This document shows, in pieces, positions 1 to 56,995 of a stretch of 56,995 bases of DNA. Positions within the stretch are counted from its first letter, which is position 1, and every line of letters starts with the position of its first letter. The DNA is from Bacteroidales bacterium. GTDB lineage: Bacteria; Bacteroidota; Bacteroidia; Bacteroidales; UBA932. The notes under the pieces were generated by a model that was given only the letters and a program-made list of their open reading frames with translations, did not search any database and was not told the DNA's origin. The translations under genes were made by a program, and so were the position numbers. Where the stretch lies: contig JAKSJK010000005.1 of the NCBI GenBank assembly GCA_024398095.1, positions 1-56,995 on the forward strand, in the 5' to 3' direction.

Positions 1-622
1 CGAAGAAAGAAGCGGAAGCGTGGCATTCAGTACATTTGCTGAGTGCCACGATTTCGTTTATGTTGTTCGGACGCACGCCGCAGCCGGCCATGATGACTAT
101 GCGGTCTCCTGCACGGCGCACGAGTTCGGCAATCAGGAAACGCCCCTGATACGCGTCGGCTTCGTGACCGGAAGTCAGCAGGCGGTCGCAACCGAGTTCC
201 AGTATGTCTTCAAAGGCTTTCATCGGGTCGGCGCACACATCGAAGGCCCTGTGGAAGGTCACTCCGAGGCCATATGAGCGGGCACGGGCGATCAGACGGC
301 GCATGGTAGGCATATCCACGTTGCCATCCGCGTCAAGTGCGCCGATGACCACGGCGTTGGCACCCAGTTCATGGCACATGTCTATGTCGTCCAGCATCTG
401 CAGAATCTCCGCCTCGTTGAAGCAGAAATCGCCTCCACGCGGACGTACAAGCACATTCACAGGTATGTCGACAGCCTTGACGACAGCCGCCAGCAGCTCC
501 CTGGAAGGAGTGACACCGCCTACAGGCAGGTCCTCGCAGAGTTCGATTCTCCGCGCTCCGGCCGCCTGAGCAAATTTTACCTGCTCCAATGAAACGCAGC
601 AGGATTCCAGAAACATTTCCAT
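1..622 (-). CDS. cutC: CutC family protein (5' part; 3' end beyond window)
   Basis: This is the N-terminal ~207 residues of a CutC-type TIM-barrel protein, named for copper homeostasis although its biochemical role is poorly settled. Visible family motifs are RIELCEDLPVGGVTPS near residue 25, VLVRPRGGDFCFNEAE near residue 60, DADGNVDMPTM near residue 100, TFHRAFDVCADP near residue 120, LTSGHEADAYQG near residue 145 and IIMAGCGVRPNNI near residue 175; all are typical. The gene runs off the left edge before its stop. I chose ATG at 622; an in-frame ATG at 616 is possible. The start lies only 4 bases from a TATCTTTG -7 box, so the mRNA is probably leaderless. It is divergent from the fucosidase gene with about 30 bp between starts. 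Family assignment is confident, function less so. Confidence 0.88.
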   Translation of the reverse strand, partial: MEMFLESCCVSLEQVKFAQAAGARRIELCEDLPVGGVTPSRELLAAVVKAVDIPVNVLVRPRGGDFCFNEAEILQMLDDIDMCHELGANAVVIGALDADGNVDMPTMRRLIARARSYGLGVTFHRAFDVCADPMKAFEDILELGCDRLLTSGHEADAYQGRFLIAELVRRAGDRIVIMAGCGVRPNNINEIVALSKCTECHASASFF

Positions 623-626
623 ACCG

Positions 627-634
627 CAAAGATA
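627..634 (-). promoter_or_regulatory. -7 promoter box for cutC
   Basis: TATCTTTG on the minus strand matches the Bacteroidetes -7 consensus TAnnTTTG exactly. It lies 4 bases from the proposed ATG, which predicts transcription starting at or next to the start codon (leaderless mRNA). No clear -33 TTTG is seen. Confidence 0.6.
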
Positions 635-639
635 ATTCT

Positions 640-647
640 TATCTTCG
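640..647 (+). promoter_or_regulatory. -7 promoter box for the fucosidase gene
   Basis: TATCTTCG (one mismatch to TAnnTTTG) ends 5 bases before the ATG at 653. It sits back to back with the cutC box in a gap of about 30 bp, so two nearly leaderless divergent promoters share the gap. Confidence 0.45.
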
Positions 648-652
648 TGTCC

Positions 653-1972
653 ATGAAAAGAATAATTACTTCCTTGATGCTTGCCCTCTGCGCAATCGCA
701 GCTGCAGCACAGCCAGGCTACCAGCCAAGTGACGAAATCCTGAAGGCCCGCAGCGACTTTGAGGCGGAACGCTTCGGCATCTTCATCCACTGGGGTGTCT
801 ACTCCATGATCGGACAGGGCGAGTGGGTGATGCAGAACCAGGACCTTAATTATAAGGAGTATGCGCACCTTGCCGACGGATTCTACCCTTCGAAGTTCAA
901 TGCCGAGGAATGGGTCAGCGCCATCAAGGCAGCCGGAGCGAAGTATATCACTATCACTTCCCGCCACCACGACGGCTTCTCAATGTTCGATTCCAAGGCT
1001 AGTGACTATAATATAGTAAAGGCGACTCCGTTCGGACGCGACGTCATCGGCGAACTCGCCCAGGCCTGCCGGAAGGAGGGCATCAACCTGCATTTCTACT
1101 ATTCCCACCTCGACTGGGGCCGTACCGACTATCCTCGCGGACGCACAGGTCTCGGCACCGGACGCTCAGAGGAAGGTCAGGATTGGAGGCACTATATGGA
1201 CTTCGTGAACGCACAGCTGACAGAACTGCTCACCCAGTACGGCCGCATCGGAGCCATCTGGTTTGATGGTCTCTGGGACCAGGATGCGCATCCGCGCGAG
1301 GACCAGCCAGCCCTCTGGAATCTTTACGAGCAGTATGAGCTCATCCACAGGCTGCAGCCGGGTTGCCTGGTGGGCAACAACCACCATCTGCTGCCTTTCG
1401 AGGGCGAGGATATCCAGATTTTCGAGCGTGACCAACCGGGCCAGAATGAGTTCGGTCTTTCCGGTCAGGAGATTTCCCCTCTGCCTCTGGAGACTTGCCA
1501 GACCATGAATTATTCATGGGGCTACCGCATTAATGACAGGTCCTACAAGAGTTCCGATTTCCTGATCCGCTATCTCGTGGAGACCGCTGCGAAGGGAGCG
1601 AATCTCCTGCTGAATATCGGTCCACGCCCGGACGGCACATTGCCAGACGAGGCTCTGGAGCGTCTCGAGGCTATGGGCAAGTGGCTGGCTGTAAACGGCG
1701 AGTCTATCTACGGAACCACCGCCGGCTGCCTCCAGGGCCAGGATTGGGGTGTCAGCACCCAGAAGGATAACGCGCTTTACCTGCACATGTTCCAGGCTCC
1801 GGAAACACTTTCTCTCGATTTCACTGACAAGCTGCTCGCGGCCGAAGTTCTCGGTGGGGAAAAGATTGCCTTCAAGCAGAAGAAGGGTAAGATCAGCCTC
1901 ACACTCCCATCCCCGGAAGAAGGCTGCGTGGACATGGTCGTGAAGCTCACTTTCAAGAATCCTGTACGCTAA
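653..1972 (+). CDS. GH29 alpha-L-fucosidase, secreted
   Basis: A predicted exported alpha-L-fucosidase of 439 residues that would remove terminal fucose from glycans. Residues 1-19 form a signal peptide ending AAAAQ, so it is probably periplasmic rather than a lipoprotein. GH29 landmarks are FGIFIHWGVYS near residue 41, ITSRHHDGFSMFDS near residue 101 and WFDG near residue 203, whose Asp (about D205) is the expected retaining nucleophile; LLLNIGPRPDG follows near residue 315. The protein is short, essentially the catalytic barrel plus a small beta-sandwich, with no extra binding module. I used ATG 653 instead of the upstream GTG at 647 because the signal peptide begins there and the -7 box abuts it. 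It is transcribed alone; no SusC/SusD gene is adjacent. The acid/base residue cannot be placed by eye. Confidence 0.92.
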   Translation: MKRIITSLMLALCAIAAAAQPGYQPSDEILKARSDFEAERFGIFIHWGVYSMIGQGEWVMQNQDLNYKEYAHLADGFYPSKFNAEEWVSAIKAAGAKYITITSRHHDGFSMFDSKASDYNIVKATPFGRDVIGELAQACRKEGINLHFYYSHLDWGRTDYPRGRTGLGTGRSEEGQDWRHYMDFVNAQLTELLTQYGRIGAIWFDGLWDQDAHPREDQPALWNLYEQYELIHRLQPGCLVGNNHHLLPFEGEDIQIFERDQPGQNEFGLSGQEISPLPLETCQTMNYSWGYRINDRSYKSSDFLIRYLVETAAKGANLLLNIGPRPDGTLPDEALERLEAMGKWLAVNGESIYGTTAGCLQGQDWGVSTQKDNALYLHMFQAPETLSLDFTDKLLAAEVLGGEKIAFKQKKGKISLTLPSPEEGCVDMVVKLTFKNPVR

Positions 1973-2176
1973 CGCGGTGCTGAATAGACACTGCACCCGG
2001 GTGCGGTGGAATTTGCCGATTTGTACCTGACACGGCGATACCGTCTGTGCGCCGCCGGTACCATTTTTCGGTGCCCGGTGCGGGCTAAATGTCGGCACCG
2101 GGCACCAGGATTGCCGACACAACACACCAGAGGTAGATTGGCGTGCCCGGTGCCGTGCCGACAACTGACTATAGAC

Positions 2177-2329
2177 GCAAATTTGCGATTTTCGCGTCTG
2201 TTTGAGACACGAACACATGTTTCAGCCGCGATTTCGTGTATTTTGAGTCTGTTTGCGGTCAACACCAACTTTTCTGCCGCGAAAATGGGAAATTTACATC
2301 TGTTTTTCATTGTCGAGATACGTACGCAA
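2177..2329. repeat. Three imperfect 51-bp tandem repeats
   Basis: Units start near 2177, 2228 and 2279. Each opens with GCGA or GCAA, carries an invariant TCTGTTT (2197-2203, 2248-2254, 2299-2305) and the first two end in a CAGCC or TGCC block. The spacing is exactly 51 bp each time although the rest has diverged. No function is evident. Confidence 0.6.
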
Positions 2330-2334
2330 CCGTG

Positions 2335-2418
2335 AAACCGTTGTCACCACTGACCTGGCTCCGGGACGCACCGGAGGCATAGTACTGATGACAACGGTTT
2401 GCGGGAGGGTGTCTCCCG
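2335..2418. other. Nested hairpins upstream of the transglutaminase-like gene
   Basis: The outer stem is AAACCGTTGTCA (2335-2346) pairing perfectly with TGACAACGGTTT (2389-2400). Inside it lies CTCCGG (2359-2364) / CCGGAG (2371-2376) with a 6-base loop. Immediately after it is CGGGAG (2402-2407) / CTCCCG (2413-2418) with a 5-base loop. The array ends 4 bases before the -33 element of the next gene, so it lies upstream of that transcript. It may be a DNA site or the end of an upstream RNA. Confidence 0.55.
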
Positions 2419-2422
2419 GAAC

Positions 2423-2453
2423 TTTGAAATTTGCCGCATCGTTGCTATCTTTG
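2423..2453 (+). promoter_or_regulatory. Bacteroidetes promoter for the transglutaminase-like gene
   Basis: TTTG at 2423-2426, a 19-bp spacer, then TATCTTTG at 2446-2453 is a textbook Bacteroidetes -33/-7 pair. Transcription should start near 2460, just ahead of the start codon. Confidence 0.75.
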
Positions 2454-2474
2454 AAAAACTGCAAAATGCAAGAG

Positions 2475-4811
2475 ATGAAAAAGACGATACTGATGGCACT
2501 GGCTCTGCTGGCAATGGCCTGCACTAAGCCAATGGGCACGACGGAATATGTGGACTGGCTCTACGAGTCGATGCCGCTGCCGGACTCTCTCAGCTACACC
2601 CGCGGATGGTGGGAAGCGAATGTATCCAAGACCCTGGAAGTACGCGAAAAGATGGGCTGGAATGTTCCTGAAAGGGAATTCCGCCACTTCGTGCTGCCGC
2701 TGAGGGTCAACAACGAAACCCTGGACAATTTCCGCTTCATGTATGCCGATACGCTCTGCGAGCGTGTCGAAGGCATGAGCCTTGCCGAAGCCGCCATCGA
2801 GATAAATCACTGGTGCCACGAGCAGGCCACCTACAAGCCATCCGACGCCAGGACATCGTCACCTATGGCAACCATGAAAAACGGAGTCGGACGCTGCGGC
2901 GAAGAATCCGTACTCGCAGTTGCAGCCCTGCGCGCAGCCGGCATTCCGGCCAGACAGGTATATACCCCGAGATGGGCCCACACCGACGACAACCACGCGT
3001 GGGTAGAAGTATGGGTGGACGGAAAATGGTACTTCATGGGGGCCTGCGAGCCTGAACCGAGACTGAATATGGCTTGGTTCAACGCACCTGTGTCGCGCGC
3101 CATGCTGCTCAACACAAAGGTCTGCGGCGACTACCAGGGACCTGAAGATGTGATTCAGAAGACCGCCTGCTACACAGAGATAAACGCAATCCGCGGCTAT
3201 GTACCGACACGACGCAACATCGTGACAGTCACAGACATGGACGGCAAACCGGTCGAAGGCGCAAGGGTCGACTTCAAGATCTATAACTACGCAGAGTTCT
3301 ACACCGTGGGCAGCTATCTCAGCGACGCAGAAGGCAAGGCAGGCCTCGATACCGGCTGCGGCGATGTGTTCATCTGGGCGGCCAAAGACGGACGGTTCGG
3401 CTTTGCCAAGGCCTCGTCCGAAACCGCCACTGTCGTGCTCGATCATGAAATCGGAGAAGAATTCTCTGCCGACATCGACATAGTTCCGCCAGTCGAAGAC
3501 CCGATCAAGACCGGTGCAACTGAAGAAGAAATCGCCGACAACGCCCGCAGACTGGAAGAAGAAGACGCCATCCGCGCGTCCCACGACCACATCAACCACG
3601 ATGTGGAAGACTTCCTTGCCAGTGGGGCACCACACGCAAAAGCCATTGTCTCCATGCTCTGCGACAAGGACCTCTGCGATGTCAGCTTCAGCGTGCTGGA
3701 AGATCTGGCGGTGACCGCTGCCAGCGAAGACTTCTATGTGCTCAGTCCGAGGATAGGGGTCGAATTCCTGCGCCCGTACAGGGCAGAGATTCTCGCTTCC
3801 GGAATTGCTGACAGGATCAAGACTGCAGGAGAAGCCATTGACTGGACCCGCGACAGCATCAAGCTGATCGATGGACGCAACCCTCAGAATCTCAGCACCT
3901 CACCTCTATATGTATGGAAGAGCAGGACTGCCGATGTGAAGGGACGCAATCTGTTCTTCGTGGGCCTGTGCCGCACCCTCGGCATCCCTGCCCGCATCGA
4001 CGAGATTACCGGCAAGACCCAGTACAGGGAAGGCGGAAACTGGCATGACGTAAATTTCGGAAACGAAGCCGCTGCGGCCACAGCAATCGCGGACAAGGGC
4101 AGCCTCAACCTGCAGTACGCCGGCGGAGTGGTACGCACACCGAAATATTACAGACACTTCACCATCTCCCAGATTCTCGACAACGCGCCATGGCTGCTGG
4201 AATTCGGCAGCGACGCCGACGACACACCGGTAACCCAGTTCGGCAACGTGGACCTGGACGAAGGCTGCTACATGATGACGACCGGCAGCCGCATGGCTGA
4301 TGGCAGCGTACTGGCCCATATGGAGTTCTTTAATATAAATAAGGATAGCAAGACCAATCTGCCTCTGACACTGCGACAGTCCGAGACCAATGTGGCCGTG
4401 ATCGGATCGATGGATGCTGAGCAGCTCTTCCTGAAGGAAGGTGCGAGCGCTGAGCAATCCCTTCTGAGTGCCACCGGACGCGGATATTTCCTGCTTGCAG
4501 TCATGGGCTCGAAGGATGAGCCGAGCACCCATGCACGAATAGACCTGGAGGCCTCTGCCGAAGAACTGAACGCCTGGGGCAGACCGCTTGTCATCCTGGG
4601 CGAAGCGAAGCCTGCGGGCCTGGACAAAGCCATCTTCGGAAGCGACCCTAAGGACAAGGTGCTGGAGATGCTTCTGACAGGCTGCGAGCGCGGTGCCAAG
4701 ACGCTTCCGGTCATCACCATCTGCGACAGCTTCGGACGAATTGTATACTTCTCCCAGGGCTACAACACCTCCCTGCAGGAGGATCTGCGCCGTATAACAT
4801 CAGCACTGTAA
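2475..4811 (+). CDS. Transglutaminase-like lipoprotein
   Basis: A predicted outer-membrane lipoprotein of 778 residues; residues 1-16 form a lipoprotein signal (LLAMAC). A transglutaminase-like papain-fold domain spans roughly residues 100-200, with Cys in GRCGEES (about C141) and His in DDNHAWVEVW (about H174). At the usual third triad position the sequence reads MGACEPEP where many relatives have an Asp, so the third catalytic residue may be a Glu or the domain may be divergent. The remaining ~580 residues include a carboxypeptidase-regulatory-like beta domain (about 260-330) and a long C-terminal region I do not recognise. ATG 2466 is in frame too; I prefer 2475 because the signal peptide begins there. 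The substrate is unknown: peptide hydrolysis or amide transfer at the cell surface are both possible. The next gene follows after 7 bp, so they are likely co-transcribed. Confidence 0.82.
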   Translation: MKKTILMALALLAMACTKPMGTTEYVDWLYESMPLPDSLSYTRGWWEANVSKTLEVREKMGWNVPEREFRHFVLPLRVNNETLDNFRFMYADTLCERVEGMSLAEAAIEINHWCHEQATYKPSDARTSSPMATMKNGVGRCGEESVLAVAALRAAGIPARQVYTPRWAHTDDNHAWVEVWVDGKWYFMGACEPEPRLNMAWFNAPVSRAMLLNTKVCGDYQGPEDVIQKTACYTEINAIRGYVPTRRNIVTVTDMDGKPVEGARVDFKIYNYAEFYTVGSYLSDAEGKAGLDTGCGDVFIWAAKDGRFGFAKASSETATVVLDHEIGEEFSADIDIVPPVEDPIKTGATEEEIADNARRLEEEDAIRASHDHINHDVEDFLASGAPHAKAIVSMLCDKDLCDVSFSVLEDLAVTAASEDFYVLSPRIGVEFLRPYRAEILASGIADRIKTAGEAIDWTRDSIKLIDGRNPQNLSTSPLYVWKSRTADVKGRNLFFVGLCRTLGIPARIDEITGKTQYREGGNWHDVNFGNEAAAATAIADKGSLNLQYAGGVVRTPKYYRHFTISQILDNAPWLLEFGSDADDTPVTQFGNVDLDEGCYMMTTGSRMADGSVLAHMEFFNINKDSKTNLPLTLRQSETNVAVIGSMDAEQLFLKEGASAEQSLLSATGRGYFLLAVMGSKDEPSTHARIDLEASAEELNAWGRPLVILGEAKPAGLDKAIFGSDPKDKVLEMLLTGCERGAKTLPVITICDSFGRIVYFSQGYNTSLQEDLRRITSAL

Positions 4812-4818
4812 CCCTAAA

Positions 4819-6369
4819 ATGTACAAGCACAACCTCCGACATACACAACTCTTTGCCGCACTGATGGCCATCAGCCTCCTTGCCGGCTGCTCACCCCTGG
4901 AGCGGAAACTCAGGGAACTGGACCGGACAATAGCCCAGAAAGAAGTCTTCAGGGAGAATCTGGAGACCCGTCTCGACAGCCTCAGATCTGTCCATGCCGG
5001 CGACAGCTGCGACTCTCTCAGATGGATCCACGCGAATGAACTTTACAAACTCTACAAGTTCTACCAGGTGGATTCCGCCCTCTCATATCTGAAGGAAATG
5101 GACCGCTACGACTCGCCGCAGACCCATGCCAAGACTGTAATCGAGTCGGTGGATATCTATACTTCGCTGAGAAACTACGCCTCCGCAACCGAAGCCATCG
5201 CGTCCCTTGACACCCTGTCGCTGAACGAATCCGAACTGGCCCAGTACTACAACTCCCTGCTCTTCCTCTACGCCATTGAGGCGGAAGACGAATCACTGCC
5301 TCAGAGCACTAGGAACGAGATGCTGGAAAAGAGATACACGGTCAGAAAAAAATACCTTGCCTGCGAAGGAATCGACCCTTTCGAAAAAGTCAGAAGGCAT
5401 GGGATACAACTCTACGAGGACGGCAAAGCAAAAGAAGCCATACCTATTTTGAAAGGTCTGGTGAAGGACTCGGAAAATCTGGGAGAAAAAGCGGCTGCCG
5501 CCTACAGTCTTGCCAACGCATACATTGAGACAAAGCAAAACGATGAAGCCAAATACTGGTACGCACAAAGCGCCATCTACAGCCTTCAGAGACCGGTGAG
5601 GGCCTTCCAGTCCCTATACGAACTCTCCAAGATACTCTACATCGAGAACACGCTGCAGAGGGCGTCGGACTACAGCCGCTCGGCCCTGGAAGATGCGCTG
5701 GAAGCCAACTATAATGCCCAGGTGTACACCACTGCAACCTCCAAGCTGGCAATTGTCAGCGCTGTGGATTACCAGAATAAAAGGATAAGGGTTACAGGCG
5801 TAATGATCATCGTGATATTCGCGGTACTCCTCTTCGTCATCGCATGGCTGTTTCTGAGGAACATGAAGAAGTCCCGCGACCTGCGTCGCGCACACCGCAA
5901 ACTGGAAGAGGCCAACAAGATCAAGGAAGGCTATGTATTCCAGTACATCGGACTGTCGGCAAACTATCTGCAGAAGATCGAAGATTTCCGAAGAGATCTC
6001 CGCCAGGACATGAAGAACGGAAACATAGACGGCATCAAGAAGATGCTCCGTGACCCTAACTTCAATGTGGACGAATACAAGCACTTCTACTCCATCTTCG
6101 ACGAAACCTTCCTGGGACTCTTTCCGGATTTCGTAGACAAGGTCAATTCCCTGCTGCCGGAGGATGAACAATTCAAGCTGAAAAACCCGAATGAACTGCC
6201 CACCGGGCTAAGGATTCTGGCGGCCATCAAACTCGGGATTACAGACAGCGGCAAGATTGCAGAATTCCTCACATGCGCCCCGAGTTCGGTCTATACGCAT
6301 CGCAGCAAAATCAAGAAAAAAGCCCTCTGTTCCGCCGAAGAGTTCGAGAAACTCGTTTCAGACTTCTAG
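4819..6369 (+). CDS. Membrane TPR/HTH regulator (DUF6377-like)
   Basis: A predicted one-component transmembrane regulator of 516 residues. An N-terminal signal with lipobox-like LLAGC is followed by an extracytoplasmic helical-repeat (TPR-like) region of about 300 residues, a single membrane helix near residues 325-347 (VMIIVIFAVLLFVIAWLFL), a basic coiled-coil linker, and a cytoplasmic C-terminal domain. The last ~50 residues (ILAAIKLGITDSGKIAEF then SSVYTHRSKIKKKA) look like a LuxR-like helix-turn-helix. From memory this matches the Bacteroidetes DUF6377 family, often found next to SusC/SusD genes. Here it sits directly upstream of susC at 6564 and downstream of the transglutaminase-like gene. 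I infer that it controls the operon at 6.5-19.6 kb; the signal sensed is unknown. Confidence 0.82.
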   Translation: MYKHNLRHTQLFAALMAISLLAGCSPLERKLRELDRTIAQKEVFRENLETRLDSLRSVHAGDSCDSLRWIHANELYKLYKFYQVDSALSYLKEMDRYDSPQTHAKTVIESVDIYTSLRNYASATEAIASLDTLSLNESELAQYYNSLLFLYAIEAEDESLPQSTRNEMLEKRYTVRKKYLACEGIDPFEKVRRHGIQLYEDGKAKEAIPILKGLVKDSENLGEKAAAAYSLANAYIETKQNDEAKYWYAQSAIYSLQRPVRAFQSLYELSKILYIENTLQRASDYSRSALEDALEANYNAQVYTTATSKLAIVSAVDYQNKRIRVTGVMIIVIFAVLLFVIAWLFLRNMKKSRDLRRAHRKLEEANKIKEGYVFQYIGLSANYLQKIEDFRRDLRQDMKNGNIDGIKKMLRDPNFNVDEYKHFYSIFDETFLGLFPDFVDKVNSLLPEDEQFKLKNPNELPTGLRILAAIKLGITDSGKIAEFLTCAPSSVYTHRSKIKKKALCSAEEFEKLVSDF

Positions 6370-6426
6370 AAAATAACACTTCGTCATTTTTGCACAAGTA
6401 GCTGTTTTATAGTTATTTACAATTTC

Positions 6427-6474
6427 TTATCCCCCTTGTCAATCTAGAAAAAACTAAAGGGGGATAATTTTTTT
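6427..6474 (+). terminator. Intrinsic terminator after the DUF6377-like gene
   Basis: TTATCCCCCTT (6427-6437) pairs perfectly with AAGGGGGATAA (6457-6467), an 11-bp stem with a 19-base loop, followed by a run of seven Ts. It separates the regulator transcript from the first SusC operon. Confidence 0.88.
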
Positions 6475-6487
6475 GCTCAATTCGTTT

Positions 6488-6495
6488 TATCTTCG
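6488..6495 (+). promoter_or_regulatory. Candidate -7 box of the first SusC operon
   Basis: TATCTTCG is one mismatch from TAnnTTTG and lies about 68 bp upstream of the susC start. No TTTG at the ideal 19-21 bp spacing is seen, which fits a promoter that needs an activator. Confidence 0.45.
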
Positions 6496-6563
6496 TATTT
6501 AAGTAGTGCGGGATTAAGCCCCGTCACAACGAAGAAAACAACAATAACCAACCTTTAAAAATA

Positions 6564-9500
6564 ATGAAAAAGATTCTCACGATCCTGCTGACAATGGCCC
6601 TTTCGTTCATGGCCGTTGCGCAGAGTCCGAAGGTCCTCTCAGGAAAGGTTGTCGACTCCACAGGCGAACCTCTCGCCGGAGCAGGCATCCTCGTCAAGGG
6701 AACCACCCAGGGCTTCATCACGGATTTTGACGGAAACTTCACACTCAAGGGTGTCAGCTTCCCGACAACAGTGGTAATTTCATTCATCGGCTACAGCGAC
6801 ACAGAAGTCGCACTGACCGGAAACGAGGTGTCACCTTACACCATCACGGTAGACCAGTCTGCCAACAGGCTTGACGAAATCGTGGTCGTGGGCTACGGCA
6901 CCCAGAAAAAGAGCAGCCTCTCCGGAGCTGTGGGCATCATCGACGGCAGCACTCTCAACCAGCGTCCTGTCGTTTCCGCCGCCAACGCACTCCAGGGAGC
7001 TGACCCTTCAGTATCCATCACTACCAGCAACGGTAGCCCTAACAGCTCATCAAGCATCCACATCCGCGGTAATCTTTCCGTGAACAGTTCCAGCGCACTG
7101 GTTCTCGTCGACGGTGTCGAGTCAGACCTCTCCATGGTCAACCCTAACGACATCGAGAGCGTTTCCATCCTCAAGGACGCTTCCAGCTGTGCAGTCTATG
7201 GTGCAAAGGCTTCCGCAGGTGTCGTACTGGTTACCACCAAGGCCGGTTCATCCACCAAGAAGGCAACCATCTCCTACAGCTTCCGCCAGGGATGGATCCA
7301 GCCGACCACCGACATGGATTTCATCGACACCGGTTACGAGCACATCAGCCTCATCAACTACTTCCAGGCACATTCCTTCCACGGAGCACGTGTGAACGAG
7401 TACGACTACACCGTCCAGAACGGCGAGCTCCTCAAGCTCTACGAAAGAAGGAACGACAAGACCGAGAATCCTGCGCGCCCATGGGTCGAAGTAGGTTCTG
7501 ACGGCCTGTATCACTACTACGGCAACTTCGACTGGTACAACTTCTTCTACAACAACAGCCGTCCGACCCAGGAACACAATGTTTCCGTTTCAGGCGGCAA
7601 CAAGGACATCAAGTACTTCGCAAGCGGACGTTTCTACAGTGAGGACGGACTTCTCAAGGGAGCTGCCAGCGATAAGTTCAAAAGCTATTCTGTAAGGAGC
7701 AAGATCGACGCGAACATCACCAGCTGGATCAAATACTCCAACAACATCACCTACTCCCGCAAGGATTACAAGTGGCTCGGTAACTCCGACATGGAGAGCA
7801 CCTTCCAGAACATGTGGAGGTACGGTTCCCCTGCTTTCGTGCCATACAACCCGGATGGCACCCTCGTTGCAGAGCCTGTAGAGCTCTCCATCGCAGCCGT
7901 GCAGTTCATGATGGGCAAGATGCCGTCCCAGACCCTCTACGGCGGCAACCGCAACACCAAGGATGTGTCCAACTTCACCATGACCAACAGGATCGACCTC
8001 ACTCCTGTGAAGGGCCTCAAGATCTCAGCGGTCTATGACTTCCGCCGTGTTGACCACTTCTACACCTACCGTACAAACAAGTACAACTATTCAAAGGCTC
8101 CGGGCCAGATAATCGAGATGCAGGGAACCACCAGCTCATACAAAGAGCAGCGTGACTTCAGGCAGTATCACGACCTTACCGCCACCGCACAGTACGAAAA
8201 CAACTGGGGCGGCCACTACTTCAAGGCCCTCATCGGTACCCAGTACGAGACCGGCAAGGTTGCAGACCTCGGAGTGAAGGCAACCCCTATCCTCACCGAG
8301 ACCTATGACTCATTCGGACTCATAGACCAGAGCACCACCGAGTCAGGCACCCCTGTGGCTACCTACAATCTCGATCCGTCCAACAGCGAATATGCAACAC
8401 TCGGCTTCTTCGGACGTATCAACTACGACTACAAGGGACGTTACATCGTTGAGGCCAGCGCCCGTTTCGACGGATCTTCAAGATTCAGCCCACAGCACCG
8501 TTGGGGCTTCTTCCCATCAGCCGCTGTTGCATGGCGCTTCAGCGAGGAACCATTCTTCGCTCCGGCAAAGGAAATCGTCAGCAACGGTAAGATCCGCCTC
8601 TCTGCCGGCTCTCTCGGAAACCAGCAGGTATCCAACTATTATTATATAGAGAAGATCTCCATCGACAACACCGCCGACTGGACCTTCGACAAGAACACCA
8701 AGATCAGGTACGCCAGCATCTCGGCCCCTGTGTCAAGCACACTCACCTGGGAGACCGTGAACACCTACAACCTCGGTCTCGACCTCGGATTCTTTGACGA
8801 CAGGCTCACCTTCAACGGCGATGCCTACATCCGCGACACCAAGAACATGCTGACCGCTTCCGTACAGCTTCCAGAGGTCTACGGTGCAACTTCACCTAAG
8901 GAAAACTGCGCAGACCTCCGCACCTACGGATGGGAAATCTCCCTCGGATGGCACGACAGCTTCAAGCTTCTTGGCAAGAGGGCAACCTACGGCGTAACCG
9001 GCTTCCTCGGTGACCACAGGACCTTCTTCACCCGCTACTACAACCCTACCGGAACCCTCTCCAGCCACTATGTAGGCAAGGAATACGGCACCATCTGGGG
9101 TTATCGTTCAAACGGTCTCTTCCCATCTGACGAGATCGCACAGGAATACACCAGCATGGTCAACTGCCAGAAACTCCAGCCAGGTTACTATGTGGCAGGC
9201 GGCGGTGTCTGCGTTGACGGTCCTGGCGCAAAGGCCGGTGACTTCTGGCTCCTCGACCTCAACGGCGACGGCGAGATCAACAACGGCGCCAACACCCTTG
9301 AGGACCACGGCGACCTTGATATAATCGGTAACAACCAGCCACGCTACAACTACTCATTCCGTCTGGATTTCTCTTGGTACGGCTTCGACATCAGCGCCTA
9401 CTTCCAGGGCATCGGAAAGAAGAACTGGTTCCCTAACGGAAGTTACGGTGGATACGCATTCTGGGGTCCGTACTCTTCGACCTCAATCTCCTTCATCCAC

Positions 9501-9893
9501 AAGGACTTCATGAAGAACGTATGGTCAGAGTCCAACCCTGACGCCTACTTCCCTCGTCCACGCGGTTACTCAGCATACGACAGCAGCTCATATAACTATT
9601 GGACCGGTCTTGGCAAAACCAACGACTACTTCCTCCAGAATATCGGCTACCTCCGATTCAAGAACCTCACAGTGGGTTACACCCTGCCTGAGAACATCAC
9701 CAAGAAGTTCTATGTCAGCAAGCTCCGCTTCTACTTCAGCGGCGAGAACCTCTGCTACTGGTCACCGCTCAAGAAGCACACCAAGCTCATCGACCCTGAG
9801 CTCGCAAACGCAAGCGGCACAGCAACCGACAACACCGGTGTGGGTTACCTCTATCCTAGGACCCTCTCATTCGGCGTAAACATCACCTTCTAA
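6564..9893 (+). CDS. SusC/RagA-family TonB-dependent outer-membrane transporter
   Basis: An outer-membrane oligosaccharide importer of 1109 residues. A signal peptide ends AVAQ near residue 20. A carboxypeptidase-regulatory-like domain at about 25-105 (GKVVDSTGEPLAGAGILVKG) is followed by a TonB box-like stretch, the plug domain (DEIVVVGYGTQKKSSLSGAV, near residue 107), and a beta-barrel ending in a terminal Phe (NITF). Length and order are normal for SusC. The SusD partner starts 11 bp after the stop, and the two should form the lidded transport complex. It lies behind a terminator and candidate promoter. Its substrate cannot be read from sequence; neighbours suggest a decorated, esterified glycan. 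Confidence 0.96.
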   Translation: MKKILTILLTMALSFMAVAQSPKVLSGKVVDSTGEPLAGAGILVKGTTQGFITDFDGNFTLKGVSFPTTVVISFIGYSDTEVALTGNEVSPYTITVDQSANRLDEIVVVGYGTQKKSSLSGAVGIIDGSTLNQRPVVSAANALQGADPSVSITTSNGSPNSSSSIHIRGNLSVNSSSALVLVDGVESDLSMVNPNDIESVSILKDASSCAVYGAKASAGVVLVTTKAGSSTKKATISYSFRQGWIQPTTDMDFIDTGYEHISLINYFQAHSFHGARVNEYDYTVQNGELLKLYERRNDKTENPARPWVEVGSDGLYHYYGNFDWYNFFYNNSRPTQEHNVSVSGGNKDIKYFASGRFYSEDGLLKGAASDKFKSYSVRSKIDANITSWIKYSNNITYSRKDYKWLGNSDMESTFQNMWRYGSPAFVPYNPDGTLVAEPVELSIAAVQFMMGKMPSQTLYGGNRNTKDVSNFTMTNRIDLTPVKGLKISAVYDFRRVDHFYTYRTNKYNYSKAPGQIIEMQGTTSSYKEQRDFRQYHDLTATAQYENNWGGHYFKALIGTQYETGKVADLGVKATPILTETYDSFGLIDQSTTESGTPVATYNLDPSNSEYATLGFFGRINYDYKGRYIVEASARFDGSSRFSPQHRWGFFPSAAVAWRFSEEPFFAPAKEIVSNGKIRLSAGSLGNQQVSNYYYIEKISIDNTADWTFDKNTKIRYASISAPVSSTLTWETVNTYNLGLDLGFFDDRLTFNGDAYIRDTKNMLTASVQLPEVYGATSPKENCADLRTYGWEISLGWHDSFKLLGKRATYGVTGFLGDHRTFFTRYYNPTGTLSSHYVGKEYGTIWGYRSNGLFPSDEIAQEYTSMVNCQKLQPGYYVAGGGVCVDGPGAKAGDFWLLDLNGDGEINNGANTLEDHGDLDIIGNNQPRYNYSFRLDFSWYGFDISAYFQGIGKKNWFPNGSYGGYAFWGPYSSTSISFIHKDFMKNVWSESNPDAYFPRPRGYSAYDSSSYNYWTGLGKTNDYFLQNIGYLRFKNLTVGYTLPENITKKFYVSKLRFYFSGENLCYWSPLKKHTKLIDPELANASGTATDNTGVGYLYPRTLSFGVNITF

Positions 9894-9904
9894 GCATAGC
9901 AGAC

Positions 9905-11770
9905 ATGAAAAAGATAATTTACATTGCACTTTCGATCGCAGCAGCCTGCGTCATGTCTTCCTGCGACAAGATCAATGACAGCCTCACCAGGCTTCCTATA
10001 GACGACATCAACCCTGATGCCTACTTCACCAGCGAGTCCGAGTGCCAGCTCTGGCTCAACAGGTGCTATACCCAGTATTTCGTTTCGCCAGTCAGCACCT
10101 CCGCATACTGGGGTGACGAAAGCGTCAACACCGATCCGTTCGGCATCGTTGAAGGCACCCGCCTCGTAACCAGTGCAAACACCGGCGAGACCGCCTGGGG
10201 CTGGGACACCATGAGACGAATCAACCTCTTCTTCGAGCACGCAGACAACTGCAAGGATGAGGCAGTCAGGAACAAATACCTCGGAGTGGCCAGCTTCTTC
10301 AGGGCACTCGGCTACTACCACAAGGTAGTGAAGTTCGGAGACGTTCCTTATTATGACCACGTGGTCTCATCTACCGACCAGGAGGACCTCTGCAGGCCAC
10401 GCGACCCTCGCGGCTACGTAATGCTCTGCATCATGAAGGATCTCGATTTCGCAATCGCAAACCTTCCTGACGGCCGCGACGTGGCACATGTCACCAAGTG
10501 GACCGCACTCGCTCTCAAGAGCCGTGCAGCTCTCTTTGAGGGCAGCTGGAGAATATATCATGCCAACGACGAATTCGCTCCTCAGAACGATCCTACCGAG
10601 TTTGACGGACAGCCTGTCGAACTGAGCGCCGAGTACTTCCTCGGACTCTGCGAGAAAGCATCCAAGGAACTCATGGACAGCGGTCTCTACAGCATCTACT
10701 CCAAGGGCGCAACCCCTTACAGGGACCTCTTCAACAGCGACGACGCCAAGGAAGAGGAAGTGATCCTTGCACGTCTTTACAACAACACCACCTCAGAGCT
10801 CAAGAACTACGGCCACAACCTGCCTTATCAGTTCACCAACAAGAACTTCGGTCTCACCAAGAGGTTCATCAACATGTACCTCAACAGCAACGGCACCAGG
10901 TTCACCGACAAGCCGGGCTATGAGACTGCATGGTATCTCGACGAGGTCAAGGACAGGGATCCACGTCTGAGCCAGACCGTGATGTGCCCTGGCTACAAGA
11001 TGGTAGGCGAGACTGCCACCACCTTCAACGACTTCAGCACCACCGTCACCGGCTACAAGCCTATCAAGTGGGCTTCCCGTCTGGACAACAGCAAGCAGAG
11101 CAAGGGCATTGCCGATCTCGCTCTCTTCCGCTACGCCGAGGTTCTCCTCAACTATGCCGAGGCAAAGGCTGAGCTCGGAACCATCACCCAGGCCGACCTC
11201 GATGCTTCCGTCAACAAACTCCGCGACAGAGTCGGAATGCCACATATTATGATAGGTGTAAGCGTCGATCCATACATGGAGAAGTGCTACCCTAACACCA
11301 AGGACGGAAAGGGCGACCTCGGTCTCCTTCTCGAACTCCGCCGCGAGCGCGCAATCGAACTCATTTACGAAGGCAACCACCTCTGGGACATGCTCAGATG
11401 GCGCGAAGGTGCCCAGCTCATGGACAACACCTATCCTTACTATGGTTCCGATGCAGTAACAGGCTACTTCGGCGTATATATCCCTGGCCCTGGCAAATTC
11501 GACATGGACGGTGACGGCGTGGACGACCTGGAACTCTATGTTTCCACCTCTTCCAACACCACCAAGGCTGCCGTGAAGCTCTCAACCCTGAAGCTTACCG
11601 ATCCTGAGGATCCGTTCAACTCAAGCCCGAACAAGGGTTACATCACCGCTTACAAGAACGTGGGTTACCACTACAAATGGCAGGAGAACAGGGATTACCT
11701 CTATCCGGTTCCTCAGCCTCAGATCAACCTTACCCAGGGTGCCCTCACCCAGAATCCAAACTGGTTTTAA
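9905..11770 (+). CDS. SusD/RagB-family nutrient-binding lipoprotein
   Basis: A surface lipoprotein of 621 residues forming the lid of the SusC partner. The signal peptide has a lipobox ending SSC near residue 19. Typical SusD features are the TPR-rich N-terminal half (LNRCYTQYF, FFRALGYYHKVVKFGDVPYYD), FRYAEVLLNYAEAKAELG near residue 400 and the C-terminal ELRRERAIELIYEGNHLWDMLRW block. Length is within the family range. It is co-transcribed with SusC (11-bp gap) and the BACON/beta-helix gene (18-bp gap). Confidence 0.95.
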   Translation: MKKIIYIALSIAAACVMSSCDKINDSLTRLPIDDINPDAYFTSESECQLWLNRCYTQYFVSPVSTSAYWGDESVNTDPFGIVEGTRLVTSANTGETAWGWDTMRRINLFFEHADNCKDEAVRNKYLGVASFFRALGYYHKVVKFGDVPYYDHVVSSTDQEDLCRPRDPRGYVMLCIMKDLDFAIANLPDGRDVAHVTKWTALALKSRAALFEGSWRIYHANDEFAPQNDPTEFDGQPVELSAEYFLGLCEKASKELMDSGLYSIYSKGATPYRDLFNSDDAKEEEVILARLYNNTTSELKNYGHNLPYQFTNKNFGLTKRFINMYLNSNGTRFTDKPGYETAWYLDEVKDRDPRLSQTVMCPGYKMVGETATTFNDFSTTVTGYKPIKWASRLDNSKQSKGIADLALFRYAEVLLNYAEAKAELGTITQADLDASVNKLRDRVGMPHIMIGVSVDPYMEKCYPNTKDGKGDLGLLLELRRERAIELIYEGNHLWDMLRWREGAQLMDNTYPYYGSDAVTGYFGVYIPGPGKFDMDGDGVDDLELYVSTSSNTTKAAVKLSTLKLTDPEDPFNSSPNKGYITAYKNVGYHYKWQENRDYLYPVPQPQINLTQGALTQNPNWF

Positions 11771-11788
11771 CGATAGGAGACAAGAGAT

Positions 11789-14700
11789 ATGAAACTTAAA
11801 AGCATACTTTTCTCCCTTGCAGCTCTGGCAACATTTGCCTCCTGCGTAAAAGAAACAGAAATAGTCACTTACCCGCGCAACGAGGGCGAGGAGTACCTCG
11901 AGGTGGACATTGAAAGCCTTGAGTTCCTCGGCCGCGGCGGCAGCCAGACCTTCACCGTCGAAGCCAGCTATGATGGCGTGATGGAAGCAGAAGACTGGAT
12001 CACACTCACCGCCTGCGAATTCCCTGGCGACAAGCGCGTCTACAATGTGACCGCAACCCTCGCAGCGAACAAGACAGGCGAGGACCGCTACGGCCTTATC
12101 AAGATCAGCACCCCGAACCTTGAGAAGTTTATCGCTGTTTCCCAGCCGAACTACTTCCGTCCGGAGAGTCCTGAGACCATCAAGACCGCAGAGGATCTGA
12201 AGTACTGGCTCGAGACCTGCGCTCCTTACTGTGAGGAAGGTGAGGTCATGACTCTGGCCAACGACATCGATATGAAGGATGTCACCATCGTACCGGCAGA
12301 TTACTTCAACGGAGTGCTCGACGGTCAGGGATGCAGCATACGCAACCTCAAGAGCACCAGCCCGCTGATCTGCACCAACAACGGTGTGATCCGCAATCTC
12401 ACAATCGAGTCCAGCTGCTCATTCTACCCTGATCAGAAATACCTGCACTTCGGCCCGTTTGCGTCAGACAACTACGGAACCATCACCGAGTGCGTCAACA
12501 AGGCAAATGTGGACATCACCTACACAAACGCTGAGAGAATCTATGTCGGCGGCATCGCCGGTTACTCAATGGAGGGTTCAACCATCAGCGCCTGCACTAA
12601 CTACGGCGCCGTCAGCAATGTGGGCAACACTCCTGCTGCCAACATCTACCATGGCGGTATCGTCGGCTACGCTTACGGCGACTTCACCGATGTCCACAAC
12701 TATGGTCCGGTACACATCAAGCTCGTGAGCGCATCAAGCTCATACCAGGTATTCGCAGCCGGCATCACTCCTCGTCTGGAGACCGGTACCATCAAGAGAT
12801 GCGTCAACCACAAAGAGGCAGTAATCACCATCGAGGGCAGCGGAAAGACCGGCAACCAGTATGTAGGCGGCATGGTCGGCTACCATGAAGGTACTTCCGC
12901 AATGCAATATTGCGAGAACTATGCTGACATCACCATTACCCTTAACAATGGAAACAACTACACAGGCGGTCTCCTCGGATGGCAGGCAAAGGTCACCAGC
13001 GCACCTTTCACCCTCCTCGAAGGAAGTATCGTAAACTGCAACATGACAGGTGTCAAGGCAGCTGCCGGCCAGTACGGCAACAACCCGACCCAATCAGTAG
13101 GCCTCGTGCTCGGCCGTTTCTCAGGTCAGGCCAACAATCAGGTCTGCAACATGGGATCAACCGCAGAACCGATCAAGGTCAGCGGTTCCATCTATTGTAC
13201 CGCAACCAAGACCAAGGTCATTGCAAATGCTAAGGAATGGGGTGCACTCGTCGACGGCGACGGTTCTGCAACCAACCTCAACAGCGCAGGCTCGACCTGG
13301 CAGGTATTCAACTGCGTATATGAAGTAGTCGGCGACGGTATCGAAGGCGATCCTGAGAACCTCGTAGTAAAGACTGAAAATGTCAAACTCTATGTCCCTG
13401 CAGACGGCGGCGACGCATCCTTCATCGTGAAGGCCAACTACGACGCGAAGATCAGCACCGAATGCGATTGGATCGAACTTTCCGATACCACCGTGGCAGG
13501 TGACGACACCGAGCATCTCGTAACCGTTACCGCTGCCGCAAATGTCAGCCCTAAGGATCGCGAAGGCATCGTAATGGTTCAGCTTCCTCAGGGAACCCTC
13601 GAGACCGTGATCATCTCCCAGTTCGGTGTTACCGACATTCCTGAGTCTCTCGATCTCAGTGTCGAGAGCCTCGAAATGGATCCTGTAGGCCGTGAGACTG
13701 CAAGCTTCACCGTTACTGCCAACTACGACGCAACCATCACCGCCGATGCTGCATGGCTGAGCCTTTCTGCAGCTACCGTAACCGGTGACCTCGACCCTCA
13801 CAGTGTTACCGTGACTGCACAGGCCAACGAGGGCGAGCCTCGTACTGCGACCATCACCGTAACCCTTCCTAAGGGTCTGAGCAAGACAATTGCTGTCAGC
13901 CAGGGCCACTACGAGAAACCAGCCTTCCTGACCGAGATCAAGAACAAAGCCGACTTCCTCGACTTCATTTCAAAGGCAGGTGACCCTCTCATCTACACCC
14001 AAGACATCACCACCAAGCTGAGCGCCGACATCGATCTCACCGGAGAAACTCTCCCGCAGATCGCCAACTACATCGGTACCTTCGACGGTCAGAACCACAA
14101 GATCACGAACTGGACCAGCGCCGCTCCACTCTTCAATGTTGTGGACGGTACTGTCAAGAACCTCGTGATCGATGCAAGCTGCAAGATCACAGCCGACCCT
14201 ACCCTGAGCAACAACCGCTGGGGCGTCATCGTCGGCAACCTCGGTTCCACCGATACAATGGAAGCTATGCTCCAGGGCTGCGTCAACAACGCAAGAGTTG
14301 ACATGACCATGGTTCCTGCAGCCCAGAGCTTCATCGGCGGCGTTGTAGGACGTTCCAGCAAGGCTGCAACTGTCACAGGCTGTACCAACAACGGTGAAAT
14401 ATCCATCAAGCCTGCAGGATCCGTAGCTGCTGACGTACGTATCGGCGGCGTGATCGCAGGCAGTAACGGCAGCGTTCTCAACTGCACCAACAACGCCCCT
14501 GTTACCTATGCTCCGGCAGACCAGACCAAGACCTTCATGGTCGGCGGTACCGTTGCCTACTTCTCTGCCATGAGCATGGCGGGCTGTGTAAACACCAAGA
14601 ACGGCAAGGTAAGCTTCACTCCTGATGCCTACACCGGAACAGCACAGAGCTATGTCGGCGGCATGCTCGCCTACATGGACAAGCCTAACACCATCTCCAA

Positions 14701-15130
14701 CGGCAAGAACTTCGGTGACATCAAGGTTACCGCAAATCACGACAAGGTTGCCATGGGCGGTCTCATCGGCTTCATCAAGGCCGGTGACGCAAACAACCCT
14801 AACCAGGTGCTCGACAACTGTGTTGTAAACTGCGATATTGTCGGTACATTTGTAAGCCAGGGCACAACCTCATCCACCAACCCGCTGAACAGCGCAGGTC
14901 TCGTGATAGGACGTACCAACGGCACCGACGGTGTAACCGCACAGGTAGGTAACGCGACAGCTCCTATCAAGGCAGCCGGCAGCATAAGCGTGAACGGTGG
15001 AGCATCAATGACCGCAAACGCTGAAAACATCGGTCATCTCGCACTTGGCGCAGCCACAGTCAGCACCATCACCGGTACTTCTGTCAAGCTCACCGTGGAC
15101 GTGGTTTACGAAGCTGTAACTAAAGAATAG
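11789..15130 (+). CDS. Large BACON / beta-helix surface lipoprotein
   Basis: A lipoprotein of 1113 residues (lipobox ending ASC near residue 19) in the position where Sus operons carry surface glycan-binding proteins. Visible order: BACON domain (about 33-125), GLUG-like beta-helix repeats (about 135-510, with units such as VGGIAGYSMEGS), two further BACON domains (about 525-615 and 620-710), and a second beta-helix (about 715-1100). Each BACON ends in an ISQ or VSQ strand. The protein reads as a tandem duplication of a BACON-helix module with one extra BACON. The 543-residue lipoprotein downstream is a single-module paralogue, and both end in VTKE. I infer glycan adhesion, but a lyase-type helix activity cannot be excluded; no catalytic residues are evident. 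Confidence 0.85.
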   Translation: MKLKSILFSLAALATFASCVKETEIVTYPRNEGEEYLEVDIESLEFLGRGGSQTFTVEASYDGVMEAEDWITLTACEFPGDKRVYNVTATLAANKTGEDRYGLIKISTPNLEKFIAVSQPNYFRPESPETIKTAEDLKYWLETCAPYCEEGEVMTLANDIDMKDVTIVPADYFNGVLDGQGCSIRNLKSTSPLICTNNGVIRNLTIESSCSFYPDQKYLHFGPFASDNYGTITECVNKANVDITYTNAERIYVGGIAGYSMEGSTISACTNYGAVSNVGNTPAANIYHGGIVGYAYGDFTDVHNYGPVHIKLVSASSSYQVFAAGITPRLETGTIKRCVNHKEAVITIEGSGKTGNQYVGGMVGYHEGTSAMQYCENYADITITLNNGNNYTGGLLGWQAKVTSAPFTLLEGSIVNCNMTGVKAAAGQYGNNPTQSVGLVLGRFSGQANNQVCNMGSTAEPIKVSGSIYCTATKTKVIANAKEWGALVDGDGSATNLNSAGSTWQVFNCVYEVVGDGIEGDPENLVVKTENVKLYVPADGGDASFIVKANYDAKISTECDWIELSDTTVAGDDTEHLVTVTAAANVSPKDREGIVMVQLPQGTLETVIISQFGVTDIPESLDLSVESLEMDPVGRETASFTVTANYDATITADAAWLSLSAATVTGDLDPHSVTVTAQANEGEPRTATITVTLPKGLSKTIAVSQGHYEKPAFLTEIKNKADFLDFISKAGDPLIYTQDITTKLSADIDLTGETLPQIANYIGTFDGQNHKITNWTSAAPLFNVVDGTVKNLVIDASCKITADPTLSNNRWGVIVGNLGSTDTMEAMLQGCVNNARVDMTMVPAAQSFIGGVVGRSSKAATVTGCTNNGEISIKPAGSVAADVRIGGVIAGSNGSVLNCTNNAPVTYAPADQTKTFMVGGTVAYFSAMSMAGCVNTKNGKVSFTPDAYTGTAQSYVGGMLAYMDKPNTISNGKNFGDIKVTANHDKVAMGGLIGFIKAGDANNPNQVLDNCVVNCDIVGTFVSQGTTSSTNPLNSAGLVIGRTNGTDGVTAQVGNATAPIKAAGSISVNGGASMTANAENIGHLALGAATVSTITGTSVKLTVDVVYEAVTKE

Positions 15131-15145
15131 TTTATAATAAGTATA

Positions 15146-16732
15146 ATGAAGAAGTCAATCATTCTTATCTGCGCAGCGCTCTGTCTTATCGGACAGAGCT
15201 GCTGCCAGAATGAATTCGCAAGCCTCAACAAGAAGGCTGCGAAGGAGTATCTCAAACCTATCAGGCCTGCCGACGAGGGCAGGAATCCTTGCTGGAACGC
15301 CTACTGCAAGAAGTTCATCTACGCACCTGCATTCGAGATTGCAGCCGTAGACGGTGCTGCAAAGTACCGCTTCGAGGTAAAGCAGCAGGAAGGCGAAGGC
15401 CAGTGGGCATTCACCGCAGCAAAACCAACAGCCGACCTCTCCCCTATCTGGGCTTCCATTCCGCCTTCCAAGGTGGATCTCGTGGTACTCGCCCTCGATT
15501 CCAAGGGTCAGCAGATAGATACCGTCTACAAGAGATCATTCCTCCGCGACTTCCCGTTCGAGGGTCCGTACAACAACAATGTGCGCCCATACCGCGAGGC
15601 TGCGATGATGGCTGCTCTCTACATCCACAATTCGGAGGCGACCAAGGCGCTGCTCACCAGCACCACCCCGGACACCCTCGGCTACTCGCACTACACCTAC
15701 GCGAACAAGATCGTAGGAGGTCTGATCAGTATCGAGGCAAAGATCGCGAAGTATGTCCCTTCCAAGAGGGATGACGCCATCACCATCGCACGCAACGCCG
15801 CCCAGTTCCTCATCGACCAGAGCCGTCCGGAAGGCGATCCTCTCGAGTTCTTCCCTCCTACCTACTACGGCAGGGGCGTGGCTTCCAAGAAGCCTTGGAA
15901 CATCGGCAAGACCATGACCATGGATGCATGCTACGCAGGCAACGGCTTCCTCGACCTGTATGACGTGACCGGCGACGAGCTCTATCTCGACCGTGCCCTC
16001 AAGATTGCAAACACCTTCAAGAAGATCCAGCGCGAAGACGGTTCCTTCCCTATCAAGGTCGACTTCGTGACCGGTGAACCTGTCAACGAGGTGGGTGCAA
16101 TGCTCCACCCTGTACTCAACTACATCCGCAGGCTCCAGGACGACTACAAGGCTGAGGGACTCGACGAGATGAAGGCAAAGGCTGAGAAGTGGATGAAGGA
16201 AGTGGCCCTCGAAACTTTCGACCTCACCGGCCAGTTCGAGGACGTCAACGTAGCAGACGTACATCCTTACGAGAACCTCACCAACTGCACCGCAGCCCCT
16301 TACGCTTCATATATTCTCAAAAGCAATCCGACCGCTGCGGAAATCGAGGACGCACGCGACCTCATCCGCATGAGCGAGGACCAGTTCGTACACTGGAACG
16401 ACCTTCCTAACGAGGACGGCATCCGCATCATCTGCCCTCCTTGCGTATACGAGCAGCACCGCTACCAGATGCCTGTGGACAACAGCGCATGCAACGTAGC
16501 CAACGCCTACCTCGACCTCTATGAGGTTACCGGAGACAAGCTCGCTTTCGCAAAGGCAAAGGCCCTCATCGACAACATCACTGTCGCACAGGACCCTACC
16601 GACGGCAAGATTCCGACCACCTGGAAGATCTACAGCCCGAAGAAGAACAAGACCCGCTCATTCTGGTACAACTGTTCAAGCGTATCAATCACCACCCTTC
16701 TCAGGATGGCTGATCTCGTAGATGAAAAGTAA
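15146..16732 (+). CDS. Alpha/alpha-barrel (six-hairpin glycosidase-like) exported protein
   Basis: A 528-residue exported protein; the N-terminus is a hydrophobic signal with Cys near residue 20, probably a lipoprotein although the lipobox (GQSC) is atypical. Residues about 45-135 look like a small beta domain. The rest shows repeated helical hairpins with aromatic and acidic residues (DACYAGNGFLDLYDVTGDELYLDRALKIA, and later ANAYLDLYEVTGDKLAFAKAKALI), the pattern of (alpha/alpha)6-7 barrel sugar enzymes such as unsaturated glucuronyl hydrolases, epimerases and some lyases. I cannot assign a CAZy family or catalytic residues. Its place between two BACON/helix lipoproteins in a SusCD operon supports a carbohydrate-processing role. 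Confidence 0.65.
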   Translation: MKKSIILICAALCLIGQSCCQNEFASLNKKAAKEYLKPIRPADEGRNPCWNAYCKKFIYAPAFEIAAVDGAAKYRFEVKQQEGEGQWAFTAAKPTADLSPIWASIPPSKVDLVVLALDSKGQQIDTVYKRSFLRDFPFEGPYNNNVRPYREAAMMAALYIHNSEATKALLTSTTPDTLGYSHYTYANKIVGGLISIEAKIAKYVPSKRDDAITIARNAAQFLIDQSRPEGDPLEFFPPTYYGRGVASKKPWNIGKTMTMDACYAGNGFLDLYDVTGDELYLDRALKIANTFKKIQREDGSFPIKVDFVTGEPVNEVGAMLHPVLNYIRRLQDDYKAEGLDEMKAKAEKWMKEVALETFDLTGQFEDVNVADVHPYENLTNCTAAPYASYILKSNPTAAEIEDARDLIRMSEDQFVHWNDLPNEDGIRIICPPCVYEQHRYQMPVDNSACNVANAYLDLYEVTGDKLAFAKAKALIDNITVAQDPTDGKIPTTWKIYSPKKNKTRSFWYNCSSVSITTLLRMADLVDEK

Positions 16733-16740
16733 AAAACTAT

Positions 16741-18372
16741 ATGAAATATAATTTCCTTAATGCTGTGGCCGCACTCTCAGTTGCGGCTGCAGTTTTTGCT
16801 TGTAAACCTGCAGTAATCGATCCGGAACCAGAACCTGTACCGGTCGAAGACCCAGAAATGCTCATCCTCAGCGAGGAGAGCCTCCACTTCACCGCAGAGG
16901 GCGGCAAACTCAGCTTCACAGTAATGGCAAACTACGGCTGGACTGTCAGCGCTCCGGACTGGATCAGTGCCAACGTATTGAGTGGCGCAGGCGACAAGGC
17001 TGAACACACAGTCGAAATCACCGCCGGTGAAAATCCTAGTGACGAAGCTGACAGAACCGGTGAAATCAAGGTAAGCCTTCCTAAGGGCACCTGTGAAACC
17101 ATCACAGTCAGCCAGGACAAGAAAGAGAAGATCGACGCCCGTCCGAAATCAATCGCGACTGCAGAAGACCTCGTGAACTACCTTAAGAACTATGCCGCAA
17201 GCGATGAGGCCGGCACAGTCATGACCTTCACCTCAGACATTAACATGACCGGCGTTACGGTTGAACCTGCTGCCGACTTCGCGGGTGTTCTCGACGGAAT
17301 GGGCCACCATATCACCCATTGGACCACTTCCACCCCGCTCTTCATGTCCAACCACGGTACGGTCAAAAACCTCACCGTTGACGCAGACTGCGTTGTTACA
17401 GCTCCGGGTGCAGAAAACGATCCAGTCCACTTCGGCGTCTTCGTTGCTGACAACTACGGAACATTGACCGGCTGTGCAAACCATGCTGACATCCACGAAA
17501 CAGCAGCCTCAAACGGCCAGAACCTCTACATCGCCGGCCTCGTCGGCATGAATCAGGCCGGTTCTGAGATCTCCAACTGTGCAAACTACGGCAATATAAC
17601 CTTCCAGTCAGAAGCCTGCACCGGCCCTACCCGCCTTGCCGGTATCACATGCTGGAACGAGGCCGGATCGACAGTCAAGGATTGCTTCAACGCCGGAAAG
17701 ATCCACTACAACGCAGACAACTGCTCTTCAAGCTCGAAGTTCATCGGCGGTGTGATTGCAACCAACAAGGGCACTGTCACCAAGTGTATCAACTCCAAGA
17801 CCGCAACCGTGATCTTCGACCCTAAGGTAGCCAACGGCAACAAATGCTGCACCGGCGGTCTTATCGCCCAGAGCTACGCCGGATATATCACCGAGTGCAA
17901 GCAGTTCGGCGACGTTATCGTCAACAGCAACAAGGACAAGAGCTATTCCGGCGGCCTCATCGGATTCGAGGAGGCCATCACAGGAGTCAGCACCTACGGA
18001 CCTGTAGTGGACATTCTCGACGGCTGCGTTGTGAACTGTACGATTACAGCCCAGTACGGCAAGGTCAATACAAATGTTCCTGCAGAAGCCCAGAACCCTC
18101 TATTCTCATCAGTGGGCTACATCGTCGGCCGTATGAGCGGACAGAAGGGCAAGGATGTATACCTCCACTTCGGAGTCAACACCCCTACCAAGGTAGCCGG
18201 AGCCATCACCAACGGAACCACCGAGTATAAGATTGACGGCACCAATGTCTTCCTTTTCGTAACAGGAGCCGGCACCGGCAACAACTACACGAAATACCTC
18301 GAGAACGGATCTCCTATCGAGTGCGACTGGCAGGTTTACGGCGTGAAATACGAGGAAGTAACAAAGGAATAG
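16741..18372 (+). CDS. BACON / beta-helix lipoprotein, paralogue of the gene at 11789
   Basis: A surface-type lipoprotein of 543 residues (signal with Cys at about residue 21, then a Pro/Glu-rich linker). A BACON domain occupies about 40-125 (LHFTAEGGKLSFTV and TITVSQ), followed by a GLUG-like beta-helix from about 135 to 530 with repeats of the form GGVIATNKGTVTKC and AGLVGMNQAGSEISNC. It aligns by eye with one half of the 1113-residue protein, including the entry segment (MTGVTVEPAADFAGVLDGMG here, MKDVTIVPADYFNGVLDGQG there) and the VTKE ending. A likely glycan-binding or adhesive surface protein. It starts 8 bp after the alpha/alpha-barrel gene. Confidence 0.83.
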   Translation: MKYNFLNAVAALSVAAAVFACKPAVIDPEPEPVPVEDPEMLILSEESLHFTAEGGKLSFTVMANYGWTVSAPDWISANVLSGAGDKAEHTVEITAGENPSDEADRTGEIKVSLPKGTCETITVSQDKKEKIDARPKSIATAEDLVNYLKNYAASDEAGTVMTFTSDINMTGVTVEPAADFAGVLDGMGHHITHWTTSTPLFMSNHGTVKNLTVDADCVVTAPGAENDPVHFGVFVADNYGTLTGCANHADIHETAASNGQNLYIAGLVGMNQAGSEISNCANYGNITFQSEACTGPTRLAGITCWNEAGSTVKDCFNAGKIHYNADNCSSSSKFIGGVIATNKGTVTKCINSKTATVIFDPKVANGNKCCTGGLIAQSYAGYITECKQFGDVIVNSNKDKSYSGGLIGFEEAITGVSTYGPVVDILDGCVVNCTITAQYGKVNTNVPAEAQNPLFSSVGYIVGRMSGQKGKDVYLHFGVNTPTKVAGAITNGTTEYKIDGTNVFLFVTGAGTGNNYTKYLENGSPIECDWQVYGVKYEEVTKE

Positions 18373-18394
18373 CACAGAATAAAGTTCAATTATC

Positions 18395-19642
18395 ATGAAG
18401 AAATTCCTATATAGCCTGAGCCTTGCGGCTCTGATAATTTTCAGCACCAGCTCCAGCTGCAAGAAGGATCCGACCCCGACTCCGACACCGAAACCTCAGG
18501 GCACCCTCGTGGTAATGCCTCTGAGCCTTACCTTCGCGCCAGAAGGAGGTTCGCAGAATCTCACCCTCAATGCCAGCGAAGAGTGGACGGCTACCTGTCC
18601 GGAATGGGTTACTCTCAACCCTGCTTCCGGAACCGGTGAAAGCAAGACCATCAAGCTTGCTGTAACAGTGGCTGCCAGCACCGAGGCTGAGCGCAAGGGA
18701 GAAATCACCGTTTCACTGAAATCCGGCAAGAGCGAGAAGATTGCCGTAACCCAGCAGAGCGGAGAGACCACCTATACCAGCCTCGAGGGCAAGAAAATCC
18801 TCATTGCAGGCAACTCGATGGTCTACTACGGCGGCTGCGTGATCAACGGCAACCAGAAGAGCAGCGACACCGGACTTCTCTACCAGCTTATAAGGGCCTA
18901 CGGCGAGACTGCGACCGTATATGACTGCACCTTCGGAGGACACGCCCTCCACGACTTCACTGAGAAGGGCTGCACATCATCCAACCTGCACGGTGACAGC
19001 GGCACCTCTTCTTCAGGAAACTGCCCAGGCGTCGGCACCGAACTGCTCATCCCGAACCTTGCATCTGTAGACTACCTCTTCATTTCCGAGGCAGGCAACA
19101 ACAACAGCGCGTTCTACACAGACGCCACGGCTATTTTCAACCGCGTCAAGGCAGCCAATCCAAATGTGAAGTGCTTCTACATCAACCACATCTACAGCGT
19201 CTATAAAGGCCACACCAGCGTGACCTCCCAGCTGAAGAACCTCCACGACAGGGACGGTGTCACCATCATCAACTGCGGCCAGCTGGCCTACGACATCTAC
19301 ACCGGCAAGTTGAAGGTGCCGGGCGGAAGCATGACCTACTCAGACCGCTACACCTTCTGCAACCACACATCCTCAGACACCCACCATCCAAACCCTCTGA
19401 TGGGCTACATCATGGCCCAGATGTGCTACTGCGCCCTCACCGGCAGGGATGCATACTATGAGGATTACGCGAAGATGGTCAAGGGCTCTACCTACGGTGG
19501 CGGCGGAAGTGTCACCTACAGCAACTACTACTCGAAGTACTACACCACAGCTGCAGCCCATCCATTCATGGACGTGATCGACAACGCAGCCGAGATCAAG
19601 GGCATACAGCAGCTGATTCCGACATATATAGATAAGTATTAG
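18395..19642 (+). CDS. BACON-domain SGNH/GDSL-like esterase lipoprotein
   Basis: A 415-residue lipoprotein (signal ending SSSC near residue 22, then a repeated Pro-Thr linker). A BACON domain at about 35-125 is followed by an SGNH-hydrolase-like domain from about residue 130. The nucleophile block is KILIAGNSMVYYGG (Ser near 141), a GN-containing block is FISEAGNNNS near 230, and the C-terminal catalytic Asp/His block is SSDTHHPNP near 327. These fit an SGNH/DUF4886-like carbohydrate esterase that removes acyl groups from a polysaccharide. As the last gene of the operon it hints that the target glycan is acetylated or otherwise esterified. The exact ester is unknown. Confidence 0.75.
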   Translation: MKKFLYSLSLAALIIFSTSSSCKKDPTPTPTPKPQGTLVVMPLSLTFAPEGGSQNLTLNASEEWTATCPEWVTLNPASGTGESKTIKLAVTVAASTEAERKGEITVSLKSGKSEKIAVTQQSGETTYTSLEGKKILIAGNSMVYYGGCVINGNQKSSDTGLLYQLIRAYGETATVYDCTFGGHALHDFTEKGCTSSNLHGDSGTSSSGNCPGVGTELLIPNLASVDYLFISEAGNNNSAFYTDATAIFNRVKAANPNVKCFYINHIYSVYKGHTSVTSQLKNLHDRDGVTIINCGQLAYDIYTGKLKVPGGSMTYSDRYTFCNHTSSDTHHPNPLMGYIMAQMCYCALTGRDAYYEDYAKMVKGSTYGGGGSVTYSNYYSKYYTTAAAHPFMDVIDNAAEIKGIQQLIPTYIDKY

Positions 19643-19647
19643 TCTCT

Positions 19648-19734
19648 CTGCCGGGTCTGCCACCGGGTCGCAGAAAACATTTCCGCGCAAAAATCTTTCA
19701 TTTATATGATTTTTATTTCATGCGGACCCGGCAG
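19648..19734. repeat. Long-spaced inverted repeat before fructokinase
   Basis: CTGCCGGGTC (19648-19657) is the exact reverse complement of GACCCGGCAG (19725-19734). The match extends by three more bases inward with one G-U pair. The 67 bases between are AT-rich. It could be a transcript-end structure for the SusCD operon or an operator for the fructokinase-regulator operon. Confidence 0.5.
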
Positions 19735-19803
19735 ATTAATCAATCTCGAATTTTTCTTGTGATATTTATCAAAACATTTATTCACTAAAACTAACGATTG
19801 ATT

Positions 19804-20682
19804 ATGAGCAATAAAGTTGTCGGAATCGGAGAGGCACTCTGGGACTGCCTGCCGGAAGGACGGAAGCTGGGTGGCGCACCCGCAAATTTCGCATACCATG
19901 TAAGCCAGTTCGGACTGGACAGCTGCGTAGTAAGCGCCGTGGGTTCAGACCTCCTCGGACGCGAAATCCTTGACATATTCACAGAAAAATCCCTTCCATG
20001 GAACATCCCTGTTGTAGAATACCCGACAGGCACAGTGCAGGTCAAACTGGATGGGAAAGGAATTCCGCAGTACGACATAAAAGAGAACGTGGCGTGGGAC
20101 AACATCCCACTCACACCTGCCCTCAAGGAACTCGCGGGTGAAACCGTAGCTATCTGCTGGGGCTCTCTTGCGCAGCGCAACGAGACAAGCCAAGCGACCA
20201 TCAATGCCTTCATCGACGCAATGCCTGAGAGCAAAGACACACTTAAGGTCTTCGACATCAACCTTCGTCAGAAATTCTACACAAAGGAGATTATCGAAAC
20301 CTCTTTCAAAAAATGCAACATCCTCAAAATCAATGATGAAGAGCTTGTGGTCGTAAGCCAGCTCTTCGGAATCGAGGGCAGCGACGGGCAAAAATGCCGG
20401 AAGCTGGTCGATGACTATGGTCTGAAGATGCTGATTCTGACCTGCGGAGTAGACGGTTCATATGTCTTCACTCCGGACGGAAATGTAAGTTTCCAGGGCA
20501 CTCCGAAGGTGGAAGTTGCCGACACCGTCGGTGCAGGAGATTCCTTTACCGCAACCTTCGTCGCATCCATCCTCAAAGGCAAGTCAGTAAAAGAGGCACA
20601 CAAACTGGCAGTCAGGGTGAGCGCATTCGTATGCACCCAGCATGGCGCCATGCCTGTCCTCCCAGAAGAATACAAATCATGA
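19804..20682 (+). CDS. Fructokinase, PfkB family
   Basis: A cytoplasmic sugar kinase of 292 residues phosphorylating fructose released by the fructan locus. Family marks are GEALWDCLPEG and KLGGAPANFAYH near the N-terminus (the substrate-binding lid region), and DTVGAGDSFTA near residue 240, the PfkB C-terminal signature with the catalytic Asp. Specificity is inferred from resemblance to BT1757-type fructokinases and from the GH32 and permease genes nearby. I used ATG 19804; an upstream TTG at 19798 adds two residues. The stop overlaps the next gene's start in ATGA, so translation is probably coupled. Confidence 0.92.
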   Translation: MSNKVVGIGEALWDCLPEGRKLGGAPANFAYHVSQFGLDSCVVSAVGSDLLGREILDIFTEKSLPWNIPVVEYPTGTVQVKLDGKGIPQYDIKENVAWDNIPLTPALKELAGETVAICWGSLAQRNETSQATINAFIDAMPESKDTLKVFDINLRQKFYTKEIIETSFKKCNILKINDEELVVVSQLFGIEGSDGQKCRKLVDDYGLKMLILTCGVDGSYVFTPDGNVSFQGTPKVEVADTVGAGDSFTATFVASILKGKSVKEAHKLAVRVSAFVCTQHGAMPVLPEEYKS

Positions 20683-22250
20683 AGTTCCTGCTCAAACTGA
20701 GCCTTGTCCTCTGCCTTCTTGCTACCGTTTCGTGCAAGGATAAAGACATAAAGCTGATCGGAGTTTCACAATGTTCCTCCGATGAGTGGCGCGACCAGAT
20801 GAACTCCGAGATGAAAAGGGAGGCCTTTCTTCATCCCGAACTTCACCTTGAGTTTCGCAGTAGCGATGACGACAGCCAGAAGCAGATCGAGGACATTGAA
20901 TATTTCATCAGCAAAAAGGTAGACCTCCTCATTATTTCGCCGAATGAGGAGACTACGCTGATACCCATTGTTGAAAAGGCCTACACTGCAGGCATACCGG
21001 TTGTACTGGTCGACCGCAAGGTAGATACCGACAAATATACAGCCTACATTGGAGGAAACAATCTCGAAGTGGGCCGTCAGGCGGCCGAATATATCTCCGA
21101 CCATCTTCCCTGCGGAGGAAACCTTATCATAATTGAAGGTCTGGAGAAATCCTCCGCCAGCAAGGAACGCAAGGCAGCCTTCCTCCATGGCATAGCCTCA
21201 AATCCGAAAATAAAGATTGTTGCAGACATCGTTGCGGACTGGCAGAGAGACAAGGCGCGCAGCATGATGGACACACTGGACCTGGGCGGGAAAAAAATCG
21301 ATGCCCTGTTCGCATTCAACGACCGTATGGCAATCGGAGCATGGGAAAGCCTCAGACAAAACGAAATCCTTTATGTCGGTGTTGACGCCCTCATGGACGA
21401 GTCGGTAGGACTGAGCAAAATCAGTGATGGAATCCTTGATGCCTCATTCCTCTACCCGACCGGGGGTGACAAGGCCATACACATAGCATGGAGCATACTG
21501 AACAACCAGCCGTATGAAAAGGAAACCATTCTCCAGACAGGTCTGGTAAATCAGTCCAATGTACATATGATACGTCTTCAGTCCATACATATCAGTGAAT
21601 TGGACCAGAAAATCGAGTTACTCAACGGCAAGTTGAATGATTTCCTTCAGCTTTACACTACGCAACGGAAATTCCTCCTGATACTGTTCATCCTGATGGT
21701 GGTGCTGCTCGTTATGAGTGAAGTAATCTATCTGGCTTACAGAAGCAACGCCAAGCTTAACGGTAAACTCAAGAAACAGAAAGAAATCCTGGAGCGACAG
21801 AGGGATGAACTCGCAGAACAGAAGGAAATGGTGGAAAGGCAGAGAGATCTGCTCGAGGAGGAAAGGGATAAACAGATAGAAGCGCGGCTCGCGGCAGAAC
21901 AGAACCGCGAAGAAAAAGCAACGGCCACCATTGAAGACGGTTTCTACAAAAGACTGATTCAGATTATCGACGACAACATGGACAACACTGCCCTTTCCGT
22001 GGATGTGCTGGGCGCCGAAGTCAATCTGGGCAGGGTCCAGCTATACAGGAAATGCAAAGCATCCTGCGGACTTTCCCCGAACGAGCTCATACGCACCCAG
22101 AGGCTGAACCGGGCGTACAAACTTCTGCACGAAACGCACATGAACATAAGCGAAGTCGCATATTCTGTCGGTTTCTCATCACCAAGCTACTTCGCGAAGT
22201 GCTATAAAGACAAGTTCGGGAAAAACCCGACTGACTCCCAGAAATATTAA
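20679..22250 (+). CDS. Transmembrane one-component regulator: sugar-binding domain-TM-coiled coil-AraC
   Basis: A 523-residue chimeric regulator. Residues 1-19 form an export signal (ATVSC); about 25-315 form a periplasmic-binding-protein fold of the LacI/ribose-binding type (IGVSQCSSDEWR, GIPVVLVDRKVDTDKYTAYIGGNN, DALFAFNDRMAIGAW). One membrane helix lies near 329-350 (FLLILFILMVVLLVMSEVIYL), then a charged coiled coil to about 415, then an AraC-type double HTH (ALSVDVLGAEVNLGRVQLYRKC and NISEVAYSVGFSSPSYFAKCY). The sensor resembles the fructose-binding domain of the hybrid two-component sensor BT1754, but histidine kinase and receiver domains are absent: only about 65 residues separate membrane helix and HTH. 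It overlaps fructokinase by 4 bp and precedes the fructan susC, so it most likely activates that operon on fructose binding. Confidence 0.88.
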   Translation: MKFLLKLSLVLCLLATVSCKDKDIKLIGVSQCSSDEWRDQMNSEMKREAFLHPELHLEFRSSDDDSQKQIEDIEYFISKKVDLLIISPNEETTLIPIVEKAYTAGIPVVLVDRKVDTDKYTAYIGGNNLEVGRQAAEYISDHLPCGGNLIIIEGLEKSSASKERKAAFLHGIASNPKIKIVADIVADWQRDKARSMMDTLDLGGKKIDALFAFNDRMAIGAWESLRQNEILYVGVDALMDESVGLSKISDGILDASFLYPTGGDKAIHIAWSILNNQPYEKETILQTGLVNQSNVHMIRLQSIHISELDQKIELLNGKLNDFLQLYTTQRKFLLILFILMVVLLVMSEVIYLAYRSNAKLNGKLKKQKEILERQRDELAEQKEMVERQRDLLEEERDKQIEARLAAEQNREEKATATIEDGFYKRLIQIIDDNMDNTALSVDVLGAEVNLGRVQLYRKCKASCGLSPNELIRTQRLNRAYKLLHETHMNISEVAYSVGFSSPSYFAKCYKDKFGKNPTDSQKY

Positions 22251-22268
22251 GCAAAATTGTTTCATTTA

Positions 22269-22308
22269 CCCCAAACAAGTTTCCCAAGAAACAAATTTGG
22301 GGTTTTTT
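22269..22308 (+). terminator. Intrinsic terminator after the fructan regulator
   Basis: CCCCAAA (22269-22275) pairs with TTTGGGG (22296-22302), with an inner GTTTC/GAAAC helix, followed by six Ts. It separates the kinase-regulator operon from the susC operon. Confidence 0.85.
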
Positions 22309-22343
22309 GTAACATAGCTGCACGCCTGCGTCAAGGAGGAGGA

Positions 22344-22351
22344 TAAATTTG
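22344..22351 (+). promoter_or_regulatory. -7 box of the fructan susC operon
   Basis: TAAATTTG matches TAnnTTTG exactly and lies 55 bp upstream of susC. No good -33 element is present, as expected of an activator-dependent PUL promoter; the GGAGGAGG just upstream may belong to the regulator's site. Confidence 0.5.
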
Positions 22352-22406
22352 TACTACCAGCAGTATTTTCTGCCGGCGGAAACTAATTAACCAATATCTA
22401 ATCCTT

Positions 22407-25400
22407 ATGACAAAAAAGGCTCTTACTATCATGATCCTTTTTCTCTGCCTTGCAGCAGGGTTGAAGGCTCAGACTATTGATGTCAAGGGTACGGTTGTGG
22501 CCAAGGCTGATGGAGAACCGCTTATCGGAGCGGCCATCATGATTGACGGTACTTCATCCGGAACCATAACAGACATCGATGGAAACTTCTCTTTTACAGT
22601 TCCATCTGACAGTAAGCTTCAAGTCTCTTTCATCGGCTTTGCGACTCAGATTCTCACTCCTGAGGCTGAAATGCTCATCCAGCTGGAGGCCGACAATGAA
22701 CTTGAAGCTGTTGTATTCGTCGGATACCAGACGATGCGAAAATCAGACCTCACCGGCGCCGTGAGTGTCGCAGATGTGAACGAGCTGTCAAAACAGAACG
22801 AGAACAACCCGATGAAGGCACTGCAGGGCCGTGTCCCGGGCATGACCATCAGCGCAGATGGCGGTCCTTCCGGTGCGGCTACGGTCCGAATCCGCGGTAT
22901 CGGCACTCTCAACAACAACGACCCGCTCTACATCATTGACGGCGTTCCTACAAAATCAGGAATGCACGAGCTCAACGGCTCCGACATTGAGAGCATCCAG
23001 GTCCTCAAGGACGCCGCGAGTGCAAGTATCTATGGTTCACGTGCAGCCAACGGTGTCATCATCATCACCACCAAGCGCGGCAAGGATGGACAGATCAAGG
23101 TAGACTTCGATGCATCTGTTGCAGCTGCCTTCTACGGCAACCGCATGAGCGCACTCAACGCAAAGGAGTGGGGACAGGCATTCTGGCAGGCAAATGTCAA
23201 TGACGGTCTCGACCCGAACAACAACAACCTCGGCTACAGATTCGACTGGGGCTACAACGCAAATGGTGTCCCTGTCCTCAACGGCGTTTCGATGAAGAAA
23301 TACCTCGACGACAACAACACCATCCCTGCAAGCGACACCGATTGGTTCAAGGAGACAACCCGTACCGGTCTTGTTCAGAACTACAACATCGCAGTCAGCA
23401 ACGGTTCAGAGAAAGGCAATGCGTACATGTCACTCGGTTATTATCGCAATGACGGTATCATCAAGACCTCGAACTTCGACCGCATGTCCGCCCGCGTAAA
23501 CTCCGAGTATAACATTATCAAGGACATCCTCACAATCGGAGAGAACCTTACCATGAACCGCACCAGCGAGGCAAGCGCTCCCGGAGGATTCCTCGACAAC
23601 GTCCTCCAGTACAACCCATCCTTCCCTATTTATAATACAAAGGGGGAATTCGCCAACCTCACCGGAGGCTATGCAGATCGTCAGAACCCGGTGGAGAGAC
23701 TCGAGCTCGGCAAGGACAACCGCTACAGCTACTGGCGTCTCTTCGGCAACGCATACATCAACCTCCAGCCTCTCAAAGGCCTGAACTTCCGCGCTACCGC
23801 AGGTATTGACTACGCTCAGAAAATGCAGCGTACCTTCACCCTTCCGATTGCCAACGGAAACGTTGCAAAACCGGAGAATGCAGTGGAAGTCAAGCAGGAG
23901 CACTGGATGAAGTGGATGGCCAACCTCGTAGCCACCTACAATCTCAATATCGGCAGACACCGCGCAGACTTCATGCTCGGTACCGAGTTCAACCGTCAGA
24001 ATGACACCTGGTTCGGTGGCAAGCGCTACGATTACGCCATCCTTACCCCGGACTTCATGTGGCCTGATGCCGGCGTCGGCGTAAAAGAGGTCTTTGGTGC
24101 CGGTTCGGGATACTCTCTCGTATCTTTCTTCGGACGCATCAACTACACCTTCAACGAGAAATACCTGGCCAGTGTAATCGTACGCCGTGATGGTTCCAGC
24201 CGATTCGGCAAGAACAACATGTGGGGTACCTTCCCGTCTATAAGCCTCGGCTGGCGCATAAGCGAGGAAGAATGGATGCGCGGCACGAAGTCCTGGATGA
24301 ACAACCTCAAGCTCCGTGCATCATGGGGCCAGACCGGTAACCAGGAAATCGACAACAACGCCCGCTACACCATCTATGTACCTAACTACGGCGAGGCAGG
24401 CTTCGGAGGCCAGTCAGGCGGAACATCATACGATATCGCAGGTACCAACGGCGGCCATATCCTCGACAGCGGCTTCATGCGCACCCAGCTCGGCAATGAC
24501 AACATCAAGTGGGAGACAACCACCCAGACCAACATCGGTCTCGACTTTGCCTTCCTCAATGACAGAATCTACGGTAGCATCGAGTGGTACGACAAACGGT
24601 CCAACGACATCCTCGTATATATGCCTGGCATCGCAGTTATGGGCGAAGGCAGCGACATGTGGATCAATGCCGGAAAGATGAAGAATATCGGTGCAGAGTT
24701 CAATGCAGGCATTCGTGGTGGCATAGGCGACTTCAGCTATGACTTCAACGGTAACATCAGTACCTACAGGAACACTGTAACAGCTCTGCCGGCAACAATC
24801 GCTGCACGCGACACCTTCGGCGGCAATGGCGTAAAGAGCGTTGTGGGACATCCTATGGGCGCACAGGTCGGTTATATCTTTGACGGCATATTCAAGAGCC
24901 AGGAAGAAATAGACAACCACGCATACCAGGAGGGCGCAGGTCTCGGCCGTATGAGATTCAAGGATCTCAATAATGATGGAAAGATCACGGAAGCCGACCA
25001 GGATTGGATCTACAGTCCGGTCCCTGACTTTACCTACGGTTTCAACATCTATCTCCAGTACAAGAACTGGGATTTCACGCTCTTCTGCCAGGGTGTTGCC
25101 GGGGTTGATGTCATCTCCGACCTCAAAAAGGAGACCGACCTCTGGGCTGGTGTCAATGTCGCCAACCTCAACAAAGGCAAGCGCCTTCTCAACGCATGGA
25201 GTCCTGTCAACCAGAACTCCAACATCCCAGCCCTTTCTACCTATAACAATAATAATGAGACCCGTGTTTCCACCTATTTCGTAGAGAATGGTTCATACCT
25301 AAAGGGACGTACCATCCAGATTGGCTACAATTTCCCGGAGCATATCTGCCAGGCAGCCCACATGCAGCGCCTGCGCATGTATCTCTCAGCCCAGAACTTC

Positions 25401-25505
25401 TTCACGATCAAGAGTAGGAACTTCACCGGCGTGGATCCCGAGAACGCAAACTTCGGCTATCCTATCCCTGTGAATGCCACATTCGGTATCAACATAACAT
25501 TCTAA
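22407..25505 (+). CDS. SusC-family TonB-dependent transporter, fructan locus
   Basis: An outer-membrane importer of 1032 residues, predicted to take up fructo-oligosaccharides. The signal peptide ends LKAQ near residue 22. A carboxypeptidase-regulatory-like domain (GTVVAKADGEPLIGAAIMIDG) is followed by the plug (VFVGYQTMRKSDLTGAVSV, near residue 105; GRVPGMTISADGGPSGAATV; IYGSRAANGVIIITTKRG) and the barrel ending NITF. It heads an operon of SusD, DUF4960-like protein, two GH32 enzymes and a permease with gaps of at most about 25 bp or overlaps. Substrate is inferred from those neighbours and from the order shared with BT1763-BT1758. Confidence 0.96.
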   Translation: MTKKALTIMILFLCLAAGLKAQTIDVKGTVVAKADGEPLIGAAIMIDGTSSGTITDIDGNFSFTVPSDSKLQVSFIGFATQILTPEAEMLIQLEADNELEAVVFVGYQTMRKSDLTGAVSVADVNELSKQNENNPMKALQGRVPGMTISADGGPSGAATVRIRGIGTLNNNDPLYIIDGVPTKSGMHELNGSDIESIQVLKDAASASIYGSRAANGVIIITTKRGKDGQIKVDFDASVAAAFYGNRMSALNAKEWGQAFWQANVNDGLDPNNNNLGYRFDWGYNANGVPVLNGVSMKKYLDDNNTIPASDTDWFKETTRTGLVQNYNIAVSNGSEKGNAYMSLGYYRNDGIIKTSNFDRMSARVNSEYNIIKDILTIGENLTMNRTSEASAPGGFLDNVLQYNPSFPIYNTKGEFANLTGGYADRQNPVERLELGKDNRYSYWRLFGNAYINLQPLKGLNFRATAGIDYAQKMQRTFTLPIANGNVAKPENAVEVKQEHWMKWMANLVATYNLNIGRHRADFMLGTEFNRQNDTWFGGKRYDYAILTPDFMWPDAGVGVKEVFGAGSGYSLVSFFGRINYTFNEKYLASVIVRRDGSSRFGKNNMWGTFPSISLGWRISEEEWMRGTKSWMNNLKLRASWGQTGNQEIDNNARYTIYVPNYGEAGFGGQSGGTSYDIAGTNGGHILDSGFMRTQLGNDNIKWETTTQTNIGLDFAFLNDRIYGSIEWYDKRSNDILVYMPGIAVMGEGSDMWINAGKMKNIGAEFNAGIRGGIGDFSYDFNGNISTYRNTVTALPATIAARDTFGGNGVKSVVGHPMGAQVGYIFDGIFKSQEEIDNHAYQEGAGLGRMRFKDLNNDGKITEADQDWIYSPVPDFTYGFNIYLQYKNWDFTLFCQGVAGVDVISDLKKETDLWAGVNVANLNKGKRLLNAWSPVNQNSNIPALSTYNNNNETRVSTYFVENGSYLKGRTIQIGYNFPEHICQAAHMQRLRMYLSAQNFFTIKSRNFTGVDPENANFGYPIPVNATFGINITF

Positions 25506-25518
25506 GCAGGAAGTGAAC

Positions 25519-27255
25519 ATGAAAAAGTTACTGATATATATCGCAGTCCTGGCAACAGCCCTGACCAGCGCATCTTGCAACAAGTTCCTGACCGAACAGC
25601 TCCCACAGGGCACCCTCAGTGATGAGCAGGTCAAGGACCCGGCGTATGTGGACAACATGATTATCTCGGCCTATGCCATCTTCACGACAGCGGAAGACAT
25701 CAACTCCTCATTCTCGATGTGGAACTATGATGTCCGCAGCGACGATGCATACAAGGGTGGCAGCAGCACCAATGACGGAGATGTATTCCACCAGCTCGAG
25801 GTTGAGAAAGGTGTCCTCACCACCAACTGGAACATCAACGACATGTGGGTACGCCTCTACAGGGCTATTGCCCGTGTCAACACCGCAATCGCAGTGGTGG
25901 AAAAATGTGACGAGAGTGTCTATGCTCTCAAGAACGAGCGTCTGTCTGAACTCTTCTTCCTCCGTGCATACGGTCACTTCCTTCTGAAGAGGATGTACAA
26001 GAACATCCCATTCCTCATCAGGACCGACTATACCTACGAGGAATACGGTGAGATTTCCAACACCGAGTTCAGCAATGACGAGGGCTGGCAGAAAATCATC
26101 GACGACCTCAAATTCGCCTTCAAATACCTTCCAGACACCCAGGAGGATCTGGGACGTCCATCCAAGTCAGCCTGTGCCGCCTTCCTTGCCAAGGCATACC
26201 TTTACAAGGCATACCGCCAGGACAATCCGCAGAGCCACGAGATTACCTCTATTGACGAGAAGGACCTTGAGGCCGTATTGAGCTACACAGACCCGGAAAT
26301 CTATTCCAAGGGCGGTTTCGACCTCGAGGAGGATATACACAACAACTTCCGTCCTGAGGAAATGTATGAGAACGGAAAGGAGTCCATCTGGGCGATGCAG
26401 TACTCACGCAACGACGGTTCCACCTACGGCAACCTCAACTGGAGCACCGGTCTTATCCCGCCAAACATTGACGGCGTAACCGACGGCGGCTGCGACTTCT
26501 ACAAGCCTTCCCAGAACCTCGTGAACGCATATCGTACCGGCGTGGACGGTCTTCCATTCCTTGACAGCTTCAATAGCAAGGACTACGACAAGGCTTCCGA
26601 CACTGCGGATCCGCGCCTCTTCCTTACAGTAGGCATGCCTGACCTTCCTTACATGTTCAACCACAACTTCATCATGGACCGTTCCAACAACTGGAGCCGT
26701 TCCGGAGGCCTCTACGGTTACAATGTATCCCTCAAGCAGAATGTCGATCCTGCTCTCAGCGGTTCATACCTCATCAAAGGCTCATACTGGGCAACTTCAA
26801 TGAACCGCATCGTGTTCCGATATGCCGATGTGCTTCTCATGCGTGCAGAGGCACTCGCACAGCTCGGACGCACTCCTGAGGCTATCGAACTCGTAAACAA
26901 GATCCGCACACGTGCTGCCGGTTCAACCCAGATGATCAGCACCTACCCGTCAAAATACGGTGTCAAGTTCCTCTGCCGCAACTACAACGGCTCCTATGAC
27001 AAGGAAACCGCAGTGAAGATTGTCAAGATGGAGAGACGTCTCGAGCTCGCGATGGAATCCGAACGTTTCTTCGACCTCGTACGCTGGGGTGATGCAAAGG
27101 CCGTCCTCACCAAATATTTCGACGAGGAGAAGGGAAAATGCAACATTTACACGGAAGCTGAGTTCACTGCAAATAAAAATGAGTATCTTCCGATTCCTCA
27201 CGAGCAGGTTTCAGCGGCCAATGGCCACTATACACAGAACATCGGCAACTGGTAG
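25519..27255 (+). CDS. SusD-family lipoprotein, fructan locus
   Basis: A 578-residue surface lipoprotein partner of the SusC at 22407. Signal and lipobox end TSASC near residue 20, followed by NKFLTEQLPQG, typical of SusD N-termini. Other SusD marks are RAIARVNTAIAVVEK, LFFLRAYGHFLLKRMYKNIPFL, FRYADVLLMRAEALAQLGRTPEAIELVNKIRTRA and the C-terminal ERRLELAMESERFFDLVRWGDA block. I used ATG 25519; the GTG at 25513 is less likely because the signal peptide begins at MKK. Confidence 0.95.
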   Translation: MKKLLIYIAVLATALTSASCNKFLTEQLPQGTLSDEQVKDPAYVDNMIISAYAIFTTAEDINSSFSMWNYDVRSDDAYKGGSSTNDGDVFHQLEVEKGVLTTNWNINDMWVRLYRAIARVNTAIAVVEKCDESVYALKNERLSELFFLRAYGHFLLKRMYKNIPFLIRTDYTYEEYGEISNTEFSNDEGWQKIIDDLKFAFKYLPDTQEDLGRPSKSACAAFLAKAYLYKAYRQDNPQSHEITSIDEKDLEAVLSYTDPEIYSKGGFDLEEDIHNNFRPEEMYENGKESIWAMQYSRNDGSTYGNLNWSTGLIPPNIDGVTDGGCDFYKPSQNLVNAYRTGVDGLPFLDSFNSKDYDKASDTADPRLFLTVGMPDLPYMFNHNFIMDRSNNWSRSGGLYGYNVSLKQNVDPALSGSYLIKGSYWATSMNRIVFRYADVLLMRAEALAQLGRTPEAIELVNKIRTRAAGSTQMISTYPSKYGVKFLCRNYNGSYDKETAVKIVKMERRLELAMESERFFDLVRWGDAKAVLTKYFDEEKGKCNIYTEAEFTANKNEYLPIPHEQVSAANGHYTQNIGNW

Positions 27256-27279
27256 CAGGTAGAAAACTAATAAGCAAAT

Positions 27280-28683
27280 ATGAAAACTGTATTCAAACAT
27301 ATCGCATACGCGTTTGTCCTCGCCGCCGCGCTTGTTTCCTGCAAGAGCAATGTCAGCGACCTTGACCTCAAGGGCGACTGCCAGGTCGAAGAATTGACAC
27401 TGGATACTTTCGACGCAATCATCAATGCGAAGACACGCGACATTACAGTCAGGGTTCCGGAGGACTTCTCCGGCTCCTCCGCAATGACTGTAGAGAAGCT
27501 CGTTCTTTCAGAAGGAGCAACAGCCAACATCCGCCAGGGTCAGGTAATCAACATGGATGCGGGACAGGCTATCCATGTGGAGAACGGAGACCTCTATCTC
27601 GACTGGAACCTTTCAGTCATGAGGGATGAGGCACGCATCTATTCATTCGTTATAAACAACACCTACTCCGGTCTTATCAACCAGGAGGCCAAGACCATTA
27701 CGGTCTTCGTACCGAACTCTGTCAACGTGAAGGCTCTCACACCTTCCATCACCTATTCAGAGTATGCTAAAGTGACCCCTGCGAGCGGCGTAACCCAGGA
27801 TTTCACCGATCCTGTAGTCTACACCGTAGACAACAACACAGCACACTCGGAATATGTTGCAACAGTTGTCGTCATCGACAAACCTTCGGCTGTCTTTGTC
27901 GGCGCCGCGGCTGAGAAGGACGAACTCGATCCGGAAGCCCTTGCCGCATGCAACTGGATGATATCCAACATCCCTAACTCAATGTATATGTCATTCGCAG
28001 ACGTGAAGTCAGAACAGATTAATCTGAGCGAATGCAAGGTGATGTGGTGGCACTACCACAAGGATGGCGGTGTTGACGGCCACGACGCTTTCGTTAAAAA
28101 TGCGCCTGAGGCTCTTGACGCGGCAACCCAGATCCGCACATATTACGAGAATGGCGGTTCACTCCTGCTGACCCGCTACGCCGGCAACCTGGCGTCATTC
28201 ATCGGCGCAACCGGTACCGACGAATGGACTACCCCTAACAACTGCTGGGGCGGTGATGAGAACAGCTGCGAGCTCTGCGGCGGCCCATGGACCTTCCGCA
28301 AGTACGCGGAACATCCTATCTGGGAAGGCCTTATCTCCGGTGACAACCCTGACGAAATCTACTGTACCGATGCAGGCTACTATATCACCAATTCGACCTC
28401 ACAGTACCACATCTGGCAGGAGAATCCTGATACTCACTGGGGAGACTACAAGACACACCAGGATTGGGTTGACCGTACTCACGGCAAGATTCTCGGTGTC
28501 GGCGGAGACGGTGCAATCGTTGCATGGGAGTACCCGGCTGACGGCAACAGAGGCGGCATCATCTGTATCGGTTCCGGATGCTATGACTGGTATTCATACA
28601 CCTTTGGAGGCGGTTATGTAGAGAACTTCCACAAGAATATCTCCATTATGACCCTCAACGCATTCAATTATCTATCCAAGTAA
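27280..28683 (+). CDS. DUF4960-like surface glycan-binding lipoprotein (BT1761-like position)
   Basis: A 467-residue lipoprotein (signal ending LVSC near residue 22). Residues about 30-200 contain beta-sandwich repeats (ITVFVPNSVNVKALTPSI, DUF5018-like). The C-terminal ~260 residues include VMWWHYHKDGGVDGHDAF, a ThuA/glutamine-amidotransferase-like segment (YYENGGSLLLTRYAG) and GPWTFRKYAEHPIWEGLISG, matching my recollection of DUF4960. It occupies the place of BT1761, the levan-binding lipoprotein of B. thetaiotaomicron. The predicted role is holding fructan at the surface for the SusCD pair. DUF assignment is from memory. Confidence 0.75.
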   Translation: MKTVFKHIAYAFVLAAALVSCKSNVSDLDLKGDCQVEELTLDTFDAIINAKTRDITVRVPEDFSGSSAMTVEKLVLSEGATANIRQGQVINMDAGQAIHVENGDLYLDWNLSVMRDEARIYSFVINNTYSGLINQEAKTITVFVPNSVNVKALTPSITYSEYAKVTPASGVTQDFTDPVVYTVDNNTAHSEYVATVVVIDKPSAVFVGAAAEKDELDPEALAACNWMISNIPNSMYMSFADVKSEQINLSECKVMWWHYHKDGGVDGHDAFVKNAPEALDAATQIRTYYENGGSLLLTRYAGNLASFIGATGTDEWTTPNNCWGGDENSCELCGGPWTFRKYAEHPIWEGLISGDNPDEIYCTDAGYYITNSTSQYHIWQENPDTHWGDYKTHQDWVDRTHGKILGVGGDGAIVAWEYPADGNRGGIICIGSGCYDWYSYTFGGGYVENFHKNISIMTLNAFNYLSK

Positions 28684-28695
28684 CAAGGTACTCTT

Positions 28696-30282
28696 ATGAA
28701 AAGAACAATCATATTACTTCTCATGATGTCCATGATGTCTCTGGCAGCATGTGAGAAGCAGTATCCGGGAGACAAGCCTAAGCCATGGGATACTACAACC
28801 GAAACCTACACCTACCTCAATGACGACCTGGACGCCGCTTTCACAACCTACTACAAGCACGCCCTCGGCCGCATGGGAGACCCTATGCCGTTCTACGACG
28901 CAAAGGCTGGCGATTTCAAGATTCTCTATCTCCAGGACTACAATAATAATAAGGAATATTTCTTCCACCCAATCTGGGCACTTTCCACAAAGGATTGCGC
29001 AAACTATGAGAACCTCGGTGAGATTCTCCCGGTAGGAAGCAACATCAAGCAGCAGGACGCGGCTCTCGGAACCGGATGCTGCTGGTACTGCAAGGAAGAT
29101 GACCTGTACTACCTCTACTACACGGGAGAGAACGGACTGTGTGACTGCCGCCAGGTGGTTATGAGGGCTACTTCCCCTGATTTCAAGACCTGGACAAAAG
29201 ACCCGCTATGGCGCCTGGACGGTCCGAGCATCGGCCTTTCAGAGACTGATTTCCGCGACCCTCAGGTCTTTGAAGATACCGACGGTTACCATATGGTCAT
29301 TTCCAGCAATCTCCGCTTCGCACATCTCATATCGAAAGACATGAAGAACTGGGAGGCAAAAGAATCCTTCAACATGGTCTGGAACCGTATGTGCGAATGC
29401 CCCGATGTCTTCAAGATGGGTAACTGGTGGTATCTCATCTACAGCGATGCCTACAAGGAGGACTTCAGCCGCAAGGTCAAGTACATGATGGCCGACAGCT
29501 TCGAGCACCTCATGCGCTGTTTCGACAACCCTGGCGACAATTGGCCGAATGACGAGAAGGAAGGCGTACTTGACTCACGCGCATTCTATGCCGCCAAGAC
29601 CGCTTCCAACGGTACAGACCGCTACATCTGGGGATGGTGTCCATTCCGCAGCGGTGTCACATATCACGACAAGAATGTCAACGTCGGTGCGGGCAAGGGT
29701 AACGAGCCTAACTGGAGTGGCGCCCTCGTGTGCCACAAACTCATCCAGCACGATAACGGTACCCTCACCATTGGCGAGGTACCTGCGATGGAGGCAAAGT
29801 ACCGCCGCGAGCACAATGTAAAGGTAATGGCCAGCGAGAACTACGAAAACGGAAGCCTCAACGGCAACGCGTACGTTCTTTTCAACCGCCTGGGCAACCA
29901 CAACCACATCAGCTTCACTGCAGTGACTAATGGTGATGGAGACGCTTTCGGCATCTCTCTCTGCCGCGGAACAGATGCAAGCAGGTACTATACACTCATG
30001 GTCAACCCGGAGTGGGAAAACGGCCGCCGCAAGATCAATTTCGAGCAGCAGGGTTCCGAAGGAGTCGGTTTCATCGCAGCTGCAGACGGCTACATATTCC
30101 CACGTCCTGCCAACAACACCTACGACATCGATATCTACACTGACAACTCCGTCGTGACCATCTATGTAAATGGTGATTATGGATGTACCGAACGCATCTA
30201 CGGAATTTACAAGAACTGCTGGAGCATCAACACCTACGGCGGTTCAGTAAAAATCTCTGACGTAACAGTAAAAGAATATTGA
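28696..30282 (+). CDS. GH32-like lipoprotein, candidate surface endo-fructanase
   Basis: A 528-residue lipoprotein (signal ending LAAC near residue 19). A five-bladed propeller of the GH32/GH43 type is indicated by three acidic blocks: LGRMGDPMPFYD near residue 58 (nucleophile candidate about D62), TDFRDPQVF near 185 (transition-state Asp of the RDP motif), and CECPDVF near 233 (acid/base Glu of the EC motif). The first block replaces the usual WMNDPNG of GH32. A C-terminal beta-sandwich follows (about 370-528). Lipidation and gene order match BT1760, the surface endo-levanase, so I infer the same job; inulin or another fructan remains possible. The stop overlaps the next start in TGATG. Confidence 0.8.
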   Translation: MKRTIILLLMMSMMSLAACEKQYPGDKPKPWDTTTETYTYLNDDLDAAFTTYYKHALGRMGDPMPFYDAKAGDFKILYLQDYNNNKEYFFHPIWALSTKDCANYENLGEILPVGSNIKQQDAALGTGCCWYCKEDDLYYLYYTGENGLCDCRQVVMRATSPDFKTWTKDPLWRLDGPSIGLSETDFRDPQVFEDTDGYHMVISSNLRFAHLISKDMKNWEAKESFNMVWNRMCECPDVFKMGNWWYLIYSDAYKEDFSRKVKYMMADSFEHLMRCFDNPGDNWPNDEKEGVLDSRAFYAAKTASNGTDRYIWGWCPFRSGVTYHDKNVNVGAGKGNEPNWSGALVCHKLIQHDNGTLTIGEVPAMEAKYRREHNVKVMASENYENGSLNGNAYVLFNRLGNHNHISFTAVTNGDGDAFGISLCRGTDASRYYTLMVNPEWENGRRKINFEQQGSEGVGFIAAADGYIFPRPANNTYDIDIYTDNSVVTIYVNGDYGCTERIYGIYKNCWSINTYGGSVKISDVTVKEY

Positions 30283-31973
30283 TGAAAAGACTGATTGTAA
30301 CAATTGTTGCCGCCTTGGTGGCTCTGACTTCCTTTTCCCGCGACCTCGATGTCAAACGCCTCGCCGGGGACATCTGTCATGTGCGTATAAGTGCAGACAA
30401 TGACAGCAAGTATCTCCTCCTGCCTATTGAAGAATCCGCGAAGGAGGCTGAAGTAGAAGTCATCGTGAACAACAACCGCGTCAGGACACTTTGGATCAGG
30501 TTGGCACTGAGCCATATAGATTATTATGCGCCCTTTGCCCTGGATGAATTCCAGGGCGAAGAGGTGCTTCTCCAGATGCATGTGCCTTCCGTCCCTATCA
30601 CCCTCAGCAACAGGGGCTGGGTCGGATCCGACTTGTGCGTAAATAATCTTCGCCTGTCCGACAAGCTTGACTTTTCCAGCGAGACAAGCGAACGCCCAGA
30701 GTATCATCACACCCCAGAATACGGATGGATGAACGACCCTAACGGAATGTTCTACAAGGATGGAGAGTGGCATCTGTACTATCAGTGGGGGCCATACGGA
30801 CTCGTATGGAACAATATGACCTGGGGACATTCCGTATCAAAGGATCTCATCCACTGGGAGCACCGTCAGCCGGCCATCCAGGCAGACGCCCTCGGTGCCG
30901 TATTTTCCGGTTCATGCGTGGTTGACCACAAAAATGCCTGCGGATTCGGGAAGGATGCCGTAATTGCCATGTACACCATGGACGGAGCGGTGCAAAGCCA
31001 GAACATAGCGTATTCTACCGATGGAGGCAACACCTTCACCAAGTATGCCTGCAATCCTGTTCTCGTGGCGGATATCCCCGATTTCCGTGACCCTAATGTA
31101 TTCTGGAACGAAGAGACCGGCAAATGGAACCTCATCCTTGCCTGCGGACAGCAGATGCGTTTCTACTCATCGGCCGACATGAAAGAGTGGAAGGAGGAAT
31201 CGAAGTTCGGCAAACTCTACGGCGCACATGGCGGCGTCTGGGAGTGTCCTGATATCTTCCCTCTGCCAACCCCTGACGGAAAGTCGGAGAAGTGGGTTCT
31301 GTTGTGCAACATCAACCCCGGTGGTCCTATGGGAGGAAGCGCTACCCAATATTTCATCGGTGATTTCGATGGACACATGTTCACCCTGGACGACCCCGAC
31401 CGCTACACCGGTGGAAAGGCTCTCTGGATGGACTATGGGAAAGACCACTACGCCACCGTAAGCTTCTATGATGCCCCGGACAACCGCCGCACCGTAATTG
31501 CCTGGATGAGCAACTGGGAATACGCAGACAAAGTTCCGGCTATCGACTACCGAAGCTCGAACTCGATTGCCCGCGACCTCTTCCTCTATGAGGGAGGCCA
31601 GGGGGAACTGTACCTGGGTTCACGTCCGGCAAAGGAGTACGACAACGCAGGTCTTGACAAAAAATTCACCGTCAAAGGCTCAACTGTCTGGACTCTCTCC
31701 AACAACGAAAAGGAGAAGGTCGTAATCACCTACGATCAGAAAAACATGAAGCTTTCAGTCGACCGCACGGAGAGCGGCATGGTGAATTTCAAGCACACCT
31801 TCCCCGCTGTGACCATTGCCCCGGTCCACAAAAAGCTTACCTCGCTGAGAATCTTCGTCGACAGTAACTCGGTGGAAGTCTTCGGCAACGACGGCGAAGT
31901 CGTCCTTACCAACATCATCTTCCCTTCAGCACCACTAACAACAATAAAAGCAAATCAGAATGAAAAAAAATAA
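30282..31973 (+). CDS. GH32 fructan hydrolase (exo-levanase/fructosidase type)
   Basis: A 563-residue exported enzyme releasing fructose from oligofructans. A cleavable signal without lipobox (residues 1-20) suggests a periplasmic location. Residues about 22-135 form an extra N-terminal beta domain (DUF4980-like, from memory, common in levanases). The propeller has all GH32 motifs: YGWMNDPNGMFY near 146 (nucleophile Asp), DFRDPNVF near 268, and WECPDIF near 320 (acid/base Glu). A C-terminal beta-sandwich contains the typical SVEVFGNDG near 530. ATG 30282 overlaps the upstream stop by one base, and its own end overlaps the permease start by 14 bp. Confidence 0.93.
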   Translation: MKRLIVTIVAALVALTSFSRDLDVKRLAGDICHVRISADNDSKYLLLPIEESAKEAEVEVIVNNNRVRTLWIRLALSHIDYYAPFALDEFQGEEVLLQMHVPSVPITLSNRGWVGSDLCVNNLRLSDKLDFSSETSERPEYHHTPEYGWMNDPNGMFYKDGEWHLYYQWGPYGLVWNNMTWGHSVSKDLIHWEHRQPAIQADALGAVFSGSCVVDHKNACGFGKDAVIAMYTMDGAVQSQNIAYSTDGGNTFTKYACNPVLVADIPDFRDPNVFWNEETGKWNLILACGQQMRFYSSADMKEWKEESKFGKLYGAHGGVWECPDIFPLPTPDGKSEKWVLLCNINPGGPMGGSATQYFIGDFDGHMFTLDDPDRYTGGKALWMDYGKDHYATVSFYDAPDNRRTVIAWMSNWEYADKVPAIDYRSSNSIARDLFLYEGGQGELYLGSRPAKEYDNAGLDKKFTVKGSTVWTLSNNEKEKVVITYDQKNMKLSVDRTESGMVNFKHTFPAVTIAPVHKKLTSLRIFVDSNSVEVFGNDGEVVLTNIIFPSAPLTTIKANQNEKK

Positions 31974-33111
31974 AGCAGCTATCCTCTCAGTGATGCTGTG
32001 CTTCTTTGCGATGGGCTTTGTAGACCTCGTCGGAATCGCCAGCAACTATGTCAAGGAGGATCTTCAGCTTACTGACTCAGTAGCAAACATATTTCCGTCA
32101 CTCGTGTTCTTCTGGTTCCTGCTCTTCAGCGTCCCAACCGGTATGCTGATGAACAGAATCGGACGAAAGAATACCGTACTCATTTCGCTCGGAGTGACGG
32201 TCCTGTCGCTCCTGCTTCCGCTCTTCGGTGAGAACTTCCCTATCATGCTGGCATCCTTTTCTCTCCTCGGAATCGGAAATGCCATCATGCAGACATCTCT
32301 CAACCCTCTGGTAACCACGGTGATGGGCAATGACAATAACCTTGCTTCCACCCTCACCTTCGGACAGTTCATCAAGGCCATCGCATCCTTCCTTGCGCCA
32401 TATCTTGCAATGTGGGGCGCCACTGCGGTAATCCCATCCGCCGGTCTTGACTGGAGGGTGCTTTTCGCCATCTATCTTACTGTAGGCGTAATCGCTACCC
32501 TGGTTCTCTGGTCCACCAGAATTCAGGAGGAGAATGCCGAAGGCAAGGCCAGCAGCTTCACAGGATGCTTCAAGCTTCTTGCACAGCCGATTATCCTTCT
32601 CTCGTTCATCGGCATCATGTGCCATGTGGGAATCGATGTGGGAACCAACACCACAGCCCCGAAACTGCTCATTGAAAGACTCGGAATGACCCTCAACGAG
32701 GCTGCTTTTGCGACCTCGCTATACTTCATCTTCCGTACGATAGGATGTTTCACCGGATCCTTCTTCCTCCGCATCCTCAAGGCACGCACATTCTTTATCA
32801 TCTCGGTTGTCATGATGGCACTGAGCATGCTCGGCATGTGCATCGGCTCCGAGAAATGGATTCTTTTCGCTGCCATTGCCCTCGTCGGATACGGCAACAG
32901 CAACATCTTCTCAATCTGCTTTGCAAACGCCATGCAGGCTCTTCCACAGCAGCAGAACGAAGTCAGCGGCCTCATGATCATGGGTCTTTTCGGAGGAACC
33001 GTTTTCCCTCTCCTCATGGGCTTTGCCAGTGATGCAATGGGACAGCTCGGAGCAGTCCTCGTGATGTCGGTAGGAGTTATCTATCTGTTCTCTTACATCA
33101 GAAAACTGTAA
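31960..33111 (+). CDS. MFS sugar permease, fructose type
   Basis: A 383-residue inner-membrane transporter with about 12 predicted helices, of the FucP/sugar:proton symporter branch of the major facilitator superfamily. MFS marks include MNRIGRKNTVLI between helices 2 and 3 (the GxxxDRxGRK-type loop) and a repeat-related stretch near residue 270. Its position at the end of the SusCD-GH32 operon matches BT1758, so fructose uptake is the likely role. It is slightly short for the family. The start lies inside the GH32 coding end. Convergent with the GH3 gene, with one base between stop codons. Confidence 0.88.
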   Translation: MKKNKAAILSVMLCFFAMGFVDLVGIASNYVKEDLQLTDSVANIFPSLVFFWFLLFSVPTGMLMNRIGRKNTVLISLGVTVLSLLLPLFGENFPIMLASFSLLGIGNAIMQTSLNPLVTTVMGNDNNLASTLTFGQFIKAIASFLAPYLAMWGATAVIPSAGLDWRVLFAIYLTVGVIATLVLWSTRIQEENAEGKASSFTGCFKLLAQPIILLSFIGIMCHVGIDVGTNTTAPKLLIERLGMTLNEAAFATSLYFIFRTIGCFTGSFFLRILKARTFFIISVVMMALSMLGMCIGSEKWILFAAIALVGYGNSNIFSICFANAMQALPQQQNEVSGLMIMGLFGGTVFPLLMGFASDAMGQLGAVLVMSVGVIYLFSYIRKL

Positions 33112-33112
33112 A

Positions 33113-34264
33113 TCAGCGGCAGAGATCCCTCTTGAGATTCAGAATCTTCCCGACACTCCTGTCTATGCGGGATTCGGGGATATGTCCGGAACGGACGGCA
33201 TCCAGGAGGGCATTGTAAGCCGACTCCAGATCTTTTGGAAGCAGGAGCACATCAACTCCTGCTTCCACTGCTTTTACGGCAGCTTCAGCGGAGTCATATT
33301 GGCTTGATACGGCTCCCATCCCCAGAGCGTCGGTGATGATGAGACCATTGAAATGCAGCTCATCACGGAGCCTGCCTATCATTTCGGGGGATAGGGACGC
33401 CGGGAGCCGGTCATGGGTAAGCTCAGGGCAGGTGATGTGTCCCACCATGATCATCCTGGCACCGGCCGCGATTCCTCTCTTGAAAGGAATCAGCTCGCAT
33501 TCCTGCATCTGAGCCCAACTCTTGCGCGTTTCAGCACAGCCGAGGTGAGAATCGGTCGCCGTGTCGCCGTGACCGGGGAAATGCTTCAGACAGGCCTCGA
33601 CGCCCGACAGCCTGAGTCCCTGCATGCATCGGCACATCATTGCTGCAGCTGTTTCCGGATCGGAGCTGAAGGCGCGCGTCCCGATTACCTTGTTGACCGG
33701 ATTTGTGAACACATCCGCCACCGGAGCGAAGTCCAGGTCGAAGCCATATCTGCGCAGATAGCCGCCGATGCTGATTCCGACATTGAAAGCCACGCCGGCA
33801 TCCTCACCCGAACCGATATGGTACATACTCTCGTAGTGCGGCACCTTGAACGCAGGATTTCCATCGAAGCGGGAGACCCTGCCACCTTCCTCGTCCACGG
33901 ATATGAGCGGATATGCCCCGAGGCTGTGCATGTCTGCAGTAAAGGCCGTGATCTGGACCGGGTCCACGATATTCGGCGCAAAGAGACAGAATCCGCCGAC
34001 CGGAACCCTTGCAAAGGCGGCGCGCATTTCTTCAGTCACCGCGGTGCGTGCCGAGGGGCTGAGTTTCTCTGGGGCTACGATGAACATCTGCCCGATTTTC
34101 TGTTCCAGACTGAGTTCAGACAGTGCCGGCACCGGTCCCTTCTCTACGGTGCATCCGTCTACTGTCTCAGGCGTCCCGGATCCGCCATTTCCGCCTCCCA
34201 CGCAGGACAACAGCCCCGCAGAAAGGACTGCCGCAACGAAAATATGGCGCAGGAATGTTCCCAT
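33113..34264 (-). CDS. GH3 beta-N-acetylhexosaminidase (NagZ-like) lipoprotein
   Basis: A 383-residue single-barrel GH3 enzyme. NagZ-type marks are LISVDEEGGRVSRF near 119, KHFPGHGDTATDSH near 227 (with the Asp-His catalytic dyad of NagZ enzymes) and GLIITDALGMGAV near 307 (nucleophile about D312). The N-terminus is a lipoprotein signal (LLSC at residue 21) with a Gly-rich linker, so the enzyme is periplasmic or surface-bound, unlike the cytoplasmic NagZ of Gram-negative muropeptide recycling. Likely substrates are GlcNAc-containing muropeptides or host/dietary N-acetylglucosaminides. Its ATG is 4 bases from a perfect -7 box, so it is predicted leaderless. Confidence 0.9.
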   Translation of the reverse strand: MGTFLRHIFVAAVLSAGLLSCVGGGNGGSGTPETVDGCTVEKGPVPALSELSLEQKIGQMFIVAPEKLSPSARTAVTEEMRAAFARVPVGGFCLFAPNIVDPVQITAFTADMHSLGAYPLISVDEEGGRVSRFDGNPAFKVPHYESMYHIGSGEDAGVAFNVGISIGGYLRRYGFDLDFAPVADVFTNPVNKVIGTRAFSSDPETAAAMMCRCMQGLRLSGVEACLKHFPGHGDTATDSHLGCAETRKSWAQMQECELIPFKRGIAAGARMIMVGHITCPELTHDRLPASLSPEMIGRLRDELHFNGLIITDALGMGAVSSQYDSAEAAVKAVEAGVDVLLLPKDLESAYNALLDAVRSGHIPESRIDRSVGKILNLKRDLCR

Positions 34265-34268
34265 GTCC

Positions 34269-34276
34269 CAAAGATA
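34269..34276 (-). promoter_or_regulatory. -7 box for the GH3 gene
   Basis: TATCTTTG on the minus strand, exact to TAnnTTTG, lies 4 bases upstream of the ATG at 34264. It predicts a leaderless transcript. Confidence 0.6.
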
Positions 34277-34289
34277 ACGAAATTATACC

Positions 34290-34297
34290 TAACTTTG
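34290..34297 (+). promoter_or_regulatory. -7 box for the serine hydrolase gene
   Basis: TAACTTTG on the plus strand matches TAnnTTTG and lies 40 bp upstream of the start at 34338. It is interleaved with the divergent GH3 promoter in a 73-bp gap. Confidence 0.5.
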
Positions 34298-34337
34298 AGT
34301 CTGCCCGTAAACGACGACACTAAAAGACAAACTACAT

Positions 34338-35372
34338 ATGAAAAAGTTCCATGCACTTTTTGCCGCGGCTCTCGTTCTCGCTTCCTGCTGCGGCGGTCAG
34401 CAAACTGACACCAAACATCTCAGGCGTGCTGCCGATTTCGGCCGCATCGACGATGGCATCCAGGCCTATTTCGAGGACCTGCGAGCCATCCACAGCACAG
34501 GCGAGCTCAATTCCGTGATGGTGCTCAAGGACGGCGAAGTACTGGCCGAATATTACGATAATTGCTATGGTCCGGACTTCCGCAACATCTGCTGGTCCGC
34601 GTCCAAGACCTTCACTTCCACCGCGATAGGTTTCGCAATCCAGGACGGCCTGGTGTCGCTGGACAGCAAACTGGTGGACTTCCTCGATGAGGAGATGCTT
34701 CCTGAGACTGTGAGCGATACCCTCGCGGGGCTTACTGTCTACGACCTCCTCAGGATGTCTTCTGGCTTCAAGCTCGATCTTATCGGCAATACCGGCTCAG
34801 GACGCGAGGTGACTCCTACCCGAAGCACTCTCGAGGGCGGTTTCAAGTTCGCTCCGGGCGAGAGATATTCCTACAACAGCCACAACACCTATATGCTGTC
34901 AGTGATTGTTTCCAAAGTCACCGGCAAGCTTGTCTCTGAGTACCTCCAGGAGAAGCTTTTCAACGAGCTGGGTATCCGCAACTACCACTGGGACAAGAGC
35001 CGGGAGGGCTACGATATCGGCGGCTGGGGTCTCTACATCACTACCGAGGCTCTCGCCAAGATGGGTCAGTTCTACCTCCAGAAGGGCCAGTGGAACGGCA
35101 AGCAGCTCCTTAACGAGGAGTGGTTCGACCAGGCCATGTCTGCCCAGATCTATCAGAAGGGCGAGCCCGTGGAGGGCGATGACAAGGCTGTCGGTTACGG
35201 CTACCAGATGTGGGTCAATACTGTCGGCGGCGGCGCCCGTTTCGACGGTGCCCACGGTCAATGGGTGCTCATCTGTCCTGACAAGAACGCCGTGATCGTC
35301 GTGACTGAGAATGTCAACAACACCTCCGCCGCCATCAAAGCCATCTGGAACGACATCTACGAGATGATCTAA
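34338..35372 (+). CDS. Beta-lactamase-family serine hydrolase lipoprotein
   Basis: A 344-residue exported serine hydrolase of the class C/penicillin-binding-protein-like group. The lipoprotein signal ends LASC near residue 17. The SxxK motif is WSASKTF (about S87 and K90), the YxN motif is YSYNSHN near residue 176, and HGQW near 303 may take the KTG-equivalent position. In Bacteroidetes such proteins act as D-alanyl or other esterases and peptidases; the substrate is unknown and antibiotic resistance should not be inferred. The gene converges with purF, sharing CTAA so that the two stop codons overlap. Confidence 0.85.
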   Translation: MKKFHALFAAALVLASCCGGQQTDTKHLRRAADFGRIDDGIQAYFEDLRAIHSTGELNSVMVLKDGEVLAEYYDNCYGPDFRNICWSASKTFTSTAIGFAIQDGLVSLDSKLVDFLDEEMLPETVSDTLAGLTVYDLLRMSSGFKLDLIGNTGSGREVTPTRSTLEGGFKFAPGERYSYNSHNTYMLSVIVSKVTGKLVSEYLQEKLFNELGIRNYHWDKSREGYDIGGWGLYITTEALAKMGQFYLQKGQWNGKQLLNEEWFDQAMSAQIYQKGEPVEGDDKAVGYGYQMWVNTVGGGARFDGAHGQWVLICPDKNAVIVVTENVNNTSAAIKAIWNDIYEMI

Positions 35373-36724
35373 AGTTCCGGGTATTCGCCGGTGAAGCAGG
35401 AGAGGCAGAGTTCGCTGCGGCCGCAGGAACGGAACAGGGACTCTTTGGAAAGGAAGTGGAGGCTGTCGGCGCCGATATAGTCGCGGATTTCCTCCACACT
35501 TTTATGTGCACCGATGAGTTCCTCGTAGGTACCCGTATCCACGCCGTAATAGCAAGGGGAGATATACTTCGGGCTCGCGATGCAGACATGCACCTCGGCC
35601 GCGCCAGCCTCGCGGAGCATGCCCACAATCTTGCGGGAGGTGGTGCCTCGCACGATGGAATCGTCGATGAGGACTATTCGCTTGCCGCTGACCACGCTGC
35701 GCACAGGGGACAGTTTCATCTTCACGCCCTTGTCGCGCAGAGCCTGGGTCGGCTGGATGAAGGTACGGCCCACATACTTGCTCTTGATCAGGCCCATCTC
35801 GTAAGGGATGCCGCTAGCCTCGCTGTAGCCGATAGCGGCGCTCAGGCTGGAATCCGGCACTGGCACCACTATGTCGGCATCGACCGGGTGCTCCTCGAAA
35901 AGCAGCTTGCCCGAACGCTTGCGGAAAATGTGCACATTGCAGCCCTCGATGTCACTGTCCGGGCGGGAGAAATAAATGTACTCCATCACGCACATGCAGC
36001 TGTGGCAATCCTTATGGTAGAAATTGCTGCGCAGCCCGTGGTGGTCGATGCTCACGATCTCACCGGGTTCCACATCGCGGAGGAAGGTGGCGCCGATGGC
36101 ATCCAGGGCGCAGGTTTCGCTGGCCACGACATAGCCGTCACCCAGCTTGCCGATCGAAAGCGGATGGAAACCGAAACGATCACGGCAGGCATAGATGCGG
36201 TTCTGGGTCATGATAAGGATGGAAAACGCACCCTTGATCTTGTTCAAGGCATCGATCAGATTGTATATACGGTCGGAATCATTGTCATCCTTGCGGATCA
36301 GATGGGCAAAAATCTCGCTGTCGGAAGTAGTCTGGAAAAGACTTCCCTGCCTCTCCAGTTCACGCCTCAGCTGCTCGGAATTCACAAGATTGCCGTTATG
36401 GGCAAGTGCGAAATTTCCCGTATAGTGGCTGAAGGTGAAAGGCTGGACATTCTCCAAGCCGCCCACCTTGGTCGTCGGATAGCGGACATGGCCGATCAGC
36501 ATGGAGCCCTCGAGGGACTTGATCGCCTCTTCCTTGAAGACCTCGCCGACCAGACCGATGCCCTTGATCCGGTGCATCTCGCCGTTTCCGTCTACGCTCG
36601 CCATACCGCAGCTCTGCTGACCGCGGTGCTGGAGACTGTGAAGCGCATAATAAGCGTGCTGGGCTGCGTCCGGGACTCCGAAGAGTCCGAGGACGCCGCA
36701 CTCGTGATGTATTTCTTTGCTCAT
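35369..36724 (-). CDS. purF: Amidophosphoribosyltransferase
   Basis: The first committed enzyme of purine synthesis: PRPP plus glutamine gives phosphoribosylamine. 451 residues. A short propeptide precedes the N-terminal nucleophile Cys (about C9, HHECGVLGLFG), then the glutaminase motifs HRGQQSCGMAS and AHNGNLVNSEQL. The phosphoribosyltransferase PRPP loop is VLIDDSIVRGTTS near residue 350. Cys residues in CHSCMC and ELCLSCF may ligate an Fe-S cluster as in the Bacillus-type enzyme. Last gene of the glnA-gltB-gltD-carA-carB-purF block, 34 bp after carB. Having purF behind carAB rather than with pur genes fits a glutamine-user cluster. Confidence 0.96.
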   Translation of the reverse strand: MSKEIHHECGVLGLFGVPDAAQHAYYALHSLQHRGQQSCGMASVDGNGEMHRIKGIGLVGEVFKEEAIKSLEGSMLIGHVRYPTTKVGGLENVQPFTFSHYTGNFALAHNGNLVNSEQLRRELERQGSLFQTTSDSEIFAHLIRKDDNDSDRIYNLIDALNKIKGAFSILIMTQNRIYACRDRFGFHPLSIGKLGDGYVVASETCALDAIGATFLRDVEPGEIVSIDHHGLRSNFYHKDCHSCMCVMEYIYFSRPDSDIEGCNVHIFRKRSGKLLFEEHPVDADIVVPVPDSSLSAAIGYSEASGIPYEMGLIKSKYVGRTFIQPTQALRDKGVKMKLSPVRSVVSGKRIVLIDDSIVRGTTSRKIVGMLREAGAAEVHVCIASPKYISPCYYGVDTGTYEELIGAHKSVEEIRDYIGADSLHFLSKESLFRSCGRSELCLSCFTGEYPEL

Positions 36725-36758
36725 ATAACTGGGGAGGGTTATATATTAAAAAGGAATT

Positions 36759-39700
36759 CTATTTGTATTCAGCCCAATGCTTGATCTCGAGGTCTGCCAG
36801 TTCGTGGCGGCAGAAAGCGCTGATGAACGCACTCGCCAGGCGGGCATTGGTAATCAGCGGCACGTTGTAGTCGATGGCCGCACGGCGGATCTGGTAGCCG
36901 TTCTGCAGCTCGCGCGGAGTACTGTTCTTCGGGATATTGATAACCAAATCGATCTCGTGGTTGCGGATACTGTCGATCACATTCGGCTTGCTCTGGGAAT
37001 CCGGCCAGTGGAGAACAGTAGATTCTACGCCGTTCTGGGCGAGGAATGCGGCTGTACCGCCGGTCGCATAGAGACGGTAGCCGGCAGCCTGGAGCTCGCG
37101 GGCTGCGTCCAGGAGTTCCACCTTGGAACGTGCCGCACCCGAAGAAATCAGGATGCCCTTGTCCTTGGACGGAACCCTGTGACCTACTGAAAGCATGGAC
37201 TTGAGCAGAGCCTCGGAGTAATTGTCGCCGATGCAGGCAACCTCACCTGTGGAAGCCATGTCCACACCCAGGATAGGGTCAGCCTTGAGCAGGCGGGCAA
37301 ACGAGAACTGGGAGGACTTGATACCCACATAGTCGATGTCTGCGAAACTCTTGCCGAATGGCTCAACCTCCTTGCCCAGCATGATCTCTGTTGCCATGCC
37401 GATGAAGTTGAACTTTGTGATCTTGGACACGAACGGGAAGGAACGGGACGCGCGGAGGTTGCACTCGATCACGCGGAGCTCGTTATCCTTGGCGAGGAAC
37501 TGGATATTGAAAGGTCCGGAAATATTCAGGGCCTGGGCGATGGCACGGGCGGTACGCTTGATGCGCCTGATGGTCTCGAAATAAAGTTTCTGGGCCGGGA
37601 AGACAACGGTAGCATCGCCGGAATGGACACCGGCATACTCGATGTGCTCGCTGATGGCGTAGCACTTGATCTCACCTCTCTGGGCCACTGCGTCGATCTC
37701 GACCTCCTTGGCCCTCTGGAGGAATTCGGTCACCACAACCGGATGCTCCTGGCTCACAACGGCCGCATTCTTGAGTGCATTCTCAAGCTCGTCCATGTTC
37801 TCAACAACACGCATGGCAGCGCCCGAAAGCACATAAGACGGACGGATCATGACCGGAAGACCGACCTCGGCAACGAAATCGTAGATCTCCTCCATCTTGG
37901 TAAGCTCCTTCCAGCGAGGCTGGTCGATGCCGAGCCTGTCGCACATCTGGGAGAACTTCTGGCGGTCCTCCGCGATGTCGATGGATGTAGCCGAAGTACC
38001 GAGGATATTGATGCCCTGCCTGTCCAGAAGGAGGGCGAGGTTGTTCGGAATCTGGCCGCCGGTGCTGACTATCACACCCTTAGGCTGCTCCATGTCGCAG
38101 ATGTCGAGCACCCTCTCCAGGGTAAGTTCGTCGAAGAAGAGACGGTCGCAGATGTCGTAGTCTGTACTTACGGTCTCAGGGTTATAGTTGATCATGATGG
38201 CCCTCAGTCCCATCTCCTGGATCTTCTTGATCGCAGCCACGCCGCACCAGTCGAACTCCACGCTGGAGCCGATACGGTAGGCGCCGGAACCGAGCACTAT
38301 GACGGACTTGCCGTCGCAGGCGAAGTCGATATCTGACCTGGCACCGTTATAAGTAATATATAGGTAGTTCGTCTGGGCAGGATACTCACCAGCCATGGTG
38401 TCGATCTGCTTCACTACCGGCACGATGCCGAGAGACTTGCGGACCTCGCGCACCATCTGGGACTTGTCGTGAGGCTTCATGGTCTCGTCCTTGATGACCA
38501 GCTTGCCGATCTGGTAGTCGGAGTAGCCCATCTGCTTGGCCTCCCTTAGAAGTGCCTCTGGAACGGCCTCCAGGCTGTCGTATGCCGCCAGTTCCAACTT
38601 CACACGGTAGATGTTCTGCAGGCGGAAGAGGAACCAGTTGTCGATCTTGGTGATCTCGTGCAGCTGCTCGATCGTATAGCCCTGGTCGAAGGCCAGCTCG
38701 ATTGCAGGCAGACGCTTGTCGGTCGGGTTGTTGAGCTCATATTCCAGGTCCGGCACCTTCACGGTGTTGGCCACGAAGCCGTGCAGACCCTGTCCGACCA
38801 TGCGCAGACCCTTCTGGATGGCCTCCTCGAAGGTGCGGCCTATGGACATGATCTCGCCCACAGACTTCATCGAAGAGCCGATAAGCTTCGAAACTCCGTC
38901 GAACTTGCCGAGGTCCCAGCGAGGGATCTTGCAGACCACATAGTCCAGAGCCGGCTCGAAGAAGGCTGAAGTACACTTGGTAACCGAATTCTGGATCTCG
39001 TCCAGGCCGTAGCCGAGGCCGAGTTTCGCCGCCACGAAGGCAAGAGGGTATCCGGTAGCCTTGGATGCAAGGGCGGATGAACGGCTCAGTCGGGCATTGA
39101 GCTCGATCACGCGATAATCGTCGCTGTTCGGATCGAGGGCATACTGCACATTGCACTCACCCACAATGCCCACGCGGCGGGCTATCTTGATTGCGATCTC
39201 ACGGAGCATATGGTACTCGTGGTCGCTGAGAGTCTGGGAAGGAGCCACAACGACACTCTCCCCGGTGTGGATTCCGAGAGGGTCGAAATTCTCCATATTG
39301 CAGACGGTGATGCAGTTGTCGTACTTGTCGCGCACCACCTCGTACTCGATCTCCTTCCAGCCCTTGAGGGACTTCTCGATCAGAATCTGAGGTGAATAGG
39401 AGAAGGCGGAAGCAGCAAGCCTGCGGAGTTCCTCATCATTGCTGCAGAAGCCGGAGCCCAGACCGCCGAGGGTGTAGGCCGCACGGACAATCACCGGATA
39501 GCCGATCTCGCTGACCACCTTCAGGGCGTCCTCGATGGAACTTACAGCCTCGCTCTGGGCTGTCTTCACCCCGATTTCCTTCATCATGTCTGCAAACAGT
39601 TCGCGGTCCTCGGTGTTGATTATCGCCTGCACCGGGGTACCGACCACCTGCACATCGTATTTCTCAAGAATTCCGCGCTCGTGCAGAGCCACACCGCAGT

Positions 39701-39983
39701 TCAGTGCGGTCTGTCCGCCGAAGGCCAGCATGATGCCGTCCGGACGCTCCTTCTCGATCACCCTTTCGACAAACTCCGGGGTGATAGGCAGGTAGTAGAT
39801 GTGGTCTGCGATGCCTTCGGAAGTCTGCACCGTGGCCACGTTAGGGTTGATAAGTATAGTGAACAGCCCCTCCTCGTGGAGAGCCTTGAGAGCCTGTGAA
39901 CCGGAATAGTCGAACTCGCCTGACTCACCGATCTTGAGCGCACCGCTACCGAGGACGAGTATCTTTTTCAATTCTTTCTGCAT
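36759..39983 (-). CDS. carB: Carbamoyl-phosphate synthase large subunit
   Basis: The synthetase subunit making carbamoyl phosphate from bicarbonate, ATP and ammonia channelled from CarA, for pyrimidine and arginine synthesis. 1074 residues, the usual length, with two homologous ATP-grasp halves: KKILVLGSGALKIGESGEFDYSG at the N-terminus and VIVLGSGAYRIGSSVEFDWCG near residue 560, plus a C-terminal allosteric MGS-like domain (GYRLYATGGTAAFLAQNG near 975). It starts 2 bp after the carA stop, so the pair is translationally coupled or nearly so. Confidence 0.98.
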   Translation of the reverse strand: MQKELKKILVLGSGALKIGESGEFDYSGSQALKALHEEGLFTILINPNVATVQTSEGIADHIYYLPITPEFVERVIEKERPDGIMLAFGGQTALNCGVALHERGILEKYDVQVVGTPVQAIINTEDRELFADMMKEIGVKTAQSEAVSSIEDALKVVSEIGYPVIVRAAYTLGGLGSGFCSNDEELRRLAASAFSYSPQILIEKSLKGWKEIEYEVVRDKYDNCITVCNMENFDPLGIHTGESVVVAPSQTLSDHEYHMLREIAIKIARRVGIVGECNVQYALDPNSDDYRVIELNARLSRSSALASKATGYPLAFVAAKLGLGYGLDEIQNSVTKCTSAFFEPALDYVVCKIPRWDLGKFDGVSKLIGSSMKSVGEIMSIGRTFEEAIQKGLRMVGQGLHGFVANTVKVPDLEYELNNPTDKRLPAIELAFDQGYTIEQLHEITKIDNWFLFRLQNIYRVKLELAAYDSLEAVPEALLREAKQMGYSDYQIGKLVIKDETMKPHDKSQMVREVRKSLGIVPVVKQIDTMAGEYPAQTNYLYITYNGARSDIDFACDGKSVIVLGSGAYRIGSSVEFDWCGVAAIKKIQEMGLRAIMINYNPETVSTDYDICDRLFFDELTLERVLDICDMEQPKGVIVSTGGQIPNNLALLLDRQGINILGTSATSIDIAEDRQKFSQMCDRLGIDQPRWKELTKMEEIYDFVAEVGLPVMIRPSYVLSGAAMRVVENMDELENALKNAAVVSQEHPVVVTEFLQRAKEVEIDAVAQRGEIKCYAISEHIEYAGVHSGDATVVFPAQKLYFETIRRIKRTARAIAQALNISGPFNIQFLAKDNELRVIECNLRASRSFPFVSKITKFNFIGMATEIMLGKEVEPFGKSFADIDYVGIKSSQFSFARLLKADPILGVDMASTGEVACIGDNYSEALLKSMLSVGHRVPSKDKGILISSGAARSKVELLDAARELQAAGYRLYATGGTAAFLAQNGVESTVLHWPDSQSKPNVIDSIRNHEIDLVINIPKNSTPRELQNGYQIRRAAIDYNVPLITNARLASAFISAFCRHELADLEIKHWAEYK

Positions 39984-39985
39984 GG

Positions 39986-41044
39986 CTAGAGAGATTTTAC
40001 ATATTCATTGAAAAGCAGCATGGAATCCACCGGACCGCTGGATGCCTCCGGATGGAACTGGGCTGAGAAGAAAGGCTTGGTACGATGGCGCACACCCTCG
40101 TTCGTTCCGTCATTGAGGTTCACGAACATAGGCTCCCACTCAGCAGGCAGGGTTTTGTCGTCGATGGCGAAACCGTGGTTCTGCGAAGTGATGAGGCAGG
40201 AATGGGTTCCTACCTTGCGTACCGGCACATTGTGGCCGCGGTGGCCGTATTTGAGCTTATATGTCTTCGCGCCGGCGGCAATGGCCATCAGCTGGTTTCC
40301 AAGGCATATGCCCATGATCGGCTTGTCCTGCTGCAGGGCCCATCTTATGTGCTCGATGGTTTCGGTGCATATGGACGGGTCGCCAGGGCCGTTGGAGATG
40401 AAGAGGCCGTCGTACTCCTCGCCGCGGAAATCGTAGTCCCAAGGCACTCTCTTCACGGTCACATCGTACTTGAGCAGACAGCGGAGAATGTTGTTCTTCA
40501 TGCCGCAGTCCACCATCAGCACCTTCTTGGAACCGTTTCCATAGGTGCGGATCTCCTTTGTGGACACTTCGGCCACGAGATTGCGTCTGTTAGGGTCAGC
40601 CATTTCCACATCCTCGCCCTCGAAGACAATCTTGCCGAGCATGGCGCCATTGTCACGCAGCTTCTGGGTGAGAACACGGGTGTCGATGCCGCAGATGCCA
40701 GGCACATCCTGCTGCTTGAGCCAGGTGCCGAGGCTGCGGGCGCTGTCCCAGTGGCTGAACTGCTCTGAGTAGTCGGAAATGATCAGTGCCTGGCACCATA
40801 TCTTCTCAGACTCGAAGAAACGGGATATGCCGTCCACCTTCTCATCGGCAGGGACGCCGTAGTTTCCTATCATCGGATAGGTCGGAACAAGAATCTGACC
40901 CCTGTAGGAGGGGTCAGTGAGACTTTCGGGATAACCCGTCATTGCGGTATAGAAACAAAGTTCTCCGGCAACGGAATGTTCGGCTCCGAAGGAATATCCC
41001 TCGAACTCTGAGCCGTCTTGCAGTATGAGTCTTGCTTTCTTCAT
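39986..41044 (-). CDS. carA: Carbamoyl-phosphate synthase small subunit
   Basis: The class I glutamine amidotransferase subunit that releases ammonia for CarB. 352 residues, typical. The N-terminal CPSase_sm domain shows ARLILQDGSEFEGYSFG and TAMTGYPESLTDPSYRGQ. The glutaminase triad is the Cys in MGICLGNQ near residue 245 and His/Glu in FSAQFHPEASSGP near residue 330. It lies 7 bp after gltD and 2 bp before carB. Confidence 0.98.
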   Translation of the reverse strand: MKKARLILQDGSEFEGYSFGAEHSVAGELCFYTAMTGYPESLTDPSYRGQILVPTYPMIGNYGVPADEKVDGISRFFESEKIWCQALIISDYSEQFSHWDSARSLGTWLKQQDVPGICGIDTRVLTQKLRDNGAMLGKIVFEGEDVEMADPNRRNLVAEVSTKEIRTYGNGSKKVLMVDCGMKNNILRCLLKYDVTVKRVPWDYDFRGEEYDGLFISNGPGDPSICTETIEHIRWALQQDKPIMGICLGNQLMAIAAGAKTYKLKYGHRGHNVPVRKVGTHSCLITSQNHGFAIDDKTLPAEWEPMFVNLNDGTNEGVRHRTKPFFSAQFHPEASSGPVDSMLLFNEYVKSL

Positions 41045-41051
41045 ATATATG

Positions 41052-42398
41052 TTAAAGCTTCTTCAGATATTCGTCCACCTGGGCTGCTATCTTGCGGCCG
41101 CTGGCAATCGCCCTGACCACGAGGCTGGCACCCGAAGCAGCGTCACCCGCCACGAAGACGTTCGCAGGGAACTGAGGCTGCTGAGGCTTGAGGAAGCCCA
41201 TGGCAAGGAAGACAATGTCGCACTCGATGATCTCCTTGTTGCCGTCCAACTTCATGATAGGCCTGCCGCCTTCCGGATTCGGCTCCCAGATTACGCCCTC
41301 GACCTCGGCTCCTACAAGTTTGCCGTTTTCATCGGCAACGAAGCGGTTGGTGTTGAGCAGCCACCTTCTGTCACAGCCCTCTTCATGGCTGGAAGAGGTC
41401 TTGAGGATCACCGGCCAGTTCGGCCATGGAGTGGCAGGGTTATGGCCTACAGGCGGCTTAGGCATGATCTCGATCTGGGTTACCTTGACAGCGCCCTGGC
41501 GATGTGCGGTGCCGATGCAGTCGGAACCGGTGTCGCCGCCGCCGATCACAAGCACCTTCTTGCCCTTGCACTGGACTCTCTCCTCTTCGCTGAACTGCTG
41601 GCCCGCAAGCACACGGTTCTGCTGCGAAAGCAGTTCCAGTGCGAGATGCACACCCTTGAGTTCGCGGCCGGGAACATTGATATCCCTGGCCTGAGGGGTA
41701 CCGGTGGCAATCACATATGCGTCAAAGCCTTCGGGAAGGTTCAGCGGGTCGATATCCTGGTTGTAGAGGAACTTCACTCCCTCCTTTTCCATCACATCGA
41801 TACGCCTGTCTATGATCTTCTTGTTGAGCTTGAAGTTAGGGATGCCGAAGCGGAGCAGTCCGCCGGCGGCTTCCCTCTTCTCGAAGACGGTAACTTCATA
41901 GCCCTTGTAATTGAGTCTGTTGGCAGCGGCCAGGCCGGAAGGACCGGAACCGATCACAGCGACCTTCTTGCCGTTGCGGACCGGATTCTCGATGGTCACA
42001 TAACCCTCGACATATGCCCTTTCGGCAATGGCGCACTCGTTCTCGCGGTTGGTCACCGCCTCGCCTGTAGTCAGGTAGAGGACACAGGATTTCTCGCAGA
42101 GAGCCGGGCAGACACGGCCGGTGAACTCCGGGAAGTCGTTGGTCTCCTTGAGAATCTTGTATGCGGTCTCCCACTCGCCGTGGTAGAGGGCGTCATTCCA
42201 CTCCGGATCCTTGTTGCCAAGCGGGCAGGCCCAGTGGCAGAAAGGCACGCCGCAATCCATGCAGCGGCTCGCCTGTTCCTGACGGTCTTTGGTATTGAGA
42301 GTCTGTTCAACCTCTCCGAAATCGTGGATACGGTCATGTACGGGACGGTATCCGGCCTCCTTGCGAGGCACAGTCAGAAATGCTTTTGGATTTCCCAT
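41052..42398 (-). CDS. gltD: Glutamate synthase small subunit (NADPH oxidoreductase)
   Basis: The electron-supplying subunit of glutamate synthase. 448 residues. N-terminal Cys clusters CMDCGVPFC and CPALCEKSC bind 4Fe-4S centres; VAVIGSGPSGLAAANRL near residue 147 binds FAD; VLVIGGGDTGSDCIG near residue 285 binds NAD(P)H. All key residues are present. It starts 21 bp after gltB and precedes carA by 7 bp. Confidence 0.97.
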   Translation of the reverse strand: MGNPKAFLTVPRKEAGYRPVHDRIHDFGEVEQTLNTKDRQEQASRCMDCGVPFCHWACPLGNKDPEWNDALYHGEWETAYKILKETNDFPEFTGRVCPALCEKSCVLYLTTGEAVTNRENECAIAERAYVEGYVTIENPVRNGKKVAVIGSGPSGLAAANRLNYKGYEVTVFEKREAAGGLLRFGIPNFKLNKKIIDRRIDVMEKEGVKFLYNQDIDPLNLPEGFDAYVIATGTPQARDINVPGRELKGVHLALELLSQQNRVLAGQQFSEEERVQCKGKKVLVIGGGDTGSDCIGTAHRQGAVKVTQIEIMPKPPVGHNPATPWPNWPVILKTSSSHEEGCDRRWLLNTNRFVADENGKLVGAEVEGVIWEPNPEGGRPIMKLDGNKEIIECDIVFLAMGFLKPQQPQFPANVFVAGDAASGASLVVRAIASGRKIAAQVDEYLKKL

Positions 42399-42419
42399 TT
42401 TCCTATATTCTTTGAGAGG

Positions 42420-45400
42420 TTAATAGTCCTGCTGTACTGCCGCGATCTTCTGCTGAAGCTTCGCGATCTGCTCTTCCTGGAGCACCCTCTTGTACTCGAT
42501 AGGCACAACCTGGATGAACTCGTCCACATAGCGGTTCCAGTCGTCGAGCATCCTCCTCGCAAGGGCAGAGCCGGTGTAGAGGTAGTGCTGACGGATGAGC
42601 TCGTGGAGTTCCTTGCGGTAGGCAGTCTCCTCGACGAGGTTGATCTCGACCATATCCATATTGCAATAGTAGTCGAAGTCATGGTCCTTGTCCCAGACAT
42701 AGGCCACGCCGCCAGACATTCCGGCTGCGAAGTTCCTGCCTGTCTTGCCGAGCACGACCACGCGTCCGCCGGTCATATACTCGCAGCAGTGGTCACCGGC
42801 ACCCTCGACAACAGCGATGGCTCCGGAGTTCCTGACTGCGAACCTTTCGCCCACACGGCCGTTGACATAGAGTTCGCCGCCGGTGGCACCGTAGAGACCG
42901 GTGTTGCCCGCGATGATATTGTCCTCCGCCACGAATTCGGCGCTGGTGCGCACAGGAGGCAAGATTGCAATCCGGCCGCCTGAAAGGCCCTTGCCGAAGT
43001 AGTCGTTGCACTCACCCTCGAGCTTGAGGTTGAGACCCTTGACCGCAAAGGCACCGAAAGACTGGCCTGCGGACCCCTTGAACTTGATGTTGATGGTAGA
43101 GTCAGGAAGACCTGCCTCGCCGTACTTGGAAGCTATCACACCTGAAAGCATGGTGCCCACCGCACGGTCTGTGTTCTTGAGGGCGTAGTCGAGGTTGACC
43201 TCGTCCTTGAACTCGATGGCCTGGGTGGCAGCCTGGATGATAAGCTCGTCCTTCACGCCGCTGACCTTGGTGAACTCACCCCTGTCCCAATAGAGAGGCT
43301 TGTCGGTGTCTGGACGGTGAAGAAGTCGGCTGAAATCGATGGTACCCTGCTTGGTGGACGGATCCACAGGAAGCAGTTCTATGAGGTCTGTGCGACCGAT
43401 GATATCCTTGAAGTGACGGACACCGATCTGGCTGAGGTATTCCCTTACCTGGGTGGCCAGGAAGGTGAAGTAGTTAACCACATAGTCGGCCTTGCCGGTG
43501 AAGCGTCCGCGGAGCTTCGCATCCTGGGTAGCCACACCCACAGGGCAGGTGTTGGTGCTGCACTTGCGCATCATCACGCAGCCAAGCAGGATCAGTGGCA
43601 GGGTGCCGAAAGAGAACTCGTCGGCGCCGAGCATGGCCATGATGACCACATCCTTGGCGGTCTTGAGCTGTCCGTCGGTCTGGAGACGCACCTGGGAACG
43701 GAGTCCGTTGAGCACCAGGGTTTGCTGGGTTTCGGCGAGACCTATCTCAGGAGAAATGCCCGCGAAACGCATAGAGCTGGCAGGAGATGCACCAGTACCG
43801 CCCTCGGAACCGGAGATGACGATGAGGTCAGCCTTGGCCTTGGCCACACCGGCTGCAATGGTACCCACACCGCTCTCGGCAACCAATTTCACGGAAACCG
43901 CAGCCTTAGGGTTGATATTCTTGAGGTCGAAGATCAGCTGGGCGAGATCCTCGATGGAGTAGATGTCGTGATGAGGCGGAGGCGAGATCAGAGAGATGCC
44001 CGGGATGGCGTTTCTGGTCTTGGCGATGATCTCGTTCACCTTGAAGCCCGGCAGCTGGCCGCCCTCACCAGGCTTCGCGCCCTGGGCCACCTTGATCTGC
44101 AATTCCTCTGCATTCACGAGGTATTCCGCAGTCACACCGAAACGTCCGGAAGCGATCTGCTTGGTCTTGCTGGAGAGGCTCACGCCGTCCACATCGCTGT
44201 GGTAGCGCACATTGTCCTCGCCACCCTCACCGGTGTTGCTTCTCGCGCCCAGACGGTTCATAGCCAGAGCCAGAGCTTCATGTGCCTCGATGCTGAGCGC
44301 ACCGAAGGACATTGCGCCGGTCACGAAATGCTTCACGATGCTCTCCACAGGCTCAACCTCGTCCAGAGGTACCGGAGCGACAGCCTTGCGGAAGTTCATG
44401 TAGTCGCGGAGGAAGATAGGAGACTCCTTGCAGTCCACCATCTTCTCCCACTCCTGGTATTTCTTGTATGAGCCCAGACGGGTCGCTATCTGGAGATTTG
44501 CGATGGTGTCAGGGTTCCATGCATGCTTGATGCCGTCACGGCGGTAGCTGAACTGGCCGTTGTTCTCGAGGAACTCGTTGATCTTGGCCGGCTTGAATGC
44601 CTCGTCGTGGAACTTGATGGCGTCACGGGCTATGTCGCGGAGGCCGATGCCGCCGATGGTTGAAATCTCTGTTCCGAAGTAACGGTTGAGCAGCTCCTCG
44701 CCCAGACCGATGCTTTCGAATATCTTCGCGCCACGGTAAGACCTGATGGTGGAGATACCCATCTTCGAGAGTATCTTCTTCAGACCCTTGTCCACAGCCT
44801 TGATATAGTTCTTCTCTGCAGTCTTGTACTCCTCCTGGATACGGTGCTTCTTCACAAGGTCGTCAAGCACTGCGAAGGTCAGATATGGACAGATTGCAGA
44901 GGCACCGTAGCCGAGCAGCAGGGCTGCATGCATCACCTCGCGGATCTCGCCGGACTCCACGATGAGGGCGGTCTGCACACGCTTCTGTACAGAGATGAGG
45001 TGGTGGTGCACTGCGCTGACAGCCAGCAGTGAAGGGATGGCCGCACGCTGGGGATCGAGGTCGCGGTCGCTGAGAATGATGTAGCTTACACCCTCGTCTA
45101 CTGCCTCTTCAGCCTTGCGGCAGAGTTCGTCGAGAGCCTGCTTGAGGCCTTTCTCTCCCTTGGCGCACTCGAAGAGCATAGGCAGCTTGACTGTCTTGAA
45201 GCCCTTGTAACGGATGTTGCAGAGGATGTCGAGCTGTGCATTTGTAAGCACAGGCTGCGGCAGGCGGACCATCTTGCAGTTTGACTCGTCAGGCACCAGG
45301 ATACCGGTACCGACGGTGCCGATATACTCCACAAGCGACATCACCAGTTCCTCCCTGATCGGGTCGATGGCAGGGTTGGTCACCTGGGCAAACTGCTGGC

Positions 45401-46898
45401 GGAAGTAGTTGAAGAAGACCTGGGGACGGTCGCTGATGACCGCCAGAGGGGTATCGTTGCCCATGGACGCGATAGGCTCCTGGCCGTTCACGCACATAGG
45501 GATCACAGTCTTGTCGATGTCCTCCTGGCCGAAGCCGAAGCTGCGGAGCTTGCGCTCCAGGTCAGGAACTGAATTCTCCACATGGCGGCCGCTCTTGATG
45601 TTCTCAAGCTGGATGCGGTTGGTGGAGAGCCACTGGCGGTAAGGATGCTCGCCGGCCAGCTGCTGCTTGATCTCGCCATCGTAGTAGATCTTGCCTTCGA
45701 GGGTGTCCACCATGATGATCTTGCCAGGCTCGAGACGTCCCTTTGAGACAACGTCTGACGGATCGAGATCCATCACACCGACCTCGCTGGCAACCACCAT
45801 CATGCCGTTCTTGGTGATGGTGTAGCGGGATGGGCGCAGACCGTTTCGGTCAAGCATACCGCCCGCATAGCGTCCGTCAGAGAAGAGCAGGGCGGCAGGG
45901 CCGTCCCACGGTTCCATGAGGATGGAGTAATATTCGTAAAAGGCCTTGAGGTCTTCGCTGATAGGGTTCTTGTCGTTGAAGGACTCAGGCACCAGGATGC
46001 TCATGGCCTTCGGGAGGCTCATGCCGCTCATCACCAGGAACTCGAACACATTGTCGAGGCTGGCGGAGTCGCTCATGTCCTTCTGGAGGATAGGCTTGAT
46101 GTCCCTGATGTCCCCGAGAGTCTCGCTTGAAAGCACACTCTCACGTGCCTGCAGCCAGCCGCGGTTGCCGCGGATGGTGTTGATTTCGCCGTTGTGGCAG
46201 AGCAGCCTGAACGGCTGTGCCAGCTTCCACTTAGGGAAGGTGTTGGTCGAGAAGCGGGAGTGAACCAGAGCCAGGCCGCTGGTGAAATAGGCATTGCTCA
46301 GATCCGGGAAGTAGCGCCTCAGCTGTCCCGAGGTAAGCATACCCTTATATATAATGTTCCTGCTGGAAAGGGAGCAGATGTAGAAGTCCTCGTCCTTGAC
46401 GCGGTTTTCGATCTTCTTGCGGATCTTGTAGAGGATCTGCTCGAGTCTGTCCACATCCTCGTCCTTGACTCCGGTGATGAAGATCTGCCTGATGTCAGGC
46501 TCCACTTCGCGCGCACCGGCGCCGAGGACCTCGGGGTTAACAGGCACTGTCCTTATATGCATCAAAGCGAGACCGGCTTTTTCGATCTCGTCTATGATGG
46601 TGGTAAGTATTTCAGCCTGGCGGGCCGGGTCTTTAGGCAGGAAAACCAGTCCCGTGCCGTAGCGGCCTTTTTCCGGAACCGGTATACCCTGGAGGAGTAT
46701 GAACTCGTGTGGAATCTGGAGCAATATACCGGCTCCGTCTCCGGTCTTGTCTCTGGTTTCCGCTCCCCTGTGCTCCATATTTTCGAGCACACGGAGAGCA
46801 TTGTCAACCAGTTGGTGGGTCTTGCCACCATGTATGTTTACGACCATTCCGACGCCACATGCGTCATGCTCGTAAGCTGGGGAGTATAAACCTTGCAT
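42420..46898 (-). CDS. gltB: Glutamate synthase large subunit
   Basis: Converts 2-oxoglutarate and glutamine to two glutamates together with GltD. 1492 residues. A short propeptide precedes the N-terminal nucleophile Cys in AYEHDACGVGM (about C14), followed by the glutaminase domain (HNGEINTIRGN near 210), the central and FMN domains (NTGEGGEDNVRYH, and GSEGGTGASPASSMRF near 1010), the 3Fe-4S site (CVMMRKCSTNTCPVG near 1110) and the C-terminal GXGXG beta-helix (FGAFAVKGLNLKLEG). The reading frame is open upstream to 47312, but that extension is antisense-frame noise inside glnA; the true start is ATG 46898, which shares its A with the glnA stop (TAATG). Confidence 0.97.
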   Translation of the reverse strand: MQGLYSPAYEHDACGVGMVVNIHGGKTHQLVDNALRVLENMEHRGAETRDKTGDGAGILLQIPHEFILLQGIPVPEKGRYGTGLVFLPKDPARQAEILTTIIDEIEKAGLALMHIRTVPVNPEVLGAGAREVEPDIRQIFITGVKDEDVDRLEQILYKIRKKIENRVKDEDFYICSLSSRNIIYKGMLTSGQLRRYFPDLSNAYFTSGLALVHSRFSTNTFPKWKLAQPFRLLCHNGEINTIRGNRGWLQARESVLSSETLGDIRDIKPILQKDMSDSASLDNVFEFLVMSGMSLPKAMSILVPESFNDKNPISEDLKAFYEYYSILMEPWDGPAALLFSDGRYAGGMLDRNGLRPSRYTITKNGMMVVASEVGVMDLDPSDVVSKGRLEPGKIIMVDTLEGKIYYDGEIKQQLAGEHPYRQWLSTNRIQLENIKSGRHVENSVPDLERKLRSFGFGQEDIDKTVIPMCVNGQEPIASMGNDTPLAVISDRPQVFFNYFRQQFAQVTNPAIDPIREELVMSLVEYIGTVGTGILVPDESNCKMVRLPQPVLTNAQLDILCNIRYKGFKTVKLPMLFECAKGEKGLKQALDELCRKAEEAVDEGVSYIILSDRDLDPQRAAIPSLLAVSAVHHHLISVQKRVQTALIVESGEIREVMHAALLLGYGASAICPYLTFAVLDDLVKKHRIQEEYKTAEKNYIKAVDKGLKKILSKMGISTIRSYRGAKIFESIGLGEELLNRYFGTEISTIGGIGLRDIARDAIKFHDEAFKPAKINEFLENNGQFSYRRDGIKHAWNPDTIANLQIATRLGSYKKYQEWEKMVDCKESPIFLRDYMNFRKAVAPVPLDEVEPVESIVKHFVTGAMSFGALSIEAHEALALAMNRLGARSNTGEGGEDNVRYHSDVDGVSLSSKTKQIASGRFGVTAEYLVNAEELQIKVAQGAKPGEGGQLPGFKVNEIIAKTRNAIPGISLISPPPHHDIYSIEDLAQLIFDLKNINPKAAVSVKLVAESGVGTIAAGVAKAKADLIVISGSEGGTGASPASSMRFAGISPEIGLAETQQTLVLNGLRSQVRLQTDGQLKTAKDVVIMAMLGADEFSFGTLPLILLGCVMMRKCSTNTCPVGVATQDAKLRGRFTGKADYVVNYFTFLATQVREYLSQIGVRHFKDIIGRTDLIELLPVDPSTKQGTIDFSRLLHRPDTDKPLYWDRGEFTKVSGVKDELIIQAATQAIEFKDEVNLDYALKNTDRAVGTMLSGVIASKYGEAGLPDSTINIKFKGSAGQSFGAFAVKGLNLKLEGECNDYFGKGLSGGRIAILPPVRTSAEFVAEDNIIAGNTGLYGATGGELYVNGRVGERFAVRNSGAIAVVEGAGDHCCEYMTGGRVVVLGKTGRNFAAGMSGGVAYVWDKDHDFDYYCNMDMVEINLVEETAYRKELHELIRQHYLYTGSALARRMLDDWNRYVDEFIQVVPIEYKRVLQEEQIAKLQQKIAAVQQDY

Positions 46899-49087
46899 TA
46901 TCTGATGAAAAGAAGTTCGCGGTACTTTGGAAGCGGCCATGCCTCGTCGTCTACGATGGTCTCGAGCTTGTCGACATGGTAGCGGATCTCTTCGAGGAGA
47001 GGTGCCACGGTGTCGTGGTAGGCAATCGCCTTCTCCCTCTCGGACTCGATCTTGTTCGCAACCTTGCGGGCGTTCACCATGGCATCCACCTTCTCGATGA
47101 TGAAGGACTCGTGGTCGCTGATCTTCTCGATGATGTGGAGGTTCTCCTTGGAGATGAGGCTGGCCTTCTCCTCTGGGAAGATATCCATCACCTTGTGTAC
47201 GTTGTCGATGAGCATGCTCTGGTACTTGGTCACAACAGGGATGATGTGGTTCAGGCAGAGGTCGCCGAAGATGCGGCTCTCGATCTGGATCTTCTTGGTG
47301 TAGGTCTCCCACTTGATCTCGTTGCGGGCCTCAAGCTCCAGACGGGTCATTACCTTGGTGCTCTCGAACATCTTTACAGAAGACTCTGAGAGGTATGCGT
47401 CGAAGATAAGCGGTGCAGAGGTCTCGCAGTCAAGACCGCGCTTTGCAGCCTCGAGCTTCCACTCTTCGCCGTAGCCGTTGCCGTTGAAAATGATAGGGCG
47501 GATGTACTTGATGTCCTCGCGGACCACCTTGAGGATGGCAGCCTCTTTAGCCTCGCCGGCCTCGATGAGAGCGTCAACCCTTGCCTTGAAGTCGGTGAGA
47601 GCTTCTGCCACAGCGGCGTTGAGGGTAAGCATTGCACTTGCGCAGTTAGCCTCTGAACCCACTGCACGGAACTCGAAGCGGTTTCCGGTGAATGCGAAAG
47701 GAGAGGTTCTGTTGCGGTCGGTGTTGTCGATCATCAGTTCAGGGATTGATGGGAGATCGAGCTTGAATGAAGTCTTGCCAGCCACTGACAGAGCGTCCTC
47801 CGTTGCGGCCTCGACATGGTCGATGAGGTCGGTGAGAGTCCTGCCGAGGAAGGAAGAAATGATTGCTGGAGGTGCCTCGTTTGCGCCAAGACGGTGTGCA
47901 TTGGAAGCCGACATGATGCTGGCTTTGAGCAGGCCGTTGTGGTTGTACACACCCTTCAGTGTCTCAACGGTGAAGGTTACGAAACGGAGGTTGTCCATAG
48001 GGGTCTTTCCAGGGGCGTGGAGAAGGATTCCGGTGTCGGTCGAGAGCGACCAGTTGTTGTGCTTGCCGGAACCGTTGACGCCCTTGAAAGGCTTCTCGTG
48101 GAGGAGGCAGCGGAAACCGTGCTTGCGTGCAACCCTCTTCATGATGGACATCATGAGCATGTTGTGGTCAACTGCGAGGTTGGTCTCCTCGAAGATAGGA
48201 GCCAGCTCGAACTGGTTAGGAGCGACCTCGTTGTGACGGGTCTTGCATGGGATGCCGAGCTCGAGGGCCTGGATCTCGATGTCTTTCATGAACTCCTCTA
48301 CTCGGCTAGGGATGGATCCGAAATAGTGGTCGTCCATCTGCTGGTTCTTCGCAGAGTCGTGGCCCATGAGGGTCCTGCCGGTCATCACCATGTCAGGACG
48401 CGCTGCATAGAGAGCCTCGTCCACGAGGAAGTACTCCTGCTCCCAGCCGAGGTTGCTGACAACCTTCTTGACCTCCGGGTTGAAGTACCTGACTACAGCA
48501 GTTGCTGCCTTGTCGACTGCGTAGAGAGCTTTCTTGAGCGGAACTTTGTAGTCCAGGGCTTCGCCGGTGTAGGCGATGAAGATGGTAGGGATCATGAGTG
48601 TGTCGCCGATGACGAACACTGGGGAGGTTGGATCCCATGCCGAGTAGCCTCTGGCCTCGAAGGTGCTGCGGATTCCGCCAGATGGGAATGAGCTGGCGTC
48701 CGGTTCCTGCTGGATGAGGAGCTTGCCTGTGAATTCCTCGAGCATGCCGCCTTTGCCGTCGTGCTCTACGAATCCGTCGTGCTTCTCTGCGGTTCCTTCG
48801 GTGAGAGGCTGGAACCAATGGGTGTAGTGGGTGACGCCGAGTTCGGTCGCCCATTTTTTCATACCCTCAGCCACAGCATCGGCGATGCTGCGCTCGAATG
48901 GAGCTCCGTTGTCGATGACGTCACACATTTTCTGGTATACGGCAGCGGGGAGATACTTGAACATCTTCTGTTTGTTGAAGACGTACTTGCCGAAATACTC
49001 ACTTGGGCGCTCAGCTGGGAGCTTCACTTCTACCGGTTGACGTTTGAAAGCCTCGTCTACCACTTGGAATCTCAGTTTTGATGACAT
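46898..49087 (-). CDS. glnA: Glutamine synthetase type III
   Basis: ATP-dependent synthesis of glutamine from glutamate and ammonia. At 729 residues it is the long GSIII (GlnN) form typical of Bacteroidetes. Marks include the N-terminal GSIII region (VTHYTHWFQPLTEGTAEKHDGF near 85), NQFELAPIFEETNLAVDHN near 275, the ATP-site KPFKGVNGSGKHNNWSL near 320, and NDTDRNRTSPFAFTGNRFEFR-type residues near 455 (here beginning IDNTDRNRTSPFAF). The C-terminal ~170 residues are the helical GSIII extension. It heads the six-gene nitrogen operon and ends in a stop overlapping gltB. Its 5' leader carries a Gln-rich leader ORF and a terminator, implying attenuation. Confidence 0.97.
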   Translation of the reverse strand: MSSKLRFQVVDEAFKRQPVEVKLPAERPSEYFGKYVFNKQKMFKYLPAAVYQKMCDVIDNGAPFERSIADAVAEGMKKWATELGVTHYTHWFQPLTEGTAEKHDGFVEHDGKGGMLEEFTGKLLIQQEPDASSFPSGGIRSTFEARGYSAWDPTSPVFVIGDTLMIPTIFIAYTGEALDYKVPLKKALYAVDKAATAVVRYFNPEVKKVVSNLGWEQEYFLVDEALYAARPDMVMTGRTLMGHDSAKNQQMDDHYFGSIPSRVEEFMKDIEIQALELGIPCKTRHNEVAPNQFELAPIFEETNLAVDHNMLMMSIMKRVARKHGFRCLLHEKPFKGVNGSGKHNNWSLSTDTGILLHAPGKTPMDNLRFVTFTVETLKGVYNHNGLLKASIMSASNAHRLGANEAPPAIISSFLGRTLTDLIDHVEAATEDALSVAGKTSFKLDLPSIPELMIDNTDRNRTSPFAFTGNRFEFRAVGSEANCASAMLTLNAAVAEALTDFKARVDALIEAGEAKEAAILKVVREDIKYIRPIIFNGNGYGEEWKLEAAKRGLDCETSAPLIFDAYLSESSVKMFESTKVMTRLELEARNEIKWETYTKKIQIESRIFGDLCLNHIIPVVTKYQSMLIDNVHKVMDIFPEEKASLISKENLHIIEKISDHESFIIEKVDAMVNARKVANKIESEREKAIAYHDTVAPLLEEIRYHVDKLETIVDDEAWPLPKYRELLFIR

Positions 49088-49172
49088 GTTGTAAGATATT
49101 AAGTTGTTTTGTCTTTCAATTTATCACTCATTCCTTCCGGACGGCCCGAAAATCATAATTTATCCTGGTTTC

Positions 49173-49210
49173 AAAAAGGGGGGCTGATTCCTTCCGGACC
49201 AGCCCCCTTT
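49173..49210 (-). terminator. Intrinsic terminator in the glnA leader
   Basis: On the minus strand AAAGGGGGCTG (49210-49200) pairs with CAGCCCCC (from 49186), followed by five Ts ending at 49173. It lies 85 bases upstream of glnA, inside the transcript from the 49362 promoter, so it must be bypassed for glnA to be expressed. Its 5' arm GGCTGGT (49204-49198) is the exact complement of ACCAGCC in the upstream hairpin loop (49260-49254). Confidence 0.82.
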
Positions 49211-49236
49211 CAATATCGGATATTTAAGAGTTTCTG

Positions 49237-49335
49237 TTATTCAAAGCGTCTCAGGCTGGTAACAGACGCAAACAGGCGGCAGAACTGATTGGAATTCTGC
49301 TGCTTCTGCTGCTTGTTATTTGACCTGTAGTTCAT
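49237..49335 (-). CDS. Gln/Asn-rich leader peptide of the glnA operon (32 codons)
   Basis: A short ORF beginning about 20 bases after the predicted transcription start and ending just downstream of the CCAGCC hairpin. The peptide starts MNYRSNNKQQKQQNSNQF: five of the first 17 residues are Gln (all CAG) and five are Asn. It is homologous to the asnB leader peptide at 49544 (shared SNN, QQ, QN, NQ and RL in the same order). Clustered codons for the amino acid made by the operon, followed by an intrinsic terminator, are the hallmark of ribosome-mediated attenuation. The peptide itself probably has no function after synthesis. It is too short for routine gene calling. Confidence 0.72.
   Translation of the reverse strand: MNYRSNNKQQKQQNSNQFCRLFASVTSLRRFE
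49246..49269 (-). ncRNA. Antiterminator hairpin in the glnA leader
   Basis: GCGTCT (49269-49264) pairs with AGACGC (49251-49246). The 12-base loop contains ACCAGCC, complementary over 7 bp to the terminator's 5' arm at 49204-49198. Loop pairing and terminator formation share GGCTG and so exclude each other. Confidence 0.62.
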
Positions 49336-49361
49336 TTGAATGTTTTGTCCGTTTGTGAGAG

Positions 49362-49392
49362 CAAATTTAATTTGTTGTTTCCGAAAATGCAA
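49362..49392 (-). promoter_or_regulatory. glnA operon promoter
   Basis: On the minus strand ATTG at about 49393-49390, a 20-bp spacer and TAAATTTG at 49369-49362 form a Bacteroidetes -33/-7 pair. The transcript should start near 49355, about 20 bases ahead of the leader ORF and about 270 bases ahead of glnA. Confidence 0.65.
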
Positions 49393-49487
49393 TAATTTTT
49401 TTACTTTTTTTGATAAAAAATTTCACACCTATATTATATAAAAACGCGCGTAGACTGCCGTAGAACAGCGAAATTTCTTTAAAAATA

Positions 49488-49519
49488 CTTGCAGAATCTA
49501 AAAGATATTCCTAATTTTG
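49488..49519 (+). promoter_or_regulatory. asnB operon promoter
   Basis: CTTG at 49488-49491, a 20-bp spacer and TAATTTTG at 49512-49519 give the same arrangement as the divergent glnA promoter. The start should lie near 49526, about 18 bases ahead of the leader ORF and about 205 bases ahead of asnB. A hairpin CCCGTA/TACGGG (49523-49541) sits at or near the 5' end. Confidence 0.68.
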
Positions 49520-49543
49520 AATCCCGTAATTCAGATACGGGCT

Positions 49544-49663
49544 ATGTACAATCACAAGTCAAATAATAATTTCCAGCAGCAGAACCTCAATCAGGTCCTG
49601 TGGCGCTTGTGTATGTCGAGCCAGTCTGAGACATACAGAAAACAAAGCGAAGAAACCAAATAA
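49544..49663 (+). CDS. Asn/Gln-rich leader peptide of the asnB operon (39 codons)
   Basis: A short ORF whose peptide begins MYNHKSNNNFQQQNLNQVL: three Asn then three Gln codons in near succession, six Asn and four Gln in the first 17 residues. It is homologous to the glnA leader peptide, with matching start and order. Its stop TAA (49661-49663) falls on the first bases of the terminator stem, whereas the glnA leader ORF stops about 27 bases before its terminator. I infer that stalling at Asn or Gln codons, when the charged tRNAs are scarce, lets the downstream hairpin loop capture the terminator arm. Confidence 0.72.
   Translation: MYNHKSNNNFQQQNLNQVLWRLCMSSQSETYRKQSEETK
49611..49636 (+). 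ncRNA. Antiterminator hairpin in the asnB leader
   Basis: GTATGTC (49611-49617) pairs perfectly with GACATAC (49630-49636). The 12-base loop contains GCCAGTC (49620-49626), the exact complement of GACTGGC (49668-49674) in the terminator's 5' arm. Relative to the glnA leader the stem sequence differs but still pairs, and the loop-arm helix shows a C-G to U-A compensating change. Confidence 0.65.
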
Positions 49664-49695
49664 AGGGGACTGGCCAAGGGTCAAGTCCCCTTTTT
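49662..49695 (+). terminator. Intrinsic terminator in the asnB leader
   Basis: AAAGGGGACT (49662-49671) pairs perfectly with AGTCCCCTTT (49684-49693), a 10-bp stem with a 12-base loop, the T-run ending at 49695. It lies 35 bases ahead of the asnB ATG and within its transcript, so it must be read through for asnB-PII-amtB-pyrG expression. Confidence 0.85.
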
Positions 49696-49730
49696 AATTT
49701 CCTGCGTATTAACAGAAACGGACAACAGAT

Positions 49731-51398
49731 ATGTGCGGAATTGCAGCAATTTTCAACATCGAGCCTACCCTGGTCCCCCAATGCAGGGAGAAGGCTCTGA
49801 AGATGGCCAGGAAGATACGCCATCGCGGTCCGGACTGGAGTGGAATCTACTCCGGCAAGACCGCCGTCCTCGCCCATGAGAGACTCTCCATCGTCGATCC
49901 CCTTTCAGGAGGCCAGCCGCTCAAATCCCCGGACGGCAGACACATCCTTGCAGTCAATGGAGAGATCTACAACCATCAGAAGATCAGAGACGATTACGCA
50001 GACCGCTACAGTTTCCTCACCGGCAGCGACTGTGAGGTAATCCTGGCCCTCTATCAGGAGAAAGGCATAGACTTTCTCGAGGATCTCAGCGGCATATTCG
50101 CCTTTGCCCTCTATGATGAAGAGAAGGACGAATTCCTGATCGCCAGAGACCCGATCGGCGTGATTCCTCTCTACATCGGCTATGACAGCGACGGAAAGGT
50201 CTATGTGGCCAGCGAGCTCAAGGCGCTCGAAGGCTTCTGTGAAAGGTACGAGCCTTTCCTCCCCGGCCACTATTACCACAGCCGCGAAGGCAGGATGGTA
50301 CGCTGGTACAAGAGAGACTGGACCGAATGGGCTGCAGTGAAGGACAACGGTGCGAAGGCCAGCGATGTGCGCGAGGCCCTGGATGCGGCAGTGAAACGCC
50401 AGCTTATGTGCGACGTGCCTTACGGCGTGCTGCTCTCCGGCGGACTCGACAGTTCCGTAACCAGCGCCCTTGCGATGAAATATTCGCGCAAGAGAGTCGA
50501 GAGCGGCGATACCAACGATGCCTGGTGGCCTAGGCTGCACTCCTTCGCAGTGGGTCTCAAAGGCGCACCCGACCTCGCAAAGGCCAAGGAAGTGGCCGAC
50601 TTCATCGGCACAGTGCACCATGAGGTGAACTACACCGTGCAAGAGGGTCTGGACGCAATCCGCGACGTGATCTACCACATCGAAACCTACGATGTGACCA
50701 CCGTCAGGGCCAGCACCCCTATGTATCTGCTGGCCAGGGTGATCAAGTCCATGGGCATCAAGATGGTGCTCTCGGGAGAAGGCGCAGACGAGGTTTTCGG
50801 AGGCTATCTCTACTTCCACAAGGCTCCGAGCGCTGAGGAGTTCCACAAGGAAAGCGTCCGCAAGCTCTCCAAGCTCTACCTCTACGACTGCCTCAGGGCC
50901 AACAAGGCCCTCTCCGCATGGGGCGTCGAGGGACGCGTGCCTTTCCTGGACAAGGAGTTCCTGGATGTGGCCATGAGCCTCAACCCCGAAGCCAAGATGT
51001 GTCCCGGCACAGTAATCGAGAAAAAGATCGTCCGCGAGGCCTTTGAAGACATGCTGCCCGAAAGCGTGGCATGGCGCCAGAAGGAGCAGTTCTCCGACGG
51101 CGTGGGCTACTCCTGGATCGACTCTCTCAAGAAACTCACCTCTGAACAGGTGTCCGACGAACAGATGGCCCATGCGGCGGAACGGTTCCCCATCAACCCG
51201 CCGCTCAACAAGGAAGAGTACTTCTACCGCAGCATCTTCGAGGAGCATTTCCCTAGCGAAAGTGCGGCCCGCAGCGTCCCTCAGGAAGCCAGCGTGGCCT
51301 GCTCCACCGCCATCGCCCTCGAGTGGGACGCGGCCTGGAAGAGCCTCAACGACCCTAGCGGACGCGCAGTGAAGGGCGTCCACGTAAAAGCTTACTAG
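49731..51398 (+). CDS. asnB: Asparagine synthetase B, glutamine-hydrolysing
   Basis: Makes asparagine from aspartate, ATP and glutamine. 555 residues, usual for AsnB. Cys2 (MCGIAAIF) is the N-terminal amidotransferase nucleophile after Met removal; RHRGPDWSG, VNGEIYNHQ and GSDCEVI complete the glutaminase site. The C-terminal synthetase domain has the ATP-pyrophosphatase P-loop GVLLSGGLDSSVTSAL near residue 230, SGEGADEVFGGYLYFHKAP near residue 345 and GVEGRVPFLDKEF near residue 400. First gene of the plus-strand operon asnB-PII-amtB-pyrG, preceded by an Asn/Gln-rich attenuator leader. Confidence 0.97.
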   Translation: MCGIAAIFNIEPTLVPQCREKALKMARKIRHRGPDWSGIYSGKTAVLAHERLSIVDPLSGGQPLKSPDGRHILAVNGEIYNHQKIRDDYADRYSFLTGSDCEVILALYQEKGIDFLEDLSGIFAFALYDEEKDEFLIARDPIGVIPLYIGYDSDGKVYVASELKALEGFCERYEPFLPGHYYHSREGRMVRWYKRDWTEWAAVKDNGAKASDVREALDAAVKRQLMCDVPYGVLLSGGLDSSVTSALAMKYSRKRVESGDTNDAWWPRLHSFAVGLKGAPDLAKAKEVADFIGTVHHEVNYTVQEGLDAIRDVIYHIETYDVTTVRASTPMYLLARVIKSMGIKMVLSGEGADEVFGGYLYFHKAPSAEEFHKESVRKLSKLYLYDCLRANKALSAWGVEGRVPFLDKEFLDVAMSLNPEAKMCPGTVIEKKIVREAFEDMLPESVAWRQKEQFSDGVGYSWIDSLKKLTSEQVSDEQMAHAAERFPINPPLNKEEYFYRSIFEEHFPSESAARSVPQEASVACSTAIALEWDAAWKSLNDPSGRAVKGVHVKAY

Positions 51399-51439
51399 TA
51401 CAATAGGTACATTAACGAACTTAACAAATTTTTAAAGCC

Positions 51440-51787
51440 ATGAAAAAGATCGAAGCAATCATCCGAAAGACAAAGTTCGAGGATGTGAAAGAGGCACTTT
51501 TTGCCGCCGACATCAACTGGTTCTCCTACTCGGAGGTCAAGGCCATCGGCCAGGACCGTGAGGACCGAATCTACCGTGGAGTGATGTACAGCACCGACAT
51601 CATCTCACGCATCGAGATCACCATCGTCTGCCGCGACCCGTTCGTGCAGCCGGCTGTGGATGCCATCCTCAAGGCAGCCCACACCGGAGAAGTAGGCGAC
51701 GGCCGAATTTTCGTAAGTCCTGTAGAGGATACCTACTCAATCCGCACAGGCGAACATGGAGACACAGTATTGGCAGATAAAAAGTAA
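51440..51787 (+). CDS. glnK: PII nitrogen regulatory protein
   Basis: A small trimeric signal protein of 115 residues that senses 2-oxoglutarate and ATP/ADP and gates ammonium uptake. The fold marks are KKIEAIIRKTKFEDVKEAL at the N-terminus, the T-loop (IYRGVMYSTDI, with a Tyr at the position uridylylated in GlnB/GlnK of proteobacteria) and the C-terminal TGEVGDGRIFVSPVEDTYSIRTGE. The T-loop sequence departs from the enterobacterial RGAEY, so modification cannot be assumed. The stop is immediately followed by the amtB start, the classic glnK-amtB pairing; GlnK versus GlnB naming rests on that pairing. Confidence 0.93.
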   Translation: MKKIEAIIRKTKFEDVKEALFAADINWFSYSEVKAIGQDREDRIYRGVMYSTDIISRIEITIVCRDPFVQPAVDAILKAAHTGEVGDGRIFVSPVEDTYSIRTGEHGDTVLADKK

Positions 51788-53011
51788 ATGATCATGGAAA
51801 CTATCAACAGCCTCGACACCGTTTGGGTACTCATCGCAGCAATGCTCGTTTTCTGGATGCAGCCAGGCTTCGCCCTCGTTGAAGCCGGCTTCACCAGGTC
51901 CAAGAATACAGCCAACATACTCATGAAGAACTTCGTCGACTTCATGGTCGGCACAGTCCTCTTCTGGTTCATAGGCTTCGGCCTCATGCACGGAGAGGGC
52001 AACGGCTTCATCGGAGGCCTGCACCTCTTCGACTGGAGCTTCATCGGCAACTCCAACATCCCCGCGGAGTGCACGCTGATCTTCCAGACCGTCTTCTGCG
52101 CCACGGCAGCCACCATCGTTTCCGGCGGTATGGCGGAGCGCACGAAATTCTCGATGTATATCATCATCTCAATCCTCATCTCCACCATCATCTATCCGAT
52201 CGAAGGCCATTGGACCTGGGGCGGCGGCTGGCTCTCAGAGCTCGGTTTCCACGATTTTGCAGGCTCTACGGTGGTTCATGCAGTCGGCGGCGTAATCGCT
52301 CTTGCCGGAGCCATGATCCTCGGTCCGAGAAGAGGCAAATATACCGCCTCAGGCAAGTCTGTGGCTATTCCTGGCCATAACCTGACCTTCGGTGCCCTCG
52401 GAGTCTTCATCCTCTGGATCGGCTGGTTCGGCTTCAACCCGGGCTCACAGCTCGCAGCTGACGGAGCTGAGAACGCAATAGCAATCTCACATGTGATGTG
52501 CACCACAAACATGGCAGCGGTGACAGGTGGAGCGATCGTGCTCATCCTCACCTGGATCGCCTATGGAAAGCCATCTCTCTCACTCGTCTGCAACGGTGTC
52601 CTCGCCGGCCTGGTCGGCATCACAGCCGGCTGCGACCTGGTGACCATAGGCGGATCTGCCATCATCGGTGCACTCTGCGGCGCAGCGATGTTCGGCTCTG
52701 TCGTATTCATCGACAAGATCTGCCGCATCGACGACCCTGTAGGCGCGGTTTCAGTACACGGCGTCTGCGGTTTCCTCGGAACCGTTCTCACCGGCCTCTT
52801 TGCAACAGACGGAGGTCTCTTCTACGGCGGCGGATGGCATTTCCTCGGAATCGAGGTTCTCGGAGTTACCGTGACCATCGCATGGGCATTCGTGCTCGGA
52901 TTCGGCTTCCTCAAGGTCCTCGACAAGATCTGGGGCATCAGGGTTGAGCCACGCGTCGAGGAGGAAGGCCTCGACATCTACGAACACGGCGAAACAGCAT
53001 ATAACAACTAA
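51788..53011 (+). CDS. amtB: Ammonium transporter
   Basis: An inner-membrane Amt/Mep/Rh channel of 407 residues with about 11 membrane helices, conducting ammonium under nitrogen limitation. Marks are FALVEAGFTRSKNTANILMKN near residue 30, HWTWGGGWL near 142, STVVHAVGG near 160 (first pore His) and DPVGAVSVHGVCGFLGT near 320 (second pore His). ATG 51788 directly abuts the PII stop; ATG 51794 is also possible. The C-terminal tail is short, ending in an acidic stretch. It precedes pyrG by 8 bp. Confidence 0.96.
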   Translation: MIMETINSLDTVWVLIAAMLVFWMQPGFALVEAGFTRSKNTANILMKNFVDFMVGTVLFWFIGFGLMHGEGNGFIGGLHLFDWSFIGNSNIPAECTLIFQTVFCATAATIVSGGMAERTKFSMYIIISILISTIIYPIEGHWTWGGGWLSELGFHDFAGSTVVHAVGGVIALAGAMILGPRRGKYTASGKSVAIPGHNLTFGALGVFILWIGWFGFNPGSQLAADGAENAIAISHVMCTTNMAAVTGGAIVLILTWIAYGKPSLSLVCNGVLAGLVGITAGCDLVTIGGSAIIGALCGAAMFGSVVFIDKICRIDDPVGAVSVHGVCGFLGTVLTGLFATDGGLFYGGGWHFLGIEVLGVTVTIAWAFVLGFGFLKVLDKIWGIRVEPRVEEEGLDIYEHGETAYNN

Positions 53012-53019
53012 TTTACAAT

Positions 53020-54615
53020 ATGGAACAGACAAGGTACATCTTCGTGACCGGCGGCGTGGTTTCATCACTCGGCAAAGGCATCATTTCATCCAGCATCGGA
53101 AAGCTTCTCCAGGCTCACGGCTACAGCATCACAATACAGAAATACGATCCGTATATCAACATCGATCCGGGTACGCTCAATCCCTATGAGCACGGAGAGT
53201 GCTATGTGACCGTAGACGGCATGGAGACCGACCTGGACCTCGGCCATTACGAGCGTTTCACCGGCATCCGGACCACCCGTGGCAACTCCGTGACCACAGG
53301 CCGCATCTACAAGGCTGTGATCGACAAGGAGCGTCGCGGAGATTACCTTGGCAAAACCATACAGGTCGTCCCTCACATCACTGACGAGATCAAGCGCAGG
53401 ATGAAGCGTGAGGACGATCCGAAGCATTACGATTTCATCATTACCGAGGTGGGCGGCACCATCGGCGACATCGAGAGCGCCCCTTTCATGGAGGCCATCC
53501 GACAGCTGCGCTGGGAACTGGGCAGCCGCGCCATCTCTATCCACCTTACCTATGTGCCTTACCTCAAGGCCGCCGGCGAGTTCAAGACCAAGCCTACCCA
53601 ACATTCCGTCAAGGAGATGCAGAGCATGGGCATCCAGCCGGATGTGCTGATTCTGCGTACAGAGTACCATCTGGACAGCAACCTGCTCCAGAAGGTGGCT
53701 GCGTTCTGCAACGTGGACCGCGACTGCGTGGTCCAGAGCGAGGACCTGCCTAGCATCTACGAGGTGCCGATCAACATGGAGCGCCAGGGTCTGGACAAGG
53801 CCATCCTGCGCAAGACCGGCATGCCAGTGGACGAGTTGCCTCAGATGAGTCCATGGCGCGATTTCCTTACGAAGATGCACGCTGTGAAGCAGGAGGTGCG
53901 TATCGGCCTCGTGGGCAAGTATGACCTCCAAGATGCCTACAAGAGCATACGCGAGAGCCTGCTGATTGCCGGCGTCTACAACGATTGCAAGGTCAAGCTG
54001 GTTTTCGTGAACAGCGAGGAGGTTACACGTGAGAATATTGCAGAGAAGCTCGAGGGGCTTTCCGGCGTGGTAATATGTCCAGGCTTCGGCCTGCGCGGCA
54101 TCGAGGGCAAGATCGTGGCTGCCGAGTATACCCGTACCCACGATATCCCGACTTTCGGCATATGCCTGGGCATGCAGATGATGGTCATCGAGTTCGCCCG
54201 AAACGTGCTTGGCTATGCCGATGCCAACAGCCGCGAGATGGACGCCGTTACCCCTCATAACGTGATCGACATCATGGAGAGCCAGAAAAATATCACCGAA
54301 ATGGGCGGTACGATGCGTCTGGGTGCCTATTCCTGCAAGCTCGTAGAGGGCAGCCGCGCGAGGGCGATCTATGGCTCGGAGATGGTCCAGGAGCGTCACC
54401 GCCACCGCTACGAGTTCAACAATGCCTTCAAGGCTGAGTACGAGGCTGCCGGCATGAAGTGTACCGGCATCAACCCGGAGAACGACCTCGTGGAGATTGT
54501 GGAGATCCCGGGCCTGCGCTGGTACATCGGCGGCCAGTTCCATCCGGAATACTCCACCTCCGTCCTCAACCCTCACCCGCTCTTCGTGGACTTCGTCAAG
54601 GTCGCTAAAGGGTAG
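53020..54615 (+). CDS. pyrG: CTP synthase
   Basis: Converts UTP to CTP with glutamine as nitrogen donor. 531 residues, typical. The synthase domain shows YIFVTGGVVSSLGKGIISSS at the N-terminus and KYDPYINIDPGTLNPYEHGE near 43; the glutaminase domain starts near 290 with VGKYDLQDAYKSI, the nucleophile Cys in FGICLGMQMM near 380 and the His/Glu pair in QFHPEYSTS near 510. Last gene of the asnB operon. The plus-strand end overlaps the convergent membrane-protein gene by 11 bp. Confidence 0.97.
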   Translation: MEQTRYIFVTGGVVSSLGKGIISSSIGKLLQAHGYSITIQKYDPYINIDPGTLNPYEHGECYVTVDGMETDLDLGHYERFTGIRTTRGNSVTTGRIYKAVIDKERRGDYLGKTIQVVPHITDEIKRRMKREDDPKHYDFIITEVGGTIGDIESAPFMEAIRQLRWELGSRAISIHLTYVPYLKAAGEFKTKPTQHSVKEMQSMGIQPDVLILRTEYHLDSNLLQKVAAFCNVDRDCVVQSEDLPSIYEVPINMERQGLDKAILRKTGMPVDELPQMSPWRDFLTKMHAVKQEVRIGLVGKYDLQDAYKSIRESLLIAGVYNDCKVKLVFVNSEEVTRENIAEKLEGLSGVVICPGFGLRGIEGKIVAAEYTRTHDIPTFGICLGMQMMVIEFARNVLGYADANSREMDAVTPHNVIDIMESQKNITEMGGTMRLGAYSCKLVEGSRARAIYGSEMVQERHRHRYEFNNAFKAEYEAAGMKCTGINPENDLVEIVEIPGLRWYIGGQFHPEYSTSVLNPHPLFVDFVKVAKG

Positions 54616-55066
54616 TATTCTTATGGACCAGCTTTCGGACCTTATAAACAAAAGCTACTTGAGCAATTGTTATAGAAATTAAAGCAATTAGAACGACCAA
54701 CGACAGGGCAAAGCTATCGAGACTATCCGCATCGAAATCCAAAGGAGTCGCGACATAGTATAAGAGACTAGTGGACAACAACGAAAAAAGTACACACATC
54801 GGAAAGTTAAAGATTCTCACGATCTTGCTCAATATCCCTTCAAACGGTAATAACACTAGTGTAATGGGCAGATAACAAGCACAAATCGAGCATATACCAT
54901 AAAACAAATAGTCGTACCAATATGTTTCTACGGGCCATGACAGGCCAACAAACATAATAAAGATAAACAGACTACATGCCGCACAAAAACACATGTGGCA
55001 TATAAAAACTAGTTTTAATACCATTGGAATAGACCCTCGTTTATTTGAGCTACTATTTTGTTCCAT
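54605..55066 (-). CDS. Hypothetical small membrane protein
   Basis: A 153-residue protein I do not recognise. It shows four likely membrane helices (VLKLVFICHMCFCAACSLFIFI, a segment near 55-75, one near 83-105 and SLVVLIALISITIAQVAFVY near 125-145), Cys-rich in the first half, with a short basic tail. The gene is clearly AT-richer than its neighbours and uses rarer codons, suggesting recent acquisition. Its 3' end overlaps pyrG by 11 bp. No promoter was recognised. The function is unknown; an immunity-type protein is one possibility but has no support beyond size and topology. Confidence 0.55.
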   Translation of the reverse strand: MEQNSSSNKRGSIPMVLKLVFICHMCFCAACSLFIFIMFVGLSWPVETYWYDYLFYGICSICACYLPITLVLLPFEGILSKIVRIFNFPMCVLFSLLSTSLLYYVATPLDFDADSLDSFALSLVVLIALISITIAQVAFVYKVRKLVHKNTTL

Positions 55067-55191
55067 GTTTCTTTACGCTTTACAAGACCCAGTCTACGCC
55101 ACTGTATCCTCCGAATTGCGCCCTGCGATTTCCTCCGGAAAGTTAAGCAGATTGTACTTATTTTCAAAGCACAAGTGCTGAGTACAAACCT

Positions 55192-55263
55192 CACCCGGCA
55201 GCGGCCTCGCTTCGCGAAGCATAGGGATATGCTCCGCTCGGCCATCTGCCCGGGTGCGGTGGA
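55192..55263. repeat. Folded intergenic palindromic element
   Basis: CACCCGGCAG (55192-55201) pairs with CTGCCCGGGTG (55246-55256) with one bulge. Inside are the perfect palindrome GCTTCGCGAAGC (55209-55220) and GCATA/TATGC (55219-55223/55228-55232). The right edge CCCGGGTGCGGTGGA (55249-55263) recurs exactly at 1996-2010, so this is probably a dispersed genomic repeat family. No ORF of note lies in 55067-55388. Confidence 0.6.
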
Positions 55264-55303
55264 GTCAGAGACACACTCGATAAAACTACCCAGACAAGGT
55301 TAA

Positions 55304-55384
55304 GAAAAAGCGGACAAAATCCCCTTTTTGATTTTGGAAAAAGCGGACAAAGAAGCTATATTTGCGTCGGAAAAAGCGGACAAA
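55304..55384 (+). repeat. Three 15-bp direct repeats at exact 33-bp spacing
   Basis: GAAAAAGCGGACAAA occurs identically at 55304-55318, 55337-55351 and 55370-55384. Copy 2 fills the spacer between -33 and -7 of the promoter at 55333-55364, and copy 3 lies at the start of transcription, ending 4 bases before the ATG. The phasing of about three helical turns and the promoter overlap suggest an operator bound by an oligomer on one DNA face. Confidence 0.75.
55333..55364 (+). promoter_or_regulatory. Promoter of the DUF4143 ATPase gene
   Basis: TTTG (55333-55336), a 20-bp spacer and TATATTTG (55357-55364) fit the Bacteroidetes consensus exactly. It is covered by the GAAAAAGCGGACAAA repeats. Confidence 0.72.
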
Positions 55385-55388
55385 TATT

Positions 55389-56747
55389 ATGCTTGAAAGA
55401 AAACTTGACTCTTTTTTAGACTCTTTTTTTGAAGGTGAACACACTAAAGCCCTGCTGCTGACAGGCGCAAGGCAGGTCGGGAAGACCTGGGCGGTGAGAA
55501 ACCTGGCAAAGAGGAGATTCAAACACTTTGTCGAAATCAACTTTGTTGAGACGCCCGATGCAAAGGATATTTTCTTAGGTGCTCAGAATGCTCAGCAAAT
55601 ACTGCTGCGCCTGTCAGCATTTATCCAGGATCCTTTGGTCGTAGGCAAAACACTGATTCTCTTCGACGAGGTCCAGGAATGCCCGGAAATCGTCACCCAG
55701 ATCAAATTCTTGGTAGATGAAGGGAGCTACCGCTATGCATTATCGGGATCGTTGTTGGGCGTTGAGTTGAAGGACCTTCGTTCAGAACCAGTTGGCTACA
55801 TGGATGTTGTAGATGTATTCCCTTTCGACCTTGAGGAATTCTGCACGGCCGTAGGCGTTTCGGATAAAGTGATAGGCGAGTTGCATGAGGCGTACGAGAA
55901 CCGGCGTCCGGTAGACGACGTTGTACACAAGCAGATGATGTCCATCGTTTCACTATATCTGATTGTCGGTGGTATGCCGGCGGCAGTGAATGCGTATGTC
56001 CGCACAAAAAATATGCAGAAGGTGATTGCAGAACAGCGCGCGATCATCAATCTGTACAAGAGAGACATCTCGCGTTATGATCCCGATGAGAAGCTATATC
56101 TGAATGACATCTTTGATCTGATACCATCCGAACTGAATAACAAGAACAAGAGGTTCATACTGAAGAACCTGAACGAGAACTTCAAGCTGTCACGCTACCA
56201 GAACAGTTTCATCTGGATGTGGAAGGCTGGTGTTGCCATACCCACATTCAATGTATCGGAACCTACGTCACCGCTGATACTGAACAAGCAGAGGAATCTT
56301 TTCAAACTGTTCCAGAACGACGTCGGCTTGCTGGCATACCAATATTCGAACGGAATCCAGATGGAAATACTGAAAGGGAACATCAATGTGAATTTTGGCT
56401 CCGTATATGAGAACTTCGTGGCTCAGGAACTGAGTTCCAAAGGGTATCCGACTTTCTATTTCAACAGCAAGAAGCTCGGTGAACTGGATTTCGTGATAGA
56501 CAACGGAAACGGTGAAATCATTCCTATAGAGGTGAAGTCAGGCAAGGACTACTATGTCCATTCAGCTCTTGACAACGTGCTGGACGTTCAGAACTATGAT
56601 TTAAAACAAGCCTTTGTCTTCTGTAATGAGAATCTGAAGGAAGAAGACCGTGTACTGAATATCCCAATCTACATGATAATGTTCCTCAAGAAGTCAGAAG
56701 TCTCAATTGAAGAGTTCCGGCTTGACATCAGCGCTTTATTGGATTAA
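55389..56747 (+). CDS. AAA-family ATPase with DUF4143
   Basis: A 452-residue cytoplasmic ATPase of the AAA_14/DUF4143 type. Walker A is LLTGARQVGKTWAVR near residue 24; Walker B is TLILFDEVQECPEI near residue 87; the ALSGSLLGVEL sensor-like segment follows near residue 118. The C-terminal part carries the DUF4143 signature NFGSVYENFVAQEL near residue 338 and a PD-(D/E)XK-like ELDFVI...IPIEVKSGKDY near 365-385. Such genes are abundant and variable in Bacteroidetes; function is unsettled, with mobile-element or defence links suspected. Base use is AT-richer than the core genes. I chose ATG 55389; the upstream TTG at 55362 would place codons in the promoter. Confidence 0.88.
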   Translation: MLERKLDSFLDSFFEGEHTKALLLTGARQVGKTWAVRNLAKRRFKHFVEINFVETPDAKDIFLGAQNAQQILLRLSAFIQDPLVVGKTLILFDEVQECPEIVTQIKFLVDEGSYRYALSGSLLGVELKDLRSEPVGYMDVVDVFPFDLEEFCTAVGVSDKVIGELHEAYENRRPVDDVVHKQMMSIVSLYLIVGGMPAAVNAYVRTKNMQKVIAEQRAIINLYKRDISRYDPDEKLYLNDIFDLIPSELNNKNKRFILKNLNENFKLSRYQNSFIWMWKAGVAIPTFNVSEPTSPLILNKQRNLFKLFQNDVGLLAYQYSNGIQMEILKGNINVNFGSVYENFVAQELSSKGYPTFYFNSKKLGELDFVIDNGNGEIIPIEVKSGKDYYVHSALDNVLDVQNYDLKQAFVFCNENLKEEDRVLNIPIYMIMFLKKSEVSIEEFRLDISALLD

Positions 56748-56774
56748 CCCCTGGATACCTATGTAGTATGTCAA

Positions 56775-56995
56775 CTACCCATCAACTGAAGATTGATGGG
56801 CTTGCGACTGCCCGGTAGTGCATGCGTCACGCTCTTTGTCATAACTCCTACCTCTTTTCGCCTTGCGGCGTGGCGTCGCATCGCAGGGTGATTGACGGCA
56901 CCCTCCGTCACCCGGCTTGCCGGATGGCGACTGTATCCTTGGATGCCCGGTACCCTTCAGGTACTCAAGTCCCAACTGATACAGATTCATCGCAC
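56775..56995 (-). CDS. TnpB-like protein, C-terminal tail (partial)
   Basis: The last ~72 codons of a minus-strand gene whose body lies beyond the right edge. The visible end begins with a codon giving Ala then MNLYQLGLEYLKGTGH, which fits the NAAxNL stretch after the last RuvC Asp of TnpB (DxNAA), followed by a low-complexity Gly/Arg/Ser tail. The tail is poorly conserved protein and probably overlaps the guide RNA. The stop TAG lies in the hairpin's right flank. Assignment rests mostly on this hairpin context, so confidence is moderate. Confidence 0.5.
   Translation of the reverse strand, partial: AMNLYQLGLEYLKGTGHPRIQSPSGKPGDGGCRQSPCDATPRRKAKRGRSYDKERDACTTGQSQAHQSSVDG
56778..56800 (-). 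ncRNA. Terminal hairpin of the IS element / omega RNA 3' end
   Basis: CCCATCAA (56800-56793 on the minus strand) pairs perfectly with TTGATGGG (56785-56778) around a 7-base loop. In IS200/IS605 elements this hairpin is both the transposase recognition structure and the end of the guide-RNA scaffold, with the guide being the flanking sequence past about 56750. Confidence 0.5.

Follow-up and report, generated by a model that had tools for sequence, protein, structure and literature searches.

Within the window (the whole 56,995-nt stretch of Bacteroidales DNA that was analysed, from a genome assembly of 149 contigs and 2.45 Mb), a 643-nt intergenic region (49088-49730) parts two divergent nitrogen operons. 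The minus operon has the order glnN-gltB-gltD-carA-carB-purF and reaches 35369, and the plus operon has the order asnB-PII-amtB-pyrG and reaches 54615. This gene content bears out the operons proposed in a preliminary description of the locus, with one correction: the gene called "glnA" there is glnN, a glutamine synthetase of 729 aa whose scores fall far short of the curated NCBIfam cut-offs for GlnA and type III. On either side, a promoter-like site, a short ORF and an intrinsic terminator precede the first gene:

46898..49087, minus strand: glnN, coding for a large glutamine synthetase, at the head of the minus operon
49174..49211, minus strand: intrinsic terminator before glnN, 5' arm GAAAGGGGGCTGGT (read from the sequence; E 2.2e-9 with an RNA model to which this sequence itself belongs)
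49237..49335, minus strand: glnN leader ORF, 32 codons, Asn/Gln run SNNKQQKQQNSNQ (ORF list; profile matches)
49362..49392, minus strand: promoter-like site of the glnN leader, TTG-N20-TAAATTTG (consensus match only)
49489..49519, plus strand: promoter-like site of the asnB leader, TTG-N20-TAATTTTG (consensus match only)
49544..49663, plus strand: asnB leader ORF, 39 codons, Asn/Gln run SNNNFQQQNLNQ (ORF list; profile matches)
49662..49695, plus strand: intrinsic terminator before asnB, 5' arm AAAGGGGACTGG (read from the sequence; E 5.4e-6 with the same RNA model, to which it also belongs)
49731..51398, plus strand: asnB, first gene of the plus operon

With starts taken as ATG (the program-made ORF list runs both ORFs further upstream, to TTG codons), the leader peptides would read MNYRSNNKQQKQQNSNQFCRLFASVTSLRRFE for glnN (49335-49237, minus) and MYNHKSNNNFQQQNLNQVLWRLCMSSQSETYRKQSEETK for asnB (49544-49663, plus). 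Both leader ORFs reach 9 Asn/Gln per 12 residues, and a chance origin was rejected on dinucleotide shuffles of the 643-nt intergenic region, 0/1000 of which yielded any ORF with at least 8 Asn/Gln per 12 residues. The two had been described as homologous short ORFs; they are indeed present at the positions given, and their likeness is mainly that of the Asn/Gln run (34% identity). Leaders for other amino acids were sought within the window, and none was convincing.

The terminators, announced as lying 35-85 bases before the first genes, can be read from the sequence as hairpins at 86 nt (glnN) and 35 nt (asnB), and a consensus terminator scanner flagged that of asnB alone, at the scanner's background rate. 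The promoter-like sites are likewise found where they had been placed, before both leader ORFs. They follow the Bacteroidota promoter form TTG-N20-TAnnTTTG, which has 3 matches in the 57-kb window vs. 0.22 expected (0/100 shuffles reach 3), two of them immediately 5' of the leader ORFs. Neither window leader matches when the first box is written TTTG instead of TTG, a form with 2 matches elsewhere in the window. Across the non-redundant leaders described below, a strict promoter match was obtained for 13/38 (the window's two counted in) vs. 1.2% of random stretches.

Recurrence across genomes

Conservation of the ORF and of its codon cluster in relatives had been set as a check on the preliminary description, and the device does recur, patchily, within the genus: a profile of 11 leaders gave matches at E<=0.05 in 45/250 genomes of the genus, counting that of the window (205/250 without a match), and in 23/98 of the good assemblies. 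Candidate ORFs numbered 70, of which 18 were removed by eye from the peptide and the following sequence (L090 being cut by a contig end), and a filter removing ORFs with a stop-to-stop frame >330 nt thereby lost a true leader (L087). Upstream of glnN, 30 loci including the window's gave Asn/Gln leaders in five same-genus relatives, and none at the loci from other families among those 30; the same leader also stands upstream of glnN in genome G368 (L120) and in DVLC01000119.1 of Candidatus Cryptobacteroides merdipullorum (L126). Upstream of asnB, only the window's own of 30 loci in the family has such a leader (ATG ORFs <=600 nt upstream), and a leader conserved along with asnB itself is thus rejected.

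A broader profile of 23 rows returned 2/149 genomes in the family, i.e., the window's own and G126, which belongs to another genus and has a clear glnN leader (L271), and 2/345 genomes in the class, i.e., the window's own and one (L270) in which a triplet repeat is read out of frame. Across the order (295 genomes), the 11-leader profile returned the window's genome and four others at E 0.014-0.04, none of the four being a leader; of the order- and class-level matches outside the family, L102, L103, L105 and L270 were no leaders when read, and L104 falls within a 697-aa frame. Leaders before asnB, glnK or glnN were found in named rumen or gut Bacteroidales assemblies (L132, L133, L135, L136, L138, L143 and L145).

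The RNA model, which is blind to codons, matched 32/101 genomes of the genus at E<=0.01 and 25/295 of the order at E<=0.001, and six elements that it was the first to find also have an in-frame Asn/Gln run before the hairpin. Among 11 order-wide loci read, only L276 was a leader; it lies in G618, a genome of another family, in which a second match (L287) was read subsequently. The two G618 leaders have the same anatomy; one, with Asn only and no Gln, stands ahead of amtB-asnB, and the other, with many Asn and one Gln, ahead of glnN. As the profiles miss Asn-only versions, the true range exceeds these counts. Among the weak RNA-model matches read, at least L250 proved to be a plain terminator downstream of a gene, and a would-be third element in the window's own genome (C32) falls inside a gene. 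No element at E<=0.1 was returned by the RNA model for 56 named loci (L148-L203, up to 6 kb on each side of glnN), with Bacteroides, Phocaeicola, Parabacteroides and Prevotella among them.

Hairpin P2 and the terminator arm

A feature missed by the preliminary description lies after the Asn/Gln run, where a hairpin is predicted whose apical-loop CCAGYC would be complementary to GRCUGG in the 5' arm of the terminator. In the window, it is located as follows:

49246..49269, minus strand: hairpin P2 of the glnN leader, GCGTCT/AGACGC, near the leader ORF end (p 0.040; p 0.035 with the loop segment held unpaired)
49254..49260, minus strand: apical-loop segment ACCAGCC, complementary to the glnN terminator 5' arm GGCTGGT (complementarity p 0.055)
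49610..49637, plus strand: hairpin P2 of the asnB leader, TGTATGTC/GACATACA (p 0.007; p 0.050 with the loop segment held unpaired)
49620..49626, plus strand: apical-loop segment GCCAGTC, complementary to the asnB terminator 5' arm GACTGGC (complementarity p 0.025)

The gap from the Asn/Gln run to the loop segment is 16-31 nt in 51 leaders, which redundancy reduction brought to 38 elements. P2 stems beat shuffles (combined p 1.7e-13 over 38, 16/38 at p<=0.05), as did the fold around the loop segment held unpaired when compared to dinucleotide shuffles (combined p 8.9e-14, 17/38 at p<=0.05), these combined p-values being too small because related leaders remain among the 38. In unconstrained folds the whole segment lies in the apical loop in 25/38 elements vs. 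5.0 expected, and seven elements from outside these statistics (six via the RNA model, one via the broader profile) gave a combined p of 0.004 (3/7 at p<=0.05), relatedness being ignored here as well. Stem sequences are highly diverse, and that of the loop is close to CCAGYC, with variants: the motif list, chosen after inspecting the sequences, comprises CCAG[CT][CGA], CCGGTC, CCGGTA, CCCGGT and CCGACT. L120, whose loop is outside this list, was excluded from the hairpin and loop statistics, and two leaders with divergent loops (L074 and L111) do not enter alignment A7, model R1 or the pair counts (hence 36/38).

The loop segment can pair with its own terminator arm over at least 6 contiguous bases in 35/38 non-redundant elements, and own arms fit the loop better than swapped arms (16.79 vs. 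15.98, P 0.005). Over the seven loop-arm pairs, 89.9% of cells are paired (36 of 38 elements), vs. 5-44% when the segments are slid and 88.8% in shuffles, 72/500 of which reach the observed value. Double changes affect 3 pairs vs. 2.0 in shuffles (70/500 reach it), the covariation score is equalled by 23/500 shuffles, and only the further pair types stand clearly above shuffles (9 vs. 6.3, 2/500). The loop-arm pairing is thus mostly conserved rather than covarying, and its covariation is modest because these columns vary little. Tested locus by locus, the complementarity is weak (13/52 at p<=0.05). Natural double changes which preserve the pairing are seen in L239 (loop GCCGGTC, arm GACCGGT), in the window's asnB leader (GCCAGTC, GACTGGC), in L132 before glnK (loop GACCAGTC, arm GACTGGTC) and in L003 (CCGGTA, TGCCGG). 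The match is absent in the ATP-grasp leader L074, and just 5 bases long in two asnB leaders (L097 and L110).

A terminator stands between the leader ORF and the first gene at 41/45 loci with a strict script; a relaxed one, for which no null was run, gave a hairpin for 52/52 loci, misplaced in 2 (L095 and L112). The terminator covaries strongly, with double changes in 7/10 pairs, mainly below its CUGG part. The CUGG of the 5' arm is nearly fixed and its 3' partners drift through G-U changes, which is the expectation if the 5' arm has a second partner.

Stem P2 and the loop-arm pairing are mutually compatible. The median energy of the loop-arm duplex is -11.8 kcal/mol vs. -21.1 for the terminator, and this weaker duplex would therefore have to win kinetically, by forming first. 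In the window's asnB leader, the stop codon (49661-49663) lies 34 nt past the loop segment, the farthest of 51, and overlaps the terminator arm, so that a ribosome waiting there could hinder the terminator; the effect of this leader may depend on timing, or the leader may be partly decayed.

Operons behind the leaders and their codons

Downstream genes were identified by likeness to the window's proteins or to family models. Most leaders precede glnN; others precede asnB, PII(glnK)-amtB, gltB-gltD (L274), a purF-like/asnB/pyrG operon (L272, in which the first gene shares 25% identity with PurF of the window and scores under the purF cut-off of NCBIfam) or an operon starting with a circularly permuted ATP-grasp gene, the latter in two genomes (L074, by Pfam, and L111, by likeness of the first residues). 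The divergent twin arrangement of glnN and asnB leaders is seen in only two genomes, the window's and G264, which has two further leaders, before gltB and before the ATP-grasp gene.

The mix of Asn and Gln codons follows the operon. The Asn share is 0.67 in leaders of asnB operons (n=9) vs. 0.40 in glnN leaders (n=25), with a p-value of 0.0007 that is uncorrected for relatedness, and the same bias was obtained in a smaller set (6 vs. 22, p 0.006). For this comparison the Asn and Gln numbers were entered by hand, and operons were classed by their first gene, except for the purF-like/asnB one, which was placed with asnB; asnB is also present further down in some glnN- and glnK-led operons. The most one-sided leaders carry 0 Asn/8 Gln (L119, before glnN) and 10 Asn/1 Gln (L108, before purF-like/asnB/pyrG). 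Among Asn codons, the AAT:AAC ratio is 146:68 in leaders vs. 76:221 in 11 window genes, and synonymous codon choice is argued in a passage of PMC1183508 to set the sensitivity of attenuators.

Codon changes between close leaders comprise 18 synonymous and 46 non-synonymous ones (28% synonymous vs. 17.5% by chance). This corresponds to little selection on the peptide outside the Asn/Gln run, as expected for a leader; as a proof of translation, purifying selection of this weakness was discarded. Indirect synthesis of Gln-tRNA and Asn-tRNA requires GatB, which was found in 0/31 genomes of the genus (10 of them at least 90% complete) vs. 12/14 controls. Direct charging by GlnRS and AsnRS is thus expected, and the charging of Gln-tRNA and Asn-tRNA should be a direct readout of the free amino acids.

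Candidate attenuation mechanism and its rivals

A leader ORF, a hairpin, the loop-arm complementarity and a terminator are present in the sequence, with their recurrence and gene context. Ribosome-mediated attenuation by Gln/Asn codons, as put forward in the preliminary description, is supported at the level of sequence by the recurrence, the gene context and the Asn/Gln bias by operon, and we consider it probable that such attenuation, with a pseudoknot as antiterminator, operates at the head of each operon. No antiterminator had been named before; the candidate proposed here, i.e., the hairpin loop pairing with the terminator arm, would differ from the classical one, and its predicted complementarity supplies an alternative structure that would exclude the terminator.

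In this mechanism, RNA polymerase would transcribe a leader ORF in which Gln codons (CAG) and Asn codons (mostly AAT) are dense, next a hairpin (P1/P2) starting just past the codon run, with ACCAGYC in its apical loop, and last the intrinsic terminator, the 5' arm of which (GRCUGGU) is complementary to that loop. We infer that the ORF is translated and that, when Gln or Asn is scarce, the ribosome would stall in the run and let the downstream hairpin fold. The hairpin loop would then pair with the emerging terminator arm in vivo, forming an H-type pseudoknot antiterminator, and transcription would enter the operon. When both Gln and Asn are plentiful, the ribosome would reach the stop codon, open the hairpin and mask the loop, and the terminator would form. 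The recurrence of the device in relatives makes it probable that a stalled ribosome turns the operon on when Gln or Asn is low.

Ribosome-mediated transcription attenuators are known from the trp, his, thr, ilv and leu operons of Proteobacteria, which likewise have codons for the product amino acid in a leader ORF, an alternative structure and a terminator before the first gene. Here the codons are those of Gln and Asn, usually mixed, the antiterminating segment would be an apical loop, and a sequestering segment 1 was not found. That the elements are nonetheless classical trp/his-type attenuators (1:2, 2:3, 3:4), with the conserved hairpin as the 1:2 pause signal and an incidental loop complementarity, seems rather unlikely to us. 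Such a design would account for the order of leader ORF, codon run, hairpin and terminator, for a hairpin 5' arm that lies within the leader ORF as in trp, and for the modest loop-arm covariation, and passages of PMC1183508 describe the scheme, including super-attenuation. However, the complementarity to the terminator arm resides in an apical loop and not in an arm of the hairpin, the stems of P2 vary in sequence around a loop that stays near CCAGYC, and the upstream partner which the classical design requires to sequester this segment was sought and found in 0/38 elements at p<=0.05 (combined p 1.0). For a leader that is not translated, the designs predict opposite outcomes, namely constitutive read-through with the pseudoknot and constitutive termination with the classical one; in trp-type leaders, according to the same passages, region II is sequestered by region I, and termination occurs when the leader goes untranslated (PMC1183508).

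An almost invariant loop sequence across different genes might also be expected of a riboswitch or of a protein-bound antiterminator, in which the CCAGYC-loop hairpin would bind a metabolite or regulator and the ORF would be secondary. Gln-responsive riboswitches are ligand aptamers found near glutamine synthetase, glutamate synthase and related genes, and the elements described here are RNA elements near the same kinds of genes. We hold this explanation to be improbable: the Asn:Gln mix tracks the operon, and the six elements first found through the codon-blind RNA model turned out to have the codon run as well. The Rfam search suggested in the preliminary description returned nothing in the window at the gathering score, with sub-threshold, unrelated matches alone (E up to 5), and a known riboswitch, including the Gln-responsive ones cited in PMC8632094, or a T-box was rejected on this basis.

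Alternatively, the peptide or the short terminated RNA could itself be the product, as a small protein, a trans-acting leader peptide such as the peTrpL reported in PMC7298713, or an sRNA; a terminated leader RNA of ~170-180 nt (estimated from promoter-like sites to terminators) would indeed arise under excess. This is very improbable given peptides that are poorly conserved outside the Asn/Gln run, codon changes that show little selection and a stop position that varies relative to the hairpin. In arrest peptides, specific residues are generally required at set positions. A poly-Asn/Gln chain which itself stalls the ribosome in response to a ligand, even if a stall before the hairpin would act identically downstream, is extremely improbable, since the order and number of Asn and Gln differ between leaders (0 Asn/8 Gln at one extreme, 10 Asn/1 Gln at the other).

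Among the papers listed in searches of the open-access literature (most subscription papers being outside this scope), none was listed as describing a Gln/Asn leader-peptide attenuator or a loop-terminator pseudoknot attenuator, and the main text of PMC2965389 has no word starting with bacteroid, glutamine or asparagine. Within the same phylum, short 5'-region ORFs have been proposed as possible leader-peptide attenuators in Flavobacterium psychrophilum (PMC9723704) and B. thetaiotaomicron (PMC7366714), and the passages of these papers at hand name neither Gln/Asn leaders nor a pseudoknot nor this regulon. The LEU element of actinobacterial leuA, as described in passages of PMC1262725, is similar in that a leader ORF with a run of cognate (Leu) codons adjoins a predicted pseudoknot. 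In LEU, unlike the elements described here, the Leu codons form the base stem together with the Shine-Dalgarno box of leuA, and evidence against a role for these codons is cited there (PMC1262725). An arrangement with a base stem over the ribosome binding site of the first gene is not that of the window's elements, which stop at terminators 86 nt (glnN) and 35 nt (asnB) upstream, and the 5' arm of the terminator would be one strand of the predicted pseudoknot.

More broadly, we lean towards a default-on, ribosome-gated pseudoknot attenuator that acts as a mobile Bacteroidales module, placed before different nitrogen operons and codon-tuned to Asn or Gln, the whole forming a tRNA-based nitrogen regulon. 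The loop would hold the 5' arm of the terminator by default, and release it once a ribosome beyond the Gln/Asn codons opens the hairpin. If so, a group of Bacteroidales, uncultured and living in gut and rumen, would control its nitrogen assimilation through Gln/Asn leader peptides, and one hairpin loop plus a terminator would suffice for attenuation, instead of four competing segments. Such a module would also tag unknown genes: in L074, the ATP-grasp gene is followed by an Alpha-E gene, a transglutaminase-like gene and two AstE/AspA-like genes, a hint that this operon may serve amide or nitrogen metabolism.

Stop codon of the asnB leader

Among the 51 leaders in which the position of the stop codon relative to the loop segment was compared, the asnB leader of the window has its stop codon farthest downstream, within the following stretch, and is possibly C-terminally extended.
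49661-49695, window: stop codon and terminator 5' arm of the asnB leader, overlapping

Leaders at related glnN loci

The closest glnN relative carrying a leader (locus L003, 85% identity) has a leader run composed entirely of Gln, and its loop-arm pair (i.e., the apical-loop segment and the 5' arm of the terminator) differs in sequence but is still complementary. For a closer glnN relative (87%, genome G030, loci L002 and L261), no leader was seen within the stretches read. Two other members of the genus (G178, locus L268; G082, locus L269) carry two glnN-like genes in tandem, preceded by genes which we take, from their first residues, to resemble dapF and an aminotransferase. This is a different glnN locus, and no Asn/Gln leader was found there within the stretches examined.

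Leaders before other operons and outside the family

Four leaders (L110, L249, L274 and L111) occur in a single genome, G264: two precede divergent glnN and asnB genes, arranged like the twin leaders of the window, and the others precede gltB-gltD and, at L111, a circularly permuted ATP-grasp gene. An Asn/Gln leader also lies upstream of such a gene in genome G012, where Alpha-E, transglutaminase-like and two AstE/AspA-like genes follow.
1952-6622, locus L273 (G012): operon of the circularly permuted ATP-grasp gene (PF14403)
The function of this operon is unclear, and its leader hints at a role in amide or nitrogen metabolism.

A genome from another family, G618, carries leaders before amtB-asnB and before glnN (L287, L288). 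Both are Asn-only or nearly so, a type that the Asn/Gln leader-peptide profiles fail to detect, and their loop and terminator motifs are those of the other leaders.
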